DNA of 64,000 bases from Sphaerisporangium album. GTDB taxonomy: Bacteria; Actinomycetota; Actinomycetes; Streptosporangiales; Streptosporangiaceae. Each line of letters begins with the position of its first letter. Within the stretch, counting starts at the first letter, position 1. The stretch spans positions 62,001 to 126,000 of the forward strand of contig NZ_QOIL01000005.1 in assembly GCF_003323745.1 (NCBI RefSeq). The letters are read 5' to 3'. This document shows, piece after piece, positions 1 through 64,000 of the stretch. Under the pieces are notes generated by a model. That model did not search any database and had not been told where the DNA came from. It saw only the letters and a list, made by a program, of their open reading frames with translations. The position numbers and the translations under genes were made by a program.

Positions 1-2421
1 GCCGCCGCGGTAGCCGTACAGCAGAGGGGAGCAGTGCAGGTCCGCGATCATCTCGGCGGCGGTGTCCGTGCTGATCGGCGGGACGCGGAAGGCGCGGTCG
101 GCCAGCAGGTCCGCCGTGACGCCGCCCATGCCCGCCATGACCAGCGGGCCGAACGCCGGGTAGTTGACGCCTCCCACGATGATCTCGACGCCCTGGGGCA
201 CCATGCGCTGCACGATCGCGCCGGTCATCGCGGAACCGATGGCCGCCTTCATCTCGCGGTAGGCCCGCCGCACCGCCTCCGGCGAGGTCAGGCCGGTACG
301 GACTCCGCCGACGTCGCTCTTGTGCACGGGGCCGGTCGCCTTGAGCACGACGGGCGGTCCCAGCACGGCGGCCGCCTCGGCGGCGCCCTCGGGGTCCGTC
401 ACGCCGATCGACTCGGCGACGGTCACGCCGTAGCAGCGCAGGAGCCGTTCGGTGGTGGCCGGGTCCAGCCAGCCGCCGTCCGGCCGGGCGGCGAGTTCGG
501 AGCGCACGATGTCCCGGGCGGCGGGCTCGTCGTCCCCGGGGGCGGGCTCGGCGCGGTCCACCGGCGTCCGCAGCCATTCGGCGTACGCCGCGGCGCGGGC
601 CAGGGCCTGCACGGCCTGCTCGGGGAAGGCGTACACGGGGATGCGGCCCTCGATCGTCCCGTCGTGGCCCATCACGCACGCCACCACGGGCTTTCCCGCC
701 GTCCGCGTCGCCTCGGCGATCGCCTTCTCGGTCGCCTCCAGGCCCGATCCGAACGGCGGGGTGTAGACGACCAGCACGGCGTCCACGTCCGGTTCGGCCA
801 GGATGACTTCGATGGCTGTGCCGATCTCCTCGGCGGAGGCGTCGGCGGTCAGGTCCACCGGGTCGCCGAGCGCCGCGGCGGCCGGCACCCGTCCGGCGAG
901 GGCCGGCAGGGTCAGCTCCGGGACGATCAGCCGGTTGCGCTCGCAGGCGTCCGCGGTCATCGCCTCCGGGCCTCCGGAGTTGCCGACGATGGCCACCCTG
1001 CGGCCGGCGGGCAGCGGCTGGGTGGCGAGCAGCCTGGCGGTGTCGAGCATGTCGCGCACGGTGTCCAGGCGGATCACCCCGGCCGCGCGGACCAGGGCGT
1101 CCACGGCGACGTCGGGGGTGGCGGCGGCCGCGGTGTGCGATCGCACCGCCCGCTCACCCGCCCCGGACCTGCCGCTCTTGACGAGCAGGACCGGCTTGCG
1201 GCGGCCGACCCGGGCAGCGATCCTGGCGAACTTGCGCGGGTTTCCGAACGATTCCAGGTAGAGCGCGACCACGCGCGTGGCCTCGTCGTCCTCCCAGTAT
1301 TCGAGCAGGTCGTTGCCGCTCACGTCGGCCTTGTTGCCCACCGAAACGAACGAGGAGACGGGCAGCCGCTCCAGCAGGGCCGCCCCGACCGCGCCCGACT
1401 GCGACAGGACCGCGATGTGCCCCTTGGCCATGGCTCGGGGGAGGAAGCTGGCGTTCATCTGGATCGACGTGTTGACGATCCCCAGGCAGTTGGGGCCGAT
1501 CAGGCGCATGCCGGCCGACCTGCATATCGCCACGAGCTCCCGCTCGGCGTCGCGTCCCCCGTTCTCGGCGAACCCGGCCGTCAGGACCACGAGCCCTTTC
1601 ACGCCGGCCGCGGCGCACGCCCGGGCCACGCCGAGGACGGCCGGCGCGGGTACGGCCACCACGGCCAGGTCGACCGGTCCGGGCACCGCGCCCAGGTCCG
1701 GGTACGCCTGGATCCCCGCGATGTGGGTCGCTTTCGGATTCACCGGGTAGACAGGGCCGGGGAAGCCTCCGCTGATCAGGTTGCGCAGCACCTTGTGCCC
1801 GGTGGCCGACGGGTCGCGGCCCGCGCCCACGACGGCGATGGAGCCGGGCGCCAGCACGCGCGCCAGCGACGCCCGCTCGGCCTCGTGATCGCGGATCGCG
1901 ACGCTTTGGAGCAACCGGTCACCGGGGGCCAGGCTGACGCGCAGACGCACCAGCGCGCCGTCGTAGTTGAGCTCCAGCGGGAGCCCGAAATCGTGAAGAA
2001 CCCCGAGCATCGCGTAGTTCTCGGCGAGCACCTCGCCGGCCAGCTTCCGCACGCCGGCCGCGGCGGCCCGGACGGCCAGGTGCTCCAGCAGCAGCGTGCC
2101 GAGCCCCACCCCCTGGACGGCGTCGTCGACGAGGACCGCCATCTCCGCGACCGCCGGGTCGGCTGTGGGCGTGTACTCGGCCACGGCGACCGGCCGGTCG
2201 TGGACGGTAGCGACCAGCACGAGGCCCTCGTGACCCGGACGGGTGATCCGGTCCACGTGGGCGTGCGCCGTTCCCCGGCCCCCGGTGAAGAAACGGAGGT
2301 ACGCCGACCGCTCCGACGCGCGGTCGGCGAGCTCGTGCAGGGAGGCGCGGTCGCCCGGCGCGAGCGGGCGCACGTGGGCGATGCCGCCGTCACGCAGCAG
2401 GACGTCGCATTCCTCGGACAT
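1..2421 (-). CDS. GNAT acetyltransferase / ADP-forming acyl-CoA synthetase fusion (3' end outside window)
   Basis: The reverse-strand frame is open from an ATG at 2421 to the window edge (807 codons). Residues about 1-170 are a GNAT domain, with the acetyl-CoA loop near the run VQGVGLGTLLLEHL. A CoA-binding Rossmann domain follows from about residue 185 (SIAVVGAGRDP), then succinyl-CoA-ligase-like domains including RSHTAAAA, then an ATP-grasp region with GPVVLKATGPVHKSDVGG. The visible end, SPLLYGYRGG, is typical of the ATP-grasp tail, so roughly 80-100 residues should lie outside. Such fusions are Pat-like protein acetyltransferases or ADP-forming acyl-CoA ligases in actinomycetes; which activity applies here is unknown. 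Upstream DNA carries two DosR-like boxes, suggesting hypoxia or stress control. Confidence 0.85.
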   Translation of the reverse strand, partial: MSEECDVLLRDGGIAHVRPLAPGDRASLHELADRASERSAYLRFFTGGRGTAHAHVDRITRPGHEGLVLVATVHDRPVAVAEYTPTADPAVAEMAVLVDDAVQGVGLGTLLLEHLAVRAAAAGVRKLAGEVLAENYAMLGVLHDFGLPLELNYDGALVRLRVSLAPGDRLLQSVAIRDHEAERASLARVLAPGSIAVVGAGRDPSATGHKVLRNLISGGFPGPVYPVNPKATHIAGIQAYPDLGAVPGPVDLAVVAVPAPAVLGVARACAAAGVKGLVVLTAGFAENGGRDAERELVAICRSAGMRLIGPNCLGIVNTSIQMNASFLPRAMAKGHIAVLSQSGAVGAALLERLPVSSFVSVGNKADVSGNDLLEYWEDDEATRVVALYLESFGNPRKFARIAARVGRRKPVLLVKSGRSGAGERAVRSHTAAAATPDVAVDALVRAAGVIRLDTVRDMLDTARLLATQPLPAGRRVAIVGNSGGPEAMTADACERNRLIVPELTLPALAGRVPAAAALGDPVDLTADASAEEIGTAIEVILAEPDVDAVLVVYTPPFGSGLEATEKAIAEATRTAGKPVVACVMGHDGTIEGRIPVYAFPEQAVQALARAAAYAEWLRTPVDRAEPAPGDDEPAARDIVRSELAARPDGGWLDPATTERLLRCYGVTVAESIGVTDPEGAAEAAAVLGPPVVLKATGPVHKSDVGGVRTGLTSPEAVRRAYREMKAAIGSAMTGAIVQRMVPQGVEIIVGGVNYPAFGPLVMAGMGGVTADLLADRAFRVPPISTDTAAEMIADLHCSPLLYGYRGG

Positions 2422-2843
2422 GGCAGCTCTCCAATTCGACGGCAGGACGACGAGGCGACCACGGGAGGGCCGGGCTCGACCCTGAGGCGGTCATCACGTC
2501 TCCTTCGGAAGTCCACCGCCACGGTCTCGTCCGCGGCCTGTGGATGGCAGTGCCGGAGGGCCCGCACGAGCGGGACTTTGGTCCGCCGGCGGCCACGGCG
2601 AATCGGCGTCGCCCCGCCCGAGCTGCTGGTGTCGCGCCGTCCGGGCCGCGGAAGGACGAAAGTCCCGGCGACGAAGGGACCTCCGCGCCGCCGGCGTGAG
2701 CCGTACAGCACTCGGAGCAGGGCCCGGGAAACGTTGTGCTGGCGCATACCGAACCGTCGCATCGGCAACATCGACAGCATGGAAAGGGGCCGACGAAGGC
2801 CACCACCGAAGGACGACGGCACTCCGCTCCCATTTCCCCCGTC
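2422..2843. other. Intergenic region, 422 bp
   Basis: This is the divergent spacer between the GNAT/acyl-CoA synthetase and the DoxX-like gene. Apart from the two DosR-like boxes I see no gene or hairpin. The open frames crossing it are high-GC shadows without recognisable domains. Confidence 0.6.
2572..2666. promoter_or_regulatory. Two DosR/DevR-like boxes
   Basis: GGGACTTTGGTCC lies at 2572-2584 and GGACGAAAGTCCC at 2654-2666. The second is the reverse complement of GGGACTTTCGTCC, so the sites are two near-identical partly palindromic boxes in opposite orientation. They resemble the DosR/DevR dormancy-regulon box. They sit between the GNAT/acyl-CoA synthetase gene (start 2421) and the DoxX-like gene. 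Assignment is by motif resemblance only. Confidence 0.5.
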
Positions 2844-3356
2844 ATGGACGCCGGCTCCTCGCGGGCGGTCACCGGTCCCGTCGATCACGTCTGGGCCGTG
2901 GCGCGGATCGCCCTGGGCTGGATCTTCCTGTGGGCCGGCCTCGACAAGCTCTTCGGCTGGGGCTTCGCCACCCCCGCCGACCGTGCCTGGATCCACGGCG
3001 GCAGCCCGACGACCGGCTTCCTCACGGGCACCGGCGACCACGCCCTCGGCGGGTTCTTCTCGGGCCTGGCCGGGCAGCCGTGGGTCGACTGGCTGTTCAT
3101 GATCGGACTGTTCGGCATCGGCCTCGCGCTGGTCGCGGGCGCCGGGCTGCGGATCGCCGCGGCGACCGGCGGACTGCTGCTGGTCCTGATGTGGGCCGCC
3201 GAACTGCCGCTGACCACCAACCCCTTCCTCGACGAGCACCTCGTCTACGCCGTCGTGCTGGCCGGCCTGGCCCTGGTCTCGGCCGGCGACACCTGGGGCA
3301 TCGGCAGGTGGTGGGGCGACACCCCCATCGTGCGCAGACACCTCATCCTGAAGTAG
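2844..3356 (+). CDS. DoxX-family membrane protein
   Basis: The 170-residue product has about four hydrophobic segments. The first contains VARIALGWIFLWAGLDKLFG, the typical DoxX opening; later ones include WLFMIGLFGIGLALVAGAG and IAAATGGLLLVLMWAAELPL, and the conserved ending region NPFLDEHLVYAVVLAGLAL follows. DoxX proteins are small integral membrane proteins linked to respiratory or redox functions; the exact role is unknown. The ATG at 2844 is chosen because similarity starts just after it, although no good ribosome site precedes it and an upstream in-frame ATG at 2736 is possible. It is divergent from the acyl-CoA synthetase and may share the DosR-like boxes. Confidence 0.75.
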   Translation: MDAGSSRAVTGPVDHVWAVARIALGWIFLWAGLDKLFGWGFATPADRAWIHGGSPTTGFLTGTGDHALGGFFSGLAGQPWVDWLFMIGLFGIGLALVAGAGLRIAAATGGLLLVLMWAAELPLTTNPFLDEHLVYAVVLAGLALVSAGDTWGIGRWWGDTPIVRRHLILK

Positions 3357-3535
3357 GCAGACTCCCCGCAGTGCCCATCCGGCACCGGATGGGCGCTGCG
3401 CCGGAGAACCTCAGATGGTCAACGAGCTGGGCGATCCGGGCATCGGTAGTGCCGCCGGCGGCGCGGCACAGGGTGCGATGTCGTGGGGTCCGGCGGCGGC
3501 GGTGCCGCTGGGCGCGGCCGGTCCGGTGCGCGGGG

Positions 3536-4215
3536 TCATCTGGGTTTCACGCCCGGACCGAGGATGGAGGGACGGCTCGACAAAAGACGTGCCGGCCCCG
3601 GCGGCCGACCACCTGCCAGCCGGCCCGAACCGGTCGGCGGCGTCTGGGAGGAGGGGTTTCGTCGCGTGGGGGCCTCGCGCGGCCACCGAGACGAACCTCG
3701 ATCATTTATCACGCGGCTGGCCGGGGGGAAGCGTGCGACGAACCGCGCCCCAGACGGGCTGTCTTCGAGGGTGAGGGTACCGCCATGATCTTCGGCGATC
3801 TGCCGGGCGATCGGCAGGACCAGGCCGCTGCCGCCGGTGTCCTTGGCGCACGCGTCTTGCAGGCGGGCGTAGCGCTCGAAGATGATCTCCCGCTGCTCGC
3901 GCGGCACCCCGCTCCCGTCGTCGTAGACCTCCAGCACCGCCGCGTCACCCCGGTGCTCGACGGTGACCATGACCACGGAGCGGGCGTGGCGTTCGGCATT
4001 GTCCATGAGGTTGTGCAGCAGCCGGGTGAGACCGATCCGCTCTCCGTAGACCATCACGCCGCTACTGAACCTCCTGACCGCCCCTATCTTGCTTTGCCGA
4101 TGGTCGAGCTCGCCGTCCACCAGCACGGCGAGGTTGAGGAGGTCGTGCCGGCCGATGACACCCGCCTCAAGCCGGGAGATCTCCCGCAGGTTGGTCACCA
4201 AGTCCTGCAGCCGGG
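3536..4215 (-). pseudogene. Sensor histidine kinase C-terminal fragment
   Basis: The frame encodes the end of a HisKA dimerisation region (LQDLVTNLREISRLEAGVIG) followed by a complete ATPase domain. The N box is LLHNLMDNAERHA, the G1 box YDDGSGVP, the F box IFERYARLQ and the G2 box GGSGLVLPIARQIAEDHGG. Everything N-terminal to the dimerisation helix is missing: sensor, HAMP and the phospho-accepting histidine. Reading upstream, the kinase sequence stops at about 4215, where a different frame encodes the start of an ISL3 transposase. The tail after VARFPPA does not resemble a kinase. This is a broken remnant, not a working kinase. Confidence 0.75.
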
Positions 4216-4343
4216 CAGGGTGCAGGCTCTTCCCGAGTACGGGCCACGACCCGAATGAGGTCGTTCTCGTCCGCCACATCCTCGATGACCAGGTCAGACA
4301 ACCCTGAGAACACCGCGCCCACCAGGTCGTTGATCTTCAGCAC
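4206..4343 (-). pseudogene. ISL3-family transposase N-terminal fragment
   Basis: From a GTG at 4343 the reverse strand reads VLKINDLVGAVFSGLSDL, then VIEDVADENDLIRVVARTRE and PAPCP. This is the recognisable N-terminus of ISL3-family transposases, leading to the first cysteine of their zinc motif. Only about 46 codons remain before the sequence runs into the histidine-kinase fragment in another frame. No terminal repeats or catalytic domain are visible. Confidence 0.6.
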
Positions 4344-4518
4344 GCCTCAGGCTGGCAGGTGATCACTGACCGCTACCACCGATTACGGGACAGAGCCGTT
4401 CGCTGGACAGACCCCTGCCGCGTGCCTGGCAGATGTCTGACTTTCGGATCAGGCGAGGGGAAGCTGTTGGAGGCGCCTATGTGCTCCGACCAGCGCTGAC
4501 ACTGAGCAGCCGTCCCCC

Positions 4519-6561
4519 TCAACTGGTGGCGACGATGCCCCCCAAACCGGCTAGACGTAGGGCCAGATTCCGGGGTGAGTCGATCAGCTTGTGGCGACCC
4601 TTGGTGGACTCAAGCGCGGCCACGACGGGACTCGACAAGAACGCGATCAGCTCGTCCACTTCCTGCCGGGACGGGCGGGGAGTGAACTCCTTCCGTAGGG
4701 CATAGATGATGTTCTCAACGCTGATGTACCCGTCATCGACGGGGTCCTCGTCCACGGCTTCCTGGAAGGCCAGGTCGATGATCCTACGCATCAGTAGTGA
4801 GCGCCGCTCCAGCGCCTGGTACCGCTCGGCCAGGTCGTCGCTGAACGTGTCGATGCGGGAGAAGGCATCCCGCAGTTCGGTAAGGGGCATGGGGTTTCGC
4901 GAGTGTTGGTCGAGCAGCGTGGCAAGGTCCTCGATGCGTAGAAGAATGACCTCGTTCTCCGCCGCCCAGTTCTTGAGCCGTGGAGCGAAGTCCGGCCCGA
5001 CGACGACCACGTGATCCGCCTTGTGTTTGCGCTTGTGGTCACGCAGCGCATCGAATTTGACGTCGGACTCGGCGACTTGGCCGCTCCCTGAGCTCTTCGC
5101 GTCAACGATGATCCGGTAGCGATCCTTCGTGGCCAGCTGCGCGATGCCCAGGACGTCCGTGCGGCCGGAGCCGCCGAGGTGCTCGGCCTGGAAGCCGAGG
5201 AAGGCAAAGGCTTGAGCGACGGCCTCCTCGAAATCCCGACTGTCCGTGCCGACATTGCCGTACTGCCGCAGCTGAGCAATAACCGCCGCGGGTACCGAGG
5301 CAGGGGGCGCGCTCTGCGGTCCTGCGGGATCGATACCCTCCAGCTCTGCTCCGACGGGCAGCTGAAGTGTCAGGTTCTTGGTGAAACTCCGGCCGGCTGC
5401 AGTGACACGGAACCGTTGCCAGTCGACCCGCTCGACGAGACCCGCGTCCTGGAGGAAGGAGAGCCGGAGACGGACCTCTCCATTCGACGCCTGGGTGTAG
5501 CCGTACACATCCTTTGCCACAGCCACCAGCGTCGAGGTGGTCGCAGACTTACCCAAGTGGCACAGGATCTCACCGAAGAACAGATACCGCGCATGCAGAT
5601 GCGCAGCGAGCAATCGCTCGTTCCCCTCGTCGACGAGTCGGTGCGCGTCCTCACTCGGTGCAAAGTGGTTGAACGACGTCTGCTCGACGAGTCCGGTGTG
5701 TCGCAGGGCGTGCATCATCGAGGTGAAAGACGCCTTGCTGATGCCGAACTCGCTGCTGCACTGCTCGCCGAACTCCTCGAGCCCGGTACCGTCGGCCAAC
5801 AGGGCCACCAGCCTGCGCAGGGCGGCGGTCGCAGTCAGAGTCGAGTCCCCGTCGCGGTTGTCGGAAGCGTTCCCTCGGGGGATATAGCCGATCAGAGCGC
5901 GACGGTTCCTCAGATCGACCTGCTCCAACTGTAGGGAGTCGTCGAAGAACGCTAGCTGCCCCTCTTCGTCACCGTCCGATTCGGCGGCCTCCTCTTCTCC
6001 TCGGGCGCTTTCGGGTGGGCAGAGCGGAAGAACCCCCAACAGGGCGTCCCCCCGCTCGGTCCTCACGACCCTCTGGCCCCACAGCTCGACCATTCCCAGG
6101 CTTCTGAGCCATCCCGTGCGGTCCCGCACGGGTGACAGGCTTGCCCAGTTCAGCCCGTAGGTCTTCGTTGCCACCTCTAACAAGTCCGCGTGTTTCGTCT
6201 GATTTCCGATCGCCAGGAGGAGCTCGCCGATGAACTTCACGTTAGCGTGCAGGTGAGCGGCCAGGAAGGAGTTGTCCTTGTTCTCCAGCCATTGCTGCGC
6301 GTAGGCGCTCGGCTGCCACTGGCCTCCGCCCAACCGCTCGGCGAGGCCCGGATTGGAGAGCACCCGCCGGCACAGATCCTCGCAGCGGGCGCTGATGCGC
6401 TTCCCCTCCGATGTCTGCCACTCCAGCAATTCCGCGCCGTCGCACGGCAGCTGAACAAGCACCTGTCGGAGTAGGTCCGCCTGGACTTCCGTACCGCCTT
6501 GGATGTAGCCAAGTGAGTTGCTGCGATTACGCCACTGCTTGGCGGGTACGGGCTGACGCAT
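4519..6561 (-). CDS. FokI-like PD-(D/E)xK nuclease with duplicated N-terminal module
   Basis: This 680-residue protein is probably a DNA endonuclease. The catalytic domain begins near DFEEAVAQAFAFLGFQAEHL. It contains the run GRTDVLG (Asp469) and RIIVDAKSSGSGQ (Asp487, Lys489), a D-x17-D-x-K layout very close to the FokI cleavage domain. The N-terminal half carries two related modules, seen as SFLAAHLHANVKFIGELL near residue 98 and LLAAHLHARYLFFGEIL near residue 315. Each is followed by a winged-helix-like stretch (KTYGLNWASLSPVRDRTGWL; KDVYGYTQASNGEVRLRLSF). They may recognise DNA or a partner. The ATG at 6561 is chosen because AAGGGGAG lies just upstream. No methyltransferase accompanies it. 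It is divergent from the caspase-kinase gene. Confidence 0.75.
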   Translation of the reverse strand: MRQPVPAKQWRNRSNSLGYIQGGTEVQADLLRQVLVQLPCDGAELLEWQTSEGKRISARCEDLCRRVLSNPGLAERLGGGQWQPSAYAQQWLENKDNSFLAAHLHANVKFIGELLLAIGNQTKHADLLEVATKTYGLNWASLSPVRDRTGWLRSLGMVELWGQRVVRTERGDALLGVLPLCPPESARGEEEAAESDGDEEGQLAFFDDSLQLEQVDLRNRRALIGYIPRGNASDNRDGDSTLTATAALRRLVALLADGTGLEEFGEQCSSEFGISKASFTSMMHALRHTGLVEQTSFNHFAPSEDAHRLVDEGNERLLAAHLHARYLFFGEILCHLGKSATTSTLVAVAKDVYGYTQASNGEVRLRLSFLQDAGLVERVDWQRFRVTAAGRSFTKNLTLQLPVGAELEGIDPAGPQSAPPASVPAAVIAQLRQYGNVGTDSRDFEEAVAQAFAFLGFQAEHLGGSGRTDVLGIAQLATKDRYRIIVDAKSSGSGQVAESDVKFDALRDHKRKHKADHVVVVGPDFAPRLKNWAAENEVILLRIEDLATLLDQHSRNPMPLTELRDAFSRIDTFSDDLAERYQALERRSLLMRRIIDLAFQEAVDEDPVDDGYISVENIIYALRKEFTPRPSRQEVDELIAFLSSPVVAALESTKGRHKLIDSPRNLALRLAGLGGIVATS

Positions 6562-6931
6562 CGGCTCCCCTTCACTGCGGTGCTCGTGTTTCTTTCTGAG
6601 AGTAGAGGGAGCTGCTGACAATAACGACACAGCGTCGCTCTACTGAGCGACCTGCTTCGATCTTCGCGCCTGGACCTCCACTATGCCTCGGTGGAGGAAG
6701 GACAACGATCCCGAGACTTCGCCACGTGGCGCCCTACTCTATTTTGGCTGGACGAAAGACTATTAATTGTCTAACCGAAATTGACATCGTTGCGATCGCG
6801 TTACGATATGTCCCGCACATCGCTAAACAAACGCCAAGTGACGTAATGTCCACTTCTCTCACCATCTGTGATGTTGCGAGTCCATACGGTGAGCCTGGAC
6901 CGCTCTAACGGTACGAGCACGGGAGATTGAT
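6562..6931. other. AT-richer divergent intergenic region
   Basis: This 370-bp spacer separates the nuclease and caspase-kinase starts. Its base composition is clearly lower in GC than the rest of the window. It has a candidate promoter at 6781-6809 and no convincing gene; the 60-codon frame at 6726 matches no family I recognise. Confidence 0.5.
6781..6809 (+). promoter_or_regulatory. Candidate sigma-70-type promoter for the caspase-kinase gene
   Basis: A perfect TTGACA at 6781-6786 is followed after 17 bases by CGATAT at 6804-6809, a weak -10. It would give a leader of about 115 bases before the TTG start at 6932. Confidence 0.3.
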
Positions 6932-9178
6932 TTGGGAACTCGACTAGCGCTTGTTGCGGGAATCAGTGCCTACTCTGGCAGGTGGACTGCGCTTAGCAGC
7001 TGCGTCAACGATGCTGACCAGGTGGCCGAAGCGCTTACTTTGCCGGAGTACGAGTATCAAGTGACCCGCCTCACTGATGAAGAAGTGACAAAGGCGGAGA
7101 TTCTTAGATGGCTGATCGAAGCAAGGACATCGGGCGCCGAACAGATTCTCTTCTATTTCGCGGGGCATGGCGCTGCTACACAGCTAGGCACATACCTTGT
7201 CACGTACGACAATAGTGAGTTCGATGAAGGCGTACTTCTATCCGACTTAATAAGGATTGCGGATCCCGATGCTGGCTCTAGAACTCAGGTCTTGTTCCTG
7301 CTGGACTGCTGTCACTCTGGTGGCGCTGTCTCGGGGACCTCATCTGCAATTCTTAGAATACGTAGCCTTAATAACGCAGATGTAAGTCAGGTAGTGCAAC
7401 GCATGGATCCTTCCATTGCCGTTATAGCAGCCTGCGCCGAGGATCAGCGAGCTTGGGAGGTCAGCAACCTGGGACACGGTGTCTTCACATATTACCTCCT
7501 CTCAGCACTACTAGGGGATGCTGCAGATCATACAGGCTCAGTTACCGCACACAGCATTTATGACGTGATTTCTCGAGAGATGGACTCGAGAGATGGACAT
7601 GAACAAGTTCCAATCTTCGGCGGTAGGATCCAGGGACGAATGGTACTGGGCCAGCGCCTGACTCCTTCTCTGTCTCCCCCGCGCCCGGAAGAGGAATATG
7701 CTCGCTACGAAAGAGAGGCGCAAAGTTTCCTGGACGGCTACAACAGCTTCAAAGCGCAGTTCAACCTAGAGTCCTGGCGCACCGATGGATATTTCTCCGC
7801 TTGTAGAAAACTAGAGGACATCAGTAGATGGTTCGAGAAGAAAGATCAGATCGAAGGAATGTCCACCCGTAATCTCTATAAGAGATCAAGGGAAACGCTA
7901 GTCAGATACCAAGCCGAGCTGGGCATGGTCGAAACTGGTACGCGATTGAGGTGGGGAATTCTGGACGAACAAATAGGTGCTGGCGGCTTTGGCAAGGTAT
8001 GGAAGGTGGCGTCCGGAGGCGGGAATCTTTTAGCATATAAGCTCTACCATGCATACGAATTACATGACAAGGAGAAAGTTAGGCGCTTCAGAAATGGGTA
8101 TGATGCCATGCGTATGCTGTCTGATCCGCGCATTGTGCAAGTTTATGACTATAGCGATTGCCCTCCTGGCTTCACAATGGACTATATTGATGGCAGCAAT
8201 CTCCGTGAACTCAGCTTAGCAAACTTCATGGACCCGGTTGATATCTTCGCCATCTTGCATCAATCTGGAGAGGCCATCGAGCATGCCCATCGCCATGAGG
8301 TGATACATCGTGACATCAAGCCAGAAAATATCATTTGCAGCCTCGAAGAAGGGGGCGACTATCGCCCATACCTGACCGATTTTGATCTTGCGTGGTTCAG
8401 CACGCAGACGCAGAAGGCGACGAAGACTGCCATGGGGGTCGTCTACTACGCAGCGCCAGAGCAGTACATTGCTTTCGATCCAAAGATCGCGCGTAGTAAG
8501 AATCCGACTCTGGATGTCTTCTCTTTTGGGCAGCTCATGTACTTTTGTTTGACAGGAAGAGACCCGGATCCGCTCAACATCGAGAGCAACAGTAACTATC
8601 TTGGACAAATACTAGCACGTCGGTGCCCCACCAAAACCGCAGCTATGGCTATCGCCCTATACAAGGAGTGCACTCAATTCGACTCCTCCAAGCGCGTTCA
8701 GAACTTTTCTCATATAGTGGGAAGCATAGGGGAGATAACTCAAGAACTCACCCACAGCAGCACAGAAACATCTATCAGCAGGGAAGAGTACAGTGCAGAA
8801 CTTGCATTCCAGATGACACGAAGCCTCCGATCGGGCGAGCCCTCAACAACTTTCGTCAATGCGTCGGGCGGCTGGCAGGTTTCAATGGAATGGAAGGAGC
8901 GAGCGCATAAGCGGAGTTCCGTTCCCGTGCTTTCAATGCATATCAAACCAACGCGCCGTATGTCTCTTGAGAACGTCGCCAATGAGCGCATGAGAACTAT
9001 CCTTAACCGTCGAATCGACAGCGCGATCAGTTCTTATGCGGCGCGCGCCCAACGGCATCCAGGGAGAAGGGGCGACTTTGAATTCTTCCTTGAATGGCGC
9101 CTAGACAAAATAACCAGGGCTGACGCGTTGGTGCTGAGCGATATTCTGCGATCGATATTCAGTTCTCTAGACGCCTGA
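6932..9178 (+). CDS. Caspase-like protease fused to a Ser/Thr protein kinase
   Basis: The 748-residue protein joins two signalling enzymes. Residues about 1-245 form a caspase-fold (peptidase C14) domain: LALVAGISAY at the start, catalytic His79 in FYFAGHGA and Cys127 in LLDCCHSGG. A helical, charged linker covers about 255-345. A protein kinase follows: glycine loop GAGGFGKVWKV (about 349), Lys370 in AYKLY, HRDIKPEN (Asp461), DFD in place of DFG (Asp483) and YAAPEQY. The last 140 residues match no family I know. It starts at TTG 6932 with GGGAG six bases upstream. GC content is visibly much lower than in its neighbours, which points to transfer. By analogy with other bacterial caspase-like effectors it is probably part of a defence or cell-suicide system; that role is inferred. 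Confidence 0.85.
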   Translation: MGTRLALVAGISAYSGRWTALSSCVNDADQVAEALTLPEYEYQVTRLTDEEVTKAEILRWLIEARTSGAEQILFYFAGHGAATQLGTYLVTYDNSEFDEGVLLSDLIRIADPDAGSRTQVLFLLDCCHSGGAVSGTSSAILRIRSLNNADVSQVVQRMDPSIAVIAACAEDQRAWEVSNLGHGVFTYYLLSALLGDAADHTGSVTAHSIYDVISREMDSRDGHEQVPIFGGRIQGRMVLGQRLTPSLSPPRPEEEYARYEREAQSFLDGYNSFKAQFNLESWRTDGYFSACRKLEDISRWFEKKDQIEGMSTRNLYKRSRETLVRYQAELGMVETGTRLRWGILDEQIGAGGFGKVWKVASGGGNLLAYKLYHAYELHDKEKVRRFRNGYDAMRMLSDPRIVQVYDYSDCPPGFTMDYIDGSNLRELSLANFMDPVDIFAILHQSGEAIEHAHRHEVIHRDIKPENIICSLEEGGDYRPYLTDFDLAWFSTQTQKATKTAMGVVYYAAPEQYIAFDPKIARSKNPTLDVFSFGQLMYFCLTGRDPDPLNIESNSNYLGQILARRCPTKTAAMAIALYKECTQFDSSKRVQNFSHIVGSIGEITQELTHSSTETSISREEYSAELAFQMTRSLRSGEPSTTFVNASGGWQVSMEWKERAHKRSSVPVLSMHIKPTRRMSLENVANERMRTILNRRIDSAISSYAARAQRHPGRRGDFEFFLEWRLDKITRADALVLSDILRSIFSSLDA

Positions 9179-9621
9179 CATCTCCAGATGTATGGCGCTC
9201 TACAGAAGAGGCGCAAGCGGGTCTGAGGCTTTTGTGTCCTGATTAGTGGAATCTGAAGGACGAAGTTGGCCCAAGACGAGGCCACTTGAGTGAGATGCCG
9301 CTGCTGCATCGGCCTGTTGATTCGATGGCAAGGCCCGACGAAGGAGGGCTGCGGCAGCCGATCACCAGCCCTATGTTGCGAGTACCGGAGTGAGCGATCC
9401 CTACCTTCTTTCTGGGGCGTCCGAACCGGTCGTAGGGTTCTGACACGCCAAGGGTGTCGGGCGTGGCTGTGAGCGATCTGCCGTCCGTGGCTCGTGACGA
9501 TTGGCCACCTGGCACCTACGACGACTCGGCCGCTGATTGAGAATTGCGAGCTCATCGCTGTGTAGGGATGCGCCGGCGAGGTCGTCCACGGGACCGCCAA
9601 CAACGACCGGAGGAGACGACG
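9179..9621. other. Non-coding region upstream of the IS110 transposase
   Basis: This 443-bp stretch between the caspase-kinase stop and the IS110 transposase has no credible gene. IS110-family elements carry a long non-coding end before the transposase that in studied members (IS621) encodes the bridge RNA. Part of this region is therefore probably the left end of the element. I cannot place the exact boundary or fold the RNA by eye. Confidence 0.4.
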
Positions 9622-10798
9622 TTGCAGCGGGTGTGGGCCGGAGTGGACATCGGCAAGAACCACCACCACGCGGTGGTGATCGATGCGGAGGGAAAGCGAC
9701 TGCTGTCGCGGCGGGTAGCCAACGACGAAGCTGCCCTGAGCGGGCTGTTGACCGAGGTCAGCGCGCTGGCCGATGGTGATCTGGGCCGTTGACATCATGA
9801 CCGGCGGGGCGGCACTGCTGCTGGCGGTGCTGCTTGGCCATGGCCAGCAGGTGCTGTACATCTCCAGCACCATGGTCAACCGCGCCGCCGACGGCTACAG
9901 GGGAGCGGGCAAGACCGACGCTAAAGGCGCCGCGATCATCGCCGACCAGGCCCGGATCCGGCGGGATCTGGTCACGCTGCGTCCCGAGGGCGAACTGATC
10001 ACCGAGTTGCGGATGCTGGTGGCCCGCCGCCAAGACCTGGTGGCCGATCGCACGCGCGCGGTCAACCGGCTGCGCGACCAGCTCCTGGCCATCTGCCCGG
10101 CGCTGGAACGCGCGCTGGATATGACCAACAAGGGACCATTGGTCCTGCTCACCGGCTATCAGACTCCTGCGGCCATTCGCCAGGCGGGCCAGGCAGGCCT
10201 GGAGGCGTGGCTGCGCCGCGGTGCGAGCGAGCTGGCCGCGCGAGCGTTCCAGGCGGCATCTGCCCAGACCATCACGGTGCCGGGAGAGCTGGCGGCTGCA
10301 CTGCTGGTGGCCCAACTTGCCACCGAGCTCATCAGGCTCAATGAGCTGATTGACGACGTGGACACGCTCATTCAGGACCGGTTCCACCGCCATGATCTTG
10401 CCGAGTTCATCATCAGCATGCCCGGCATCGGTGTCCTGCTGGGCGCCGAGTTCCTGGCCGCTACCGGCGGCGACATGAGCGCCTTCGCCTCGCCGGACCG
10501 CCTGGCCGGCTATGCATGACTCGCCCCCGTTCCCCGCGACTCTGGGCGGATCAGCGGCAATCTGCACCAGCCCCGCCGCTACAACCGCACCCTGAACCGC
10601 GTCTTCTACACCTCGGCCCTGGTCAGCATCCGCCATCACCCCGCGTCCCGCGCCTTCTATGAGCGCAAACGCTCCGAAGGCAAGGTCCACACCCGGGCCG
10701 TACTAGCCCTGGCCAGACGACGGGTCAACGTGCTGTGGGCACTCATCCGCGACCGGCGATGCTACGAGGCAACCCCACCGCTTCCTCAGGCCGCATAG
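9622..10798 (+). mobile_element. IS110-family transposase, inactivated
   Basis: The product starts at a TTG (9622) behind GGAGGA and reads LQRVWAGVDIGKNHHHAVVI, the RuvC-like opening of IS110 DEDD transposases. The frame shifts near 9775 into WAVDIMTGGAALLLAVLLGH. The run KTDAKGAAIIADQAR follows, where the usual second acidic residue of DAKDA is glycine. The C-terminal domain includes MPGIGVLLGAEFLAATGG. An in-frame TGA at 10517-10519 interrupts LAGYA-LAPVPRDSGRISG; the same frame then runs through NRTLNRVFYTSALVSIRHHP to TAG at 10796. With a frameshift, a nonsense codon and a lost acidic residue it cannot be active. It bounds the nuclease/caspase island. Confidence 0.85.
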
Positions 10799-10877
10799 CT
10801 TGATCGCCTTGACAACCTCATTGAGAATCGTCACCGGGGTGTTCGCCCCGAGGTGTGGACACCGGCTGTAAAGCAGC

Positions 10878-13643
10878 TCACCCCTTCGCCTTCATCCCCC
10901 GGAGGGGGCTTCCAGTCATCCATGATTGCGGCGTCTCGATAGGAGGAGCAGGCGGGACCGCGTCGGTGGGTGCGGGCGGGACTGCGCCGGCGGGCCAGGG
11001 GCGGGCGTTCAGGGCCTCGAGGGCCTGGCGGGCCATGGCTAGCTTCTCGTAGACGAACAGGACCGGGTGGCCGGCGGCCATCGTGACCGCGATGCGCAGG
11101 GCGGCCTGCGGTCCTTCGGCGGTGGCGAGGCCGATGCCGGGCCGGGCCCGGCGCATGGCCGCGGTGATCAGGCCGGTCATCTCACCGGGCCGGCGGCCGC
11201 GCTTGTCGGCGTCCTCGTAGACGACGACCCGGCCGAACCACGCGGCGACGGCCTCGGCCGAGCGGGCCACCAGGTCGTCGCGGCGGTCGCCGGGCAGCGT
11301 GATCGCGGCCACGGGCTCGCCGCCCCAGACATCGCTGATCATGCGGCCGGTCGCGTCGAGCGCTACGGCGTTGTGGCCGTAGTCCACGATCACCGGGCCG
11401 CCGCCGGCCAGGTAGACGTGGCCGCGCCCCGGGTTCGACTCGCCCGGCGTGAACGTGCCCAGCGCGCGCCGGATGTCCTTGGCGCTGACCCCGAGCCCGC
11501 GGCAGGCCGCCACCGCGGCCAGCGCGTTCGCGATCACGTGCGGGGCGAGCCCGCCGAACGCGCCGGGCACCTCGACCACGCTGAGCAGCGCCCGCTCCCG
11601 GTCCGCATCGAACTCGACCAGCTCGCCGTTGCGAAGCTCGTAGGCCAGGCCGCCCGCCTGCCGGTGCCGCTCGATGACCGGGTTGCCGTTCACCAGGCTG
11701 AAATACCTGATCACGGACGCGTGCCTGCGCACCCGCGGCCGGTCGGCGAGCGCGGCGACCACCGGGTCGTCGGCGTTCAGCACCACGGTCCCGCCCTCGC
11801 GAACCTCCTCGGCGACCAGCGCCTTTACCTCGACCAGCTCGTCGAGATCTTCCACGCCGTCCGCGCCCAGGTGGTCGGCGGTGATGTTGGTGACCACGGC
11901 CACGTCGGCCTGGTCGTAGCCGAGCCCACCGCGGATGATCCCGCCGCGCGCCGTCTCCAGCACCGCGGCGTCGATGCTGGTGTCGTCGAGCACCATGTCC
12001 GCGGACCGCGGACCCGAGGCGTCGGCGTCGTAGACCAGCCGGCCGCCGGAGTAGACCCCGTCCGTGGTGGACATCCCCACCCGCATCCCGGCCTTGCTCA
12101 GGATGTGGCCGATCATGCGGACCGTCGTGGTCTTCCCGTTGGTCCCGGTGACCGCGACGACCGGGACCCGAGATGGGGCGCCGGGCGGGTACAGGCTGTC
12201 GATCACCGCGCCGGCCACGTCCCGCGGCGCCCCCTCGGCCGGGGACAGGTGCATCCGCAGCCCCGGGCACGCGTTGATCTCGATCACGGCCCCGGGCTCA
12301 GCCCCGCCGTGACCGGCCCCGCCGCACCGCATCGGTGCCGCGATGTCGGCCAGCCGCACGTCGATGCCGCAGACGTCCAGGCCGACCACGGCCGCGGCCC
12401 GGCGGCACACGTCGGCCACGTCCTCGTGCACCAGGTCGGTCACGTCGCGGCTGGTTCCGCCGGTGGACAGGTTCGCGTTCCGGCGCAGGGTCACGAGCCG
12501 GCCGCGGGCCGGGACCGACGCCGGGCCCAGGCCCTGGGCCTCCAGGTGCGCGAGCGCGCGCTCGTCCAGTTTGATCTTGGTCAGCTCTCGGGAGTGGCCC
12601 TCACCCCGGCGCGGGTCGGCATTCACCACGTCGACGAGCTGGGTGATGTCGGAGGCGCCATCGCCGGTCACCGAGGCCGGCCGCAGCTCGGCTGCGGCCA
12701 CCACCTGGCCGTCGACCACCAGCACCCGGTAGTCGGTGCCGGGCACGAACTTCTCCACGATCGCGCCCTCGCCGCCGGCCGCCGCCTGGGCGTAGGCCGC
12801 GGCCGCGGCCGCGGCGGTGGTCACGCCGACGGTAACGTTGGCACCGTGGCTGCCGTGGAGCGGCTTGATCACGACCGGCCCGCCGAGCCGGCCCAGCGCC
12901 CCGGCGGCGTCGGCCGCGCTCCAGGCCACCACCCCATCGGGCACCGGGATGCCCGCGTCGGTCAGCAGCTGTTTGGCCAGCATCTTGTCGGCCGCGATGT
13001 CCACACCGATCACGGACGTCTGCTCGGTCAGCGCGGCGCACACCAGCCGGCGACAGCGCCCGTAGCCGAGCCGCAGCATGCTCAGCCGGCCGACCCGGCG
13101 GACCGGTATCCCCCGGCGGCGGGCCGCGCCCGCGAGCGCGGCCGTGCTCACGCCGAGGCGCTCCCGCTCCACGACCCGAGCGATCCTGGCCAGTTCGAGC
13201 GGCAGGTCGGGGATGCGTTGAAGAAGAATGTGCTCGACCGTGGTGATGGCCAGTTCCAGCAGCTCGGCCGGCACCGAGGACTGCGCGGGCTCGTCCTGCG
13301 GGCATTCGGTCATCACGTCGTAGCGGCCGTCGGCGCCGGCCCACATGGTCCGGCCCAGGTACACGTCGCGGCCCACCAGACTGGACAGCTCCAGCGCCAC
13401 GTGCTCGGTGACGTGGCCGAAGTAGGTGCCCCGGGCCATCGCCTCCAGGAACCCGCCCGGGCGCCCGGCCGCGCAGTGGTGCTCGGCCAGCCCGGGCAGG
13501 GCCGCGGTCAGCCGGCCGGCGAAGCCCGGGTACTCGGTGGTCTTCCGGCCGGTCAGCTCCTCGAGCTCGAGCCGCGCGACGGTGACCGGCCGGGTGCTGA
13601 ATGAGTTGGGTCCGCTCAGGTGACGCAGGTCGTCGAGACGCAC
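10878..13643 (-). CDS. cphA: Cyanophycin synthetase
   Basis: The enzyme polymerises aspartate and arginine into the nitrogen-storage polymer cyanophycin, using ATP. The 921 residues show the family order: an N-terminal domain (RPVTVARLELEELTGRKTTE), an ATP-grasp domain that activates the carboxylate (VVIKPLHGSHGANVTVGV; IEINACPGLRMHLSP), and a C-terminal Mur-ligase-like domain with P-loop VAVTGTNGKTTTVRMIGHI, then TTDGVY and DNITADHLG-type runs. The GTG at 13643 is preceded by GGGGAG at good spacing. It lies 44 bases downstream of cphB on the same strand, so the two probably form one operon that makes and degrades the polymer. Confidence 0.92.
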   Translation of the reverse strand: MRLDDLRHLSGPNSFSTRPVTVARLELEELTGRKTTEYPGFAGRLTAALPGLAEHHCAAGRPGGFLEAMARGTYFGHVTEHVALELSSLVGRDVYLGRTMWAGADGRYDVMTECPQDEPAQSSVPAELLELAITTVEHILLQRIPDLPLELARIARVVERERLGVSTAALAGAARRRGIPVRRVGRLSMLRLGYGRCRRLVCAALTEQTSVIGVDIAADKMLAKQLLTDAGIPVPDGVVAWSAADAAGALGRLGGPVVIKPLHGSHGANVTVGVTTAAAAAAAYAQAAAGGEGAIVEKFVPGTDYRVLVVDGQVVAAAELRPASVTGDGASDITQLVDVVNADPRRGEGHSRELTKIKLDERALAHLEAQGLGPASVPARGRLVTLRRNANLSTGGTSRDVTDLVHEDVADVCRRAAAVVGLDVCGIDVRLADIAAPMRCGGAGHGGAEPGAVIEINACPGLRMHLSPAEGAPRDVAGAVIDSLYPPGAPSRVPVVAVTGTNGKTTTVRMIGHILSKAGMRVGMSTTDGVYSGGRLVYDADASGPRSADMVLDDTSIDAAVLETARGGIIRGGLGYDQADVAVVTNITADHLGADGVEDLDELVEVKALVAEEVREGGTVVLNADDPVVAALADRPRVRRHASVIRYFSLVNGNPVIERHRQAGGLAYELRNGELVEFDADRERALLSVVEVPGAFGGLAPHVIANALAAVAACRGLGVSAKDIRRALGTFTPGESNPGRGHVYLAGGGPVIVDYGHNAVALDATGRMISDVWGGEPVAAITLPGDRRDDLVARSAEAVAAWFGRVVVYEDADKRGRRPGEMTGLITAAMRRARPGIGLATAEGPQAALRIAVTMAAGHPVLFVYEKLAMARQALEALNARPWPAGAVPPAPTDAVPPAPPIETPQSWMTGSPLRGMKAKG

Positions 13644-13687
13644 GTGACACTCCCCAAGGGTTGGGCGGATGGGCGGGCTGGCGGTGA

Positions 13688-14515
13688 TCAGTACCGGTCG
13701 TGCGCGGGCCCGATGGTGGCCTCGCGGGTCGCGATGTCGAAGACGCACCCGGCGGGCAGCAGGTGCAGCCGGACGCCGAACAGGGTGATCGGGTCTTCGT
13801 CCCCGGCGGCGTGGATGACCGTGGCGTTCCGCCCGTCAGCCACCGTGGCCACGCCGGTGCCGAGCACCTCGAAGCGGGTGCCGTCGACCAGGATCCCGGT
13901 GTTCTCGCCGATGCCGACGCCCAGGTACTCCAGGTCGAGCGCCATGGCGCTGAGCAGCCGGGGGAGCCGGCCGCGCTCGCTGAAGTGCATGTCGATGATG
14001 AGCGCCTTCGGGAGCAGGCCGAGCCCGGGGCCGGTGCGGACCGTGGCGGCGGACACGCCGGGGCCTTCGCCGCCGAGGATCATCGTGCGGCCCATGGCGG
14101 TGGCGCCGGCGCTGGTCCCGGCGATGACCGCGCCGCCTGCGCGCAGCCGGTCGCGCAGGATCTCGTTGGCCCGCGAGCCGACCAGGGCGCGCAGCCGCGA
14201 CTGGTCGCCGCCGGAGAAGAACACGCCCGTGGCGTCGTCGAGGAGCTTGGCCGCGTTGTCGCCGTCGGCGTCGGAGCGCCCGCGCAGCCGCAGTTCCCTG
14301 GTGTGGTCCACGCCGAGCTTGCGGAACACCCGCTCGTAGTCGGCGTGCACCTCCTCGGGCGCCCCGGTGGCCGTAGTGACCAGCACGATCCGGGCCGCCT
14401 CCCCGCCAGACAGCTCCACGAACCGCTCGAGCAGGCCGGAACCGCGGCACTCGGCGCCCCCGATGATAAGCAGGCGGCCCGGATCACCAGGTTTATCCCC
14501 TTCGTCCGCGTCCAT
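13688..14515 (-). CDS. cphB: Cyanophycinase
   Basis: This serine peptidase of the S51 family hydrolyses cyanophycin to beta-Asp-Arg dipeptides. The 275-residue protein opens with GRLLIIGGAECRGSGLLERF and carries the nucleophile in AGTSAGATAMGRTMI; FFSGGDQSRLRALVG upstream and LLPKALIIDMHFSERGRLPR downstream are also typical. Its length matches the family. The ATG at 14515 is preceded by GAGGAGGGA. It is the first gene of the cphB-cphA operon. The upstream 500 bases contain no gene. Confidence 0.92.
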   Translation of the reverse strand: MDADEGDKPGDPGRLLIIGGAECRGSGLLERFVELSGGEAARIVLVTTATGAPEEVHADYERVFRKLGVDHTRELRLRGRSDADGDNAAKLLDDATGVFFSGGDQSRLRALVGSRANEILRDRLRAGGAVIAGTSAGATAMGRTMILGGEGPGVSAATVRTGPGLGLLPKALIIDMHFSERGRLPRLLSAMALDLEYLGVGIGENTGILVDGTRFEVLGTGVATVADGRNATVIHAAGDEDPITLFGVRLHLLPAGCVFDIATREATIGPAHDRY

Positions 14516-14740
14516 GCTCCCTCCTCGACCAGTTGTTACCCTTAGGCGTCGAATATCATCCGAGAGCAACCAGTTCGGCCCGTATAGGCCGGTTTGGGAG
14601 CGCGGGTGCTCGCGTTACTCGGAGCGCAGGGCGCCGCGGACGTGCCGGCCGTGCCCCGGGCCCGGAGCGCTGCCTGGACAGCTCCTCGGGCAGCTACCGC
14701 GCACCCTGCCCGCACCACCACCAACCCCAGCGCGCACGCG

Positions 14741-14776
14741 TCATTGAAAGAGAAGACGTCATTGAAAGAGAAGACA
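14741..14776. repeat. Tandem 18-bp repeat (two copies)
   Basis: TCATTGAAAGAGAAGACG (14741-14758) is immediately followed by TCATTGAAAGAGAAGACA (14759-14776), differing only in the last base. Confidence 0.85.
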
Positions 14777-14836
14777 AAGGTTCTCAAGCGGCTCGGAAAA
14801 GAGACCGCTTAGTGGGTTGATGTACCCCGTTGGTGT

Positions 14837-14869
14837 AAAACCCCGAACCAAATCATGGTTCGGAGTTTT
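14837..14869. terminator. Hairpin terminator
   Basis: AAAACCCCGAACC (14837-14849), loop AAATCAT, then GGTTCGGAGTTTT (14857-14869): a 13-bp stem with one wobble pair, ending in TTTT on the plus strand and flanked by AAAA, so it can work in both directions. Confidence 0.65.
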
Positions 14870-14880
14870 CGCTGGTCAGA

Positions 14881-14931
14881 ACGTGGTCAGGGGCGGGGTC
14901 GAACCGCCGACCTTCCGCTTTCAGGCGGAAC
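14881..14931 (-). other. tRNA-like 3' half (remnant)
   Basis: On the minus strand a clear T-arm is present: GGCGG-TTCGACC-CCGCC, followed by CCTGACCAC like an acceptor 3' strand. It is preceded by TTCCGC-CTGAAA-GCGGAA, like an anticodon arm but with a six-base loop. No D-arm or 5' acceptor strand follows, so it is not a working tRNA. It could be the scar of an integrated element at a tRNA 3' end. Confidence 0.4.
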
Positions 14932-15027
14932 GATCACCCTGCTCCCGCGGCCCCGATGCCAGCGGTGCTGCTCGGATGTGGACGCGCGCTCACGGTGGCT
15001 GATGTTGTCGTCAGCGTTGTCGTCACA

Positions 15028-15678
15028 TCAGCCGAGGTTCTCGAGAATCTCGATGGCTTGCAGTACGTCGGTAACCACGTGGTCGGCCTGGTGGTCGACA
15101 CCGGACCAGGCGCCTCTGTCGATCCAGATCGTTCGGAGACCGGCGGCGCGTCCGCCGGCTATGTCAGCGGTCAGGTTGTCACCGATCACCCATCCGCCCT
15201 CGACGAGAGTGACGCCGCAACGCTTGGCCGCGATCTCGAATAGACCGGCCTCGGGCTTTCGCATGCCCTCGGCCCCCGACAACGCGTAAGCGTCTACAGC
15301 TTCGGCCAACCCGGTCTGCTGGATCTTCCCGAGCTGATTGTCCGCCGTACCGTTGGTGACGATCGCGACGCGCCACCCGGATGCGCGCAGCCGAGTTAGG
15401 CCCTCCAGTACTTCGGGCCGACAGTGCACGAGGTAGGGCATCTGCCTCCGGTAACGGACCCAGAGCTCCTCAACCGTCTCCGACAGAGCGAAGTGCTCCC
15501 GGACCATGCTGAAGAACGCCTCACGGTGAGGGTGGCCAGCCTGGTCGAGCACGATCAGCCAGTCAACCGCCTCGGGACCCAAGCCGTACGCTTCGGCGAA
15601 CTCCTCGACCCAGACCCGAAACGCCGCGTCGAGGTCTATGAGGGTGTTGTCCAGGTCGAAGAGGGCAAGCCGCTGCAC
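15028..15678 (-). CDS. HAD-superfamily hydrolase
   Basis: The 216-residue protein has all four HAD motifs: nucleophile loop LALFDLDNTLIDLD, threonine motif VAIVTNGTADNQ, lysine in GMRKPEAGLFEIA and the acidic motif WVIGDNLTADIAGG. A helical cap domain lies between motif I and motif II. Such proteins dephosphorylate small sugar or nucleotide phosphates; the substrate cannot be told. It stands alone between two intergenic regions. Confidence 0.88.
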   Translation of the reverse strand: MQRLALFDLDNTLIDLDAAFRVWVEEFAEAYGLGPEAVDWLIVLDQAGHPHREAFFSMVREHFALSETVEELWVRYRRQMPYLVHCRPEVLEGLTRLRASGWRVAIVTNGTADNQLGKIQQTGLAEAVDAYALSGAEGMRKPEAGLFEIAAKRCGVTLVEGGWVIGDNLTADIAGGRAAGLRTIWIDRGAWSGVDHQADHVVTDVLQAIEILENLG

Positions 15679-15933
15679 GACCGCATTTTAGCCCGCGTGC
15701 GCCCGCCTGCCGACGCCGAATGCCGACGTCAGCGGCAGGTTCCCGCCGGGCGCGGCGGATGATAGCCGCACGATAAGGAAGCGATGGTCTCCCGGCCTAA
15801 CGTTCCAGGCAAGCCGACGACGGACTGGAACCCGAGGTGAGAATCAGGAGGCGCAGGTGAGGAAGCCGAAGCCGCGTGTCCGCGGCGGCGGTTTCCGGTA
15901 CTGGCTCGACCCTCGGACACCGTTCTGGCGGGC

Positions 15934-17151
15934 ATGGCGTCCGTGGCCGTCAACCGGCGGGTGGAGGCCACGCTCGCCCTGGCCGAGGTCCTCACCTGCG
16001 GCCCGTGCGAGGAGAGCCTGAACGCCGTGGAACGCATCCTGGAACACTCCCATCTCGACGAGATGTCGATGGACACCGTGGAGAACGCCCTGCTCGCTCT
16101 CACCTACGCGGGCCGCTTCGACTGCGCGGTCCCATGGTGCGACAAGTTCAGCGCCGAGGCGATGTCCAGGCAGGCCCCCAGCAGTCAGGCAAGGCTCGCG
16201 GCGATCCGCGCCGAGATCGCGTTCCGGCAGGGCGACATGCCCGCCGCCGCCCACCACGCCCGCATCGCGCTCGACACCATCCCGATGAGCAGCTGGGGCG
16301 TCGCCGTCGGCGGGCCGCTGAGCAGCCTCATCATCGCGCTGACGGCGATGGGCAAGTACGACGCCGTGCGCCAATACCTGGACCGGCCGGTGCCCGAGAC
16401 CATGTTCCAGACCCGGTACGGCCTGCACTACCTGTACGCCCGCGGGCGCTACAACATGGCCAACGAGTACTTCGCGCCGGCGCTGCGCGACTTCCAGCGC
16501 TGCGGCGAGCTGATGGTCACCTGGAACCTCGACACGCCCGGCCTGATCCCGTGGCGCGCCGACGCGGGCGAGGCCTGCCTGCGCATGGGGCACGTCGAGG
16601 AGGCCAGAGAGCTCATCGAGGCCCAGCTCGGCCTCTGCGGCGCCGGCGCCCGCAGGGGAAGGGGCATCGCCCTGCGGCTGCAGGCCGCCGTCTCCGAGCC
16701 CGCGCGCCGCCCGGCGCTGCTCCGGCAGGCGACCGAGTACCTGCAGATGGCCGGTGACAGGTACGAGCTGGCCAGGGCGCTGTTCGACCTAGTCGAGGCG
16801 TACGACGCGCTCGGCGAGTACCGCCGCGCCCGCACGATCGCGGGCCGCGCCCAGGCCGCGGCGCGCGAGTGCCGGGCGGAGCCGATGATCAGCGCGCTGA
16901 GCCGGGCCGACGACCCGAGCGTCGTGCCGGCTCCGCTGCCGAGCGAGCTGATCGGCGTGCTGAGCGACGCCGAGCGGCGGGTGGCCGCCCTGGCGGCGGC
17001 AGGCTACGCCAACCGGGAGATCGCGGCCCGGCTCTACATCACGCTCAGCACGGTCGAGCAGCACCTCACCCGCACCTACCGGAAGCTGAACCTCAGCCGG
17101 CGCGTCGACCTGCCCCTGGTCGTGGAGTTCGAAAACCAGGTCGAGCGCTGA
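15934..17151 (+). CDS. LuxR-family regulator with TPR-like N-terminal region, possibly a truncated LAL regulator
   Basis: The C-terminal 65 residues are a LuxR DNA-binding domain (LSDAERRVAALAAAGYANRE, then IAARLYITLSTVEQHLTRTY and RKLNLSRR). The preceding 330 residues are helical repeats such as SQARLAAIRAEIAFRQGDMP and ELARALFDLVEAYDALGEYR, like the C-terminal half of large ATP-binding LuxR (LAL) regulators. The ATPase domain of LAL proteins, normally about 300 residues or more, is absent. No ribosome site precedes the ATG at 15934, so this may be the surviving 3' part of a larger gene. Target genes are unknown. Confidence 0.7.
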   Translation: MASVAVNRRVEATLALAEVLTCGPCEESLNAVERILEHSHLDEMSMDTVENALLALTYAGRFDCAVPWCDKFSAEAMSRQAPSSQARLAAIRAEIAFRQGDMPAAAHHARIALDTIPMSSWGVAVGGPLSSLIIALTAMGKYDAVRQYLDRPVPETMFQTRYGLHYLYARGRYNMANEYFAPALRDFQRCGELMVTWNLDTPGLIPWRADAGEACLRMGHVEEARELIEAQLGLCGAGARRGRGIALRLQAAVSEPARRPALLRQATEYLQMAGDRYELARALFDLVEAYDALGEYRRARTIAGRAQAAARECRAEPMISALSRADDPSVVPAPLPSELIGVLSDAERRVAALAAAGYANREIAARLYITLSTVEQHLTRTYRKLNLSRRVDLPLVVEFENQVER

Positions 17152-17318
17152 GGCGGCCTGCCGACAGGCAGGGCAGCCACGGAGTCGCGTGCGCTCGCCC
17201 GCCGGATCCACGGTCGGAAGCGGGAGATGCGCCATGGAACTGACCGTGGTCCGCAGGGGTCCGGGCGCGACCCGCGGGTGGTGAGCTGCTCACCGCTTGC
17301 GGATCGTCGTGTACGCGA

Positions 17319-18083
17319 TCAGCTCCCGTGGCCGTTCGCCGACGACAGCAGGTCGCGCAGGTCGAGCAGGACCGGCGGGTCGAGCGAGCTCATGGGCTTG
17401 AGCTGGATGTCCGCGTGCTGCACCCCGCCGTCGGAGCCGACCACGATCGGCCCGGACCGCGCGATGCACAGTGCGTCGTCGCCGCGCGGCGGATGGTGGA
17501 TGGCGTCCTCGCGGCCGGCGGCCACGGACTGCGCGATCAGGTGCCAGCGGCCCTCGGGAACGTTCTCCAGCAGGTAGGGTCCCGGGCCGCTGATCACGGT
17601 GTAGCTGACCGGCCGCCCTTCGAGGATCTGGTCGGGGAACAGGCCGGTGAAGACCGGCTGGTCCTCCAGCGGAGAGGTGACGGTGCCGCTGAGGGTCATC
17701 GTCGTGGTGGCCGGCGGCGCGTCCCGCCCGGCCTGGAGTGCCTGCGCCGTGATGCTCATGTGCTGGCGGTACTTGCTGGGCGGCAGGCCCACGCTGTGCG
17801 TGAAGCGCGAGCTGAATGTGCCGACGCTGGAGTAGCCCACCTGGTGGCTGATGTTCATGATGCTCAACGACGTCGTGGCGAGCAACCGCTTGGCCTCGCG
17901 TAACCGCACCGCCGACAGGAACCGGCCCGGCGACAGCCCCGTGACCCGCTGGAAGACGCGGGAGAAGTGGAACTTGCTGAACATGGCTGTGCGGGCCATG
18001 TCGTTGATCGTGAGCTGCTCGCCGAGGTTCTCCTGCATGCTCACGATCACCCGCATGACCGCTCGCTCGATGACGTCGTCCAT
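17319..18083 (-). CDS. AraC-family transcriptional regulator
   Basis: Of 254 residues, about 1-105 form the double helix-turn-helix of AraC proteins: LTINDMARTAMFSKFHFSRV, FQRVTGLSPGRFLSAVRLRE, then the second unit SIMNISHQVGYSSVGTFSSR and VGLPPSKYR. The DNA-binding domain is at the N-terminus, so the C-terminal 140 residues would be the effector part; they contain the immunoglobulin-like run GPGPYLLENVPEGRWHLIAQ. The start at 18083 follows GGGAGGA at good distance. It is convergent with the LuxR gene; its target is unknown. Confidence 0.85.
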   Translation of the reverse strand: MDDVIERAVMRVIVSMQENLGEQLTINDMARTAMFSKFHFSRVFQRVTGLSPGRFLSAVRLREAKRLLATTSLSIMNISHQVGYSSVGTFSSRFTHSVGLPPSKYRQHMSITAQALQAGRDAPPATTTMTLSGTVTSPLEDQPVFTGLFPDQILEGRPVSYTVISGPGPYLLENVPEGRWHLIAQSVAAGREDAIHHPPRGDDALCIARSGPIVVGSDGGVQHADIQLKPMSSLDPPVLLDLRDLLSSANGHGS

Positions 18084-18927
18084 TTGTCCTCCCGGGTTGA
18101 GGAGGGGGTCGGGCAATCCCGGGTAAGATCGCCCCCGTTTGGCGGCCGAATTCTTCTCCTAGATTGTGACGTTTCCTCGATCACCCCTGGTGCGCATTCT
18201 GGGCATTCGCGATCGAATGGATTTCGACTGCCTACTGCTACACGCGGCGGAGGTGGTGGAATGCTGCATGGGGACGTCGATTCATTCGAAAGAGATTTCA
18301 GGTGGCCATATGGTCGCTGTGGGTAGGTTACTGGCGGTCATCGAGCTGTTTACTGCGCGAGTTTACGTTCGCGCCGTCCGGCCAGACGGTCGTACGCAGG
18401 GGAAATAGGGGTACGGCCCCCGCACAATAGGGGTGCCGTTGTGAAGTGGCCGTCGGAATGCGAAGCCGTGCACGTCGCAGGAGCGTCGGCCGCGGCTCTC
18501 GAGGCGGGGGCGCGAGAGCCGAACCTGTCGCCGCCGACCGTGATGCCCTGCAACCGCGTTCGCCGGCAAGCGGACACGGTATTACCGGCACTCACCCGAT
18601 CGCCATCGCCTGATTATGGAATCTCTGTTGCTCCGGGCGAGGAAAGAGGGGTCGCGGGAAGGCGAATATGGATTGGGTGGTGAATAAGGGCACAGGGGTT
18701 GGTAGGGGTTGTGACGCGCGATGCTATCTCTATTGCTCCGGGCGAGGAAAGAGGGGTCGCGGGAAGGCGAATATGGGTTGGGTGGTGAATACGGGCACAG
18801 GGGCTCGTAGGGGTTGTGACGCGCGTATGCGGAGGCCAATTCTGGGGGGAGCTGGCAAACATTTCGAATGCGGCAATGCCGATGCGCCCGCGGGACGGGC
18901 CGGATCGGCGTCCTTGGAGTGTGGACA
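18084..18927. other. Long intergenic region with a 105-bp duplication
   Basis: These 844 bases between the AraC gene and the broken sigma gene contain the tandem duplication at 18621-18825 and no credible gene. Frames crossing the repeats on the minus strand give a proline-rich sequence without any recognisable domain. Confidence 0.55.
18621..18825. repeat. Imperfect tandem duplication, 105-bp period
   Basis: Two copies start with ATCTCT(G/A)TTGCTCCGGGCG, at 18621 and 18726, and run to GTTGTGACGCGCG at 18720 and 18825. They differ at only a few positions. The period is 105, a multiple of three, so a reading frame through it would stay open. Confidence 0.85.
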
Positions 18928-19450
18928 ATGGCTGAAGCGCGAGAGGACGGGGATTTCGCGGGTTTCGTCCGAAGAACCAGACCGGCGCTGCGGCGCACCG
19001 CCTTCCAGCTGTCACAGGACTGGTACGAGGCCGACGACCTGGTCCAGCGCACGCTGATCGCGCTCCACAGGCACTAGGGCACCCTCGAAGGGCACGACAG
19101 GATCGGCGCCTACGCGCGGCGGGTCATGCGGCGGCTGTTCATCAGCGACCGCAGAACGTTGCGCTGGTCGCGCGAAATCCTCAGCGGAGCGGTGCCCGAG
19201 ACCGCCTCCACCGCCGACCCGTACTTCCTGGTGAGCGAGCGCATGGCGCTGATAGACGCGCTCGCCGGGCTCGGCCCACGGCAGCGGGCCACCCTCGTCC
19301 TCCGCTTCCGGGAGGACCGCAGCGTCGAGGACGTCGGCCCGCGTCATGGGCAACGAGTCCTCCACGGTCCGCAGCCAGACCGCCCGCGCGGCTTCTTGGG
19401 GATTGCTGGATGGCGGGCCGAGCGTTGACGCCCCGGCCGACCTGCGACTG
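18928..19450 (+). pseudogene. SigE-type ECF sigma factor, broken
   Basis: The ATG at 18928 opens MAEAREDGDFAGFVRRTRPA and then AFQLSQDWYEADDLVQRTLI, the sigma region 2 of SigE/SigM-type ECF factors. A TAG at 19075-19077 interrupts it where the family has tryptophan. The same frame then continues DRIGAYARRVMRRLFISDRR and the linker. After LVLRFREDRSVED a frameshift moves sigma region 4 (ARVMGNESSTVRSQTARA) to another frame. Two independent lesions mean no full-length factor is made. Confidence 0.75.
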
Positions 19451-19614
19451 TACTGGGCATGGGTCAGCATCCCGATGCTGGCCGGTGGGGAAGCTCGGCC
19501 CGTGGTCCGCCCATCACCGGACCCCCTCCGTATCCGCCGGCGCGAGGCGGCCGCGGTGCCGATCATCCCCACGCCGGGCCTGCCCCGGCCGGGGACGAGC
19601 GCGGAGGAGACACG

Positions 19615-20625
19615 ATGGGATCCACGCCTGCGGGCTCGCGGCCGGCCACAGCGGTGCCGGGGGTGGTGGCGGAGCTGGCCGACTGCCTCGGGGGCACCGT
19701 TCACCTGGCGTACGCGCAGGCTTCCGGACTGGAAGCCGTCGTCGCCGGTTTCTCCCGTTACGAGGCGCAGACCAGGGCTCTCACCCGGGCGACCGCACTC
19801 GACCAGTTGCACCGGCTGCCGTACGACTCGCCCGCCCGGCCGGACGCCCCGCGCGGCAGGGAGCTGCGGCTGGCCGACTTCGTGCCCGACCCCCCGGAGG
19901 CGGTGGGGCTCTTCGTTCCCGGCACCGGTCTGGTGAGCGGGAACCGCTACCGGCTCCCTGCGGAGGTCGTTTGGCTGGGCGAACGTGAGACCCAGGTGGA
20001 GCCCGTCATGACCGGCGTCGTGGACCTCGGGGTCGCCGAGGCCATCGCCGAGATCATCGCCCACGACGTGGTCTCGCGCTGGTGGGCGAGTCCGCGCCGG
20101 CAGCCGCTCCTGAGGGTCTCGGCCCAGCTCGACCGCCTGCTCCCCGCCGGTGTGATGGCCGCGGCCTCCGGGCTGGGGTTGCGGGTGTCGGCGTTCGCGC
20201 TCACCGGGCCCGACGTCACGATCGCCATGGTGATGGTCGGCGGCGAGGGCGACACGCTGGAGGTCGCGGCCGGCCGGACGGTCAGGAGCGCGGTCGGTGA
20301 GGCGTTCCTGCGGGCGATGGCGGCGAAGGCGCAGCCATGGACGGCGCTCGCGCTGACCGACGCCCTGCGCCGCTTCGCGGTCTGGCACCGTGAGGGCGAC
20401 TACGCCGCGCACCTGGAGCGCCTGGGCGTGGACGCCGAGCCGTGGCTCGTCGGTGAGCCGGGTGACCTGCGGCGGTCGAGCTGGCCGGAGATCGCCGCCC
20501 GCCGGTTCGGTCACGAGCCCGTGGCGGTCGAGTCCGGCGGCACCGGCGTGATCGGCAAGGTCGTGTGCCCGGGAGCCGCGTGCTACCGCGCCGCCCCCGC
20601 CAGGCTGCCGTGCCCCATTCCCTAG
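19615..20625 (+). CDS. Possible YcaO-like protein
   Basis: The 336-residue protein starts at ATG 19615 behind GGAGGAG. The stretch VMTGVVDLGVAEAIAEIIAH, then DVVSRWW resembles the TGLA...ALxELIERDA region of YcaO cyclodehydratases. GLGLRVSAFALTGPDVTIAM and VGEAFLRAMAAKA fit the following beta-strand and helix of that fold. The N-terminal part (FSRYEAQTRALTRATALDQL) matches the YcaO region of the ERYSG type only loosely. It is shorter than usual YcaO enzymes (about 400-450) and the ATP-binding residues cannot be confirmed by eye. If YcaO is right, it could install azolines or thioamides on a peptide; a candidate substrate is encoded at 21955-22248. Confidence 0.45.
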   Translation: MGSTPAGSRPATAVPGVVAELADCLGGTVHLAYAQASGLEAVVAGFSRYEAQTRALTRATALDQLHRLPYDSPARPDAPRGRELRLADFVPDPPEAVGLFVPGTGLVSGNRYRLPAEVVWLGERETQVEPVMTGVVDLGVAEAIAEIIAHDVVSRWWASPRRQPLLRVSAQLDRLLPAGVMAAASGLGLRVSAFALTGPDVTIAMVMVGGEGDTLEVAAGRTVRSAVGEAFLRAMAAKAQPWTALALTDALRRFAVWHREGDYAAHLERLGVDAEPWLVGEPGDLRRSSWPEIAARRFGHEPVAVESGGTGVIGKVVCPGAACYRAAPARLPCPIP

Positions 20626-20789
20626 TGGCGGCAACCGCGTTATTGCTCAGTTGGGCCGCGGACGCCACAGCGCACGACACAAGAGGTTCCGCGCCCGCCG
20701 AATGCAGATAATTGCCAATATGCGGGCTGAAGTCGGACAAAAGATCGCAGCTTTCGCGGGAAGACATGCCGACTGCCGGGAGGTGGGCC

Positions 20790-21776
20790 ATGGACCTTAC
20801 AGTCATCGGTATCACTCCCGAACTGGAGGAGATCTACCGCTACTTCCTCCGGCACCGGGGTGAAGGCGTCGGCTCACTGCCCGAAAGCCTGTCCATGGAC
20901 CCCGACACCGTCGAAGCAGCCGTGGAGACGCTGGGCAAGCTCTCCATGCTCGACCTCACCGACGGGCACCGCGTCGTGGCCATCGAGCCGCGAGTCGCCA
21001 TCGAGCGGCTCGTGGAGAAGCGCCTCGACGAGCTCAACGCCGAGATCCGCCGGGTCTTCGCCGCACGGGACGCCATCGTCGGCTTCCTCGAGGACATGCA
21101 GGAGGGCGAGCGCACCGGTGCGGCGCTGGACATCGAGCGCGTGGAGAACGGCGCGCGGGTCCGCCAGCGCCTGGACGACCTCGCCTTCTTCTCGTACAAG
21201 GAGACGCTCTGCCTGCACCCCGGCGGCCCGTTCACCAAAGTGATGATCGAGTCGGCGCTGCCGCTCGACACCCGCTCGCTGCGCCGGGGGCTCGCGATGA
21301 AGGAGATCTTCCACCCCTCGGCGCTCGATGACCCGCATATGCTCTCCTACCTCCGCGAGCTGATCAGCCTCGGAGCGGAGATTCGCATCACCGAGCAGCC
21401 GATGGACCGCATGCTGATGTACGACCGCAGCGTCGCCGTCGTCCCGATCGATCCCAAGCAGAACTCCAAGGGCGCCCTGCTCGTACGGGAGCCCGGCCTG
21501 GTCTCCCAGCTCTACATCTACTTCGATGGCCTGTGGAACTCGGCCGTGGACCTGCGCACCTACATCGAGCCGCCGGGCGAGCAGCCGGTGCTGACGGAGA
21601 TGGAGCAGCGCGTCCTGGAAGCGATGGCCACGGCGGACAAGGACGAGATCGCCGCCCGCGAACTCGACGTCTCGGTGCGCACCTACCGGCGCTACGTCGC
21701 CGACCTCATGGCCCGGCTGGGAGCCGTCAACCGCTTCCAGGCCGCGCTGCGAGCCAAGGAGGAGAACTGGATCTGA
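20790..21776 (+). CDS. TrmB/LuxR-type transcriptional regulator
   Basis: The 328-residue protein starts at ATG 20790 behind GGGAGG. Its N-terminus is a winged-helix-like region (GITPELEEIYRYFLRHRGEG; DTVEAAVETLGKLSMLDL), followed by a coiled segment (IERLVEKRLDELNAEIRRVF) and an effector-like middle domain (PLDTRSLRRGLAMKEIFHPS). The C-terminus is a LuxR-like helix-turn-helix, LTEMEQRVLEAMATADKDEI and LDVSVRTYRRYVADLMARLG. This architecture is common next to actinomycete secondary-metabolite genes. It lies between the possible YcaO gene and the NTW-repeat peptide gene and is a candidate regulator of both. Confidence 0.75.
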   Translation: MDLTVIGITPELEEIYRYFLRHRGEGVGSLPESLSMDPDTVEAAVETLGKLSMLDLTDGHRVVAIEPRVAIERLVEKRLDELNAEIRRVFAARDAIVGFLEDMQEGERTGAALDIERVENGARVRQRLDDLAFFSYKETLCLHPGGPFTKVMIESALPLDTRSLRRGLAMKEIFHPSALDDPHMLSYLRELISLGAEIRITEQPMDRMLMYDRSVAVVPIDPKQNSKGALLVREPGLVSQLYIYFDGLWNSAVDLRTYIEPPGEQPVLTEMEQRVLEAMATADKDEIAARELDVSVRTYRRYVADLMARLGAVNRFQAALRAKEENWI

Positions 21777-21809
21777 TCGCTTTCTTCGCTGTCCGCGCAC
21801 AGCGTGAAC

Positions 21810-21837
21810 CCCGCGACCGGTGGTCGCGGGCTTTTTG
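21810..21837 (+). terminator. Rho-independent terminator
   Basis: CCCGCGACC (21810-21818), loop GGT, GGTCGCGGG (21822-21830), then CTTTTTGG: a classic nine-bp GC stem with T-run, 33 bases after the regulator stop codon. Confidence 0.85.
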
Positions 21838-21954
21838 GTTTCGGTCCTCGTCTCTGTTGCTCCTTTCCTGGGTGGTGTTCGATTGATTGAGATGCCGGTC
21901 GCGGTCACCTCCTTTTCTGTGTTCAATTTCCGCAAATCGGGGAGGCAAGCGGCG

Positions 21955-22248
21955 TCAGGCGCTCGCGGGCTTCGCCCAGGTGTTGCTGGGGTTCACAACC
22001 GGCCAGGTGTTGCCGTCGGCCACCGCGGGCCAGGTGTTGCCGTCAGCGACCGGCGCGGGCCAGGTGTTGCCATAGGCCACAGGGGCAGGCCAGGTGTTGC
22101 CGTCGGCCACCGCCCCGTTCCCGGTCAAGTTGCCCACTGCCTGGACGGCGGCGGCGCCCGAGGTGAGCACTGCGGCGACGGCGACAATTGCGACGGACCA
22201 CTCGGCAACGTTGTTGAAAATCGTCGGGGTAATCGTCTTGTTCGCCAT
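21955..22248 (-). CDS. Small repeat protein with five NTW motifs, candidate peptide precursor
   Basis: The 97-residue protein starts at ATG 22248 behind AGAGG. It has three parts: a polar leader-like start MANKTITPTIFNNVAEW, a hydrophobic segment SVAIVAVAAVLTSGAAAVQA (residues about 18-37), and a repetitive tail. The tail holds NTW at residues 51-53, 61-63, 71-73, 80-82 and 89-91, mostly as (V)ADGNTWPAPV, ending NPSNTWAKPASA. Such a leader plus regular repeats is typical of multi-core RiPP precursors or of repetitive secreted proteins. I know no family with this repeat. A regulator and a possible YcaO protein lie close by; no protease or transporter is adjacent. Confidence 0.65.
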   Translation of the reverse strand: MANKTITPTIFNNVAEWSVAIVAVAAVLTSGAAAVQAVGNLTGNGAVADGNTWPAPVAYGNTWPAPVADGNTWPAVADGNTWPVVNPSNTWAKPASA

Positions 22249-22310
22249 CGCACTGCCTCTTTCTTCAGGAGCGAGTTTTTGCGTTCCCTTCGCACCTCCA
22301 ACTTTGCTAG

Positions 22311-22375
22311 GCGGCAAGGGCTCGAACCAGGCTTTTCGCAGGCAGCAAGCTGCACATCGGTTTCCTCTTCCTGCC
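22311..22375 (-). repeat. Dispersed 65-bp element, copy 1
   Basis: Read on the minus strand, this stretch begins GGCAGGAAG and contains CTGCCTG, AAAAGCCTGGT and the end TTGCCGC. It matches the plus-strand stretch 36852-36916 at roughly three of four positions. Both copies lie in non-coding DNA upstream of gene starts. Confidence 0.6.
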
Positions 22376-22472
22376 ACGGCCCCCGTGTCCCCCCCGCACA
22401 GCAGGAGGTGACAGGAAACGGCCAATGACCATTGACTGGAGGCACTGAAGAGGGATCCGAGGGAGGGAAATC

Positions 22473-24095
22473 ATGAGCATCTCGGAACTCGACATCGCCG
22501 CGATGCCGGCCGTGGAAGCCCGTGATGAGGCGGTCCAGTCGCCGCCCCCGTCCATGACCCGACTGCGTGAGGAGCGCGAGCGCCTGCGCGAGGCGGTCGC
22601 GCAGGGACGCCCGCAGGCCGTGGCCCGGCAGCGCTCGCTCGGCAAGCGCACCGCGCGCGAGCGGCTGGAGCTGCTGCTCGACGAGGGGTCTTTCCTCGAG
22701 CTCGACATGCTCCGCCGGCACCGGGCGCAGGGGCTCGGCATGGAACGGCAGCGTCCCTACACGGACGGGGTGATCGCCGGATCGGGCACGATCGACGGCC
22801 GCCGGGTGTTCGTCTACGCGCAGGACTTCACCGTCTTCGGCGGCTCGCTCGGCGAGGCGCACGCGTTGAAGATCCAGAAGGTGATGGATCTGGCGCTGTC
22901 CACCGGTTCCCCGTTCATCGGGCTGAACGACAGCGGCGGCGCCAGGATCCAGGAAGGGGTGATGTCGCTCAACGGGTACGGGGGCATCTTCCAGCGCCAC
23001 GTCGAGGCATCCGGAGTGATCCCCCAGATCAGCGTCGTGCTCGGCCCGTGCGCCGGAGGGGCGGCCTATTCGGCGGCCCTGACCGACTTCACGTTCATGG
23101 TGCGGGACACCGCGCAGCTCTACCTGACGGGGCCGGACGTGGTGGAGGCGGTCACCGGCGAGCAGGTCTCCCATGCCCAGCTCGGCGGCGCTCAGGTGCA
23201 CGGCGCCCGTTCCGGGCTGGCCTCGTTCGTGCACGACGACGAGGAGAGCTGCCTGGCCGACGTCCGCTACCTCGTCTCGATGCTGCCGAGCAACAACATG
23301 AGCCGCCCGCCGGCCCTGCCGTCGCGCGGCGCCGTCAACGACCTGCGGCCCAGGCTGGCGGAGATCGTCCCCGTCGAGCCGAACAAGCCCTACGACATGC
23401 GCCAGGTGCTGGCCGAGCTCGTGGACGACGGCGACTACCTGGAGGTGCACAGCGCCTGGGCGCCGAACGTGATCTGCGCGTTGGCCAGAATCGACGGCGA
23501 GGTCGTCGGCGTCGTCGGCAACCAGCCCATGGTGCTCGCGGGCGTGCTGGACGTGGCCGCCTCGCAAAAGGCCGCACGCTTCGTCAGGATGTGCGATGCC
23601 TTCGGCATCCTGTTGCTGACGCTCGTGGACGTGCCCGGCTTCCTGCCCGGCACCGACCAGGAGCACGCCGGGGCCATCAGGCACGGGGCCAAGCTGCTGT
23701 ACGCCTACTGCGAGGCGACGGTCCCGCGCATCCAGGTCATCGTCAGGAAGGCGTACGGGGGGGCGTACATCGTGATGGACTCCCGCTCCATCGGCGCGGA
23801 CCTGTCATTGGCGTGGCCCACCAACGAGATCGCCGTGATGGGCGCGGAGGGCGCGGTGAACGTCATCTACCGCAGAGAGCTGGCCGCCGCGAGCGATCCC
23901 GACGTGCTCCGCGCGGACCTCGTGGCCCATTACACCAGCGAACTGGTCAACCCCACGTACGCGGCCGAGCGCGGGCTGGTCGACGACGTGATCGACCCCG
24001 TGGAGACGCGCTCGGCCGTCGCCCGCGGGCTGGCCATGCTGCGCGACAAGCGCAAGTACGCGACCCCGCGCAAGCACGGGAACGTGCCCTTGTAG
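22473..24095 (+). CDS. Acyl-CoA carboxylase beta subunit (propionyl/acetyl-CoA carboxyltransferase)
   Basis: The 540-residue protein is the carboxyltransferase subunit that moves CO2 from carboxybiotin to acetyl- or propionyl-CoA. Both crotonase-like halves are present. The N-terminal half has TARERLELLLDEGSFLELD, DFTVFGGSLGEAHALKI and the oxyanion glycines in GPCAGGAAYSAALTDF. The C-terminal half has LVDVPGFLPGTDQEHAGAIR and RKAYGGAYIVMDSRSIGADL. The start follows GGGAGGG. The biotin carboxylase (alpha) subunit is not in the window. A phosphopantetheinyl transferase lies downstream, so it may supply malonyl- or methylmalonyl-CoA for a polyketide, which is inferred. Confidence 0.9.
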   Translation: MSISELDIAAMPAVEARDEAVQSPPPSMTRLREERERLREAVAQGRPQAVARQRSLGKRTARERLELLLDEGSFLELDMLRRHRAQGLGMERQRPYTDGVIAGSGTIDGRRVFVYAQDFTVFGGSLGEAHALKIQKVMDLALSTGSPFIGLNDSGGARIQEGVMSLNGYGGIFQRHVEASGVIPQISVVLGPCAGGAAYSAALTDFTFMVRDTAQLYLTGPDVVEAVTGEQVSHAQLGGAQVHGARSGLASFVHDDEESCLADVRYLVSMLPSNNMSRPPALPSRGAVNDLRPRLAEIVPVEPNKPYDMRQVLAELVDDGDYLEVHSAWAPNVICALARIDGEVVGVVGNQPMVLAGVLDVAASQKAARFVRMCDAFGILLLTLVDVPGFLPGTDQEHAGAIRHGAKLLYAYCEATVPRIQVIVRKAYGGAYIVMDSRSIGADLSLAWPTNEIAVMGAEGAVNVIYRRELAAASDPDVLRADLVAHYTSELVNPTYAAERGLVDDVIDPVETRSAVARGLAMLRDKRKYATPRKHGNVPL

Positions 24096-24118
24096 AACAC
24101 CGGCGACGCCACTCGGAG

Positions 24119-24145
24119 AGCCCTGCGGGCCGCGCCCGCGGGGCT
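24119..24145 (+). terminator. Terminator after the carboxylase gene
   Basis: AGCCCTGCGGGC (24119-24130), loop CGC, GCCCGCGGGGCT (24134-24145): a 12-bp stem with one wobble pair, then TTCGCA. The group II intron remnant begins six bases later. Confidence 0.75.
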
Positions 24146-24151
24146 TTCGCA

Positions 24152-24413
24152 GTGCGCCCGGCATGGGGATCGCTTGGGGGTGGAAGTCCCCTGGAGGAAG
24201 AGGTGGTGCTGACTCCGAGCCGGAGGCAAGGGCGTCACCGTGAGGTGGGGTCTGGAGGAAGCCCGAGGCGAAACTCTGCACCGAGGAACACGAACCGCGT
24301 AGAAGGCGGGTCGGTCTGGGTGAGACCGCCATGGAAGGCTAAGCCCGTGATCGGTGCGTAGACGCGGCGGGCGTGTGAGAGGAGGGTGAGGTGACCTCAC
24401 CCTCCTACTCGAT
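24152..24413 (+). mobile_element. Group II intron remnant (internally deleted, no reverse transcriptase)
   Basis: The 5' boundary GTGCGCCCGGCATGGGG at 24152 is the standard start of bacterial group II introns. Inside, GGAGGCAAGGGCGTCACCG, then TCTGGAGGAAGCCCGAGGCG and GAGGAACACGAACCGCGTAG are domain I signatures. The 3' end GAGAGGAGGGTGAGGT, then CCTCACCCTCCTACTCGAT matches the domain VI hairpin and 3' boundary. Only about 260 bases remain: the reverse-transcriptase gene and a recognisable domain V are missing. It sits just after a terminator hairpin, a known insertion habit of some group II introns. Confidence 0.8.
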
Positions 24414-24419
24414 CCGGGT

Positions 24420-24466
24420 GGCGTTGACAGCATGCGGCCGTCGGGGCGGCGTTGACAGCATGCGGC
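24420..24466. repeat. 19-bp direct repeat, two copies
   Basis: GGCGTTGACAGCATGCGGC occurs at 24420-24438 and again at 24448-24466, just after the intron 3' end. Confidence 0.85.
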
Positions 24467-24578
24467 TGTCCACGTGCAGCTTCCTGACTCGCCGAGCTAT
24501 GGTTCGCCTGCCGCGCGGATCGCACAGTGGGAAGTGCGACAAACGGAGACCATTGCTAGGAGGTGGAACACCAACAGC

Positions 24579-24671
24579 ATGGCCGACGACGCGGAACCCG
24601 CGCTTATCGGCACGTTCGCCAAGGGGAGCGCGGGGGAGCCCGCGAGGACGGAGACCCCCGAATCATGCTGA
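24579..24671 (+). CDS. Possible 30-residue peptide
   Basis: ATG 24579 reads MADDAEPALIGTFAKGSAGE and ends ETPESC at TGA 24669. AGGAGG lies 15 bases upstream, which is long. The stop codon overlaps the start of the next gene (ATGCTGA), as in coupled genes. The terminal cysteine is notable. I do not recognise it, and it may be only a leader of the downstream gene. Confidence 0.25.
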   Translation: MADDAEPALIGTFAKGSAGEPARTETPESC

Positions 24672-24961
24672 TCCAGCTGACGATGCGCAAGGCCCACGGC
24701 CTCCCCATGCCCGGCTCGCCGGTCGACGGGATCCGCATCATGGCCCTACTGCCGAGCCGCTGGCACAAGGACCTCACCCAGGCCACCGGAGACATCGTCA
24801 TCCGGGTGCGCACGGACGAGTCCACGACGACCGCACAGGTACGCGCCGTGGTCACGGAGATCCTCACCAACCCCGAGGTCGACAACTGGGAGCTGGTCAC
24901 CTGCCGCACGCTGCTCGCGAAAAATCACGAAGAGGACGCCGCTGAAGGAGGAAATCAATGA
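24665..24961 (+). CDS. Small protein of unknown function coupled to the phosphopantetheinyl transferase
   Basis: The 98-residue product begins MLIQLTMRKAHGLPMPGSPV and contains GDIVIRVRTDESTTTAQVRA and EVDNWELVTCRTLL. It looks like a small soluble alpha/beta protein. I do not recognise the family. Its stop overlaps the start of the phosphopantetheinyl transferase as ATGA, so translation is probably coupled. A longer in-frame form from GTG 24563 is possible, but the region before residue 1 does not look conserved. Confidence 0.6.
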   Translation: MLIQLTMRKAHGLPMPGSPVDGIRIMALLPSRWHKDLTQATGDIVIRVRTDESTTTAQVRAVVTEILTNPEVDNWELVTCRTLLAKNHEEDAAEGGNQ

Positions 24962-25734
24962 TCCCTTCCCTGCTGGCCCCCGGAGAATGCCGTGTCTGGT
25001 GGGCCACACCTGGAGACCGGACCGTGGAGACGCTGTCCGCGGTGCTCAGCGACCCGGAGCTCGAGCGGGCCGCCAGGTTCCGGCGCGACCCCGACCGCCG
25101 CCGCTTCCTCACCGGAGCCTGGCTGCTGCGCACTGCAGCCGCCACCCAGCTAGGGGTGCGGCCGGAGGACGTGGTGGTCGATCGGAGCTGCTCGGACTGC
25201 AACCGGCATCACGGCAAGCCGTACATCAGGACGTCCGGCCGCCGGCTGCACGTCTCGGTCTCCCACTCGGGGGACCGGGTCGCGGTCGCCATGACGAGCG
25301 TGGGAGCGCTGGGCGTGGACGTCGAGGCCGTTCCCTCGACGCCCGTGGATGATCTGGCCAGGTGTGCCCTGACACCGGGTGAGTTGCGGGCCATGGACGC
25401 GCTGCCGCCGATGGAGAGACATGAGGCGTTCGCCAAGTTTTGGACGCGCAAGGAGGCGGCGCTCAAGGCCACCGGGCACGGCTTGCGCGTCTCGCCGGAC
25501 AAGCTGGAGGTCAGCCGCCCGGAGGAGGCTCCCAGGCTGCTCAGCTGGCCGCTGGAGATCCCGCCGGGTAACCTCCGTTTCGTCGACCTGGACCCCGGCG
25601 AGGGGTACGTGGCCGTGGTGGCGCTGATCGCCGGCGCCCAGCGCGTCAATGTCGTGGAATCCCAGGTGACCGACTGGCAGCCGACCCCCTTCTTGCCGCA
25701 GCCCGCGCGCTCGTGCGTGCCGCAAGCCGTCTGA
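24958..25734 (+). CDS. 4'-phosphopantetheinyl transferase, Sfp type
   Basis: This 258-residue enzyme moves phosphopantetheine from CoA to the serine of carrier proteins. Both family signatures are present: GVDVEAV (metal-binding Asp and Glu) and FWTRKEAALKATGHGL (catalytic Glu and Lys). Upstream FLTGAWLLRTAAATQLGV, KPYIRT and the substrate-binding LHVSVSHSGDRVAVAMT also fit. It overlaps the small upstream gene by four bases. It is the natural activator of the two PCP domains encoded at 28.8-32.0 and 49.2-51.0 kb. Confidence 0.92.
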   Translation: MIPSLLAPGECRVWWATPGDRTVETLSAVLSDPELERAARFRRDPDRRRFLTGAWLLRTAAATQLGVRPEDVVVDRSCSDCNRHHGKPYIRTSGRRLHVSVSHSGDRVAVAMTSVGALGVDVEAVPSTPVDDLARCALTPGELRAMDALPPMERHEAFAKFWTRKEAALKATGHGLRVSPDKLEVSRPEEAPRLLSWPLEIPPGNLRFVDLDPGEGYVAVVALIAGAQRVNVVESQVTDWQPTPFLPQPARSCVPQAV

Positions 25735-25806
25735 ACATGTGGACCTGAACCTGTGGACACCGTGGAAAAGCCTCGATGAGATGAGAGGGAAGGGAGGTGA
25801 CCGTCG

Positions 25807-26532
25807 GTGAAGAGAGGGCTCGTCCTGATCCCGGGCCCCTGGATGGGGGCCTGGGTCTGGGAGCCGGTCGCGCGGTGGCTGCGAGCGCACGGGCACGACG
25901 CCCGCGCGGTCACCCTGCGGGGCCTGGCCGCCGGCGAGGACGACGTGTCGGACGTCGGCCTGGAGACGCATGTCAACGACGTGCTGGCGCTGCTGGAAGC
26001 GGACGACCTGCGCGACGTCGTGCTCGTCGGGCACAGCTACTCCGGTCTCGTGGCAGGGCAGGTGGCCGACCGGGCGCGCGACCGGGTCGCGCACACGGTG
26101 TTCGTCGAGGGGTTCCTGCCGCACCACGGCAGGTCGATGTTGCACGCGTTCCCCGAGCGCCAGCGGACCCAGGAGTTGCGGCTCATCGCCGACAACAAGG
26201 GCCGCTGGCCCGCCCCCGACGTGACGGTCGTGGGCGAGGGACAGGGGCTGACCCGCACGCAGGCGCGGTGGCTCGCCCAGCGCCTCGTAGGGCACCCTGG
26301 GCGCACCATCGCCGAGCCGGCCACGCTGACCCGGCCGCTCGAGCGGCAGCGGGCCAGCTACGTCGTCTGCACCCTGGACCACTTCGCCGGGCGGCTGGCG
26401 GCCGACGTGTCCGCCATGCGGGCCGTGCCGACCTGGGACTTCCACACGCTGGAGACGGGGCACTGGCCGATGGTCTCCGCCCCGGGCCCGCTCGCCGCCC
26501 TCCTGGCCCGTATCGCAGGCCAGGACTCCTGA
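25807..26532 (+). CDS. Alpha/beta hydrolase
   Basis: The 241-residue protein has the nucleophile elbow VVLVGHSYSGLVAGQVADRA (Ser in GHSYSG), the oxyanion region LIPGPWMGAWVWEPVARWL near the N-terminus and a late histidine in LETGHWPMVSAPGPLA. This is the esterase/methylesterase-like branch of the fold, where the opening LVLVHG-like strand is followed by a GAW motif. The substrate is unknown. It follows the phosphopantetheinyl transferase at a distance of 72 bases on the same strand. Confidence 0.85.
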   Translation: MKRGLVLIPGPWMGAWVWEPVARWLRAHGHDARAVTLRGLAAGEDDVSDVGLETHVNDVLALLEADDLRDVVLVGHSYSGLVAGQVADRARDRVAHTVFVEGFLPHHGRSMLHAFPERQRTQELRLIADNKGRWPAPDVTVVGEGQGLTRTQARWLAQRLVGHPGRTIAEPATLTRPLERQRASYVVCTLDHFAGRLAADVSAMRAVPTWDFHTLETGHWPMVSAPGPLAALLARIAGQDS

Positions 26533-26540
26533 ACCGGGGA

Positions 26541-26987
26541 TCAGGACCTTGGGACGAGCTCCCGCCGGCCGGTAGTGCGGCGCAGCGCACCGCCGTACTG
26601 CCAGAGGAGGATCCCCAGCCCGATCGCGAGCATGAGAGCCGTGAACACCCACTCGTTCGACCCGCCGGGCCCGTAGACCCGGCCGGCGAGGCCGATGTCC
26701 ACCGCCCGCGTACCCTCCCCGGCCCGGTACGAGTGCCGGTCGCTGCCGTACATCTCGACGCCGGACCTGCCGATGGAGCCGTCGTCGGACCGGAACTCGC
26801 CGACCCAGACGCACGACTCGTGACCGGGATGTTGCAAGCACGTCAGCTCCCGCGCGATGAACACTCCAGGCGCGCCGTCGGCCCGTGCCGCGCGAACGGC
26901 CGTGCCGATGTTCGGCACGGCCAGATAGAGCAGGAACGCCGCGATGAGGGTCAGTACGGCGGTGAAGGCGGGAGAACGCCGGGCCAT
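26541..26987 (-). CDS. Small membrane protein with two transmembrane segments
   Basis: The 148-residue product begins MARRSPAFTAVLTLIAAFLL (first membrane segment). A middle domain contains ELTCLQHPGHESCVWVGEFR with two cysteines, and a second membrane segment near the end, WVFTALMLAIGLGILLWQYG, follows. The segment between the two helices probably faces outside. No family is recognised. It starts two bases after the stop of the upstream membrane protein, so both form an operon. Confidence 0.65.
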   Translation of the reverse strand: MARRSPAFTAVLTLIAAFLLYLAVPNIGTAVRAARADGAPGVFIARELTCLQHPGHESCVWVGEFRSDDGSIGRSGVEMYGSDRHSYRAGEGTRAVDIGLAGRVYGPGGSNEWVFTALMLAIGLGILLWQYGGALRRTTGRRELVPRS

Positions 26988-26989
26988 CA

Positions 26990-27541
26990 CTAAGCGGGGG
27001 CCGCGGCACAGGCGCACCGCATGGCGGCGCGCTCGCGGGGCCGTGGGTTGCGGTGCAGGAGCATCGCGACCACCATGGGGGCGAAGACGATCGCGTTGTA
27101 GAACAGGTGCAACTCGACGCGCGGCACGAGGAGCTGGACGAGGCTGGTCGGCACCGGGCGGCCGAGCAGGTTGTTCCCGGTGATCGCCTGCAGGAGCAGA
27201 AGCAGATGCTCCAGGTGGTGCCAGACCTGGATCCCCAGCGAGATGTTCCACCACACGCGGGACCGGCCGGTGAAGCCGCTCCGCAGCATGAGCAGCCCGG
27301 CCAGCATGAGCAGCGCGTAGCCGTAGTGCATCCATTCGGAGGTGACCAGCCAGGGGAAGGGCACGCCGAGCACGCCGCGCGCCTCCTTCAGCGGCCAGCC
27401 CAGCACGTAGATCTGGACGGCCTGTGCCACGTGCTCTGCCCAGTGGGCCAGGACCACGACGAGATAGGCGGTCAGAGCCGCCTTGTGATACCGGGTGTTC
27501 AGCTGATGCAGCGGCCCGGCGGATGCGGCTTGCGTGACCAT
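26990..27541 (-). CDS. Polytopic membrane protein, histidine-rich
   Basis: From ATG 27541 the 183-residue protein shows about five hydrophobic segments, such as ALTAYLVVVLAHWAEHVAQA, WMHYGYALLMLAGLLMLRSG and VFAPMVVAMLLHR. Several histidines lie at helix ends (HWAEHVAQ, WHHLEHLLLLLQ, LHLFYN), which could bind metal or haem. An in-frame start further upstream (27715) would add residues that do not look natural. I do not recognise the family. The downstream small membrane protein follows after two bases. Confidence 0.6.
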   Translation of the reverse strand: MVTQAASAGPLHQLNTRYHKAALTAYLVVVLAHWAEHVAQAVQIYVLGWPLKEARGVLGVPFPWLVTSEWMHYGYALLMLAGLLMLRSGFTGRSRVWWNISLGIQVWHHLEHLLLLLQAITGNNLLGRPVPTSLVQLLVPRVELHLFYNAIVFAPMVVAMLLHRNPRPRERAAMRCACAAAPA

Positions 27542-27779
27542 GAGCGGGACCTCGATTCTCCAAGCGTTCGGCTCGGTTCGCGGTACCGAGCTTCGATCGG
27601 GAGACCGGCGCGGTGCACCTCCTGGATTGCGGACTTCTCCACGAGCGCAATCCAGGAGATGCGGGCAGCCGCCGCACACGGTCGAGTATGGGGCCGTGAA
27701 AGCACGCTGACCCACTGGTCGCCGGGGCCTCCGCGCTTGCGGGAGCGCGGAGGGCCCACCCAGGGACCGGGTCCGCCGG

Positions 27780-28048
27780 TGACCACGCCCACACCAAGGT
27801 GGGGGTCATCGGGCACGACCTGGGCGTTCTCATCGCTTACCCGTACGCGCGGGACTTCCCCGCCGAGGTGAGCGGGCGCCGACGCCGAGAACAACAAGGC
27901 CAACGCCGGCAGGAGGCCGGCCATGCCGGTGGCGGCGATGGGCGGCCAGTACTCCTTCGGCCCCGGCGTCGCGGCCTCGTTCAACCAGGTCGCCGACGAC
28001 GTGCGGACCGTGGTCGGGCCCGACTCGGGGCACTTCGTCCCCGCCGGG
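27780..28048 (+). pseudogene. Epoxide-hydrolase-like gene fragments
   Basis: The plus strand encodes VGVIGHDLGVLIAYPYARDF, the nucleophile region of epoxide-hydrolase-type alpha/beta hydrolases. Then, in another frame, come NKANAGRRPAMPVAAMGGQY, VADDVRTVVGPDSGHFVPAG, the catalytic histidine region. The lid and core between them are deleted and the frame is shifted. The remnant stops at about 28048, where an isochorismatase fragment on the other strand begins. Confidence 0.6.
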
Positions 28049-28049
28049 C

Positions 28050-28255
28050 TGCTTGGTGTACGCGACGGGGATGCCCGTGGCCGCACATCGCTCGCGTAAC
28101 TCCTCCGCGTTCCTGATGAGATCCGTCACCGGGGCCTCGCCTCTGGGAAAGGCATTCAGGAAGAAATTCTGCATATCGTGCAGCAGGAGCACGGCCCGGT
28201 CCGAGTCGAGGATCCATTGCGCCGTGTTCTCGGGGGGTTCGCCGGAGTCCGGCAT
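28050..28255 (-). pseudogene. Isochorismatase N-terminal fragment
   Basis: From ATG 28255 the frame reads AQWILDSDRAVLLLHDMQNF, then ELRERCAATGIPVAYTKQPG, the first third of EntB/PhzD-type isochorismatases, including the catalytic Asp of HDMQ. After about 68 residues the family sequence ends abruptly at the junction with the epoxide hydrolase fragment. The usual 200-residue domain is not completed. Confidence 0.75.
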
Positions 28256-28301
28256 CGGATATGGCGTTATAGGGGGAATCCGTGTTGTTCTTGCCTCAAT
28301 C

Positions 28302-28640
28302 TCAATGTGTGAAAACGAAAGTTCGGATGCCTAATGTGGCGCCGCCGTCCACCGTGAGGTGCTGTAGCGTGATGTGATTCGCCTTGCTGGAAAGCAGGAA
28401 CGCGACGGCCTCCGCGATATCGGCGGGCCTGGCGACCTTACCGAGCGGGATGCCGGTGCGATACACGCCGGGGCTGCCCTCGATCGACGCCTGGAGCGCC
28501 CGCTCGTGGTCGCTCCACAGCGCCGAGAGCATCGGGGTGTCGGTCGAGCCCGGGGTCAGCACGTTGCAGCGGATCCCGTACGCGGCCACCTCGAGCCCCA
28601 GCGTCTTGGTGAACACCGTCGCCGCGGCCTTGGGCGCGCC
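28302..28640 (-). pseudogene. 2,3-dihydro-2,3-dihydroxybenzoate dehydrogenase (DhbA/EntA-like) C-terminal fragment
   Basis: The frame encodes [34 protein letters not shown], then [36 protein letters not shown], the C-terminal half of EntA-like short-chain dehydrogenases. The Rossmann half and the catalytic Ser and Tyr are missing; what precedes (GRAEKGAP) replaces the YxxxK motif. It lies upstream of the isochorismatase fragment on the same strand, as in a dihydroxybenzoate operon. Confidence 0.75.
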
Positions 28641-28812
28641 CTTTTCCGCGCGCCCAGCCTTGTGCCCGGTGCGCCGGATTGCCGATTCCAGTGATTTCTT
28701 CTTATTGCCAGGAGTGCGGTCGCCGATTGCCCGGAACAAGGCGGGATGTGGCGGCAAGTTGTCCCCGGCCCGCTGCTTCCTGCCAGCTCAAGGCAACGCA
28801 GCACGTCAAGAG

Positions 28813-32040
<3,228 letters not shown>

Positions 32041-32041
32041 T

Positions 32042-33712
32042 GTGACACTGGTTGAGACCTCAACGTCAGTCGACTTCGATGGGGAGAGCCTGGATGTCCC
32101 GACAGTACGGCTGATCGCCGAGAACGAGGTCACTTGCGGCGTCGCCCCCTCCGCCCTGGCCAAGGTGGCGGCGAACAGGCGGCAGTTCGAGGACATCATC
32201 GCGCGCGGCATCCCCGTCTACGGCGTGACCACGGGCTACGGCGAGATGATCTACATGCTCGTCGACACCTCCAACGAGGTGCAGCTCCAGACCAACCTGG
32301 TCCGCAGCCACAGCGCCGGCGTCGGCCCGATCTTCGCCGAGGACGAGGCGCGGGCGGTCCTCGCCGCCCGGCTCAACGCCCTGTCCAAGGGCTACTCGGC
32401 GGTGCGGCCGGAACTGCTCGAACGCCTGGCGCTCTACCTCAACCTGGGCATCACGCCCGCCATCCCCGAGATCGGGTCGCTGGGTGCCAGCGGCGACCTG
32501 GCGCCGCTGGCGCACGTCGCGTCGACGCTGATCGGCGAAGGGTACGTGTTGCGGGACGGCAAGCGGGTGGAGACCGGGCGGGTGCTGCGCGAGTTCGGCA
32601 TCGAGCCGCTGCAACTGCGGTTCAAAGAGGGGCTCGCGCTGATCAACGGCACCTCGGCGATGACCGGCCTCGGCTGCCTGCTCGTCACGCGGGCCCTGGA
32701 CCAGGTGCGGCAGGCCGAGATCGTGACCGCGCTGATCTGCGAGGTGCTGCAGGGCTCGACCAGCCCGTTCGTGGCCGACGGGCACGACATCGCCCGCCCG
32801 CACCAGGGGCAGATCGACGTCGCCGCCAACATGCGGGCCCTGCTGAACGGCAGTGGCCTGGCCGTTGAACACAGCGAGCTGCGCCAGGAGCTCAGCGCCG
32901 ACCCGTTGCGCCAGTCGGCACTGAAGGACAAAGAGCCGCCGCGCCGCCGGCGCAAGGACGAGGACGAATCCGCGCAGCACGGTGTCCACCGGACCGAGGT
33001 CTACCTGCAGAAGGCGTACACGCTGCGCGCCATCCCGCAGGTCGTCGGCGCCGTCAGGGACACCGTCTACCACGCCGCGACCACGCTGCACATCGAGCTC
33101 AACTCCTCCAACGACAATCCCCTCGTCTTCGAGGGCAAGGAGGTCTTCCACGGCGCGAACTTCCACGGCCAGCCGGTCGCCTTCGTCATGGACTACCTCA
33201 CCATCGCGCTCACCCAGCTCGGCGTCTTCTCCGAGCGGCGGACCAACCGGCTGCTGAACCGCCATCTCAGCAACGGCCTGCCCGAGTTTCTCGTCGCCGG
33301 CGATCCCGGGCTGAACAGCGGGTTCGCCGGAGCGCAATACCCCGCCACCGCCCTGGTCGCGGAGAACAGGACGATCGGGCCCGCCAGCACGCAGAGCGTC
33401 CCGTCCAACGGCGACAACCAGGACGTCGTCAGCATGGGCCTGATCGCCGCCCGCAACGCGCGCAGGGTGCTGCAGAACAACACCAAGATCCTCGCGGTGG
33501 AGTTCCTCGCCGCGGCCCAGGCCGTGGACCTGTCGGGCCGCAAGGACCAGCTCAGCCCGGCCGGGCTGGCCACGTACGAGAGGGTGCGCTCCCTCGTGCC
33601 GGTCGTGGACGAGGACCGTTACATGTCCGACGACATCGAGCTGGTGGCCGCCGCGATCTCCCGCGGGGAGTTCCTGGCCGCCGTCGAGCAGGCTGACGTC
33701 ACCCTCCGCTGA
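32042..33712 (+). CDS. MIO-dependent tyrosine 2,3-aminomutase (SgcC4 type)
   Basis: The enzyme would turn L-tyrosine (or a close relative) into the beta-amino acid. The 556-residue protein matches the C-1027 enzyme SgcC4 throughout. The MIO cofactor triad is Ala149-Ser150-Gly151 in SLGASGDLAPLAH, the catalytic tyrosine is Tyr60 in PVYGVTTGYGEMIY, and SNDNPLVFEGKEVFHGANFH, GDPGLNSGFAGAQYPATALV and ASTQSVPSNGDNQDVVSMGL are near-identical to that family. A charged insert at about 285-313 (KDKEPPRRRRKDEDES) is longer than in SgcC4. The GTG at 32042 is chosen because similarity to SgcC4 starts there; ATG 32009 would overlap the NRPS. Plain ammonia-lyase activity cannot be excluded. Confidence 0.9.
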   Translation: MTLVETSTSVDFDGESLDVPTVRLIAENEVTCGVAPSALAKVAANRRQFEDIIARGIPVYGVTTGYGEMIYMLVDTSNEVQLQTNLVRSHSAGVGPIFAEDEARAVLAARLNALSKGYSAVRPELLERLALYLNLGITPAIPEIGSLGASGDLAPLAHVASTLIGEGYVLRDGKRVETGRVLREFGIEPLQLRFKEGLALINGTSAMTGLGCLLVTRALDQVRQAEIVTALICEVLQGSTSPFVADGHDIARPHQGQIDVAANMRALLNGSGLAVEHSELRQELSADPLRQSALKDKEPPRRRRKDEDESAQHGVHRTEVYLQKAYTLRAIPQVVGAVRDTVYHAATTLHIELNSSNDNPLVFEGKEVFHGANFHGQPVAFVMDYLTIALTQLGVFSERRTNRLLNRHLSNGLPEFLVAGDPGLNSGFAGAQYPATALVAENRTIGPASTQSVPSNGDNQDVVSMGLIAARNARRVLQNNTKILAVEFLAAAQAVDLSGRKDQLSPAGLATYERVRSLVPVVDEDRYMSDDIELVAAAISRGEFLAAVEQADVTLR

Positions 33713-33721
33713 TTCTCCGGC

Positions 33722-33768
33722 CATACGAGAGCGCCCCCGGGAACACGACCCGGGGGCGCTCTCGTATG
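33722..33768. terminator. Long perfect hairpin between convergent genes
   Basis: A 20-bp perfect stem, CATACGAGAGCGCCCCCGGG (33722-33741) and its complement at 33749-33768, with loop AACACGA, lies just after the aminomutase stop. Confidence 0.85.
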
Positions 33769-33791
33769 AAGGTAAGGCCAGGGCACGCGCC

Positions 33792-33843
33792 TTCCTGCGG
33801 CGGCAAGGCCGGGGTGCATTCCTGCGGCGGCAAGGCCGGGGTG
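33792..33843. repeat. 25-bp direct repeat, two copies
   Basis: Copies at 33792-33816 and 33819-33843 both begin TTCCTGCGGCGGCAAGGCC and end GGGGTG. They lie between the two terminator hairpins. Confidence 0.85.
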
Positions 33844-33861
33844 GCCCGCTGCGACAACAGA

Positions 33862-33896
33862 GAAGGCGCTGGGAGGGCGAGCCTCCCAGCGCCTTC
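33862..33896. terminator. Hairpin terminator for the minus-strand hydroxylase gene
   Basis: GAAGGCGCTGGGAGG (33862-33876), five-base loop, and its perfect complement at 33882-33896, directly before the hydroxylase stop at 33910. Confidence 0.8.
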
Positions 33897-33909
33897 CCGC
33901 GGCGGCGGG

Positions 33910-35490
33910 TCAGAAGTCCTGCAGCCCTGCCCTGGCCTGCCGCAGATGCTCGAACGAGGACAGGTCGGGGACCGTCCAGCCGTCGAGGTCGTACTCGCTC
34001 AGGCACTTGTCGACGAACGCCTTGTACCCGTCCACCTGGCCGCTCGCCATCTGCGCGAACAGCAGCTCCACGCGCGTGTTCTCGTGGTTGCCCGCGTAGT
34101 TGCGCTCGTACAGCTCGTGCCGCCCGCCGAACTCGGTGCCCACGGCGTCCCACAGCAGCTTCATCACCTTGATCCGCTCGACCGAGTCGATGCCGCCGGA
34201 GCCCCGCAGGTACTTGTCCAGGTACGGCCGCACCTCGGGGTTCTTGAAGTCCTCGGCGCTGGAGTTGATGTAGATCAGGCCGCTGGCGATGTCCTGCTCG
34301 ATGATCTCCTTGACCCGCGGGTAGCCGATCTGCATGAACCAGCGGTAGGCCAGGCCGTATTCGGGGTTGGGCAGCACCGCGCCGTTCGTCCAGGGCACAG
34401 GGTTGCGCGCGGCCGCGTCCGACAGCCCCCAGAACAGGTTCCGCCAGGCCAGCACCTCGCCGATGCGGCTCTGCACGCCGCGGAAGTCCTTGGTGCCGGT
34501 GATCTCCACCGCCTTGGCCAGCAGGCCGGCGATGAACTCCAGCTTCACGGCCAGGCGTGTGCACCCGTGGAAGGTGAAGCGCTCGGGGAAGCCGGAGCGG
34601 CCGGTGAAGAGCTGGACCTTGCCGAGGTGGCCGTAGATGAAGACGTTCTCCCAGGGGATGAGCACCTTGTCCAGGACGAGGATGGTGTCGTTCTCGTCCA
34701 GCCGGGAGGACAGCGGGTAGTCGAACGGGCTGCCCATGACGGTCGCCGCGGCCGTGTAGGACGGGCGGCAGATCAGCTTCAGCCCGGGGGCGTGCATCGG
34801 CACGGTCGCCACCAGGGCGAACTTCCTGTCCTTGATCGGCAGGCCGTAGTGGGCGATGAAGTTGTAGTGGGTCAGCGCCGAGCCCGTCGCCACCACCTTC
34901 GCGCCGCTCACCACCAGGCCCGCGTCGGTCTCCTTCTCCACGTGCACGAAGACGTCGGCGACCTCGTCCGGCGGCAGGTTGCGGTCCACGGGCGGGTGCA
35001 CGATCGCGTGGTTCCAGAACAGGACCTTCTCCTGCGACTCCCGGTACCAGCGCCGCGCGTTGTCGGCGAACGGCTCGTAGAACTCGGCGTTGGCGCCGAG
35101 CGTGCCGAGGAAGGCCGCCTTGTAGTCGGGGCTGCGGCCCATCCAGCCGTAGCTCATCCGCGCCCATGCGGCGATGGCCCGCTGGTTGGCCACCAGGTCC
35201 TCGGCGCTGCGGGGCGTGGTGAAGAAGCTGTGTGTGTAGCCGTCGCTGCCGGTGTCGGTGGGCACGACGATCGCGTCCCGCTGGTCCGGGTCGTGCAGCG
35301 AGTCGTAGAGCCTGGCGGTCATCCTGATCGGGTTGTGGAACGCCGGGTGCGCGGTCACGTCCTTGACGCGGTCGCCGTACAGGTAGATGGCCCGGTCGTC
35401 GCGCAGGCTCTCGATGTACTCCGCGCCGGTCATCGGGCGGGTCTTCGGCCGGGCGTGCTCGACGGGCGGTGCGTCCTGAAGGTCGGTCAT
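33910..35490 (-). CDS. FADH2-dependent aromatic hydroxylase (SgcC / HpaB family)
   Basis: This 526-residue flavin-dependent oxygenase most resembles SgcC, which hydroxylates the ring of carrier-bound beta-tyrosine in C-1027. Matching runs include [80 protein letters not shown] and [20 protein letters not shown]. These enzymes need FADH2 from a separate flavin reductase; no SgcE6-type reductase is in the window. It lies 13 bases downstream of another flavoprotein gene on the same strand, so both are co-transcribed, and it is convergent with the aminomutase. The carrier protein it would act on is probably one of the two PCP domains here. Confidence 0.9.
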
Positions 35491-35503
35491 CGGATTCCTT
35501 CCG

Positions 35504-36739
35504 CTATTCGAGCCCGAACCGGGCCTTGGCCAGATCGCGCTTGGCGATCTTCGCGAGGTAGGTGGACACCCCGGCGTGCGTGACGAACATCGACATGTCC
35601 CGCCACACCCGCTCGATGCGCTCGCCGCCGCGCACGGCGCTCGAACCCGCAGTGGGGAACAGGTACGACTCGACCGCCCGCCAGCACAGCGCGACCGCCT
35701 CGCTGCAGATCCCGGCCAGGCCGAGCTCGTGCTCCTTGGTGACGGCTGACGCGCCGCGGGCGCTCGCCTCGCGCCACTGCCGGACCACGTCCATGGTCGC
35801 CGCCTCCGCCGTGGCGATCAGGCCGGCGGCCTTGCCGTACGTGAGCTGGAAATCCGGGTCCTCGCTACGTGTCACGATGGGCGGGAAAGGCGTCGTCCGC
35901 GTGCGCATGAGGTCCTCGTACGCGTCGAGCGCGCCCTTGGCCATGCCGACGGCGAGCAGCGCGTCCTCCATGACCATGAAGCTGAGCTGCCCGCCCCCGT
36001 ACTCGGGGCCGTGGAGCGAGCGCCCCGGGGTCCCCCCGGTGACGTCGATCTGGCTCATGTGGCCCTTGATGGTGTAGCGGTCGGGGACGCGGCCGTTCAC
36101 GATGCGGATGCTGTGCGACCCGCTGCCCTTCAGCCCCAGAGCCTGCCCCCAGTCGTCCAGGCGGGTCCACTGGCTGCGCGGGGCGATGAACAGCATGGGC
36201 TCGGGCGGCCCCCCGTCCTCGGGGGAGACCATCGCGTGTCCCATGAAGTGCGAGGCGTACGGCGAGCCGGAGCAGTAGCCCCAGGTGCCGTTGATCAGCC
36301 AGTCCCCGTCGGCCGTGCGCTCGGCCGTCCCGCCGGGCACGACGGTCGCGGGGCAGATGAACTCGCCGGAGGCGAAGATCTCCTCCTGCGTGAGCTCATC
36401 GAAGATCGTGGCGGCGGCCAGCGCGTGCGCGGCTCCCAGGCAGAACATCCACCCCGCCGACGGGCAGCCCCTGGTGAGGTTGATCGCCACGCGGACGAAA
36501 GTGTCGATCCCGAACTCGTAGCCGCCGTATCGGCGGGGCACCAGGATCCGGTAGAAGCCGGCCTCGGAGAAGCGTTCGTGGACGTCCTCGCCGTAGTACG
36601 TGCGCTGCTCGGTCTCGCCCTGGCGCTCGACCAGTTCGGGGATCATCGCCTCGGCCCTGGCGACCACGTCTTCGGGGGTGAGGCCAGGCTCCGGCGGGTC
36701 GGCGAGACGGCGCTCGAAAATGGTGGTGTCGACACCCAT
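35504..36739 (-). CDS. Acyl-CoA-dehydrogenase-fold flavin monooxygenase
   Basis: The 411-residue protein has the acyl-CoA dehydrogenase fold of group D monooxygenases (p-hydroxyphenylacetate hydroxylase C2, HsaA, nitrososynthases). Evidence is [40 protein letters not shown], the flavin-binding stretch [20 protein letters not shown] and [20 protein letters not shown]. It lacks the acyl-CoA dehydrogenase catalytic base region. It could hydroxylate an aromatic ring or oxidise an amino group; the aminosugar genes nearby make the second option thinkable. The ATG at 36739 has GAGGA 11 bases upstream; ATG 36772 is an alternative. It is the first gene before the SgcC-like hydroxylase. Confidence 0.8.
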
Positions 36740-36812
36740 CGCTATGCGAGTCCTCACGGTTTCGTGGACCAATTGGGCATGTCGTCAGCGTCACATCCAC
36801 GAATTTCCGGCG

Positions 36813-36827
36813 CATCTTTAGGTGTGC
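36813..36827. promoter_or_regulatory. Single cluster-motif half-site
   Basis: CATCTTTAGGTGTGC is the reverse complement of GCACACCTAAAGATG and fits the cluster consensus GCAAYNNNNRAGATG with one mismatch in the GCAA core. It lies 74 bases upstream of the flavoprotein start. No partner half-site is visible. Confidence 0.4.
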
Positions 36828-36851
36828 TGTATTTCCCGAGGGGTTCGCGCC

Positions 36852-36916
36852 GGCAGGAAGCGGAAAACGGCCTGCAGTCCACTGCCTGTCAAAAGCCTGG
36901 TCCGCGCCATTGCCGC
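36852..36916 (+). repeat. Dispersed 65-bp element, copy 2
   Basis: It begins GGCAGGAAG, contains GGAAAACGG, CTGCCTG and AAAAGCCTGGT, and ends TTGCCGC. It matches the minus strand of 22311-22375. Confidence 0.6.
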
Positions 36917-37323
36917 GCAGAGTCGGGGTGTCAGGAAAACCGAGGGCTGCCACCCTGACAAGGGTGACACCATCCTCGCTTACGCTGACCTCGATCGGCT
37001 CGCCTCTGGCACCGATGCACGAGGTAAGACGACTTTCACGACTACGACGGGCTCGGCCGCAAGACCGGGACACGTGAAGGCTCCGTCACCGGGCGCCTGA
37101 CACCCCCAACCCGGGGCAAAGGCCTGCTCGCCGTCTCCACCGGCACGGCACGAAGGGTGATCACACCAATCAGATTTCCAGCCATGACATGCTCGGGCGG
37201 CCCGAGAATCGCGCGGGAAAATGGTCGCGCGCTCGCCGCTCCCAGCCAAATGTACGTCGAATTAAAGGCCCGATGAATGCTTTTTGGCAACACTCGCGGA
37301 GTGCGCACGCAAAGAGAAGGGAA

Positions 37324-38472
37324 TTACCAGCCTGATTTGATCGTGTCCGCTATATGCGCGCGATCGGCCTCGGAAAGCCACCAGCCGACGGGGATGTGGA
37401 CTATGCGGTCGTGCACGGCGTCCAGGCCGGGCAGCGCCGGATCCGCGACGTCCCGCACGGCGCCGTGCGTGTCGTTGCGCCGGACCAGCATGCTCACCAT
37501 GATCCCCGCGTCGTTCATCTTCCGCATGAACGAGGGCCGGTCCTCGGCCTTGACCGGGTACAGCCAGCAGGACGACTCCCGGTCCGGCTCCCGCGCGGTC
37601 AGTTCCAGTCCCGGTACGCCGGCCAGCTCCGCGTCGTAGAACGCGGCGTTTCGGCGGTGCTGTTCCACCCGCTCGTCGACCGTCTCCAGGTTCGCCAGCC
37701 CGATGGAGGCGCTGATCTGGTCCATGTAGAAGTTGTAGCCCCACTCGGGCACGTCGTAGTTGCCGTTGACCCGGTCGGCCCGCCGGTCGATGCCGAAGAA
37801 GCGGAGCCTGCGGGCGCGCTCGTACGACCGCTCGTCGGGCAGGGTGAGCATGCCCCCGCAGCCGGTGCCGAGGTGCTTGGTCGCGTGGAAGCTGAACACG
37901 CAGATGTTCTCGCCGTCACCGCCCACCGGACGGCCGCGAAGGGTGCTCCCCCAGGCGTGCGCGCAGTCCTCGACGACCACCGGCCGGTAGCCGTGCGCGG
38001 CCTCGGCCGCGTCGAGGATCTCCCGCAGCCGGTCCAGGTCCACCGGATACCCGGCCCAGTGGACGATGACGATGGCGCGGGTGGCCGGTGAGATCTTCTT
38101 CGCGAGATCGTCGAGGTCGAGGTTGAGCGTGGCCGGGTCCACGTCGACCCAGCGCAGGCGCAGCCCGTTGGCCAGCACGGCCCAGTTGGTGGCCTCGAAG
38201 GTCAGCGGCGTGCTCAGCACCTCGTCCCGGGCGGCGTCCAGTCCGGCCTCCCGTCCGTCGCCGGTGCCGGACGTGCCCGCCAGCCGCAGCGCGAGATGCA
38301 GGCCCGAGGTGCCGTTGTTGACCGTGGCCACGTACGGGTTCCCGAGGCGCGCGCCCAGCGCCGCCTCGAACTCCTCGACCACCGGCCCGTGCCCGATCAT
38401 GCCGGTGCGCAGCACGTCGGCGATCCGTTCCAGGGTGTCCGGCCCGATCGCGGCCTTGAGCAGCGGGATCAT
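37324..38472 (-). CDS. DegT/DnrJ/EryC1-family aminotransferase
   Basis: The 382-residue PLP enzyme would transaminate a keto-sugar nucleotide. Family signatures are GHGPVVEEFEAALGARLGNP, VNNGTSGLHLALRLAG, the Asp of VVVEDCAHAWGSTLRG, the PLP lysine in FSFHATKHLGTGCGGMLTL, and WGYNFYMDQISASIGLANLE. In the C-1027 pathway the equivalent step is done by SgcA4. The ATG at 38472 is chosen because the family begins at IPLLKAAIG. It lies 25 bases after the N-methyltransferase on the same strand. A fragment of a second copy is at 40735-40816. Confidence 0.88.
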   Translation of the reverse strand: MIPLLKAAIGPDTLERIADVLRTGMIGHGPVVEEFEAALGARLGNPYVATVNNGTSGLHLALRLAGTSGTGDGREAGLDAARDEVLSTPLTFEATNWAVLANGLRLRWVDVDPATLNLDLDDLAKKISPATRAIVIVHWAGYPVDLDRLREILDAAEAAHGYRPVVVEDCAHAWGSTLRGRPVGGDGENICVFSFHATKHLGTGCGGMLTLPDERSYERARRLRFFGIDRRADRVNGNYDVPEWGYNFYMDQISASIGLANLETVDERVEQHRRNAAFYDAELAGVPGLELTAREPDRESSCWLYPVKAEDRPSFMRKMNDAGIMVSMLVRRNDTHGAVRDVADPALPGLDAVHDRIVHIPVGWWLSEADRAHIADTIKSGW

Positions 38473-38497
38473 CGGTGGTGCGCTCCGTCCGGTCCGT

Positions 38498-39280
38498 TCA
38501 GTGCCGGACGCCGACGAAGAGCCCACGGCCGTCCCCGATGTCCCCGCTGTCGATGTACTCGACGTCGCAGCCCGCGCGCCGGAACGCGGCCGTGTATTCG
38601 GCGGGCTCGAACAGGGTGAAGATCTGGACCTGGTCGAAGTGGCGTACGCCTGCCGCGTCCGCCACGGACCAGTGCGACTCCTGCCGGACGGTGGAGCCCG
38701 TGGTCCGCGCCATCCGCCCTACCCGCGCCACCGTACGGTCCGCGCCGCGTACGAAGTCGCCGGCGATGTGGCCGTCGATGAACCTGGCGGGGAAGTACCA
38801 CGGCTCGACGATCAGCACCCCCCCGGTCGGCAGATGAGCGGCCATGCGGCCCACCGCCGCCTCCAGCTCCGCCGTGTTGGTCATGTAGCCGACCGTGCCG
38901 AAGAGGCTGCACACCGCGTCATAGGTCCGGCCGGTGTCGAACCGCCGGATGTCCCCGTCGTGGATCGCCACGCCGGGCACCTTCCCCCTGGCCGCCGCGC
39001 GCATCGTCGGGGACAGCTCGACGCCCTCGACCTCGTCGAACATGAGCTTGAACGTCCGCAGGTGCTCTCCCGTCCCGCAGGCCACGTCCAGCAGCGAGGC
39101 CGCCCCGGGGCGGCGGGCGCGCACCAGCTCGGTGACGACGGCGGACTCGTGCGCGTAGTTCTTGCCCCGCCCCTTGTAGACGAGGTCGTAGACCTCGCTC
39201 ACCTCGGCGCTGTAGACGTTGGCCTTCCGGGCGCCCTCGGCGTCCCGGGTGGCCATGACCTCCGACATGTCCGTGGTCAT
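38498..39280 (-). CDS. SAM-dependent N-methyltransferase, DesVI/SgcA5 type
   Basis: The 260-residue protein has the SAM motif SLLDVACGTGEHLRTFKLMF, and then EGVELSPTMRAAARGKVPGV, CSLFGTVGYMTNTAELEAAV and VLIVEPWYFPARF, the pattern of aminosugar N,N-dimethyltransferases (DesVI, TylM1, SgcA5). It opens MTTDMSEVMAT at ATG 39280 behind GGAGGG. It is first in an operon with the DegT aminotransferase, so amination followed by N-methylation of a sugar is likely. It is divergent from the C-methyltransferase gene; the shared spacer carries the cluster operator. Confidence 0.87.
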   Translation of the reverse strand: MTTDMSEVMATRDAEGARKANVYSAEVSEVYDLVYKGRGKNYAHESAVVTELVRARRPGAASLLDVACGTGEHLRTFKLMFDEVEGVELSPTMRAAARGKVPGVAIHDGDIRRFDTGRTYDAVCSLFGTVGYMTNTAELEAAVGRMAAHLPTGGVLIVEPWYFPARFIDGHIAGDFVRGADRTVARVGRMARTTGSTVRQESHWSVADAAGVRHFDQVQIFTLFEPAEYTAAFRRAGCDVEYIDSGDIGDGRGLFVGVRH

Positions 39281-39339
39281 CGGCCCTCCGCAGTGGATTC
39301 GATCACCCGGCAAGTCTCACATCCGCCGCGTTCGCCGGG

Positions 39340-39398
39340 CATCTTCCCGATTGCGCAGCGGCGCCTCCGGCGCCGTGAACTGCGCAATCTTCGAGATG
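39340..39398. promoter_or_regulatory. Cluster operator 1 (inverted repeat)
   Basis: CATCTTCCCGATTGC (39340-39354) and GCAATCTTCGAGATG (39384-39398) form an inverted repeat in the 151-bp spacer between divergent sugar-methylation genes. The 29-bp centre contains GGCGCCTCCGGCGCC. The same motif pair occurs at 46641 and 49126. Confidence 0.75.
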
Positions 39399-39431
39399 TT
39401 CCCTGCGAGGGCCCGCGGCTAGCCTCGGCTC

Positions 39432-40655
39432 ATGTCGAATGGTATCTGTAGGATTTGCGGCGGTACGGTAAAGGAAACCGTCAACCTGGGGCGGCAGCCG
39501 TCGGGCAACGGATTTCCGTTGCCTCATGAGATCGAGCATGAGAGGTCTTTCCCGCTCAGCGCGGGGACCTGCGACTCCTGCACGATGTTCCAGCTGCTCG
39601 ACGATGTTCCCTCAGAGGCGAAATACCGCGACGAATATCCGTATCACGCGTCGGGTTCTGCGGTGCACCGCGCGCATTTCGAGGCGAACGCCCGCCGTTT
39701 CCTGGAGACCGAGCTGACCGGACCGGACGCGTTCATCGTCGAGATCGGCAGCAATGACGGCGTCATGCTCGCCACGATCGCGCAGGCCGGCGTCCGGCAC
39801 CTGGGCGTCGAGCCGTGCCGGGAGGTCGCCGACGTCGCGCGGGGGCGGGGGATCCAGGTGCTCGGCGAGTTCTTCAACGAGAACACCGCGGCCGCCATCC
39901 GCGCGGAGCACGGCCCCGCGAACATGGTGTTCGGGGCCAACTGCATCGCCCACATCGTCGATCTCCGGCGGCTGCTCCAGGGCATCGACACGCTCCTGAC
40001 GCCCGACGGGGTGTTCATCTTCGAGGAGCCCTACCTCGGGTCGGTCATCGCGCAGAACGCCTTCGACATGATCTACGACGAGCACGTCCACATCTTCTCG
40101 GTGCGGTCGATCAAGGCCATGGCGGAACTCGCCGGGTTCGAGCTCGTCAACGCCGAGCCCGTGCCGCTGCACGGCGGCACGATGCGCTACACGATCGCGC
40201 GGCCGTCCCGGCGCGCCGTGGCTCCCGCGGTGGCGGAGTTCCTGGCCCAGGAACGAGAGCAGCGGCTGGCGGAGCACGGCACGATCGAGAAGTTCGCCGC
40301 CGCGGTCCGGAAGATCCGGGAGGACCTCACCGGGCTGCTGGGCGACCTCCGCGCGCAGGGCAAGCGGGTGGTCGGCTACGGCGCGCCCGCCAAGGTCACG
40401 ACGGTGACGAACTACTGCGGCATCGGGACCGAACTGATCCCGTTCGTGGTCGACTCGACCCCGTCCAAGCAGGGACGGCTGGTCGCGGGCTCGCACATTC
40501 CGGTGCTGGAGCCCGGGGCGTTCTCCGCGGACCACCCCGACTACGCGGTGCTGTTCGCGTGGAACCACGCCGAGGAGATCATGGCGAAGGAGCAGGCGTT
40601 CCGCGAACGGGGTGGACGCTGGATCCTCTACGTGCCCGACGTGCACATCGTGTGA
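39432..40655 (+). CDS. NDP-sugar C-methyltransferase, SgcA3/TylC3 type (copy 1)
   Basis: The 407-residue enzyme would add a methyl group to a sugar carbon. The N-terminal zinc site is visible as CRICGG and CDSCTMFQL. The SAM domain shows FIVEIGSNDGVMLATIAQAG and VFGANCIAHIVDL, and the family-specific C-terminal domain shows VVGYGAPAKVTTVTNYCGIG and VLFAWNHAEEIMAKE. Its C-1027 counterpart is SgcA3, which makes the branched sugar carbon. The frame starts at ATG 39432, 33 bases after operator 1. A second gene of the same family is at 57884-59095. Confidence 0.9.
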   Translation: MSNGICRICGGTVKETVNLGRQPSGNGFPLPHEIEHERSFPLSAGTCDSCTMFQLLDDVPSEAKYRDEYPYHASGSAVHRAHFEANARRFLETELTGPDAFIVEIGSNDGVMLATIAQAGVRHLGVEPCREVADVARGRGIQVLGEFFNENTAAAIRAEHGPANMVFGANCIAHIVDLRRLLQGIDTLLTPDGVFIFEEPYLGSVIAQNAFDMIYDEHVHIFSVRSIKAMAELAGFELVNAEPVPLHGGTMRYTIARPSRRAVAPAVAEFLAQEREQRLAEHGTIEKFAAAVRKIREDLTGLLGDLRAQGKRVVGYGAPAKVTTVTNYCGIGTELIPFVVDSTPSKQGRLVAGSHIPVLEPGAFSADHPDYAVLFAWNHAEEIMAKEQAFRERGGRWILYVPDVHIV

Positions 40656-40691
40656 GACGCCCCGGCCCGCCGCCGGGCCGCCACGCCGTGC

Positions 40692-40729
40692 CACCGTGCC
40701 GCCGCATGCCACCATGCGGCGGCACGGTG
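40692..40729 (+). terminator. Hairpin after the C-methyltransferase
   Basis: A 16-bp perfect stem, CACCGTGCCGCCGCAT (40692-40707), loop GCCACC, and its complement to 40729. No T-run follows. Confidence 0.65.
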
Positions 40730-40734
40730 CGTTG

Positions 40735-40816
40735 CGTGGTCAACATCCCGGTGGGCTGGTGGCCGTCGGACGACGAGCGCGCGCACATCGCGCGGACCAT
40801 CGGATCCGGCTGGTAG
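40735..40816 (+). pseudogene. C-terminal fragment of a second DegT aminotransferase
   Basis: The plus strand reads VVNIPVGWWPSDDERAHIAR then TIGSGW and a TAG stop. The complete aminotransferase at 37324-38472 ends IVHIPVGWWLSEADRAHIAD then TIKSGW and stop. Only these 27 codons remain, just after a hairpin. Confidence 0.75.
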
Positions 40817-40891
40817 AGCCGCCTCCTGCGGAGGACCGCCCCGGCCCTCACCCGCCGCGCGGGATCGGGCCGGAGCCGCGTGTGTACCAGG

Positions 40892-43027
40892 TCAGGCGGT
40901 GACCTTCGAGACCGTCACGGGGACCGCGTTGAAGACGGCGTTGCCCGACACCGGGTCGATGACCGTCTCGTCGGTCAGGGCGTTGGCGTTGACCCCGGCG
41001 TGCTGCACCGCCACCGGCTGGTCCCCGCCCGCATGACCCCACCCGTGCGGCAGGCTGACCACGCCCGGCATGATCGACTCGGTGGGCTCGACGGGCACGA
41101 CGACCTCCCCGGCCGCCGAGCGGACGAGCGCGGTCTCACCCAGCCCGAGCCCGGCCACGTCGTCGGGGTGCACGTGCAGTGTGCACCGGTTGGCGCCGCC
41201 GACCAGCACGGGCACGTTGTGCAGCCAGCTGTTGTTGGAGCGCAGCTGACGCCGCCCGATCAGCAGGAGCTGCGAGTCGGGCGCGGCGGGCCGCGCGCGC
41301 AGCCGGCGCACTTCCTCGACCATCGCCTCCGGCGCCAGCGCCACCCGCCCTGAGGGCGTGCACACCAGCTCGCCGAGCCGCGGCTCCAGCGGGCCCAGGT
41401 CGACGCCGTGCGGCTGGGCGATCAGCTCCTTCAGCGACAGCTCGTACGCGCCGAGCCGCAGGAGGGCGTCGAGCATCAGCTCCGGCCCGCTGTCGCCGGA
41501 CAGCTCGGCCCGCAGGCCGCTCGCCTCGCCGAGCACCTGCCCGACGATCATCTCGTCGAGCGCCGCCGGGTCGGCCTGCGCGCCCTGGCCCGCGGCGATG
41601 AGCGTGAGCCTGGCCAGGATCTCCGCCTCCGACCGCTGGTCGGGGCCGAGCGGGAGGATGGCGGGCGAGAACCTGGCGTAGTTCCGCACGGTCACGGTGG
41701 ACAGCAGGAAGTCGTAGTGCGGCATCTGCAACATCCGCGGCGGCGGCAGGATCACGTCGGCGTGCCTGGTCGTCTCGTTGAGGTACGGGTCCACGCACAC
41801 CATGAAGTCCACGCCGGCCAGCGCCCGGTCCAGGCGCGGCCCGTTCGGCGCCGACAGCACGAGGTTGCCCGCCACCGTCACCATGGCCCTGATCTGGCCC
41901 TCGCCCGGCGTCTCCAGCTCGTCGGCGAGCGTGGCGACCGGCAGCTCGCCCATCACCTCCGGCAGGTCCCGCACCCGGCTGCGCCAGTTGCCCGTGGTGA
42001 ACGGCTCGCGCGGCCGGAAGATCTCCGCGATGGCGGGCCGGGTGAACATGACGCCGCCGGGCCGGTCGAAGTTGCCGGTCAGCACGTTCACCACGTCCAC
42101 GAGCCACTGCGTGAGCGTGCCGAACTCCGAGGTGCAGGTGCCGACCCTGGTGTAGACGGCCGCCGAGGGCGCCGCCGCCAGCTCGCGGGCCAGCGCGGTG
42201 ATGCGGTCGGCCGGAACGCGGCAGATCTGCGCGGCGGCCTCCGGCGTGTGCGGGGCGACCGCCTCGCGCAGCTCGTCCAGCCCGTCGACCTCGATGTCGA
42301 TCGAGGTCAGCTCCTCGGACAGCAGCGTGTGCACGATGGCCAACAGCAGGTGGGGGTCGGTGCCCGGGCGGACGAACAGGTGCTCGTCGGCCATGGCGGC
42401 GGTCCTGGTGCGCCGCGGGTCGGCCACGACGAGCCTGCCGCCGCGCCGGCGCAGCGCCTTGAGCCTGCCGGGGAAGTCGGGGGCCGCGCACAGCGAGCCG
42501 TGCGACTCGGCCGGGTTGGCCCCGATGACCAGCAGGAAGTCGGTGCGGTCGAGGTCGGGCACGGCGATCGCGAAGGGGTCGCCGAGCATCAGCCCGCACG
42601 CCACCTGCTTGGGGGCCTGGTCGATGGTGCTGGCGGAGTAGACGTTGCGGGTGCCGAGCGACTGCGTGAGCGGCATCCGGTACATGAACCCGGCCATGGT
42701 GTGGAAGGTCGGGTTGCCGAAGTAGACGGCGACCGCGTCCCGTCCGTGCTCGGAGATCACCCGTCCCAGGCCGCGCTCGACCGCCTCGAAGGCCTCCTCC
42801 CACGACGACTCGCGCAGCTCGCCGTCCACGCGGACGAGAGGGTGACGCAGGCGGGAGGGGTCCTCGTCGAGCGCGCCGAGGCTGGCGCCCTTGGGGCAGA
42901 CGTAGCCCCGCGAGAACGGGTCGTCGGGGTCCCCCCTGACCGAGAGGACGTGACCCGTGTCGTCCAGCTGGAGGCGCAGGCCGCAGACGGCGTCGCAAAT
43001 GGGACAGGTTCTGTGCGCGATGGTCAT
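40892..43027 (-). CDS. Molybdopterin-dependent oxidoreductase (formate-dehydrogenase / DMSO-reductase family)
   Basis: The 711-residue protein has an N-terminal 4Fe-4S site (CPICDAVCGLRLQ ... RGYVCPKG) and the bis-MGD binding domains: GRDAVAVYFGNPTFHTMAGF, TDFLLVIGANPAESHGSLCA, RRTRTAAMADEHLFVRPGTD, NVLTGNFDRPGGVMF. The C-terminal barrel domain ends SLPHGWGHAGGDQPVAVQHA. At the usual Mo-ligand position I see no selenocysteine; YSASTIDQAPKQ is found there. No Tat signal is present, so it is cytoplasmic. It is the last gene of the PaaAB-C-D-E operon, 22 bases after PaaE. Its substrate is unknown; this class of enzyme is unusual inside a natural-product cluster. Confidence 0.85.
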   Translation of the reverse strand: MTIAHRTCPICDAVCGLRLQLDDTGHVLSVRGDPDDPFSRGYVCPKGASLGALDEDPSRLRHPLVRVDGELRESSWEEAFEAVERGLGRVISEHGRDAVAVYFGNPTFHTMAGFMYRMPLTQSLGTRNVYSASTIDQAPKQVACGLMLGDPFAIAVPDLDRTDFLLVIGANPAESHGSLCAAPDFPGRLKALRRRGGRLVVADPRRTRTAAMADEHLFVRPGTDPHLLLAIVHTLLSEELTSIDIEVDGLDELREAVAPHTPEAAAQICRVPADRITALARELAAAPSAAVYTRVGTCTSEFGTLTQWLVDVVNVLTGNFDRPGGVMFTRPAIAEIFRPREPFTTGNWRSRVRDLPEVMGELPVATLADELETPGEGQIRAMVTVAGNLVLSAPNGPRLDRALAGVDFMVCVDPYLNETTRHADVILPPPRMLQMPHYDFLLSTVTVRNYARFSPAILPLGPDQRSEAEILARLTLIAAGQGAQADPAALDEMIVGQVLGEASGLRAELSGDSGPELMLDALLRLGAYELSLKELIAQPHGVDLGPLEPRLGELVCTPSGRVALAPEAMVEEVRRLRARPAAPDSQLLLIGRRQLRSNNSWLHNVPVLVGGANRCTLHVHPDDVAGLGLGETALVRSAAGEVVVPVEPTESIMPGVVSLPHGWGHAGGDQPVAVQHAGVNANALTDETVIDPVSGNAVFNAVPVTVSKVTA

Positions 43028-43049
43028 GGAAACTCCCGATGCTGAGGGA

Positions 43050-44144
43050 TCACACGTCGAAGTCGATACGCACCCGGGCGGTCAGCGGCACCGCCTGGCA
43101 CGTCAGGATGTTGCCCGCCGCCCGGTCCTCCTCGCTGAGCGCCCAGGTGCGCGCCATGCGCACCTCGCCCTCGACGACGCGGGCGCGGCAGGTGCCGCAG
43201 ACGCCGGTCTGGCAGGAGTACGGCACGTCGGGGCGGGCGGCCATGACCGCGTCGAGCACCGTGAGCCCCGGTTCCAGGGGCACGTTCGTGACCCGGCCGT
43301 CCATGACGACGCTCACCTCGGCGGCCGCCCCGGGGGCCGTGCCCGTGGGGGACGCCGGACGGATCTCGCCGGCGGGCACGCCCGGGTGGAACAGCTCCGT
43401 GTGGATCGCGGCGGGGTCCACGTCGTGCCCGGCCAGGGCCGCGAGCGTCTCGTCCACCATGCCGGCGGGCCCGCACACGAACCACTCGTCCACCTCGGCG
43501 GGCCGCAGCAGCCGGGCGAAGAGCGCGTCGAGCGTCGCCCGGTCCAGCCGCCCACGGGGCAGGCCGACGCGCGGCTGCTCGCGGGAGAACAGGTGCACCA
43601 GGTGCAGCCGGCCGGGGTGGCGGTCCTTCAGGTCGCCGAGCTCGTCGGCGAACATCGTCGAGCCGGCCGCGCGGTTGCCGTACAGGACCGTGAAGCGGCT
43701 GCCCGGCTCGGTGTCCAGCGCCGTGGCGACGAGCGACAGCACGGGCGTGATGCCCGAGCCGGCGGCCACGGCGGCGTAGCGGCGGCAGCGGGCGGGGTCG
43801 AACCGCGCGCCGAACGTCCCGACGGGCGACAGTAGTTCGAGCTGGTCGCCCGGCGCGAGCTCCCTGGCCGCGTAGGTGGAGAAGGCCCCGCCGGGCACCA
43901 CCCGCACGCCCAGGCGGAGCCTGCCCCGGCCGGCCAGCTCGCACGGGGTGGAGCAGAGCGAGTACGACCGGCGGACCTGGCGCCCGTCCACCGGCAGCCG
44001 CACCGTGACGTGCTGGCCGGCGGTGAAGGAGAAGGCGCCGGTCAGCTCGTCCGGGACCAGGCAGGTCACCTCGACCGCGCTGCCGTCCGCGGCGACCGGC
44101 GTGACCGACTCGACGCGGACGCGGTGGAAGCGCGGTCTGGCCAT
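43050..44144 (-). CDS. paaE: Phenylacetyl-CoA epoxidase-type reductase, PaaE-like
   Basis: The 364-residue flavo-iron-sulfur reductase passes electrons from NAD(P)H to the diiron oxygenase. The FAD site is VRRSYSLCSTP, the nucleotide domain AAVAAGSGITPVLSLVATAL and EWFVCGPAGMVDETLAALAG. The C-terminal plant-type 2Fe-2S domain has C-x4-C-x2-C in CQTGVCGTCRARVVEGE with the fourth cysteine in NILTCQAVP. Its start overlaps the PaaD stop by one base (TGATG), so the genes are translated together. Confidence 0.88.
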   Translation of the reverse strand: MARPRFHRVRVESVTPVAADGSAVEVTCLVPDELTGAFSFTAGQHVTVRLPVDGRQVRRSYSLCSTPCELAGRGRLRLGVRVVPGGAFSTYAARELAPGDQLELLSPVGTFGARFDPARCRRYAAVAAGSGITPVLSLVATALDTEPGSRFTVLYGNRAAGSTMFADELGDLKDRHPGRLHLVHLFSREQPRVGLPRGRLDRATLDALFARLLRPAEVDEWFVCGPAGMVDETLAALAGHDVDPAAIHTELFHPGVPAGEIRPASPTGTAPGAAAEVSVVMDGRVTNVPLEPGLTVLDAVMAARPDVPYSCQTGVCGTCRARVVEGEVRMARTWALSEEDRAAGNILTCQAVPLTARVRIDFDV

Positions 44145-44608
44145 CAGTGCGCCTTCAGATGCTCGAAGGGCTCGCGGCAGCTCGGGCAGAGCCGCAGCGC
44201 CATGCAGGCGGCGGCGCCGGAGCTGGCCAGCTCCGTGGTGTCGGGGAACGCGCAGCGGGGGCATCCGGGCTGCAGCAGCGGCAGCGACAGCCGTCCCGGC
44301 GGCGCGATGCCCGCGTCGGCGAGCTTGGCGCGCGCGGTCTCGCTCAGCCAGTCGGTCGTCCACGGCGGCGACATGGAGACCACCACCTCCACGTCGGCCG
44401 CGCCCGCCGCCCGCGCCGCCGCGGCGATGTCCGCCTTGATCAGCTCCAGAGCGGGGCAGCCCAGGTAGGTGGGGGTGACGACGACGACGGCGTTGCCGTC
44501 GTCGTCCACGCTCACCTCGCGCAGCATGCCCAGCTCACCGATGGACAGGACCTGCAGCTCGGGGTCGGGCACCGCCCCCACCGCCGCCTCCACTTCGGCC
44601 CTCACCAT
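44144..44608 (-). CDS. paaD: PaaD-like iron-sulfur assembly / maturation protein
   Basis: The 154-residue protein has a MIP18/DUF59-type N-terminal domain (AVPDPELQVLSIGELGMLRE; VTPTYLGCPALELIKADI) and a C-terminal zinc-ribbon-like part with CPRCAFPDT and LCPSCREPFEHLKAH. This is the PaaD pattern. In the phenylacetate pathway PaaD is thought to help mature the oxygenase or reductase. The start overlaps the PaaC stop by seven bases and its stop overlaps PaaE. Confidence 0.85.
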   Translation of the reverse strand: MVRAEVEAAVGAVPDPELQVLSIGELGMLREVSVDDDGNAVVVVTPTYLGCPALELIKADIAAAARAAGAADVEVVVSMSPPWTTDWLSETARAKLADAGIAPPGRLSLPLLQPGCPRCAFPDTTELASSGAAACMALRLCPSCREPFEHLKAH

Positions 44609-45333
44609 CGTGCCCCCACGTGCGCGCGGTGGACGTACTGCATCTCGGCCAGCAGCGGGCCGAACCACTCCGTGTGCCGGCCCTCCCGGCCGCCCGTCGC
44701 CGCCCAGCCGTCCCGCGGCCTGGCCAGCGTCGCCTCGCCGAGGACGCGGTCGACGACCTCCAGCCACGGCCCGCGCAACGCCGCCGGGTCGAGACCCGCC
44801 TCGGGCGCCGCCCACGGCTCGAACAGCTCGTGCGTGTACGGCCACACCTCCTCGACCGCGTCGCGCATCCGCCGGTGCGACAGTGGCGTCCCGTCGCCCA
44901 GCCGGACCGTCCAGACGGAGGCGTAGCTCACGTGGAACGCGCTCTCCTTGGCCGCCTTGGCGGCGATGCCGGCCAGCTGGGGCTCGGCCGCGCGCGACAG
45001 CCGGGTGTAGAGCAGGTTCTGGTACGCGGACAGGAGCAACGTCTTGGCCACGGTCGTCGCGAAGTCCCCGTTGGGCAGCTCGACGAGCTGGACGTTGCGG
45101 AACTCGTGCTCGTCGCGCAGGAACGCCAGCGCGTCCTCGTCCCTGCCGGCCCCTTCGAGCTCGCCGGCGTAGGTCAGGAACGCGCGGGCCTGTCCGAGCT
45201 GGTCCAGCGCGATGTTGGCCAGCGCGACCTCCTCCTCCAGCTGCGGCGCCCGCGCGCACCACTCGGCGGTGCGCTGCGCGGCCACGAGCGCGTCGTCGCC
45301 GAGGCCGAGCAGGTAGTCGAACAGGGCGGTCAC
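44602..45333 (-). CDS. paaC: Phenylacetyl-CoA epoxidase-type structural subunit, PaaC-like
   Basis: The 243-residue ferritin-like subunit pairs with the catalytic PaaA part. Typical runs are [76 protein letters not shown] and [20 protein letters not shown]. As in other PaaC proteins the iron ligands of the fold are not all kept. It overlaps the PaaA-PaaB stop by four bases (ATGA). Confidence 0.87.
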
Positions 45334-46586
45334 AGGCCCTCAACCCCTTCGGGCGGCGGGAAGAAGGAGGCGTGGCGGTACTGCTTGTCCGCGGCGGGGG
45401 CGAAGTAGGCGTCCTTGTGCTCGGGGTCCGAGGAGGTCATCGACCGCGACGGCACCACCCACAGGGACACGCCCTCCTCTCTGCGCGTGTAGAGGTCGCG
45501 GGCGCTGTGCAGCGCGAGGGCGGCGTCGGGGGCGCGCAGGCTGCCCGCGTGGGTGTGGCCGACGCCGCGGCGCGGGCGCACGAACACCTCCCACAGCGGC
45601 CACTCCTCCTCGACCGCGTCGACCTCCTGAGCGATGGCCTCCTGCGCGTCGATCTCCCGCGCGGCGGCCTGCTTCGCCGCCTCCTTCGCGGCGTGGGCGG
45701 CGGCGGCCTCGCGCACCCAGGCGCCCTCCTCGTGCGCGCGCCTGCGGTGTGCCAGCCGCTGCTTGTTGCGCGGCCCGTGCCCGGCCACCACCCGCATCAG
45801 CTCGTCGTAGTCGGGCGGGGTGAAGTCGTGGTGCCCCCGCTCGGGGTTCCAGCGCAGCGCCGGATCGGGCAGCCGGACGCCCAGGGCCTCGGCCTGGGGC
45901 ACGCACAGGTCCACGAACCGCTGCCGCAGCTCGTCGTTGGTCGCCCGCTTGATCCGCCACGCCATGGAGGAGGCGGAGTGGGTCGAGAGCGAGTCCGGCG
46001 GCCCGAACATCGCCAGCGCCGGCTGCCACCAGCGCTCCACCGCCTCCTGCAGCGACCGCCGCTGCGCGGGCGTGCCCTGCGACAGCGTGTACAGCAGGTC
46101 GAAGCCCTGCCGATGGTGGAAGGATTCCTCCCGGCAGATGCGCACCAGCGCCCTGGCGTACGGCCCGTACGAGGTACGGCAGAGCGAGACCTGGTTGACC
46201 ACCGCGGCCCCGTCGGTCAGCCACGCCAGCGCGCCGACGTCGGCCCAGGTGAGCGTCGGGTAGTTGATGAACGACAGGTACTTCTGCCGGCCCTCGTGGA
46301 GCGCGTCGAGCAGGTCCTCCCTGCGCGCGCCCAGCGTCTCGGCGACCGCGTACAAGTACAGCCCGTGCCCGGCCTCGTCCTGCACCTTGGCGATGAGGAC
46401 GGCCTTGCGCGCCAGGCTCGGCGCGCGGCTGATCCAGGCGGCCTCGGGCTGCATGCCCATGATCTCCGAGTGCGCGTGCTGCGCGATCTGCCTGATCAGG
46501 CTCTCGCGGTAGCCGTCAGGCATCCAGTCCTTGTACTCGATCTTCTGGTCCCCCGCGATCAGGGCATCGAACGCGCTGATGCTCAC
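45330..46586 (-). CDS. paaA-paaB: Fused PaaA-PaaB: catalytic diiron subunit joined to PaaB
   Basis: Residues about 1-310 match PaaA, the diiron subunit of phenylacetyl-CoA epoxidase: [40 protein letters not shown] (ExxH), [20 protein letters not shown] and [19 protein letters not shown] (second ExxH). After an alanine- and charge-rich linker ([20 protein letters not shown]) the protein continues with a complete Paa[55 protein letters not shown]. Normally these are two genes. The iron ligands look intact. The GTG at 46586 is preceded by GGAGGAGG. It heads the operon PaaAB-C-D-E-Mo enzyme and is divergent from the CoA ligase, with operator 2 between. Confidence 0.9.
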
Positions 46587-46640
46587 GACCCACCTCCTCC
46601 GCAGATCGTCTTCAGCGTCGTTCGCGGGCCCCGCGCCGCG

Positions 46641-46671
46641 CATCTTCATGCTTGCGGCAATCTGCGAGATG
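46641..46671. promoter_or_regulatory. Cluster operator 2 (inverted repeat)
   Basis: CATCTTCATGCTTGC (46641-46655), one base, GCAATCTGCGAGATG (46657-46671). It lies in the 110-bp spacer between the divergent PaaAB operon and CoA ligase gene. Confidence 0.75.
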
Positions 46672-46696
46672 GTACGCCGGGGCGGGACCCCCGAGC

Positions 46697-48229
46697 ATGG
46701 GCGGCATGACGATACGCGCGAGGGACCTGCCGAGGACGTTCAACATCGCCACCCACTTCCTCGACGGCAACGATCCCGGCAGGACCGCGCTGCTCACCTC
46801 GGCGGGCCCGGTGACCTACGGCCGGATCCAGGCGCTGGCCGGTCAGGTGGGGCACGTGCTGCGCGGGCTGGGCGTGCGCCGCGGCGACCGGGTGCTGCTG
46901 GCGCTCGGCGACGGCGTGGAGTCGGTCGCCACCTGGTACGGCGTGCAGAAGATCGGCGCGGTCACCGCCGAGGTCTACACCTACCTGCAGCCGGAGGAGT
47001 ACCGCTTCTTCGCCGAGTACGCCCGCCCCGCCGTGGTCGTCGCCGACGCGTTCACCCTCGACCGGCTCCGCGCCGCCGGCATCCGGGACCTGCTGGTGGT
47101 CGGCGTGCCCGAGGAGGAGTTGCGCGCGGGCGAGCACCACTTCGCCTCGCTCACCGCCGCCGCGCCCACGGAGCTGGAGGCCGCGCCCACCACGCCCGAC
47201 GACGTCGCCATATGGCGCTTCACCACGGGCAGCACGGGCAAGCCGAAGGCCTGCGTGCTGGCCGCCCGCAGCGCCGCGCTGAGCATGGAGTGGTTCGCCA
47301 GGGGAGTGCTCGACCTCGGGCCCGACGACATCGTGCTGCCCGTGCCCAAGCTCTTCTTCGGCTACGCCAACAACATCACCGCGCTGTTCCCCTTCCGCGT
47401 GGGCGCGAAGGGCATCGTCTTCCCCGAGCGCAGCACGCCCGAGCGCATCTTCGAGCTGATCGCCGAGCACCGCCCGACGATCCTGGTCAACGTGCCGACC
47501 ATGATGGCCGCCATGCTCGCCCACCCCGACGCCGCCCGCCAGGACCTCAGCAGCCTGCGCGTGTGCATCTCGGCCGGCGAGGCGCTCCCGCTCGAACTGC
47601 ACCGCCGGTGGCTGGCGACGTTCGGGGTCGAGGTGATGGACGGCATCGGCTCGTCCGAGATGTTTCACGGGTACGTGTGCAACCGGCTGGGCCGGGCCAG
47701 GATGGGCACGCTCGGCCAGGCCGTCCCCGGCTACGACGTGCGGGTGGTGGACGAGCACGGCGTGCCGCTGCCCGACGGCGAGGTGGGCCTGCTGGAGATC
47801 ACGGGGGAGACTGCGGCGCTGGAGTACTGGCAGGACCCGGTGAAGACGGCCGCCACCTTCGTGGCCCCGGACACGGTGCGCTCGGCCGACCTGTTCTCCC
47901 GTGACGAGGACGGCTACTTCACCTTCAGGGGCAGGGCGGACGACCTGCTCAAGGTGGGCGGGAAATGGATCGCGCCCAGCGAGATCGAGAACTGCCTGAT
48001 CACTCACCCCGCCGTGGCGGCGTGCGCGGTCGTCGGGTACGAGCACGACGGGCTCACGCTGCTGCGCGCGTACGTGGTGACGAGCGGCGCGGCGACCGCG
48101 CAGGAGCTGCGCGACCACGTGCGCTCGCTGCTGTCGCCGCACAAGTGCCCCAAGGACGTGCGCCTGGTGGACGCGCTGCCCGAGACCGCGTCCGGCAAGA
48201 TCAACCGCCGCGCACTCAGCACGAGCTGA
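46697..48229 (+). CDS. Benzoate-CoA-ligase-like acyl-CoA synthetase
   Basis: The 510-residue enzyme activates a carboxylic acid, probably aromatic, as AMP ester and then CoA thioester. It has the ATP loop [20 protein letters not shown], the benzoate-ligase-type run [97 protein letters not shown] and the lysine motif [12 protein letters not shown]. It starts at ATG 46697 (or 46706), 26 bases after operator 2 and divergent from the PaaAB-C-D-E operon. It likely makes the aryl-CoA substrate of that oxygenase, which is inferred from position and chemistry. Confidence 0.85.
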
Positions 48230-48259
48230 CGGCGGGCGCGCGGTGAGGGCCGGCACGCG

Positions 48260-49060
48260 CTAACGGGTGACGGGCGGCAGGTCCGACAGCTCGACGCCGA
48301 AGCGGGAGCGGTAGGTCTCCCGTAGCTCGTCCTCGTCCTCGATCACCACGGTGCTCTTGCCGCCGTTCTCCCTGACGGTCAGCGTCGTCCCGCTGAGGGT
48401 GACCCGCCCGCCGTCCCGCGTCGGGATCGTGCAGTACAGGTGCCGCAGATGCGGGGAGTCGGGCGCGTGCTGGTACCACCACCACATGGCCTCGAAGTCG
48501 GCCACCAGCCGCGGCCGGTCCTCCAGCCGGTACTGCAGCCGGCCGTCACGCAGCACGTCCGTGTCGCCGTGCGGCGCGCGGGCCAGCTCGAAGGCCCCGT
48601 GCGGGTCCTGCTGCGGCAGGCCAGGCACCCAGCGCAGCGGATGGCGCGCGCCCCGGCCGAACCCGACGTCCACGAGCCACGGGTCGGGGGAGTCCGTCGT
48701 GTGCACGCGCAGCGCCATGTGGCCGATGATCGGGCCGAGCGCGCCGTCGTCGGCCACCCGGCCCGCCAGCACCTCCGCCCGGAATCCGAGCGCGCGCAGC
48801 AGCTCGAAGAACGCGCCGTTCAGCTCGTAGCAGGTGCCACCGCGCCGCCTGGCGATGATCTTGTCGAGAGCGGCCGCGCCGATGCCCATCGGCTCGCGCA
48901 GGTGGAAGTCCACGTTCTCGAACGGCACCGTCATGACGTGACGGTCGTGCAGGTCGCGCAGCGCGGCCGAGGTCGGCTCGCCGGGCCGCTCGGCGCCGAT
49001 GCGCCGCAAATAGGCGGCCACCGTCCGGTCGTCGAGTAAAGGCCCGTGGGTCAGCGTCAT
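48260..49060 (-). CDS. Arylamine N-acetyltransferase-family enzyme (possible amide synthase)
   Basis: The 266-residue protein keeps the Cys-His-Asp triad: Cys in RRGGTCYELNGAFFELLRAL, His in IIGHMALRVHT and Asp in PWLVDVGFGRGARHPLRW. It opens GPLLDDRTVAAYLRRIGAER and MTVPFENVDFHL as in NAT enzymes. In antibiotic clusters members such as RifF form amides by releasing an acyl chain onto an aryl amine; others acetylate. Here it sits convergent with the CoA ligase and divergent from the A-PCP operon, with operator 3 in the spacer, so a role in transferring an acyl or aryl group in this pathway is likely. Confidence 0.87.
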   Translation of the reverse strand: MTLTHGPLLDDRTVAAYLRRIGAERPGEPTSAALRDLHDRHVMTVPFENVDFHLREPMGIGAAALDKIIARRRGGTCYELNGAFFELLRALGFRAEVLAGRVADDGALGPIIGHMALRVHTTDSPDPWLVDVGFGRGARHPLRWVPGLPQQDPHGAFELARAPHGDTDVLRDGRLQYRLEDRPRLVADFEAMWWWYQHAPDSPHLRHLYCTIPTRDGGRVTLSGTTLTVRENGGKSTVVIEDEDELRETYRSRFGVELSDLPPVTR

Positions 49061-49125
49061 AGTGCGGCTCCGCATTCTCACAGAAATGGCGGTACCAGGA
49101 CCATGCCATTCTGGGGCCGCCCATA

Positions 49126-49166
49126 CATCTTTTCCGTTGCGCAGATCTCTGGCAATTCATGAGATG
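49126..49166. promoter_or_regulatory. Cluster operator 3 (inverted repeat)
   Basis: CATCTTTTCCGTTGC (49126-49140), 11 bases, GCAATTCATGAGATG (49152-49166). It lies between the divergent N-acetyltransferase-like gene (start 49060) and the A-PCP operon (start 49226). Confidence 0.75.
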
Positions 49167-49225
49167 TGAAAAGCGCGTGCGCCCGGACACCATGAGGAGA
49201 GTAAACGTAGCCCCGGGAGGCAGAA

Positions 49226-51025
49226 TTGACCGGCTCGAGCTCCGCGACGGCGACTCGCCCGTTCGCCGTCGTTTCCGCGGGAGTGCGTTGGTGGGCGCAG
49301 GTGCAGCCGGACCAGCACGCCGTGGTCAGCGGTGGCGAGGTGCTGACCTATTCCGATCTCTACGGACGTTCCTCCCGGCTGGCGGGTGTGCTGCGGGCGC
49401 GCGGTGTGGGCAAGGGTGACCTGGTGGTCCTGGCGCTCGAACGCTCGCCTGACCTGGTCGTGGCGGCGCTGGCCGTGCTGCTGGCGGGCGGCGCGTACGT
49501 GGGCGTGGACGTCGAGGACCCTGACGCGCGGCTGTCGGCCGTCATCGCCGACTCCGGCGCCCGCCTGGTGATCGCGCGGGAGGCCGACGCCCCGCGCTTC
49601 GCGGCCGGCGGGACGTGGGACGGCGACGCCCTGCCCGCCGAGCGGGCGTGGCGCGGCGACGTGCTGCCCATCGAGCGGGCCTGGGAGAGCGACGCGCCCG
49701 CCCTGGGCGAGGGCCCCGAGGTCACGCCGGACGACCTGTGCTACGTCCTGTACACCTCCGGCTCGACGGGCGTGCCGAAGGGCGTGCTCGTGCCGCACGG
49801 GGGCATCGCCAACCTGGCCGCCTGGCACCAGGACACCTTCGACGTGCGGCCCGGCGACCGCGTCAGCCAGATCGCCCGGCCCTCCTTCGACGCCTGGGCG
49901 CTGGAGGTCTGGCCGTGCCTGACGGCCGGCGCCACGCTGCACCTGATGGAGGGCCGGCTGCCCGGCTCGTCCGACGCGCTGGCCCGCTGGATCTCCACGC
50001 AGGGCATCACGGTCTGCTTCCTGACCACCGTGCTCGCCGTCGACCTGCTCGACGAGCCGGTGGGCGGGTCGCTGCGGGTGCTGCTGACCGGTGGGGAGAA
50101 GCTGCACAGGAGGCCGCCGTCCGGGCTGTCGTACCGGCTGTACAACCTGTACGGGCCGACCGAGACCAGCGTGGTCGCCACCTACGCCGAGGTGGGGCCC
50201 GAGGGCGGGACGCCGCCCATCGGGCACCCGCTGCCCGGCATGCGGGCGTACCTGCTGGACGAGGAGCGCCGCCCGGTGCCGCCCGGCTCCGTCGGCGAGC
50301 TGTACATCGGCGGTACCGGCGTGGCCCACGGCTACCTCAACCGGCCCGAGCTGACCGCGCAGCGGTTCATGCCCGACCTGGTCGATCTCGGCGCCCGCAT
50401 GTACGCCACCGGCGACCGGGCGCGCGAGCTGCCCGAGGGCGGGCTGGCCTTCGCCGGCCGGGTGGACGACCAGGTCAAGGTGCGCGGCTTCCGCGTCGAG
50501 CCCGGCGAGGTCGAGTCGGCGCTGCTGCGGCTCGACGGGGTGCGCGAGGCCGTGGTGGTCAAGAGCGAGCAGGCCGACCAGCTCGTCGCGGCCGTGGTGC
50601 CCGACGACCCGGCGGACCTGCCCGACCCCGTGGGCCTGCGCCGCGAGCTGGCCCGCGACCTGCCCGACTACATGGTCCCCGCCGTGGTCACGCTGCTCGA
50701 CGCGCTGCCGCTGACCTCGCACGGCAAGGTCGACAGGAAGGCCCTGGCCAAGCGCCAGGAGCCGGCCGTGCGGGAGGAGGAGAGCGGCGGCTTGCGGACC
50801 GACACCGAGCGCATGCTGGCCGAGCTGTGGTGCGAGGTGCTCCAGGTCGGCTCCGTCAGCAGGGAGGACAGCTTCTTCGAGAGCGGCGGCGACTCGCTGC
50901 TCGCCATCCGCCTGGCCTCGCGGGCCAGGCAGCGCGGGCTGCAGATGGTCGCCGACGACCTGTTCGAGTACGACGTGCTGCACGAGCTGGCGGCCTTCGT
51001 CAGCACCGCGAGCCCGGGAACGTGA
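49226..51025 (+). CDS. NRPS A-PCP didomain
   Basis: The 599-residue protein activates an amino acid and loads it on its own carrier domain. Adenylation motifs are YTSGSTGVPKGVLVPHGGIA, SFDAWALEVWPCL (A4), NLYGPTETSVVATYAE, ATGDRARELPEGGLAFAGR and HGKVDRKAL. The carrier domain is DSFFESGGDSLLAIRLASRA with Ser557. The pocket residues read roughly D-A-L-F-L-G-L-V-V, which I cannot translate to a substrate; a beta-tyrosine-type amino acid would fit the context. It starts at TTG 49226 with GGGAGG five bases upstream. A short internal duplication, LPAERAW and LPIERAW, lies near residues 135-150. It leads the operon to 56102; the next gene overlaps by four bases. Confidence 0.9.
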   Translation: MTGSSSATATRPFAVVSAGVRWWAQVQPDQHAVVSGGEVLTYSDLYGRSSRLAGVLRARGVGKGDLVVLALERSPDLVVAALAVLLAGGAYVGVDVEDPDARLSAVIADSGARLVIAREADAPRFAAGGTWDGDALPAERAWRGDVLPIERAWESDAPALGEGPEVTPDDLCYVLYTSGSTGVPKGVLVPHGGIANLAAWHQDTFDVRPGDRVSQIARPSFDAWALEVWPCLTAGATLHLMEGRLPGSSDALARWISTQGITVCFLTTVLAVDLLDEPVGGSLRVLLTGGEKLHRRPPSGLSYRLYNLYGPTETSVVATYAEVGPEGGTPPIGHPLPGMRAYLLDEERRPVPPGSVGELYIGGTGVAHGYLNRPELTAQRFMPDLVDLGARMYATGDRARELPEGGLAFAGRVDDQVKVRGFRVEPGEVESALLRLDGVREAVVVKSEQADQLVAAVVPDDPADLPDPVGLRRELARDLPDYMVPAVVTLLDALPLTSHGKVDRKALAKRQEPAVREEESGGLRTDTERMLAELWCEVLQVGSVSREDSFFESGGDSLLAIRLASRARQRGLQMVADDLFEYDVLHELAAFVSTASPGT

Positions 51026-52935
51026 GAGTGATGAAGACCTGCCTGGTCGAGCTGACGGTCTATCCCAACACACTGCCGCTGGCCTCGGGCTACCTGCAGG
51101 CCTACGCGCAGCAGGACCCCGACGTGGCCCGCGACTTCGACTTCGCCATTCACGCGGTCGAGGTGAACACGCCGCTGGAGACGCTCGTGTCCGACCTGCT
51201 CGCGCAGGAGGCCGACGTCTACGGGCTGAGCTGCTACCTGTGGAACATGCGCCGCATGAAGGAGCTGTGCGACGAGCTCGTCAGGCTGAGGCCCGACGCC
51301 TACGTCGTCCTCGGCGGGCCGCAGGTCATGCACCACGCCGCGGAGTACGTGCCGCCGTCGGCCCGCAACGTGCTGGTGTGCAACGGCGAGGGGGAGAAGC
51401 CGTTCACCGCGTTACTGCGCGAGGTGGCGGGCGAGCGCAACTTCCACGAGGTGCCGGGCGTCAGCTTCTGGGACGACGACGGCGAGCTCGTCACCACCCC
51501 GCAGCCCGACCGCATCAAGGACCTGGACGAGATCCCCTCGCCGTTCGCGGCCGGCGTCTTCGACGGGGGCGAGTACACCTTCGCCGTCGTCGAGACCAAC
51601 CGGGGCTGCCCGTACCGGTGCTCGTACTGCTACTGGGGCGCGGCCACCAACGACAAGGTGCACCGGTGGGAGCTGGACCGCGTCAAGTCCGACCTGTCGT
51701 GGATCAGCGAGCACGGCGTGGAGAGCATCTTCGTCGCCGACGCCAACTGGGGCGCGCTGCCGCGCGACGTCGAGCTGACCCGCCACCTGGTGGAGTGCAA
51801 GCAGCGCAACGGCTACCCGTCGATGGTGGCGATCCAGGCGGCCAAGAACCGTCCCGACCGCGTCACGGAGATCACCGAGATCCTGGTCGAGGGCGGCATG
51901 CTCACGAGCCAGCCCGTCTCCCTGCAGACCACCAGCCCGCAGGCGCTGGAGCTGGTGCAGCGCGCCAACATCAAGGAATCCACGTACGTCGAGCTGCAGG
52001 TCAAGCTCCGCGAGAAGAAGATCAGCTCCTATACCGAGCTGATCTGGCCGCTGCCGGGCGAGACCCTGGCCTCCTACCAGGAGGGCATCGGCAAGCTCTG
52101 TGCGTCCGGCGCCGACGCCGTCGTCTCCTATCCGCAGCTCCTGCTGCGTAACACGCCCATGTACCGGCAGCAGGAGGAGCTCGGCATCGTCACCGTGCGG
52201 GTGGACGACCCCGTCGCCGAGGCCGACGTGGTGGTCGGCACGAAGTGGGTGACCCGCGAGGACTTCCAGGAGGGCGCCTGGTTCTACTACGCGGTCATCA
52301 GCATCTACAACGCGCGGGCGGGCTTCTACGTCGCGCGCCTGCTCGACCGCCAAGGCGTGTGCTCCTACACCGACTTCCTGCGGGCGGCCGCCCACTACTT
52401 CAAGACCAGGACCGACACCGAGATCTGCCGGTTCTTCGCCGACTCCGTGGCCACGCTCGGCAACTACGACATCAACAACATCGGCAAGGTGCTGCACTAC
52501 GTCCTGCATTCCCACCGGGGCGAGATGGACGAGTTGCTGGAGGGGTTCCTGCGCGAGCGCGGCTGGCTGGACCTGCCCGGCGTGCGGGCGGCCTTCGAGC
52601 TGGACCTGCTGGCCAGGCCGTACGTCTACCGGGAGTCGGTGGTCGCGCCGAGCGTGCCGCTCACGCACATCCGGCTGGTCGAGCAGGACCGCTACACCTT
52701 CGTCGCCGAGCTGCCCCCGGAGGCCGCCGCGCTGCTGGAGCTGCCCGACCTGCCCGAGGGCGCGGACCTGGGCGTGGTGCGGCTGCGCGTCGACCACGTC
52801 GGCCGGCGCAAGATGCCCTATCCGAAGCACCGCAGCCTCGACTACAACGCGGGCTACTGCCAGGTCATGATGAACCGGATGCGGGACATCGTCCCGTCGT
52901 GGACGGTGCTGCCGGCGGTGCACCATGCGGCGTGA
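51022..52935 (+). CDS. B12-binding-domain radical SAM enzyme
   Basis: The 637-residue protein has a cobalamin-binding-like N-terminal domain (ADVYGLSCYLWNMRRMKELC; AYVVLGGPQVMHHAAEYV), without the usual DxHxxG histidine motif. The radical SAM core follows, with Cys196, Cys200 and Cys203 in NRGCPYRCSYCYWGAATNDK for the 4Fe-4S cluster. Then come IFVADANWGALPRDVELTRH and SYTELIWPLPGETLASYQEG. The C-terminal 250 residues look like a separate domain (DUF4080-like). Such enzymes methylate unactivated carbons or do other radical steps in antibiotic pathways. GTG 51022 overlaps the upstream stop (GTGA); ATG 51031 is the alternative. Confidence 0.85.
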   Translation: MRVMKTCLVELTVYPNTLPLASGYLQAYAQQDPDVARDFDFAIHAVEVNTPLETLVSDLLAQEADVYGLSCYLWNMRRMKELCDELVRLRPDAYVVLGGPQVMHHAAEYVPPSARNVLVCNGEGEKPFTALLREVAGERNFHEVPGVSFWDDDGELVTTPQPDRIKDLDEIPSPFAAGVFDGGEYTFAVVETNRGCPYRCSYCYWGAATNDKVHRWELDRVKSDLSWISEHGVESIFVADANWGALPRDVELTRHLVECKQRNGYPSMVAIQAAKNRPDRVTEITEILVEGGMLTSQPVSLQTTSPQALELVQRANIKESTYVELQVKLREKKISSYTELIWPLPGETLASYQEGIGKLCASGADAVVSYPQLLLRNTPMYRQQEELGIVTVRVDDPVAEADVVVGTKWVTREDFQEGAWFYYAVISIYNARAGFYVARLLDRQGVCSYTDFLRAAAHYFKTRTDTEICRFFADSVATLGNYDINNIGKVLHYVLHSHRGEMDELLEGFLRERGWLDLPGVRAAFELDLLARPYVYRESVVAPSVPLTHIRLVEQDRYTFVAELPPEAAALLELPDLPEGADLGVVRLRVDHVGRRKMPYPKHRSLDYNAGYCQVMMNRMRDIVPSWTVLPAVHHAA

Positions 52936-54061
52936 GCTGTTCACCGCCGACCACGACGCCTTCCGCGAGCTGGTGCGCACGTTCGTCGCCAAGGAGATCG
53001 AGCCGAACTACCGCGAGTGGGAGGAGCGGGGCACGACCGGCAGGGACGTCTGGCGCAAGGCGGGCGAGCTCGGCCTGCTCGGCATGGACGTGCCCGCCGA
53101 GTACGGCGGGGGCGGTGACCCCGACTACCTGCACCACGTGATCGTCTCCGAGGAGCTGGGCCGGGCCGGCGTGCACGCGCCCGCGCTGTCCCTGCACAAC
53201 GAGATCGCCGGGCTGTACCTGCGCACGCTCACCACGCCCGAGCAGCGCGCGCGCTGGCTGCCCGGCTTCTGCAGCGGGGAACTGGTCACCGCCGTGGCCA
53301 TCACCGAGCCCGACGCCGGCAGTGACGTGGCGCGGCTGCGGTGCCGCGCCGTCCGGCGCGGTGACGGCTACGTGATCAACGGGCAGAAGACGTTCATCAC
53401 CCACGGGGCCGTGGCCGACCTGCTGCTCGTGGCCGTCCGCACGGGTGAAGGCGCGGGCGGCGGGCTCAGCGTGATCGCCGTCGAGTCCGACCGGCCAGGG
53501 CTGTCGCGCGGGCAGTCGCTCGACAAGATCGGCATGCGCGCCATGGACACCGTCGAGCTCTTCTTCGACGACGTCGAGGTTCCCGCCGCCAACCTGCTGG
53601 GCCGCGAGGGCAAGGGCGTGGCCTACCTCATGCGCACGCTGCGCAGGGAACGCATGATGATCGCGGTCTCCGCGCTGGCCACCGCCGAACGGGTGCTGGA
53701 GTACACGATCGAGCACTGCCGCACCCGCCAGGTGTTCGGCCTGCCCGTCGGCGCGCACCAGCACAACCGCTTCGTCCTGGCCGAGCTGGCCACCGCCGTG
53801 GCCGTGGCCCGCTCCTTCACCGACCGGTGCGTGGCCGAGGAGGCGGCGGGCCGGCTGGAGGCGGAGGAGGCGGCGATGGCCAAGTGGTGGAACACCGAGC
53901 TGTGCCAGAAGGTCGTGGATCGCTGCCTGCAACTGCACGGCGGCTACGGCGTGGTGCGCGACTTCCCGGTGGCGCGGGCGTACGTGGACACGAGGGCGCA
54001 GACCATCTACGGCGGCACCACCGAGATCATGAAAGAGCTGATCGGGCACGTGCTGATATGA
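52925..54061 (+). CDS. Acyl-CoA dehydrogenase
   Basis: This 378-residue FAD enzyme oxidises an acyl thioester to the alpha,beta-unsaturated form. Family signatures are ELGLLGMDVPAEYGGGGDPD, TAVAITEPDAGSDVARLRCR, NGQKTFITHGAVADLLLVAV, LDKIGMRAMDTVELFFDDVE and CLQLHGGYGVVRDFPVARAY. At the end it reads IYGGTTEIMKELIG, so the base is not at the MCAD position; the glutamate of LRRERMMIAVSALA is the likely base, as in long-chain and isovaleryl enzymes. Its start overlaps the radical SAM stop by 11 bases. It may desaturate a carrier-bound amino acid or acyl unit. Confidence 0.88.
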   Translation: MRRELFTADHDAFRELVRTFVAKEIEPNYREWEERGTTGRDVWRKAGELGLLGMDVPAEYGGGGDPDYLHHVIVSEELGRAGVHAPALSLHNEIAGLYLRTLTTPEQRARWLPGFCSGELVTAVAITEPDAGSDVARLRCRAVRRGDGYVINGQKTFITHGAVADLLLVAVRTGEGAGGGLSVIAVESDRPGLSRGQSLDKIGMRAMDTVELFFDDVEVPAANLLGREGKGVAYLMRTLRRERMMIAVSALATAERVLEYTIEHCRTRQVFGLPVGAHQHNRFVLAELATAVAVARSFTDRCVAEEAAGRLEAEEAAMAKWWNTELCQKVVDRCLQLHGGYGVVRDFPVARAYVDTRAQTIYGGTTEIMKELIGHVLI

Positions 54062-54861
54062 GAACACCTCCGTGGTACCTGGCTTTCGAGCCGAGGCCGT
54101 CGGCCAGGCTGCACCTCTATGCCCTGCCCTGCGCGGGCGGCGGCCCCTCGGCCTTCCGCCCCTGGACGCGGCACCTGCCGTCGTGGATCGAGCTGCGCGC
54201 CGTCACCCTGCCGGGCCGCCCCGGGCGGCACCGCGAGCCCGCGCACACCGACTGCGACACCGCCGCCCGCGCCCTGGCCGCCGAGCTGGCCGCCGAGTTA
54301 GAGGGCCAGAGCGTGCCGTACGCGCTGTTCGGCCACAGCATGGGCGCCATGCTCGGCTACCGCATGGTGCGTGAGCTGCAGTCGGCCGGCGGGCGCCTGC
54401 CCGAGCTGCTGGCGGTCGCGGCCTGGCCGGTGCGCGGCGCGCTCACGCAACCCGACCCGCGCGACGGGGACGAGCGGTTCATCGCCTCGCTGCGCGCCCT
54501 CGGCGGGCTGCCCGACGAGCTGGCCGGCGACCCCGCCCTGCTGGCGCGGACGCTGCCCGTGGCCAGGGCCGACTTCACGCTGTGCGCGTCGTACGCCTAC
54601 CGGGCCGAGCCGCCGCTGCCCGTGCCCGTCGCCGCCTTCTGCGGCACCCGCGACCCGGTCGCGCCGGAGCGCGGCATGGCCGAGTGGCGCGCGCACACCA
54701 CCGATTTCCGCGGGCTGCGAGTTTTCGACGGCGACCACTTCTTCGTGCGCGACCGCGCCGCCGAGCTGGTCAGCGCGATAACAGCAATTCTGAAGATGCG
54801 CGGCCCCGCCGCGCGGCGCGAAGCTGGGAGGGCTGTTCAACTCCGAGGAGCGTCCCTATGA
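54058..54861 (+). CDS. Type II thioesterase
   Basis: The 267-residue alpha/beta hydrolase has LHLYALPCAGGGPSAFRPWT, the nucleophile in ALFGHSMGAMLGYRMVRELQ, Asp in AFCGTRDPVAPERGMAEW and His in VFDGDHFFVRDRAAELV. These are the hallmarks of stand-alone NRPS/PKS thioesterases (GrsT, TEII), which clear wrongly loaded carriers or release products. It overlaps the acyl-CoA dehydrogenase stop as ATGA, and its own stop overlaps the acyltransferase start as ATGA. Confidence 0.9.
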   Translation: MRTPPWYLAFEPRPSARLHLYALPCAGGGPSAFRPWTRHLPSWIELRAVTLPGRPGRHREPAHTDCDTAARALAAELAAELEGQSVPYALFGHSMGAMLGYRMVRELQSAGGRLPELLAVAAWPVRGALTQPDPRDGDERFIASLRALGGLPDELAGDPALLARTLPVARADFTLCASYAYRAEPPLPVPVAAFCGTRDPVAPERGMAEWRAHTTDFRGLRVFDGDHFFVRDRAAELVSAITAILKMRGPAARREAGRAVQLRGASL

Positions 54862-56102
54862 CAGCTGATATCGGCGGCGATTCCCGGCCACCACGTGAAA
54901 CCAGAGGACAGTATTTTCCTGAGCTGCAGGGAATACGCGCACTCGCGGTGCTGGCCGTCATCACCATCCACTCCGCCTTCGCCTCCGGGCAGATCGGCTA
55001 CGGCGACCAGCCCGGCAACGGCTGGCTCGCTGTCGTGATCGAGCGGTTCACCCGCGAGTCACTGCCGATCCTCTTCGCCCTGTCCGGTTTCTTGCTCTAC
55101 CTGCCCTTCGCGCGCAGGACCATCGAGGGCACTCCGCAGGAGTACAACCTGGGCTCCTACGCGTGGCGGCGCGCGCTGCGCATCTTTCCCGCGTACTGGC
55201 TGCTGGCCCTGGTGGCGCTGTTCACGCCGCTGTTCCTGATGGGCCAGGAGCAGGTCGGCCACGGCTTCTGGTACATCGTGCGGGTGCTTTCCATGCAGCA
55301 CGTCTACGAGGCCGGCGGCATCCCGGGCGGCATGGAGTCGACCTGGAGCATGGCGACGGAGATCGCGTTCTACATCCTGCTGCCCGTGTTCGCCTGGCTG
55401 TTCCACCGGCTCGCCGCCGGCGCGGCGACGCCGCAGGCCAAGGCGCGCCGCATCATGGTGCCGATCTTCGTCATCGTGCTCATCGGCTACGCCTTCAACG
55501 CCTGGAGCCACCACCCCTCGCTCGGCCCGTACCCGGTGCAGGGCAACTGGCCCATCGGCTGGTTCGGCTACCTGGCCATCGGCATGGCCCTGGCCACGCT
55601 CTCGGCCGCGGCCCAGAGCGGCGGCTGGCTGGCGCCGTACCGGCTGATCGCCCGGTACCCCGGCCGCACCTGGCTGGTCGCGCTCGGCGTCATCATCCTG
55701 TACTGCTTCTCGCCCATGGGCGACCAGGGCACCTCCAACTTCCCGCCCACCGAGATCGTGTTGTTCAACCAACCGATCGACCTGCTGATCGTGTTCCTGC
55801 TGCTGGCGCCGCTGACCGTGCCCGACCTGCGCTCGCGCTTCCTCACCGGCGTGCTGACCCTCAGACCGTTGCAGTACATCGGACGGGTGTCGTACGCGAT
55901 GTTCCTGTGGCACATCCCCTCCATCTACATCTGGAACCTGTGGGGCTCCACGAACTTCCCGCTCGCGCTCCTGCTCGTGCACGGCACCGCGTTCGTCGCG
56001 GCCGTGATCAGCTACTACGCGGTCGAGAAGCCGGCACTGCGGCTGCGCAACAAGCTCGGCAAGGGCTCCGTCAAGCCCAGCACGCCGGTGATCGTGGGCT
56101 GA
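54858..56102 (+). CDS. Membrane acyltransferase, family 3
   Basis: The 414-residue protein has about ten membrane segments. It begins with YFPELQGIRALAVLAVITIH, the family signature with its key histidine, then ILFALSGFLLYLPFARR, RALRIFPAYWLLALVALFT and SMATEIAFYILLPVFAWLF. It ends near IGRVSYAMFLWHIPSIYIW. These proteins put acyl groups on sugars or other hydroxyls of antibiotics and cell-surface glycans. GAGGAG precedes ATG 54858, which overlaps the thioesterase stop. A role in acylating the product of this cluster is likely, but the acyl donor and target are unknown. Confidence 0.87.
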   Translation: MTADIGGDSRPPRETRGQYFPELQGIRALAVLAVITIHSAFASGQIGYGDQPGNGWLAVVIERFTRESLPILFALSGFLLYLPFARRTIEGTPQEYNLGSYAWRRALRIFPAYWLLALVALFTPLFLMGQEQVGHGFWYIVRVLSMQHVYEAGGIPGGMESTWSMATEIAFYILLPVFAWLFHRLAAGAATPQAKARRIMVPIFVIVLIGYAFNAWSHHPSLGPYPVQGNWPIGWFGYLAIGMALATLSAAAQSGGWLAPYRLIARYPGRTWLVALGVIILYCFSPMGDQGTSNFPPTEIVLFNQPIDLLIVFLLLAPLTVPDLRSRFLTGVLTLRPLQYIGRVSYAMFLWHIPSIYIWNLWGSTNFPLALLLVHGTAFVAAVISYYAVEKPALRLRNKLGKGSVKPSTPVIVG

Positions 56103-56162
56103 CCCCCCGACGGACCTCCGCGAGCGCTCCGTCGAAAGTCGATCCGAAGAAAGGTGATGATC

Positions 56163-57032
56163 GTGGCGAGTCTGACTCGAGTCAGGTCCGACGCCGATCT
56201 CGACGACGTGGTCGCCGTCCTGGAGAGGGACGGGGCCGTGATCGTCGAAGACTTCCTGGACACTGAGACGCTCGCGGGGCTGTGGGCGGACCTGGAGCCG
56301 ACGCTGCAGGCCCAGTCCTACAGCGACAACTGGTACGACGGGCTGCGCACGCGGCGGGTGTCGTCGCTGTTCGCCCGCACCACGAGGCTGACCCCCGTGG
56401 TCACGCACCGCCTGTTCCTGGGCGCGGCCCGGGCCATCATGCAAAAGCCCATCCCCATGTGGATCGGCAAGTCGCGCCAGGACATGGTGCCGAGCATCCA
56501 GATCAGCGCCACCCAGCTGGTGCAGATCCACAAGGGGCAGGGCAAGCAGCCGCTGCACCGCGACGACGCCCTGCACCTGCGCCCGCACCCGGGCCCCACC
56601 AGCAGGGTCATGGTCATGCTGGCGATGAGCGAGTTCACCGCCGACAACGGCGGCACCCTGGTGATCCCCGGGAGCCACCACTGGGACGACGAGCGGGCGC
56701 CGGCCACCGAGGAGGCCATCCCCACCGAGATGCCGCCGGGCGGCGGGCTGATCTGGCTCGGCGGCGTCTACCACGGCGGCGGGCGCAACGTCACCGACTC
56801 GCCCCGCACCGGCATGACCATCGCCTACGACCTGGGCAACCTCCGCCAGGAGGAGAACCAGTACCTCGCGGTGCCGCGCGAGCGGGTGCTGGAGTACCCC
56901 GAGGAGGTGCGCAGGCTCCTCGGCTACGACCGGTGCCCGCCCGGCGTGGGCTGGCTGGAGATGAACGACCCCTACATCTGGTTGGAGTCGGAGGAGGTCA
57001 GGCACGCCGCTCTCGGTCACCTGGTTTCCTGA
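56163..57032 (+). CDS. Phytanoyl-CoA-dioxygenase-family Fe(II)/2-oxoglutarate oxygenase
   Basis: The 289-residue protein has the jelly-roll iron site: HRDD in QPLHRDDALHLRPHPG gives His and Asp, and the distal His plus the oxoglutarate Arg are in GGVYHGGGRNVTDSPRTGM. The opening LERDGAVIVEDFLDTETLAG and STEFTADNGGTLVIPGSHHW-like region (SEFTADNGGTLVIPGSHHW) are typical of PhyH. It could hydroxylate an aliphatic carbon of an intermediate. GTG 56163 is chosen because AAAGG lies eight bases upstream; ATG 56157 would be too close to it. It follows the acyltransferase after 60 bases. Confidence 0.87.
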   Translation: MASLTRVRSDADLDDVVAVLERDGAVIVEDFLDTETLAGLWADLEPTLQAQSYSDNWYDGLRTRRVSSLFARTTRLTPVVTHRLFLGAARAIMQKPIPMWIGKSRQDMVPSIQISATQLVQIHKGQGKQPLHRDDALHLRPHPGPTSRVMVMLAMSEFTADNGGTLVIPGSHHWDDERAPATEEAIPTEMPPGGGLIWLGGVYHGGGRNVTDSPRTGMTIAYDLGNLRQEENQYLAVPRERVLEYPEEVRRLLGYDRCPPGVGWLEMNDPYIWLESEEVRHAALGHLVS

Positions 57033-57116
57033 CTCCCCAAGTGAGCATTCCTGAATAAGATCGGGACAGCCCGGTCGGACACAATGACGATCCGGCTCAC
57101 ACGAAAGGATGACGCG

Positions 57117-57560
57117 ATGAGCAAGATCGATATTACCCGCGTGCTCGATGCCCCGCGCGACCTGGTCTACGCGGCCTGGACCCAGCCGGAGCACTTCACC
57201 CACTGGTGGGGCGCGCCCCTGGACACCATCTCCATGGACGTCCGCCCCGGCGGCGAGTGGAAGGCCACGATCGTGGTCGACGAGCAGACCCAGGTCCCCT
57301 TCGCCGGCGTCTACCAGGAAGTCGTCCCGAACGAGCGTCTGGTCTACACGCTGGCCGACCTCAGCGGCAAGGAGCCCACCCCGGAGCAGGCCGCCGCCGG
57401 CCCGGAGACCGTGACCGTCACGTTCTCCGACGCCGACAACGGCACCAACATGGTCTTCGTGCAGGAGGGCAACCTCCCCGAGGAGGAGCTCCCCCGCACC
57501 GTGGAGGGGTGGGGTTTCTTCTTCGACGCCCTCAGCGAGTACGTCACGAAGATCAAGTAA
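57117..57560 (+). CDS. SRPBCC / AHSA1-type small-molecule-binding protein
   Basis: The 147-residue protein is a START-like domain of the activator-of-Hsp90 ATPase C-terminal type: ITRVLDAPRDLVYAAWTQPE, FTHWWGAPLDTISMDVRPGG, EWKATIVVDE, YQEVVPNERLVYTLADL and GWGFFFDALSEYV. Members bind hydrophobic ligands; some act as cyclases or aromatases. It starts at ATG 57117 behind GAAAGGA, 84 bases after the oxygenase. In a cluster it could bind, carry or cyclise an intermediate, or be a self-protection protein. No catalytic residue can be named. Confidence 0.82.
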   Translation: MSKIDITRVLDAPRDLVYAAWTQPEHFTHWWGAPLDTISMDVRPGGEWKATIVVDEQTQVPFAGVYQEVVPNERLVYTLADLSGKEPTPEQAAAGPETVTVTFSDADNGTNMVFVQEGNLPEEELPRTVEGWGFFFDALSEYVTKIK

Positions 57561-57883
57561 TGTGACGACGGGGGAGATCCCCGGTGACCGCCGGCAACGG
57601 ACGACGTGGGGTCCGCCGGCCCGGTCCGATCTCCTCCACCTGCGGGATGTCCGGCCGCGCCGAGGGGCGGAGCCGTAACCGGCGACGATGGCGAGGCGCC
57701 GGGCGCGACCTGCCTGGAGTGGCCGGACATCGGACGGCCGCCGGTGGCGGGGGAGCACACCGCGCGATCGGGGTGGGGCGTGGCCGATGCCGCGCCCCTG
57801 TCGCATGACCGGACTCGTTCGCGCGCGGGAATTCCGCAAACGGCGATAAGCGAATCAACGCCCCGCGATGTTAGCGTCGATTC
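57561..57883. other. Intergenic region, 323 bp
   Basis: This lies between the SRPBCC gene and the second C-methyltransferase. I see no gene, no strong hairpin and no good copy of the cluster operator. GCAAACGGCGATAAG at about 57847 matches it only partly. Confidence 0.5.
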
Positions 57884-59095
57884 ATGGAGACTTCCTGCCG
57901 CATCTGCTCTGGGCCGGTGAAAGGTTCGATAGACCTCGGTGTCCAGCCACGCGGAAATGCCTTCCCCAAGCCTGACCAATTGGCTGGGGAATTCTTTTAC
58001 CCGCTGATCGTCGGGATGTGTGACTCGTGCGCGATGGTGCAATTGATGGCCGAGATCCCGCAGGAAGTCAGATATCACGACGAGTACCCGTACCGGGCCT
58101 CCAACTCCACCGTGCACAGCGAGCACTTCGCCGGCGTCGCGCGCCGGCTGCTGCGCACCGAGCTGACCGGCCACGACCCGTTCATCGTCGAGATCGGCTG
58201 CAATGACGGCGTCATGCTCGCCACGGTCGCCGACGCCGGTGTCCGGCACCTGGGCGTCGAGCCGTCCCAGGAGGTGGCCGCCCTGGCCCGGTCGAAAGGC
58301 GTGCGGGTGCTGCCGCGCTTCTTCGACGAGGAGACCGCGGGGGAGATCCGCGCCGGGCACGGCCCCGCCGACGTCATCTTCGGCGCCAACGTCATCGCGC
58401 ACATCTCCCACCTCGACTCCGTGCTCAAGGGCGCCGTGACGCTGCTCGGCCCCAACGGGGTGTTCGTCTTCGAGGAGCCCTACCTCGGCGCCGTCGTCGA
58501 GCAGACCGCCTTCGACCTGTTCTACGACGAGCACTCCTTCGTCTTCTCCGTCAGCTCCATCCGCGCCGCCGCCCGTCTCTTCGGGCTCGATCTGGTGGAC
58601 GCCGAGCCGCTGGCCATCCACGGCGGCTCCATGCGCTACACGCTCGCCAAGCGCGGCGCCCGCCTTCCCACCGCGGCCGTCGGCGAGCTGCTGGCCTCTG
58701 AGCGGGCGCGGCGCCTCGACCGGCCCGCCACGCTCGTGGAGCTCAACCGCCGGGCCGAACGCGTCCGCGACGAGCTGACCGCGCTGCTCACCTCGCTGCG
58801 GGCGGACGGCAAGCGGGTGGCCGGCTACGGGGCGCCCGCCAAGATCACCACGGTCACCAACTACTGCGGGATCGGGACCGAGCTGATCCCGTACGTGTGC
58901 GACTCGACGCCGTCCAAGCAGGACCGGGTGGTCGCCGGATCCCACATCCCGGTGGTGGCGCCGTCGGTGTTCCGAGAGGACCGGCCGGACTACGCGGTGC
59001 TGTTCGCGTGGAACCACGCCAAGGAGATCATGGCGAAGGAGAGCGACTTCGCCGGCCGCTGGATCCTCTACATCCCCGAGGTCCACATTCTCTGA
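57884..59095 (+). CDS. NDP-sugar C-methyltransferase, SgcA3/TylC3 type (copy 2)
   Basis: The 403-residue enzyme is the paralogue of the gene at 39432. The zinc site is CRICSG and CDSCAMVQL; the SAM site FIVEIGCNDGVMLATVADAG; the C-terminal domain VAGYGAPAKITTVTNYCGIG and VLFAWNHAKEIMAKES. Both proteins align end to end without gaps of note. Two C-methyltransferases in one aminosugar cluster could place two methyl groups (as the gem-dimethyl carbon of the C-1027 sugar) or act on two different sugars. It ends convergently with the FAD oxidase, separated by a strong hairpin. Confidence 0.9.
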   Translation: METSCRICSGPVKGSIDLGVQPRGNAFPKPDQLAGEFFYPLIVGMCDSCAMVQLMAEIPQEVRYHDEYPYRASNSTVHSEHFAGVARRLLRTELTGHDPFIVEIGCNDGVMLATVADAGVRHLGVEPSQEVAALARSKGVRVLPRFFDEETAGEIRAGHGPADVIFGANVIAHISHLDSVLKGAVTLLGPNGVFVFEEPYLGAVVEQTAFDLFYDEHSFVFSVSSIRAAARLFGLDLVDAEPLAIHGGSMRYTLAKRGARLPTAAVGELLASERARRLDRPATLVELNRRAERVRDELTALLTSLRADGKRVAGYGAPAKITTVTNYCGIGTELIPYVCDSTPSKQDRVVAGSHIPVVAPSVFREDRPDYAVLFAWNHAKEIMAKESDFAGRWILYIPEVHIL

Positions 59096-59120
59096 CCCGT
59101 CACGGCCGTCCCATCACGCG

Positions 59121-59152
59121 AGCGGCCCGCCACGACATCGTGGCGGGCCGCT
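59121..59152. terminator. Bidirectional terminator between convergent genes
   Basis: AGCGGCCCGCCACG (59121-59134), loop ACAT, CGTGGCGGGCCGCT (59139-59152): a perfect 14-bp stem in the 69-bp spacer between two convergent genes. Confidence 0.8.
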
Positions 59153-59164
59153 GCGGCGTCCGGG

Positions 59165-60643
59165 CTACCTTCGGGTGGCGCCCGGCATGATGTCGTCGCG
59201 GAACAGGCCGTCCGGGTCCACGCGGGCGCGCACCGCGTCCACGGCGGCCACCGTGGCCCCGTCCAGGTGTCCCTGGGGCTGGTCGAAGCGCTCCACGAAC
59301 GTGGGCGCGGTCGTGCCGGCGTCCCAGGGGGTGAGGGCGGACCTGACCACGGGGAGCCGGGCGAGAATGTCCTCCCGCGTGCCCGACAGCCCGGGGACGC
59401 CGCCGCCCGAGTAGCCGTAGCGGGCCGTCAGGTGGTTCAGGGCGCCGCCGGTGGGGTCGGGGTCGGCGTAGGCGCCCCCGAGCTGGCGCAGGCCCGCGGC
59501 GATCAGCGGGGAGCGCGAGCCCGCGCCGATGACCTCCAGCAGCGCGTCGATGCCCGCCTCCCCGAGCTCGTTCAGCAGCAGGTGGTCGCCGATGACCTCG
59601 ACGGGGTCGGACGGGTCCATGTGCGTGTCCAGGAGCCCCGCGGGACCGGTCGTCTGCCACGTGTCGAGCACCGGCGGCGCGATGCCGCGCAGTGGGCCCA
59701 GGAGCTCGCCGGCCTGCGCCTGGGCGGCCGCCACGTCGTCGTCCGTCCCGGCCAGCACGGCGCCGTCCACGAACAGGACGGGGCCCGCCGACAGCATGGG
59801 CGGCACGTCAGGCAGGTCGGGCAGGTTGAGGACGCGCACGCTGGTCGTCGCCTCGCGCGGCGCGGTCAGCGTCCACTCGCGCCAGGCCCGCAACAGCTCG
59901 GGCGCGTGGACGGCGGGCCAGCACGCCGCCCCGGTGACCACCTTCGCCACCGGGAACAGGGCGACCTCCACAGCGGTGACGACGCCGAAGCCGCCCCCGC
60001 CGCCGCGCAGCGCCCACAGCAGCTCGCCGTCCCCGCCGGCCCCGGTGTCCGCGCCGAAGACCGCGCCCGTGCCCGACGCCCTGCGGAGCTCGCCGTCCGC
60101 CGTGACGAGTTCCACCGCGCGCACGCTGTTGGCCGCGAGCCCGGTGCGCCGGCCGTAGAAGCTGAGCCCGCCCCCGAGGAGGTACCCGACCACGCCGACC
60201 GTCGGCGAAGAGCCGTGCGCGACCGACAGGCCGTGTTCGGCGGCGGCCTTGACCACCGCGCCCCAGCGGGTCCCCGCGGGCACGCGGGCCACCCGCCGTT
60301 CGGGGTCGATCTCGACGGGACCGCTCATCTCCGTCCGCAGCAGCAGCCCGCCGCGCACGGGACGGGCCGCCTCGGCCCAGTGGCCGGTGGTGTGCACCCG
60401 GACGGGCAGGCCCGAGCGGCGCGCGAAGCCGACGGCCTCCCGCACCTGCTCGACCGTGCGCACCACGGCGGCGGCGGCCGGCTTCGGCACCGCGCCCAGC
60501 GCGAACACCGCGGTCGCCGCCTCGTAGCCGGGCTGCCCCGGCCCGGCGATGAGCAGGGACCGCCCCGGCCCGGCGACGGGCGTGCCGGCCCCTTCCGGCC
60601 TGGGCAGGAGCACGCCGGGCTCTCCCGACTCCGTGACGGGCAT
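59165..60643 (-). CDS. FAD-linked oxidase, berberine-bridge-enzyme type
   Basis: The 492-residue flavoprotein belongs to the vanillyl-alcohol/berberine-bridge family. The flavin-attaching histidine is likely in VRVHTTGHWAEA, the pyrophosphate loop is GSSPTVGVVGYLLGGGLSFY, and the family run LELVTADGELRRASG appears as VELVTADGELRRASGTGA. The LWALRGGGGGFGVVTAVEVA stretch is highly typical. The cysteine used for a second covalent flavin bond is absent from the VGYLLGGG loop, so a single bond is expected. Members oxidise alcohols or form C-C bonds. Its ATG follows the stop of the upstream methyltransferase directly (TGAATG), so both are co-translated. Confidence 0.87.
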   Translation of the reverse strand: MPVTESGEPGVLLPRPEGAGTPVAGPGRSLLIAGPGQPGYEAATAVFALGAVPKPAAAAVVRTVEQVREAVGFARRSGLPVRVHTTGHWAEAARPVRGGLLLRTEMSGPVEIDPERRVARVPAGTRWGAVVKAAAEHGLSVAHGSSPTVGVVGYLLGGGLSFYGRRTGLAANSVRAVELVTADGELRRASGTGAVFGADTGAGGDGELLWALRGGGGGFGVVTAVEVALFPVAKVVTGAACWPAVHAPELLRAWREWTLTAPREATTSVRVLNLPDLPDVPPMLSAGPVLFVDGAVLAGTDDDVAAAQAQAGELLGPLRGIAPPVLDTWQTTGPAGLLDTHMDPSDPVEVIGDHLLLNELGEAGIDALLEVIGAGSRSPLIAAGLRQLGGAYADPDPTGGALNHLTARYGYSGGGVPGLSGTREDILARLPVVRSALTPWDAGTTAPTFVERFDQPQGHLDGATVAAVDAVRARVDPDGLFRDDIMPGATRR

Positions 60644-62188
60644 TCAGCTCACCCGCCGCGCGGTGATGAAGGCGAACGACTCGGGGCCCGAGCTCTCCAG
60701 CACCACCATGCCCGCGTCGGCGAGCCAGCGGTCCAGCTCCTCCCGCTCGAACAGCAGCATCCCGGCCGGCCGGCTCGGGAAGTAGTGCGCGGCCTGGAAG
60801 TGGCGGCAGACGGGGTCCTCGTCCCACACGAACGTCATCAGCGTGAACGTGCCGCCCGGCCTCAGCACGCGCCCCACCTCGGCGATGGCGGTGGCCGCCT
60901 CGTCGGGGAAGGCCTGCAGCGCGTTCCAGCAGACCACGGCGCCCATGCTGGCGTCGGCCAGCGGGATGTCCAGCGCGCTCGCGCGCACCGCGGGCACGTC
61001 GGGCACACGGCGGCGCAGCACGTTGAGCATGGGCAGGCCCAGGTCGAGGGCCAGCAGCCGGTCGCTGCCGACGGTCGCGGCGACGACGGAGGTCCAGCGG
61101 CCGGCGCCCGCCCCGAGGTCGAGCACGGGGCCGTCCACGGGGCGCACGCTGCGCGCGATGTAGGCGTCCTCGTCGGCGAGCGTGACCGCGCCGCCCCAGT
61201 TGCCGCCCGCCACGCGCAGGAATTCGGGACGCAGCAGCGCCTCGTAGTACAGGCCCATGCTGGGCATCTCGGCCAGGCTCTTGAGCAGGTCGGCGGTGGC
61301 CTCGTCGGCGTCGTCCCGCACGGCCCTGGTGAGGTCGAGGATGCCGCGGGAGGCCGGGTAGGCGACCGCGCAGGCCGGGCAGCGCACGGCGGCGCCGCTG
61401 TTGTCGAGCGGGCCCCGGCAGGACGGGCAGACCAGCGCGGACAGGTGCCGCGCGAACAGGCCGAGGCGCGGGTCGGCGCCCGTCGCGTCCGACTCGGGCG
61501 GCGCCTGCGGGCCGGGCACGTCGACCACCGGGCCGCGCCGGATCGACCAGTACGCCTTCAGCCCCATGTAGCCCCACACGGTCCGGCTGTCGTTGCGCCA
61601 GTTGACCTCGGCCTGCTCCTGGCTGAGCGCGCCGATCCACGCCTGGTCGAAGGCGCGCTCCTCGTCGGTGAGCCGCCAGATCTCGGGGGCGGGCCAGACC
61701 CGGCCGAGGCCGGTCCGCCGCTCGTCCATGAGGGTCAGGCAGCGGTCGAGCCGGGACCGGTCGCCGGAGTCCAGGCCGAGCCGGCCGGCGACGCCGAGCA
61801 CCCTGTCGCGGTCGTGCGGGAAATGCGCGAGCAGGTAGGCCAGGGCCTGGCCGAGCTCGGGGCCGGCGCCGTCGGCCAGGGCCAGGTAGCGGTCGAGGCC
61901 GGCGCGCACGGCCTCGGTCTGCCCCGCTTCGGCGATCAGGCCCAGCAGGATCAGCAGCCGGCCGGCGCGCGCGTCGTCGAGCCCGTCCAGCGCGCGGATG
62001 AGCTCGGGGATCGCCGACGGCGCGCGCTCGGTGAGCGTGCCGCCGTCCCACAGCGTCTGGTCCTGCGCGGTGCCGGGCGACCAGAGCGCGCCGACGAGCC
62101 GCGCGTAGGCCGCGTCGAGCCCGTCGGGCGATGCGCCCGTGAACTCCTCGAGAAGCATTGCTGGCGCGTACGTGGTGTCAACGCTCAT
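60644..62188 (-). CDS. SAM-dependent methyltransferase with helical N-terminal domain and zinc ribbon
   Basis: The 514-residue protein has three parts. Residues about 1-260 are helical and unlike known families (RLLILLGLIAEAGQTEAVRA; LGQALAYLLAHFPHDRDRVL). A zinc ribbon follows (CPSCRGPLDN ... CPACAVAYP). The C-terminal 240 residues are a class I methyltransferase: VDGPVLDLGAGAGRWTSVVA, ALDIPLADASMGAVVCWNAL, EVGRVLRPGGTFTLMTFVW. The ribbon plus methyltransferase part resembles RlmA/UbiE-type cluster enzymes. The substrate is unknown. It is divergent from the solute-binding-like gene, with a copy of the cluster motif in the 132-bp spacer. Confidence 0.8.
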   Translation of the reverse strand: MSVDTTYAPAMLLEEFTGASPDGLDAAYARLVGALWSPGTAQDQTLWDGGTLTERAPSAIPELIRALDGLDDARAGRLLILLGLIAEAGQTEAVRAGLDRYLALADGAGPELGQALAYLLAHFPHDRDRVLGVAGRLGLDSGDRSRLDRCLTLMDERRTGLGRVWPAPEIWRLTDEERAFDQAWIGALSQEQAEVNWRNDSRTVWGYMGLKAYWSIRRGPVVDVPGPQAPPESDATGADPRLGLFARHLSALVCPSCRGPLDNSGAAVRCPACAVAYPASRGILDLTRAVRDDADEATADLLKSLAEMPSMGLYYEALLRPEFLRVAGGNWGGAVTLADEDAYIARSVRPVDGPVLDLGAGAGRWTSVVAATVGSDRLLALDLGLPMLNVLRRRVPDVPAVRASALDIPLADASMGAVVCWNALQAFPDEAATAIAEVGRVLRPGGTFTLMTFVWDEDPVCRHFQAAHYFPSRPAGMLLFEREELDRWLADAGMVVLESSGPESFAFITARRVS

Positions 62189-62244
62189 GTTAATTCCCTT
62201 CGCGCGAAACGCTTCTCAGCATCACACCGGCCCGGCCGCCCGGT

Positions 62245-62288
62245 CACCTCCGTGCGTGCGGGAAAAACGCAGCGCAATAGCGGAGATG
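62245..62288. promoter_or_regulatory. Cluster operator 4 (one good and one weak half-site)
   Basis: GCAATAGCGGAGATG (62274-62288) matches the consensus fully. The left half CACCTCCGTGCGTGC (62245-62259) has two mismatches in the conserved bases. The site lies between divergent genes starting at 62188 and 62321, at the same place as operators 1-3. Confidence 0.6.
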
Positions 62289-62320
62289 CGGCGGGAAAAA
62301 GACGGATAAACCATGGGTTC

Positions 62321-63745
62321 ATGAAGAACAGGATTCCGATCGAAGTATGGGTCCCCGACCTGACGTTTCCCGGCTGGATGGATCGGTGGTATCAGCAGGC
62401 CGCCGATTTCGAGAGACTGCACCCCGAGTACCAGGTGGTGGTGCACGGCAAGGATTTCTGGCAGCTTCCCAGGCAGGTCGCGGAGGCCGCCGCGGAAGGG
62501 CACGTCCCGGCTCTGTCGGAGTACTACTTCTACATGACGCAGGTGGCGCGCGACTCGCGTCGGCAGGACGGCCGCCCGCTGTTCACCTCGGTGGAGAAGG
62601 CCATCGGCGGGCGCACCGAGGTGCTGGGCGAGCCGGTCGTGCTCGACGACATCATCGCTCCGCTGCGCGACTACTACACCCTCGACGGCGACCTGACGTG
62701 CATGCCGACCGTGGGCACCACGAGCCTGCTGTACGGCAACACCGACCTGCTGCGGCGCGCGGGCGTGGAGAGCATGCCGCGCACCTGGCAGGAGGTGGAG
62801 GAGGTGTGCGCCAGGGTGGCGGCGCTGCGTGACGGCCCCTCCCACGCCATCACGTGGTCCAACCACGGCACGTTCACCCAGCAGGCGCTGGCCACGCAGG
62901 GCGGCCTGCTCGTGAACGAGCACAACGGCCGGCTGGGGCGGGCCACGGTCGCCGACCTGGCCTCGCCGGAGATGATGCGCTGGGTGGAGTGGTGGCGCGG
63001 GCTGCACAGGAACGGCCACTACCACTACACCGGCAAGATCCCCGACTGGGCGGGCACGCTGAAGACCTTCGCCGACCAGGACGTGGCGATCCGGATCTCC
63101 TCCTCCAACGACGTCAACTACATGTTCAGAGCCGCGGAGGACAACGGCTTCGACGTCGAGGTGGGCATCTTCCCCTACGACGCGAACGTGCCGTACGTCG
63201 GCAACGCCATCGCCGGCACCGCGCTCTGGATGGCCGAGGGGCTGGACGAGGCGACGCAGGAGGGCGCGCTGGCGTTCCTCATGTACCTGCACAGCCCGCG
63301 CATGGCGGCCGAGCGCCACAAGGCCAACAGCTTCCTGCCGCTCACCCACTCCGCGCACGACCTGCTGGAGGAGGAGGGCTGGTACGCCGCCAACCCGCAC
63401 CACCGGCTGGCCTACGACCACGTCATGCGCTTCCCGACGGGCCAGAGCGGCGTCCCGGCCTCCGAGGGCGCGCTGTTCGGCGACTTCGCCGGCAACCAGG
63501 ACGTGATGACCAGGGCGATCGGCGACGTGCTCAATGGCGCCGACCCGGCCGAGCGCATGGCGTTCGCCACCGTGGAGGCGCAGGAGCTCCTCGACGCCTA
63601 CAACGCCTACGCGCTGTCGTCCGGGTGCCGCGACCCGCGGAACAGCCCGCCGACCAGCCTCAGCGTGGAGGCCTTCAAAGAGATGCGGGCCGGGCGCGAC
63701 TACTCGGCCGCCGACATGGAGGCCGTGGTCAAGCTCCACCGCTGA
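62321..63745 (+). CDS. Solute-binding-protein-like protein without signal peptide
   Basis: The 474-residue protein has the fold signature of sugar ABC-transporter binding proteins: ADFERLHPEYQVVVHGKDFW, DDIIAPLRDYYTLDGDLTCM, VGTTSLLYGNTDLLRRAGVE, PRTWQEVEEVCARVAAL and NAIAGTALWMAEGLDEATQE. It starts MKNRIPIEVWVPDLTFPGWM directly on the first strand: there is no signal peptide or lipobox cysteine, and no permease or ATPase gene follows. It is therefore probably cytoplasmic and repurposed, either as an intracellular binding/sequestering protein or as an enzyme. ATG 62321 lies 33 bases after operator 4, which puts it in the same regulon as the rest of the cluster. Confidence 0.8.
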   Translation: MKNRIPIEVWVPDLTFPGWMDRWYQQAADFERLHPEYQVVVHGKDFWQLPRQVAEAAAEGHVPALSEYYFYMTQVARDSRRQDGRPLFTSVEKAIGGRTEVLGEPVVLDDIIAPLRDYYTLDGDLTCMPTVGTTSLLYGNTDLLRRAGVESMPRTWQEVEEVCARVAALRDGPSHAITWSNHGTFTQQALATQGGLLVNEHNGRLGRATVADLASPEMMRWVEWWRGLHRNGHYHYTGKIPDWAGTLKTFADQDVAIRISSSNDVNYMFRAAEDNGFDVEVGIFPYDANVPYVGNAIAGTALWMAEGLDEATQEGALAFLMYLHSPRMAAERHKANSFLPLTHSAHDLLEEEGWYAANPHHRLAYDHVMRFPTGQSGVPASEGALFGDFAGNQDVMTRAIGDVLNGADPAERMAFATVEAQELLDAYNAYALSSGCRDPRNSPPTSLSVEAFKEMRAGRDYSAADMEAVVKLHR

Positions 63746-63764
63746 CACCCGCCGGAGCAGCGCG

Positions 63765-63801
63765 AAGGGGCCGCGGACCTGATGAAGGTCCGCGGCCCCT
63801 T
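63765..63801. terminator. Perfect bidirectional hairpin
   Basis: AAGGGGCCGCGGACCT (63765-63780), loop GATGA, and its perfect complement 63786-63801: a 16-bp stem between the convergent binding-protein gene and the glycosyltransferase. Confidence 0.85.
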
Positions 63802-63828
63802 GTCGATGCGGCTGCAGGCGCGGCCTGG

Positions 63829-64000
63829 TCAGCGGTGCATCGCGGTGAGCTTCTCCAAGGTGGGCACGATGTCGGCGGGGCCCGGCCGGTCCAGCCACTC
63901 CTGGTGCACGGCGGCGGCGCCGTCGCGGTAGCGGGGGTCCTCCAGCGCCGTGACGATCGCGGCCCTGATCTCCTCGACCGACTGCTTCTGGTGGTCGAGG
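63829..64000 (-). CDS. Glycosyltransferase C-terminus (gene continues outside the window)
   Basis: The last 56 codons read LDHQKQSVEEIRAAIVTALE, DPRYRDGAAAVHQEWLDRPG, PADIVPTLEKLTAMHR and stop at 63829. The AI..AL.DP.YR..A pattern followed by P.P...VP.LE is the end of GT1-type antibiotic glycosyltransferases. That fits the aminosugar genes, but only the tail is visible, so the call is tentative. Confidence 0.5.
   Translation of the reverse strand, partial: LDHQKQSVEEIRAAIVTALEDPRYRDGAAAVHQEWLDRPGPADIVPTLEKLTAMHR

Follow-up and report, generated by a model that had tools for sequence, protein, structure and literature searches.

A rare, compositionally foreign gene joining a caspase-like protease to a protein kinase: a possible bacterial suicide effector

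Background

Type IV Thoeris, reportedly the subject of Rousset et al. 2025, is among the described systems closest to the gene analysed here. It is an anti-phage system in which an N7-cADPR TIR signal activates a caspase-like protease and the proteins of the cell are degraded; SIR2 NADases have been described as the effectors of type I Thoeris (both from excerpts of PMC12847820). In 12 of 443 cases CapK has been found with CapS upstream of type IV Thoeris (PMC13373217, excerpt). CapK is a GHKL kinase acting on transcription and hence serves only as an earlier example of a kinase controlling systems of this kind. In the two-gene EACC1-caspase conflict systems auto-proteolysis has been proposed to deploy variable C-terminal effectors standing behind a constant N-terminal caspase, and "signaling enzymes" are among up to 50 C-terminal domains fused to such caspases (PMC7159879, excerpt). 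In canu (caspase-nuclease) loci a caspase with an Ig-like fold can activate, in defence, a nuclease encoded downstream (PMC12799240, excerpt). For bacteria with complex development, a part of metacaspases in cell death and in signalling has also been discussed (PMC3501461, excerpt).

The present work concerns a single gene in a 64,000-nucleotide stretch of DNA (the window) in which a caspase-like domain and a protein kinase are encoded on one chain. In the text of the literature searched, some of it in excerpt and with figures outside the scope, no caspase-kinase fusion system was recognised, in line with the original prediction, which knew of no described system of exactly this layout; the layout may be drawn in Fig. 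2 of PMC3501461 or Fig. 7C of PMC7159879.

Results and discussion

Architecture of the fusion protein

The gene is an open reading frame of 748 codons with a TTG start, preceded at a distance of 6 nt by the motif GGGAG (by eye). Its parts are as follows.

6932-9178 (+): caspase-kinase fusion gene, 748 aa, TTG start
6932-7651 (+): caspase (Peptidase_C14) domain, residues 1-240; Pfam match at residues 3-229, E 4.8e-19
7166-7168 and 7310-7312 (+): codons of His79 and Cys127 in the caspase domain
7652-7951 (+): linker of about 100 aa, residues 241-340, of no known family, with an invariant W300-F301
7952-8731 (+): Hanks-type kinase, residues 341-600; Pkinase match at 345-590, Pfam E 1.7e-28; aligned by HMMER to StkP and 7naa
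Within the kinase: G-loop, Lys370, Gly389 (in the place of the alphaC-Glu), Asp461 of HRD, Asn466, Asp483 and Asp485 (DFD)
8732-9175 (+): C-terminal tail, residues 601-748, of no known family, the fastest-evolving part

Both Pfam matches exceed their gathering scores. The intact caspase-like domain with His79 and Cys127 and the kinase with Lys370, Asp461 and a DFD variant (483-485), both foreseen in the original prediction, were thus found at these positions, and all these residues are invariant in the six family members described below. The His/Cys dyad lies inside the Peptidase_C14 domain, as in C14 proteases. Among the hallmarks of Hanks-type kinases the G-loop, the beta3 Lys, HRD, the Asn and the DFx Asp are present, while the alphaC-Glu and the Gly of DFG are absent, their places being taken by Gly389 and Asp485 in 6/6 members. 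The fusion is the only Peptidase_C14 match in the 9.3-Mb genome to which the window belongs. Asp27 and Asp125 of its caspase align with Asp residues of the solved metacaspases MCA2 and metacaspase-4. The corresponding residues form part of the S1 pocket in MCA2, where they select for a basic P1, and on that ground cleavage after Arg or Lys is predicted.

The tail of about 150 aa (about 601-748) had been called unassigned, and it has remained without a significant match in Pfam (best E 0.15) or in the PDB (best E 0.79; best for the linker 0.12). As a known or shared domain the tail has been rejected: a search of 396 genomes returned three with a match, namely the window's own and two with weak matches, at E 2.5e-4 and 3.0e-4, which lie across other genes called on the opposite strand and were judged to be due to chance. 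When profile HMMs of the tail and the linker were run against 5431 ORFs of 204 loci, only family members matched at E 1.

An unusual kinase subtype

Gly389 occupies the place of the alphaC-Glu in the HMMER alignment and DFG has become DFD, both changes being common to all six members. Among 134 aligned kinase rows, a set biased by the use of LTDFDLA[YW] as one of the patterns with which loci were collected, 112 have Glu with DFG and eight have Gly with DFD; two more have DFD without the alphaC column, three combine Gly with a motif other than DFD, and the remaining rows show other combinations or gaps. The eight are the six fusions and two further proteins:

L044, 9329-12007 (+): Myxococcota protein with pentapeptide repeats, a Gly/DFD kinase and a calcineurin-like phosphatase (metallophosphatase) domain
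L117, 3324-5846 (+): SIR2-kinase of 840 aa with alphaC-Gly/DFD, on the viral contig IMGVR_UViG_3300000504_000060

The coupled change suggests a switch that would work without the usual Lys-Glu bridge. That Asp485 compensates for the lost alphaC-Glu is a guess, and the loss could mean a weak or inactive kinase.

The SIR2-kinase (SIR2_2 E 1.8e-14, Pkinase E 1e-21) resembles the fusion in having an N-terminal effector-type domain, the same kinase subtype, a tail of similar length and an AT-rich gene in GC-rich DNA (GC 0.436 against 0.687 in the flanks). It differs in having SIR2 in place of the caspase, and homology of the two tails is unsupported, 25 of 200 shuffles having scored as high. Its only viral relative is itself; in the 15 of its 66 plasmid matches that were listed the kinase region is covered and the SIR2 part is not. 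The kinases of G697, G442, G411, G589 and G523 (profile A7) have by eye the alphaC-Glu and DFG and do not belong to this subtype. A two-gene counterpart of the fusion is seen in L121 (5746-7604, +, an IMG/VR contig), where kinase and caspase are separate overlapping genes and the kinase has DFG.

Like the defence kinases MAD6, PD-T4-6, Stk2 and PglW, the fusion carries a kinase of the Hanks type, MAD6 being its best PADLOC match (E 1.2e-35). Unlike them, its kinase is joined to a caspase, and NF047741 (MADS6) scores 102.7-112 bits in the three members tested against a cut-off of 460.

Kinship of the caspase with TIR-caspase operons

The caspase domain matches 99 plasmid records. Twenty of these loci were opened, hand-picked rather than random (four with low scores or odd features, the others chiefly high scorers of differing genera), and in 16 of them a TIR gene lies directly upstream; 15 of these genes are annotated as such and the sixteenth, annotated as hypothetical, matches a TIR HMM at E 5.6e-56. 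The loci without TIR are those of Runella, S. clavuligerus, Nostoc and a Rhizobium helicase fusion. By gene content the plasmid TIR-caspase operons match type IV Thoeris. The larger operons L195 and L202 have a second TIR gene before the caspase gene and a small ORF and a metallophosphoesterase gene after it; TIR, caspase and metallophosphoesterase are also present in L191.

Profile comparison of the fusion caspases with those of the TIR operons gave a match of 248 columns with a probability of 100% (E 2.1e-44) that fades past the caspase domain, and on such sequence evidence the homology of the two is firm. The likeness to type IV Thoeris extends over about 245 residues, with an identical His/Cys dyad and a pair of conserved Asp. 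In place of the C-terminal module of about 80-100 aa carried by the type IV Thoeris caspase, the fusion has the linker, the kinase and the tail; hhalign against the operon caspases found no match for the linker (probability 0.1%, which rules out that it is their C-terminal module) or for the tail (0.4%). The fusions also differ in lacking a TIR gene in the stretches searched: at E 10 none was found near the six loci (16.6-21.4 kb each, and 1-30000 of the window) with an HMM built from 15 operons, for which the hypothetical gene mentioned above served as the control.

When the window caspase is the query, the 16 caspases of the TIR operons rank ahead of 11 of the 12 others compared, and the twelfth, that of Runella, falls among them. 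For each of four further members used as query, at least one caspase from outside the TIR operons is interspersed with those of the operons: that of S. clavuligerus for queries G478, L019 and G204 (for G204 together with others), and those of the Rhizobium helicase fusion, Runella and the viral L129 for the Amycolatopsis query. In phylogenetic trees the 16 TIR caspases form a clade that excludes the fusions (100/99 in the first tree, 99/96 in the second). Five fusions group weakly (80/77) in the first tree; G204 joins the Nostoc protein on long branches, outside the fusion group in the first tree and inside it in the second. All six fusions as one clade were not rejected (p-AU 0.275). Fusions and TIR caspases as one clade came out 6.0 log units worse (p-AU 0.118), or 4.2 worse without G204 (p-AU 0.33), so that by these trees, composed of caspases other than the EACC1 type, a joint clade is neither favoured nor rejected.

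Comparison with EACC1-type caspases

The EACC1-caspase systems, reported to be prevalent in actinobacteria, share with the fusion an N-terminal caspase followed by a differing C-terminal domain. Their proposed auto-proteolysis offers a reversed order of events, in which a triggered caspase would cut the linker and free the kinase as a weapon that phosphorylates host or phage proteins. The NCBIfam model caspase_w_EACC1 does match the fusion caspase (E 1.3e-21), and defence-family kinases of PADLOC match its kinase. The match is nevertheless one of 73.8-77.1 bits in 3/3 members tested (of six), 77 bits against the NF047832 cut-off of 140, and the four TIR-operon caspases tested score higher (91-114 bits). 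Four upstream ORFs gave no match to the EACC1 membrane protein in Pfam, the copy of which we presume to hold an EACC1 model; a rough ORF caller places the ORF nearest upstream in L019 and in L101 on the other strand. The linker that would have to be cut has four columns with Arg or Lys in at least four of six members, none of them strictly conserved. We consider this reversed order somewhat unlikely.

Family, distribution and selection

A search for the same domain order in actinomycete genomes, as the original prediction had proposed, yielded five full-length relatives with 27-33% identity to the window protein, and both active sites are kept in all six. They come from Amycolatopsis pittospori (L018), Streptomyces torulosus (L019) and three genomes of the window's class (G478, G770 and G204). 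The family has at least six members, since the first two were drawn from the best 80 of 561 relatives in a scan of GTDB contigs. When the loci collected were scanned for ORFs with the motifs of both active sites, these six alone were found. Carriers, the own or centre genome included, numbered three of 394 genomes in the class, two of 396 in the phylum, two of 150 in the window's family and one of 35 in the family of G478 (G478 itself), counts that come from overlapping samples with different queries and thresholds and are not additive. The first search of genome contigs, with a single protein query, gave no match, and when the full fusion was sought in phages and plasmids, no match extended over 80% of the query. 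The distribution of the gene is rare and patchy.

The closest pair, L019 and G770, has caspase domains of 70% and kinase domains of 75% identity and is joined in the first caspase tree (98/88), whereas the window protein and that of G770, from the same family, share 37% and 42%. Such closeness against such distance agrees with horizontal transfer, provided that Streptomyces belongs to a family other than the window's. For the closest pair pS is 0.87 and pN 0.21 overall, which together with the five full-length homologues argues that the ORF is not due to chance; by region pN is lowest in the kinase (0.16), followed by the caspase (0.20) and the linker (0.24), and highest in the tail (0.31). 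Judged from these rates, the caspase and kinase domains are under purifying selection, and the tail is the part that evolves most quickly, which would suit a sensor.

The original prediction that the base composition differs sharply from that of the flanks holds when GC is computed per gene. The fusion gene has a GC of 0.516 (GC3 0.550) against 0.698 in its flanks, and the lowest value among 26 other window genes (at least 150 aa and GC3 above GC1, a filter that the fusion gene itself fails) is 0.637, that of the neighbouring nuclease gene. The fusion gene is compositionally foreign. Gene GC is 0.509 in L018, 0.510 in L019, 0.557 in G478, 0.597 in G770 and 0.732 in G204, with flanks of 0.66-0.74, so that five of the six members are AT-rich relative to their surroundings and G204 is the exception.

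These distributions bear on a further explanation, by which the fusion would serve a multicellular bacterium in the signalling of programmed cell death or of development and would not be an anti-phage protein. The discussion of metacaspases in developmentally complex bacteria speaks for it, as does the failure to find a common defence neighbourhood of the fusion loci. One would expect a protein of development to be retained; in nearly all of the relatives sampled, the five genomes of the same genus in the family sample among them, no fusion was found, and the gene has a foreign composition and occupies different chromosomal sites. A developmental role seems to us quite improbable.

Neighbours of the six loci

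No neighbour common to the six loci was found. The expectation that homologues would sit in defence islands has mostly failed: of 21 neighbour proteins scanned with PADLOC, a subset of all neighbours, 19 had no match and two did, the Mrr-type nuclease of the window and, with a weak match (mad8, E 1.5e-6), an AAA protein encoded in L018 of Amycolatopsis. A DUF6338 gene adjoins the S. torulosus fusion, and DUF6338 genes are also present in 3/16 TIR-caspase stretches:

L019, 10953-11654: DUF6338 gene beside the S. torulosus fusion
L174, 1850-2524: DUF6338 gene
L186, 2725-3309: DUF6338 gene
L201, 3633-4361: DUF6338 gene

In a TIR-caspase operon stretch of Proteus the DUF6338 gene follows tnsE of a Tn7-like element.

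The site of the G478 fusion (L014 7775-12351, with L172 and L173) was considered as a defence hotspot, which is unsupported: seven congeners were searched and two had long flanks on both sides. Between flanks of 91-94% these two carry different cargo, in G705 a kinase-AAA-GAF-GGDEF protein of 1676 aa and in G501 two small ORFs with no Pfam or PADLOC match.

Proposed function

The explanation that we prefer, and that may quite possibly though not probably be correct, is that one horizontally moving gene encodes a complete suicide effector, a Thoeris-IV-like protease whose switch is a kinase instead of TIR signalling. The N-terminal caspase-like protease would be the killing part, and the linker, kinase and tail would form the switch in place of the TIR signal. 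The protease would be kept in check in a resting cell until a trigger, which is probably phage-related and is probably perceived by the fast-evolving tail, switches the kinase on; the kinase would phosphorylate its own or a partner chain and so release the protease, which would cut proteins after Arg or Lys and stop the cell before phages multiply. The defence role, the trigger, the direction from kinase to caspase and the basic P1 specificity are what we infer here, and a defence function as such is plausible. The fusion would accordingly be classed as a variant of the caspase-based bacterial suicide proteins and not as type IV Thoeris.

Several lines of evidence argue for a suicide effector: the architecture and active sites kept in 6/6 members with low pN in caspase and kinase; the homology to caspases from operons with TIR upstream in 16/20 plasmid loci; the fusion of the same kinase subtype to SIR2, a Thoeris effector type, in an AT-rich gene; and the rarity and patchiness of the gene, with DUF6338 both beside one fusion and in TIR-caspase stretches. 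Against it count the failure to find TIR near the six loci and the 19 neighbours without a PADLOC match; trees that do not place the fusions as sisters of the TIR caspases, and non-TIR caspases that rank among the TIR ones; the unstable position of G204 and its composition, which is not AT-rich; the lost alphaC-Glu; and the lack of a recognisable sensor in linker or tail.

More widely, and with still less confidence, the data could point to a modular one-gene immune class with the alphaC-Gly/DFD kinase as common switch and N-terminal death effectors (caspase, or SIR2 in L117), in which phosphorylation rather than a cADPR-type messenger would gate effector types best known from Thoeris; this generalisation we regard as doubtful.

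In animals, kinases and caspases are linked in death circuits, for example the RIP kinases with caspase-8. If the suicide-effector reading is true, a caspase wired to a protein kinase on one chain would be a compact version of such circuits, and Thoeris-type effectors would be separable from TIR signalling and could be placed under phosphorylation. Whether a kinase switches a protease in a bacterial death programme becomes a question that two point mutants in one gene could address directly.

Immediate surroundings in the window

The genes and borders nearest to the fusion gene are the following.

4519-6630 (-): divergent neighbour gene, 703 aa, Mrr_cat at residues 463-573 (Pfam E 7.6e-8; PADLOC REase_II 8.4e-7), GC 0.64
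9544-10519 (+): remnant of an IS110-type transposase in two frames, ending inside Transposase_20 (pieces searched apart)
10994 (no strand): synteny break relative to G871

The nuclease gene and the fusion gene stand head-to-head, 301 bp apart, and might form a pair in which the protease or the kinase activates the nuclease, as in the canu loci, with which the fusion would share a caspase-based defence. The Ig-like caspase, the partner subunit and the gated nuclease are features of canu; here the nuclease is of the Mrr type and divergent rather than downstream. No relative of it was found in the stretches of the other five fusion loci, where the Mrr type was sought with phmmer and the control was found, and the two genes are unequal in composition (0.64 against 0.52). 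Such a pair is very improbable. Among 149 other genomes sampled one, G861, has a relative of the nuclease (E 1e-20); that gene is also AT-rich (0.55) and lies near a transposase-like ORF (by eye). The window nuclease itself shows by eye two similar stretches in its N-terminal half.

In a comparison of 19.5 kb with G871, the nearest congener found among ten others in the genus, 10994-14609 matched with 94.7% identity and nothing matched further left, while 1-10900 of the window matches G871 on other contigs only; position 10994 is for this reason taken as the edge of a rearrangement or insertion. The left edge was not found. Around the fusion gene no convincing repeats were seen, and promoter and terminator scans gave counts no higher than in shuffles. 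At 14883-14958 (-) ARAGORN reports a tRNA-like match with an undefined anticodon, probably spurious. To the left of the nuclease gene, at 3536-4279 (-), lies a HATPase_c C-terminal part of a histidine kinase that looks 5'-truncated.
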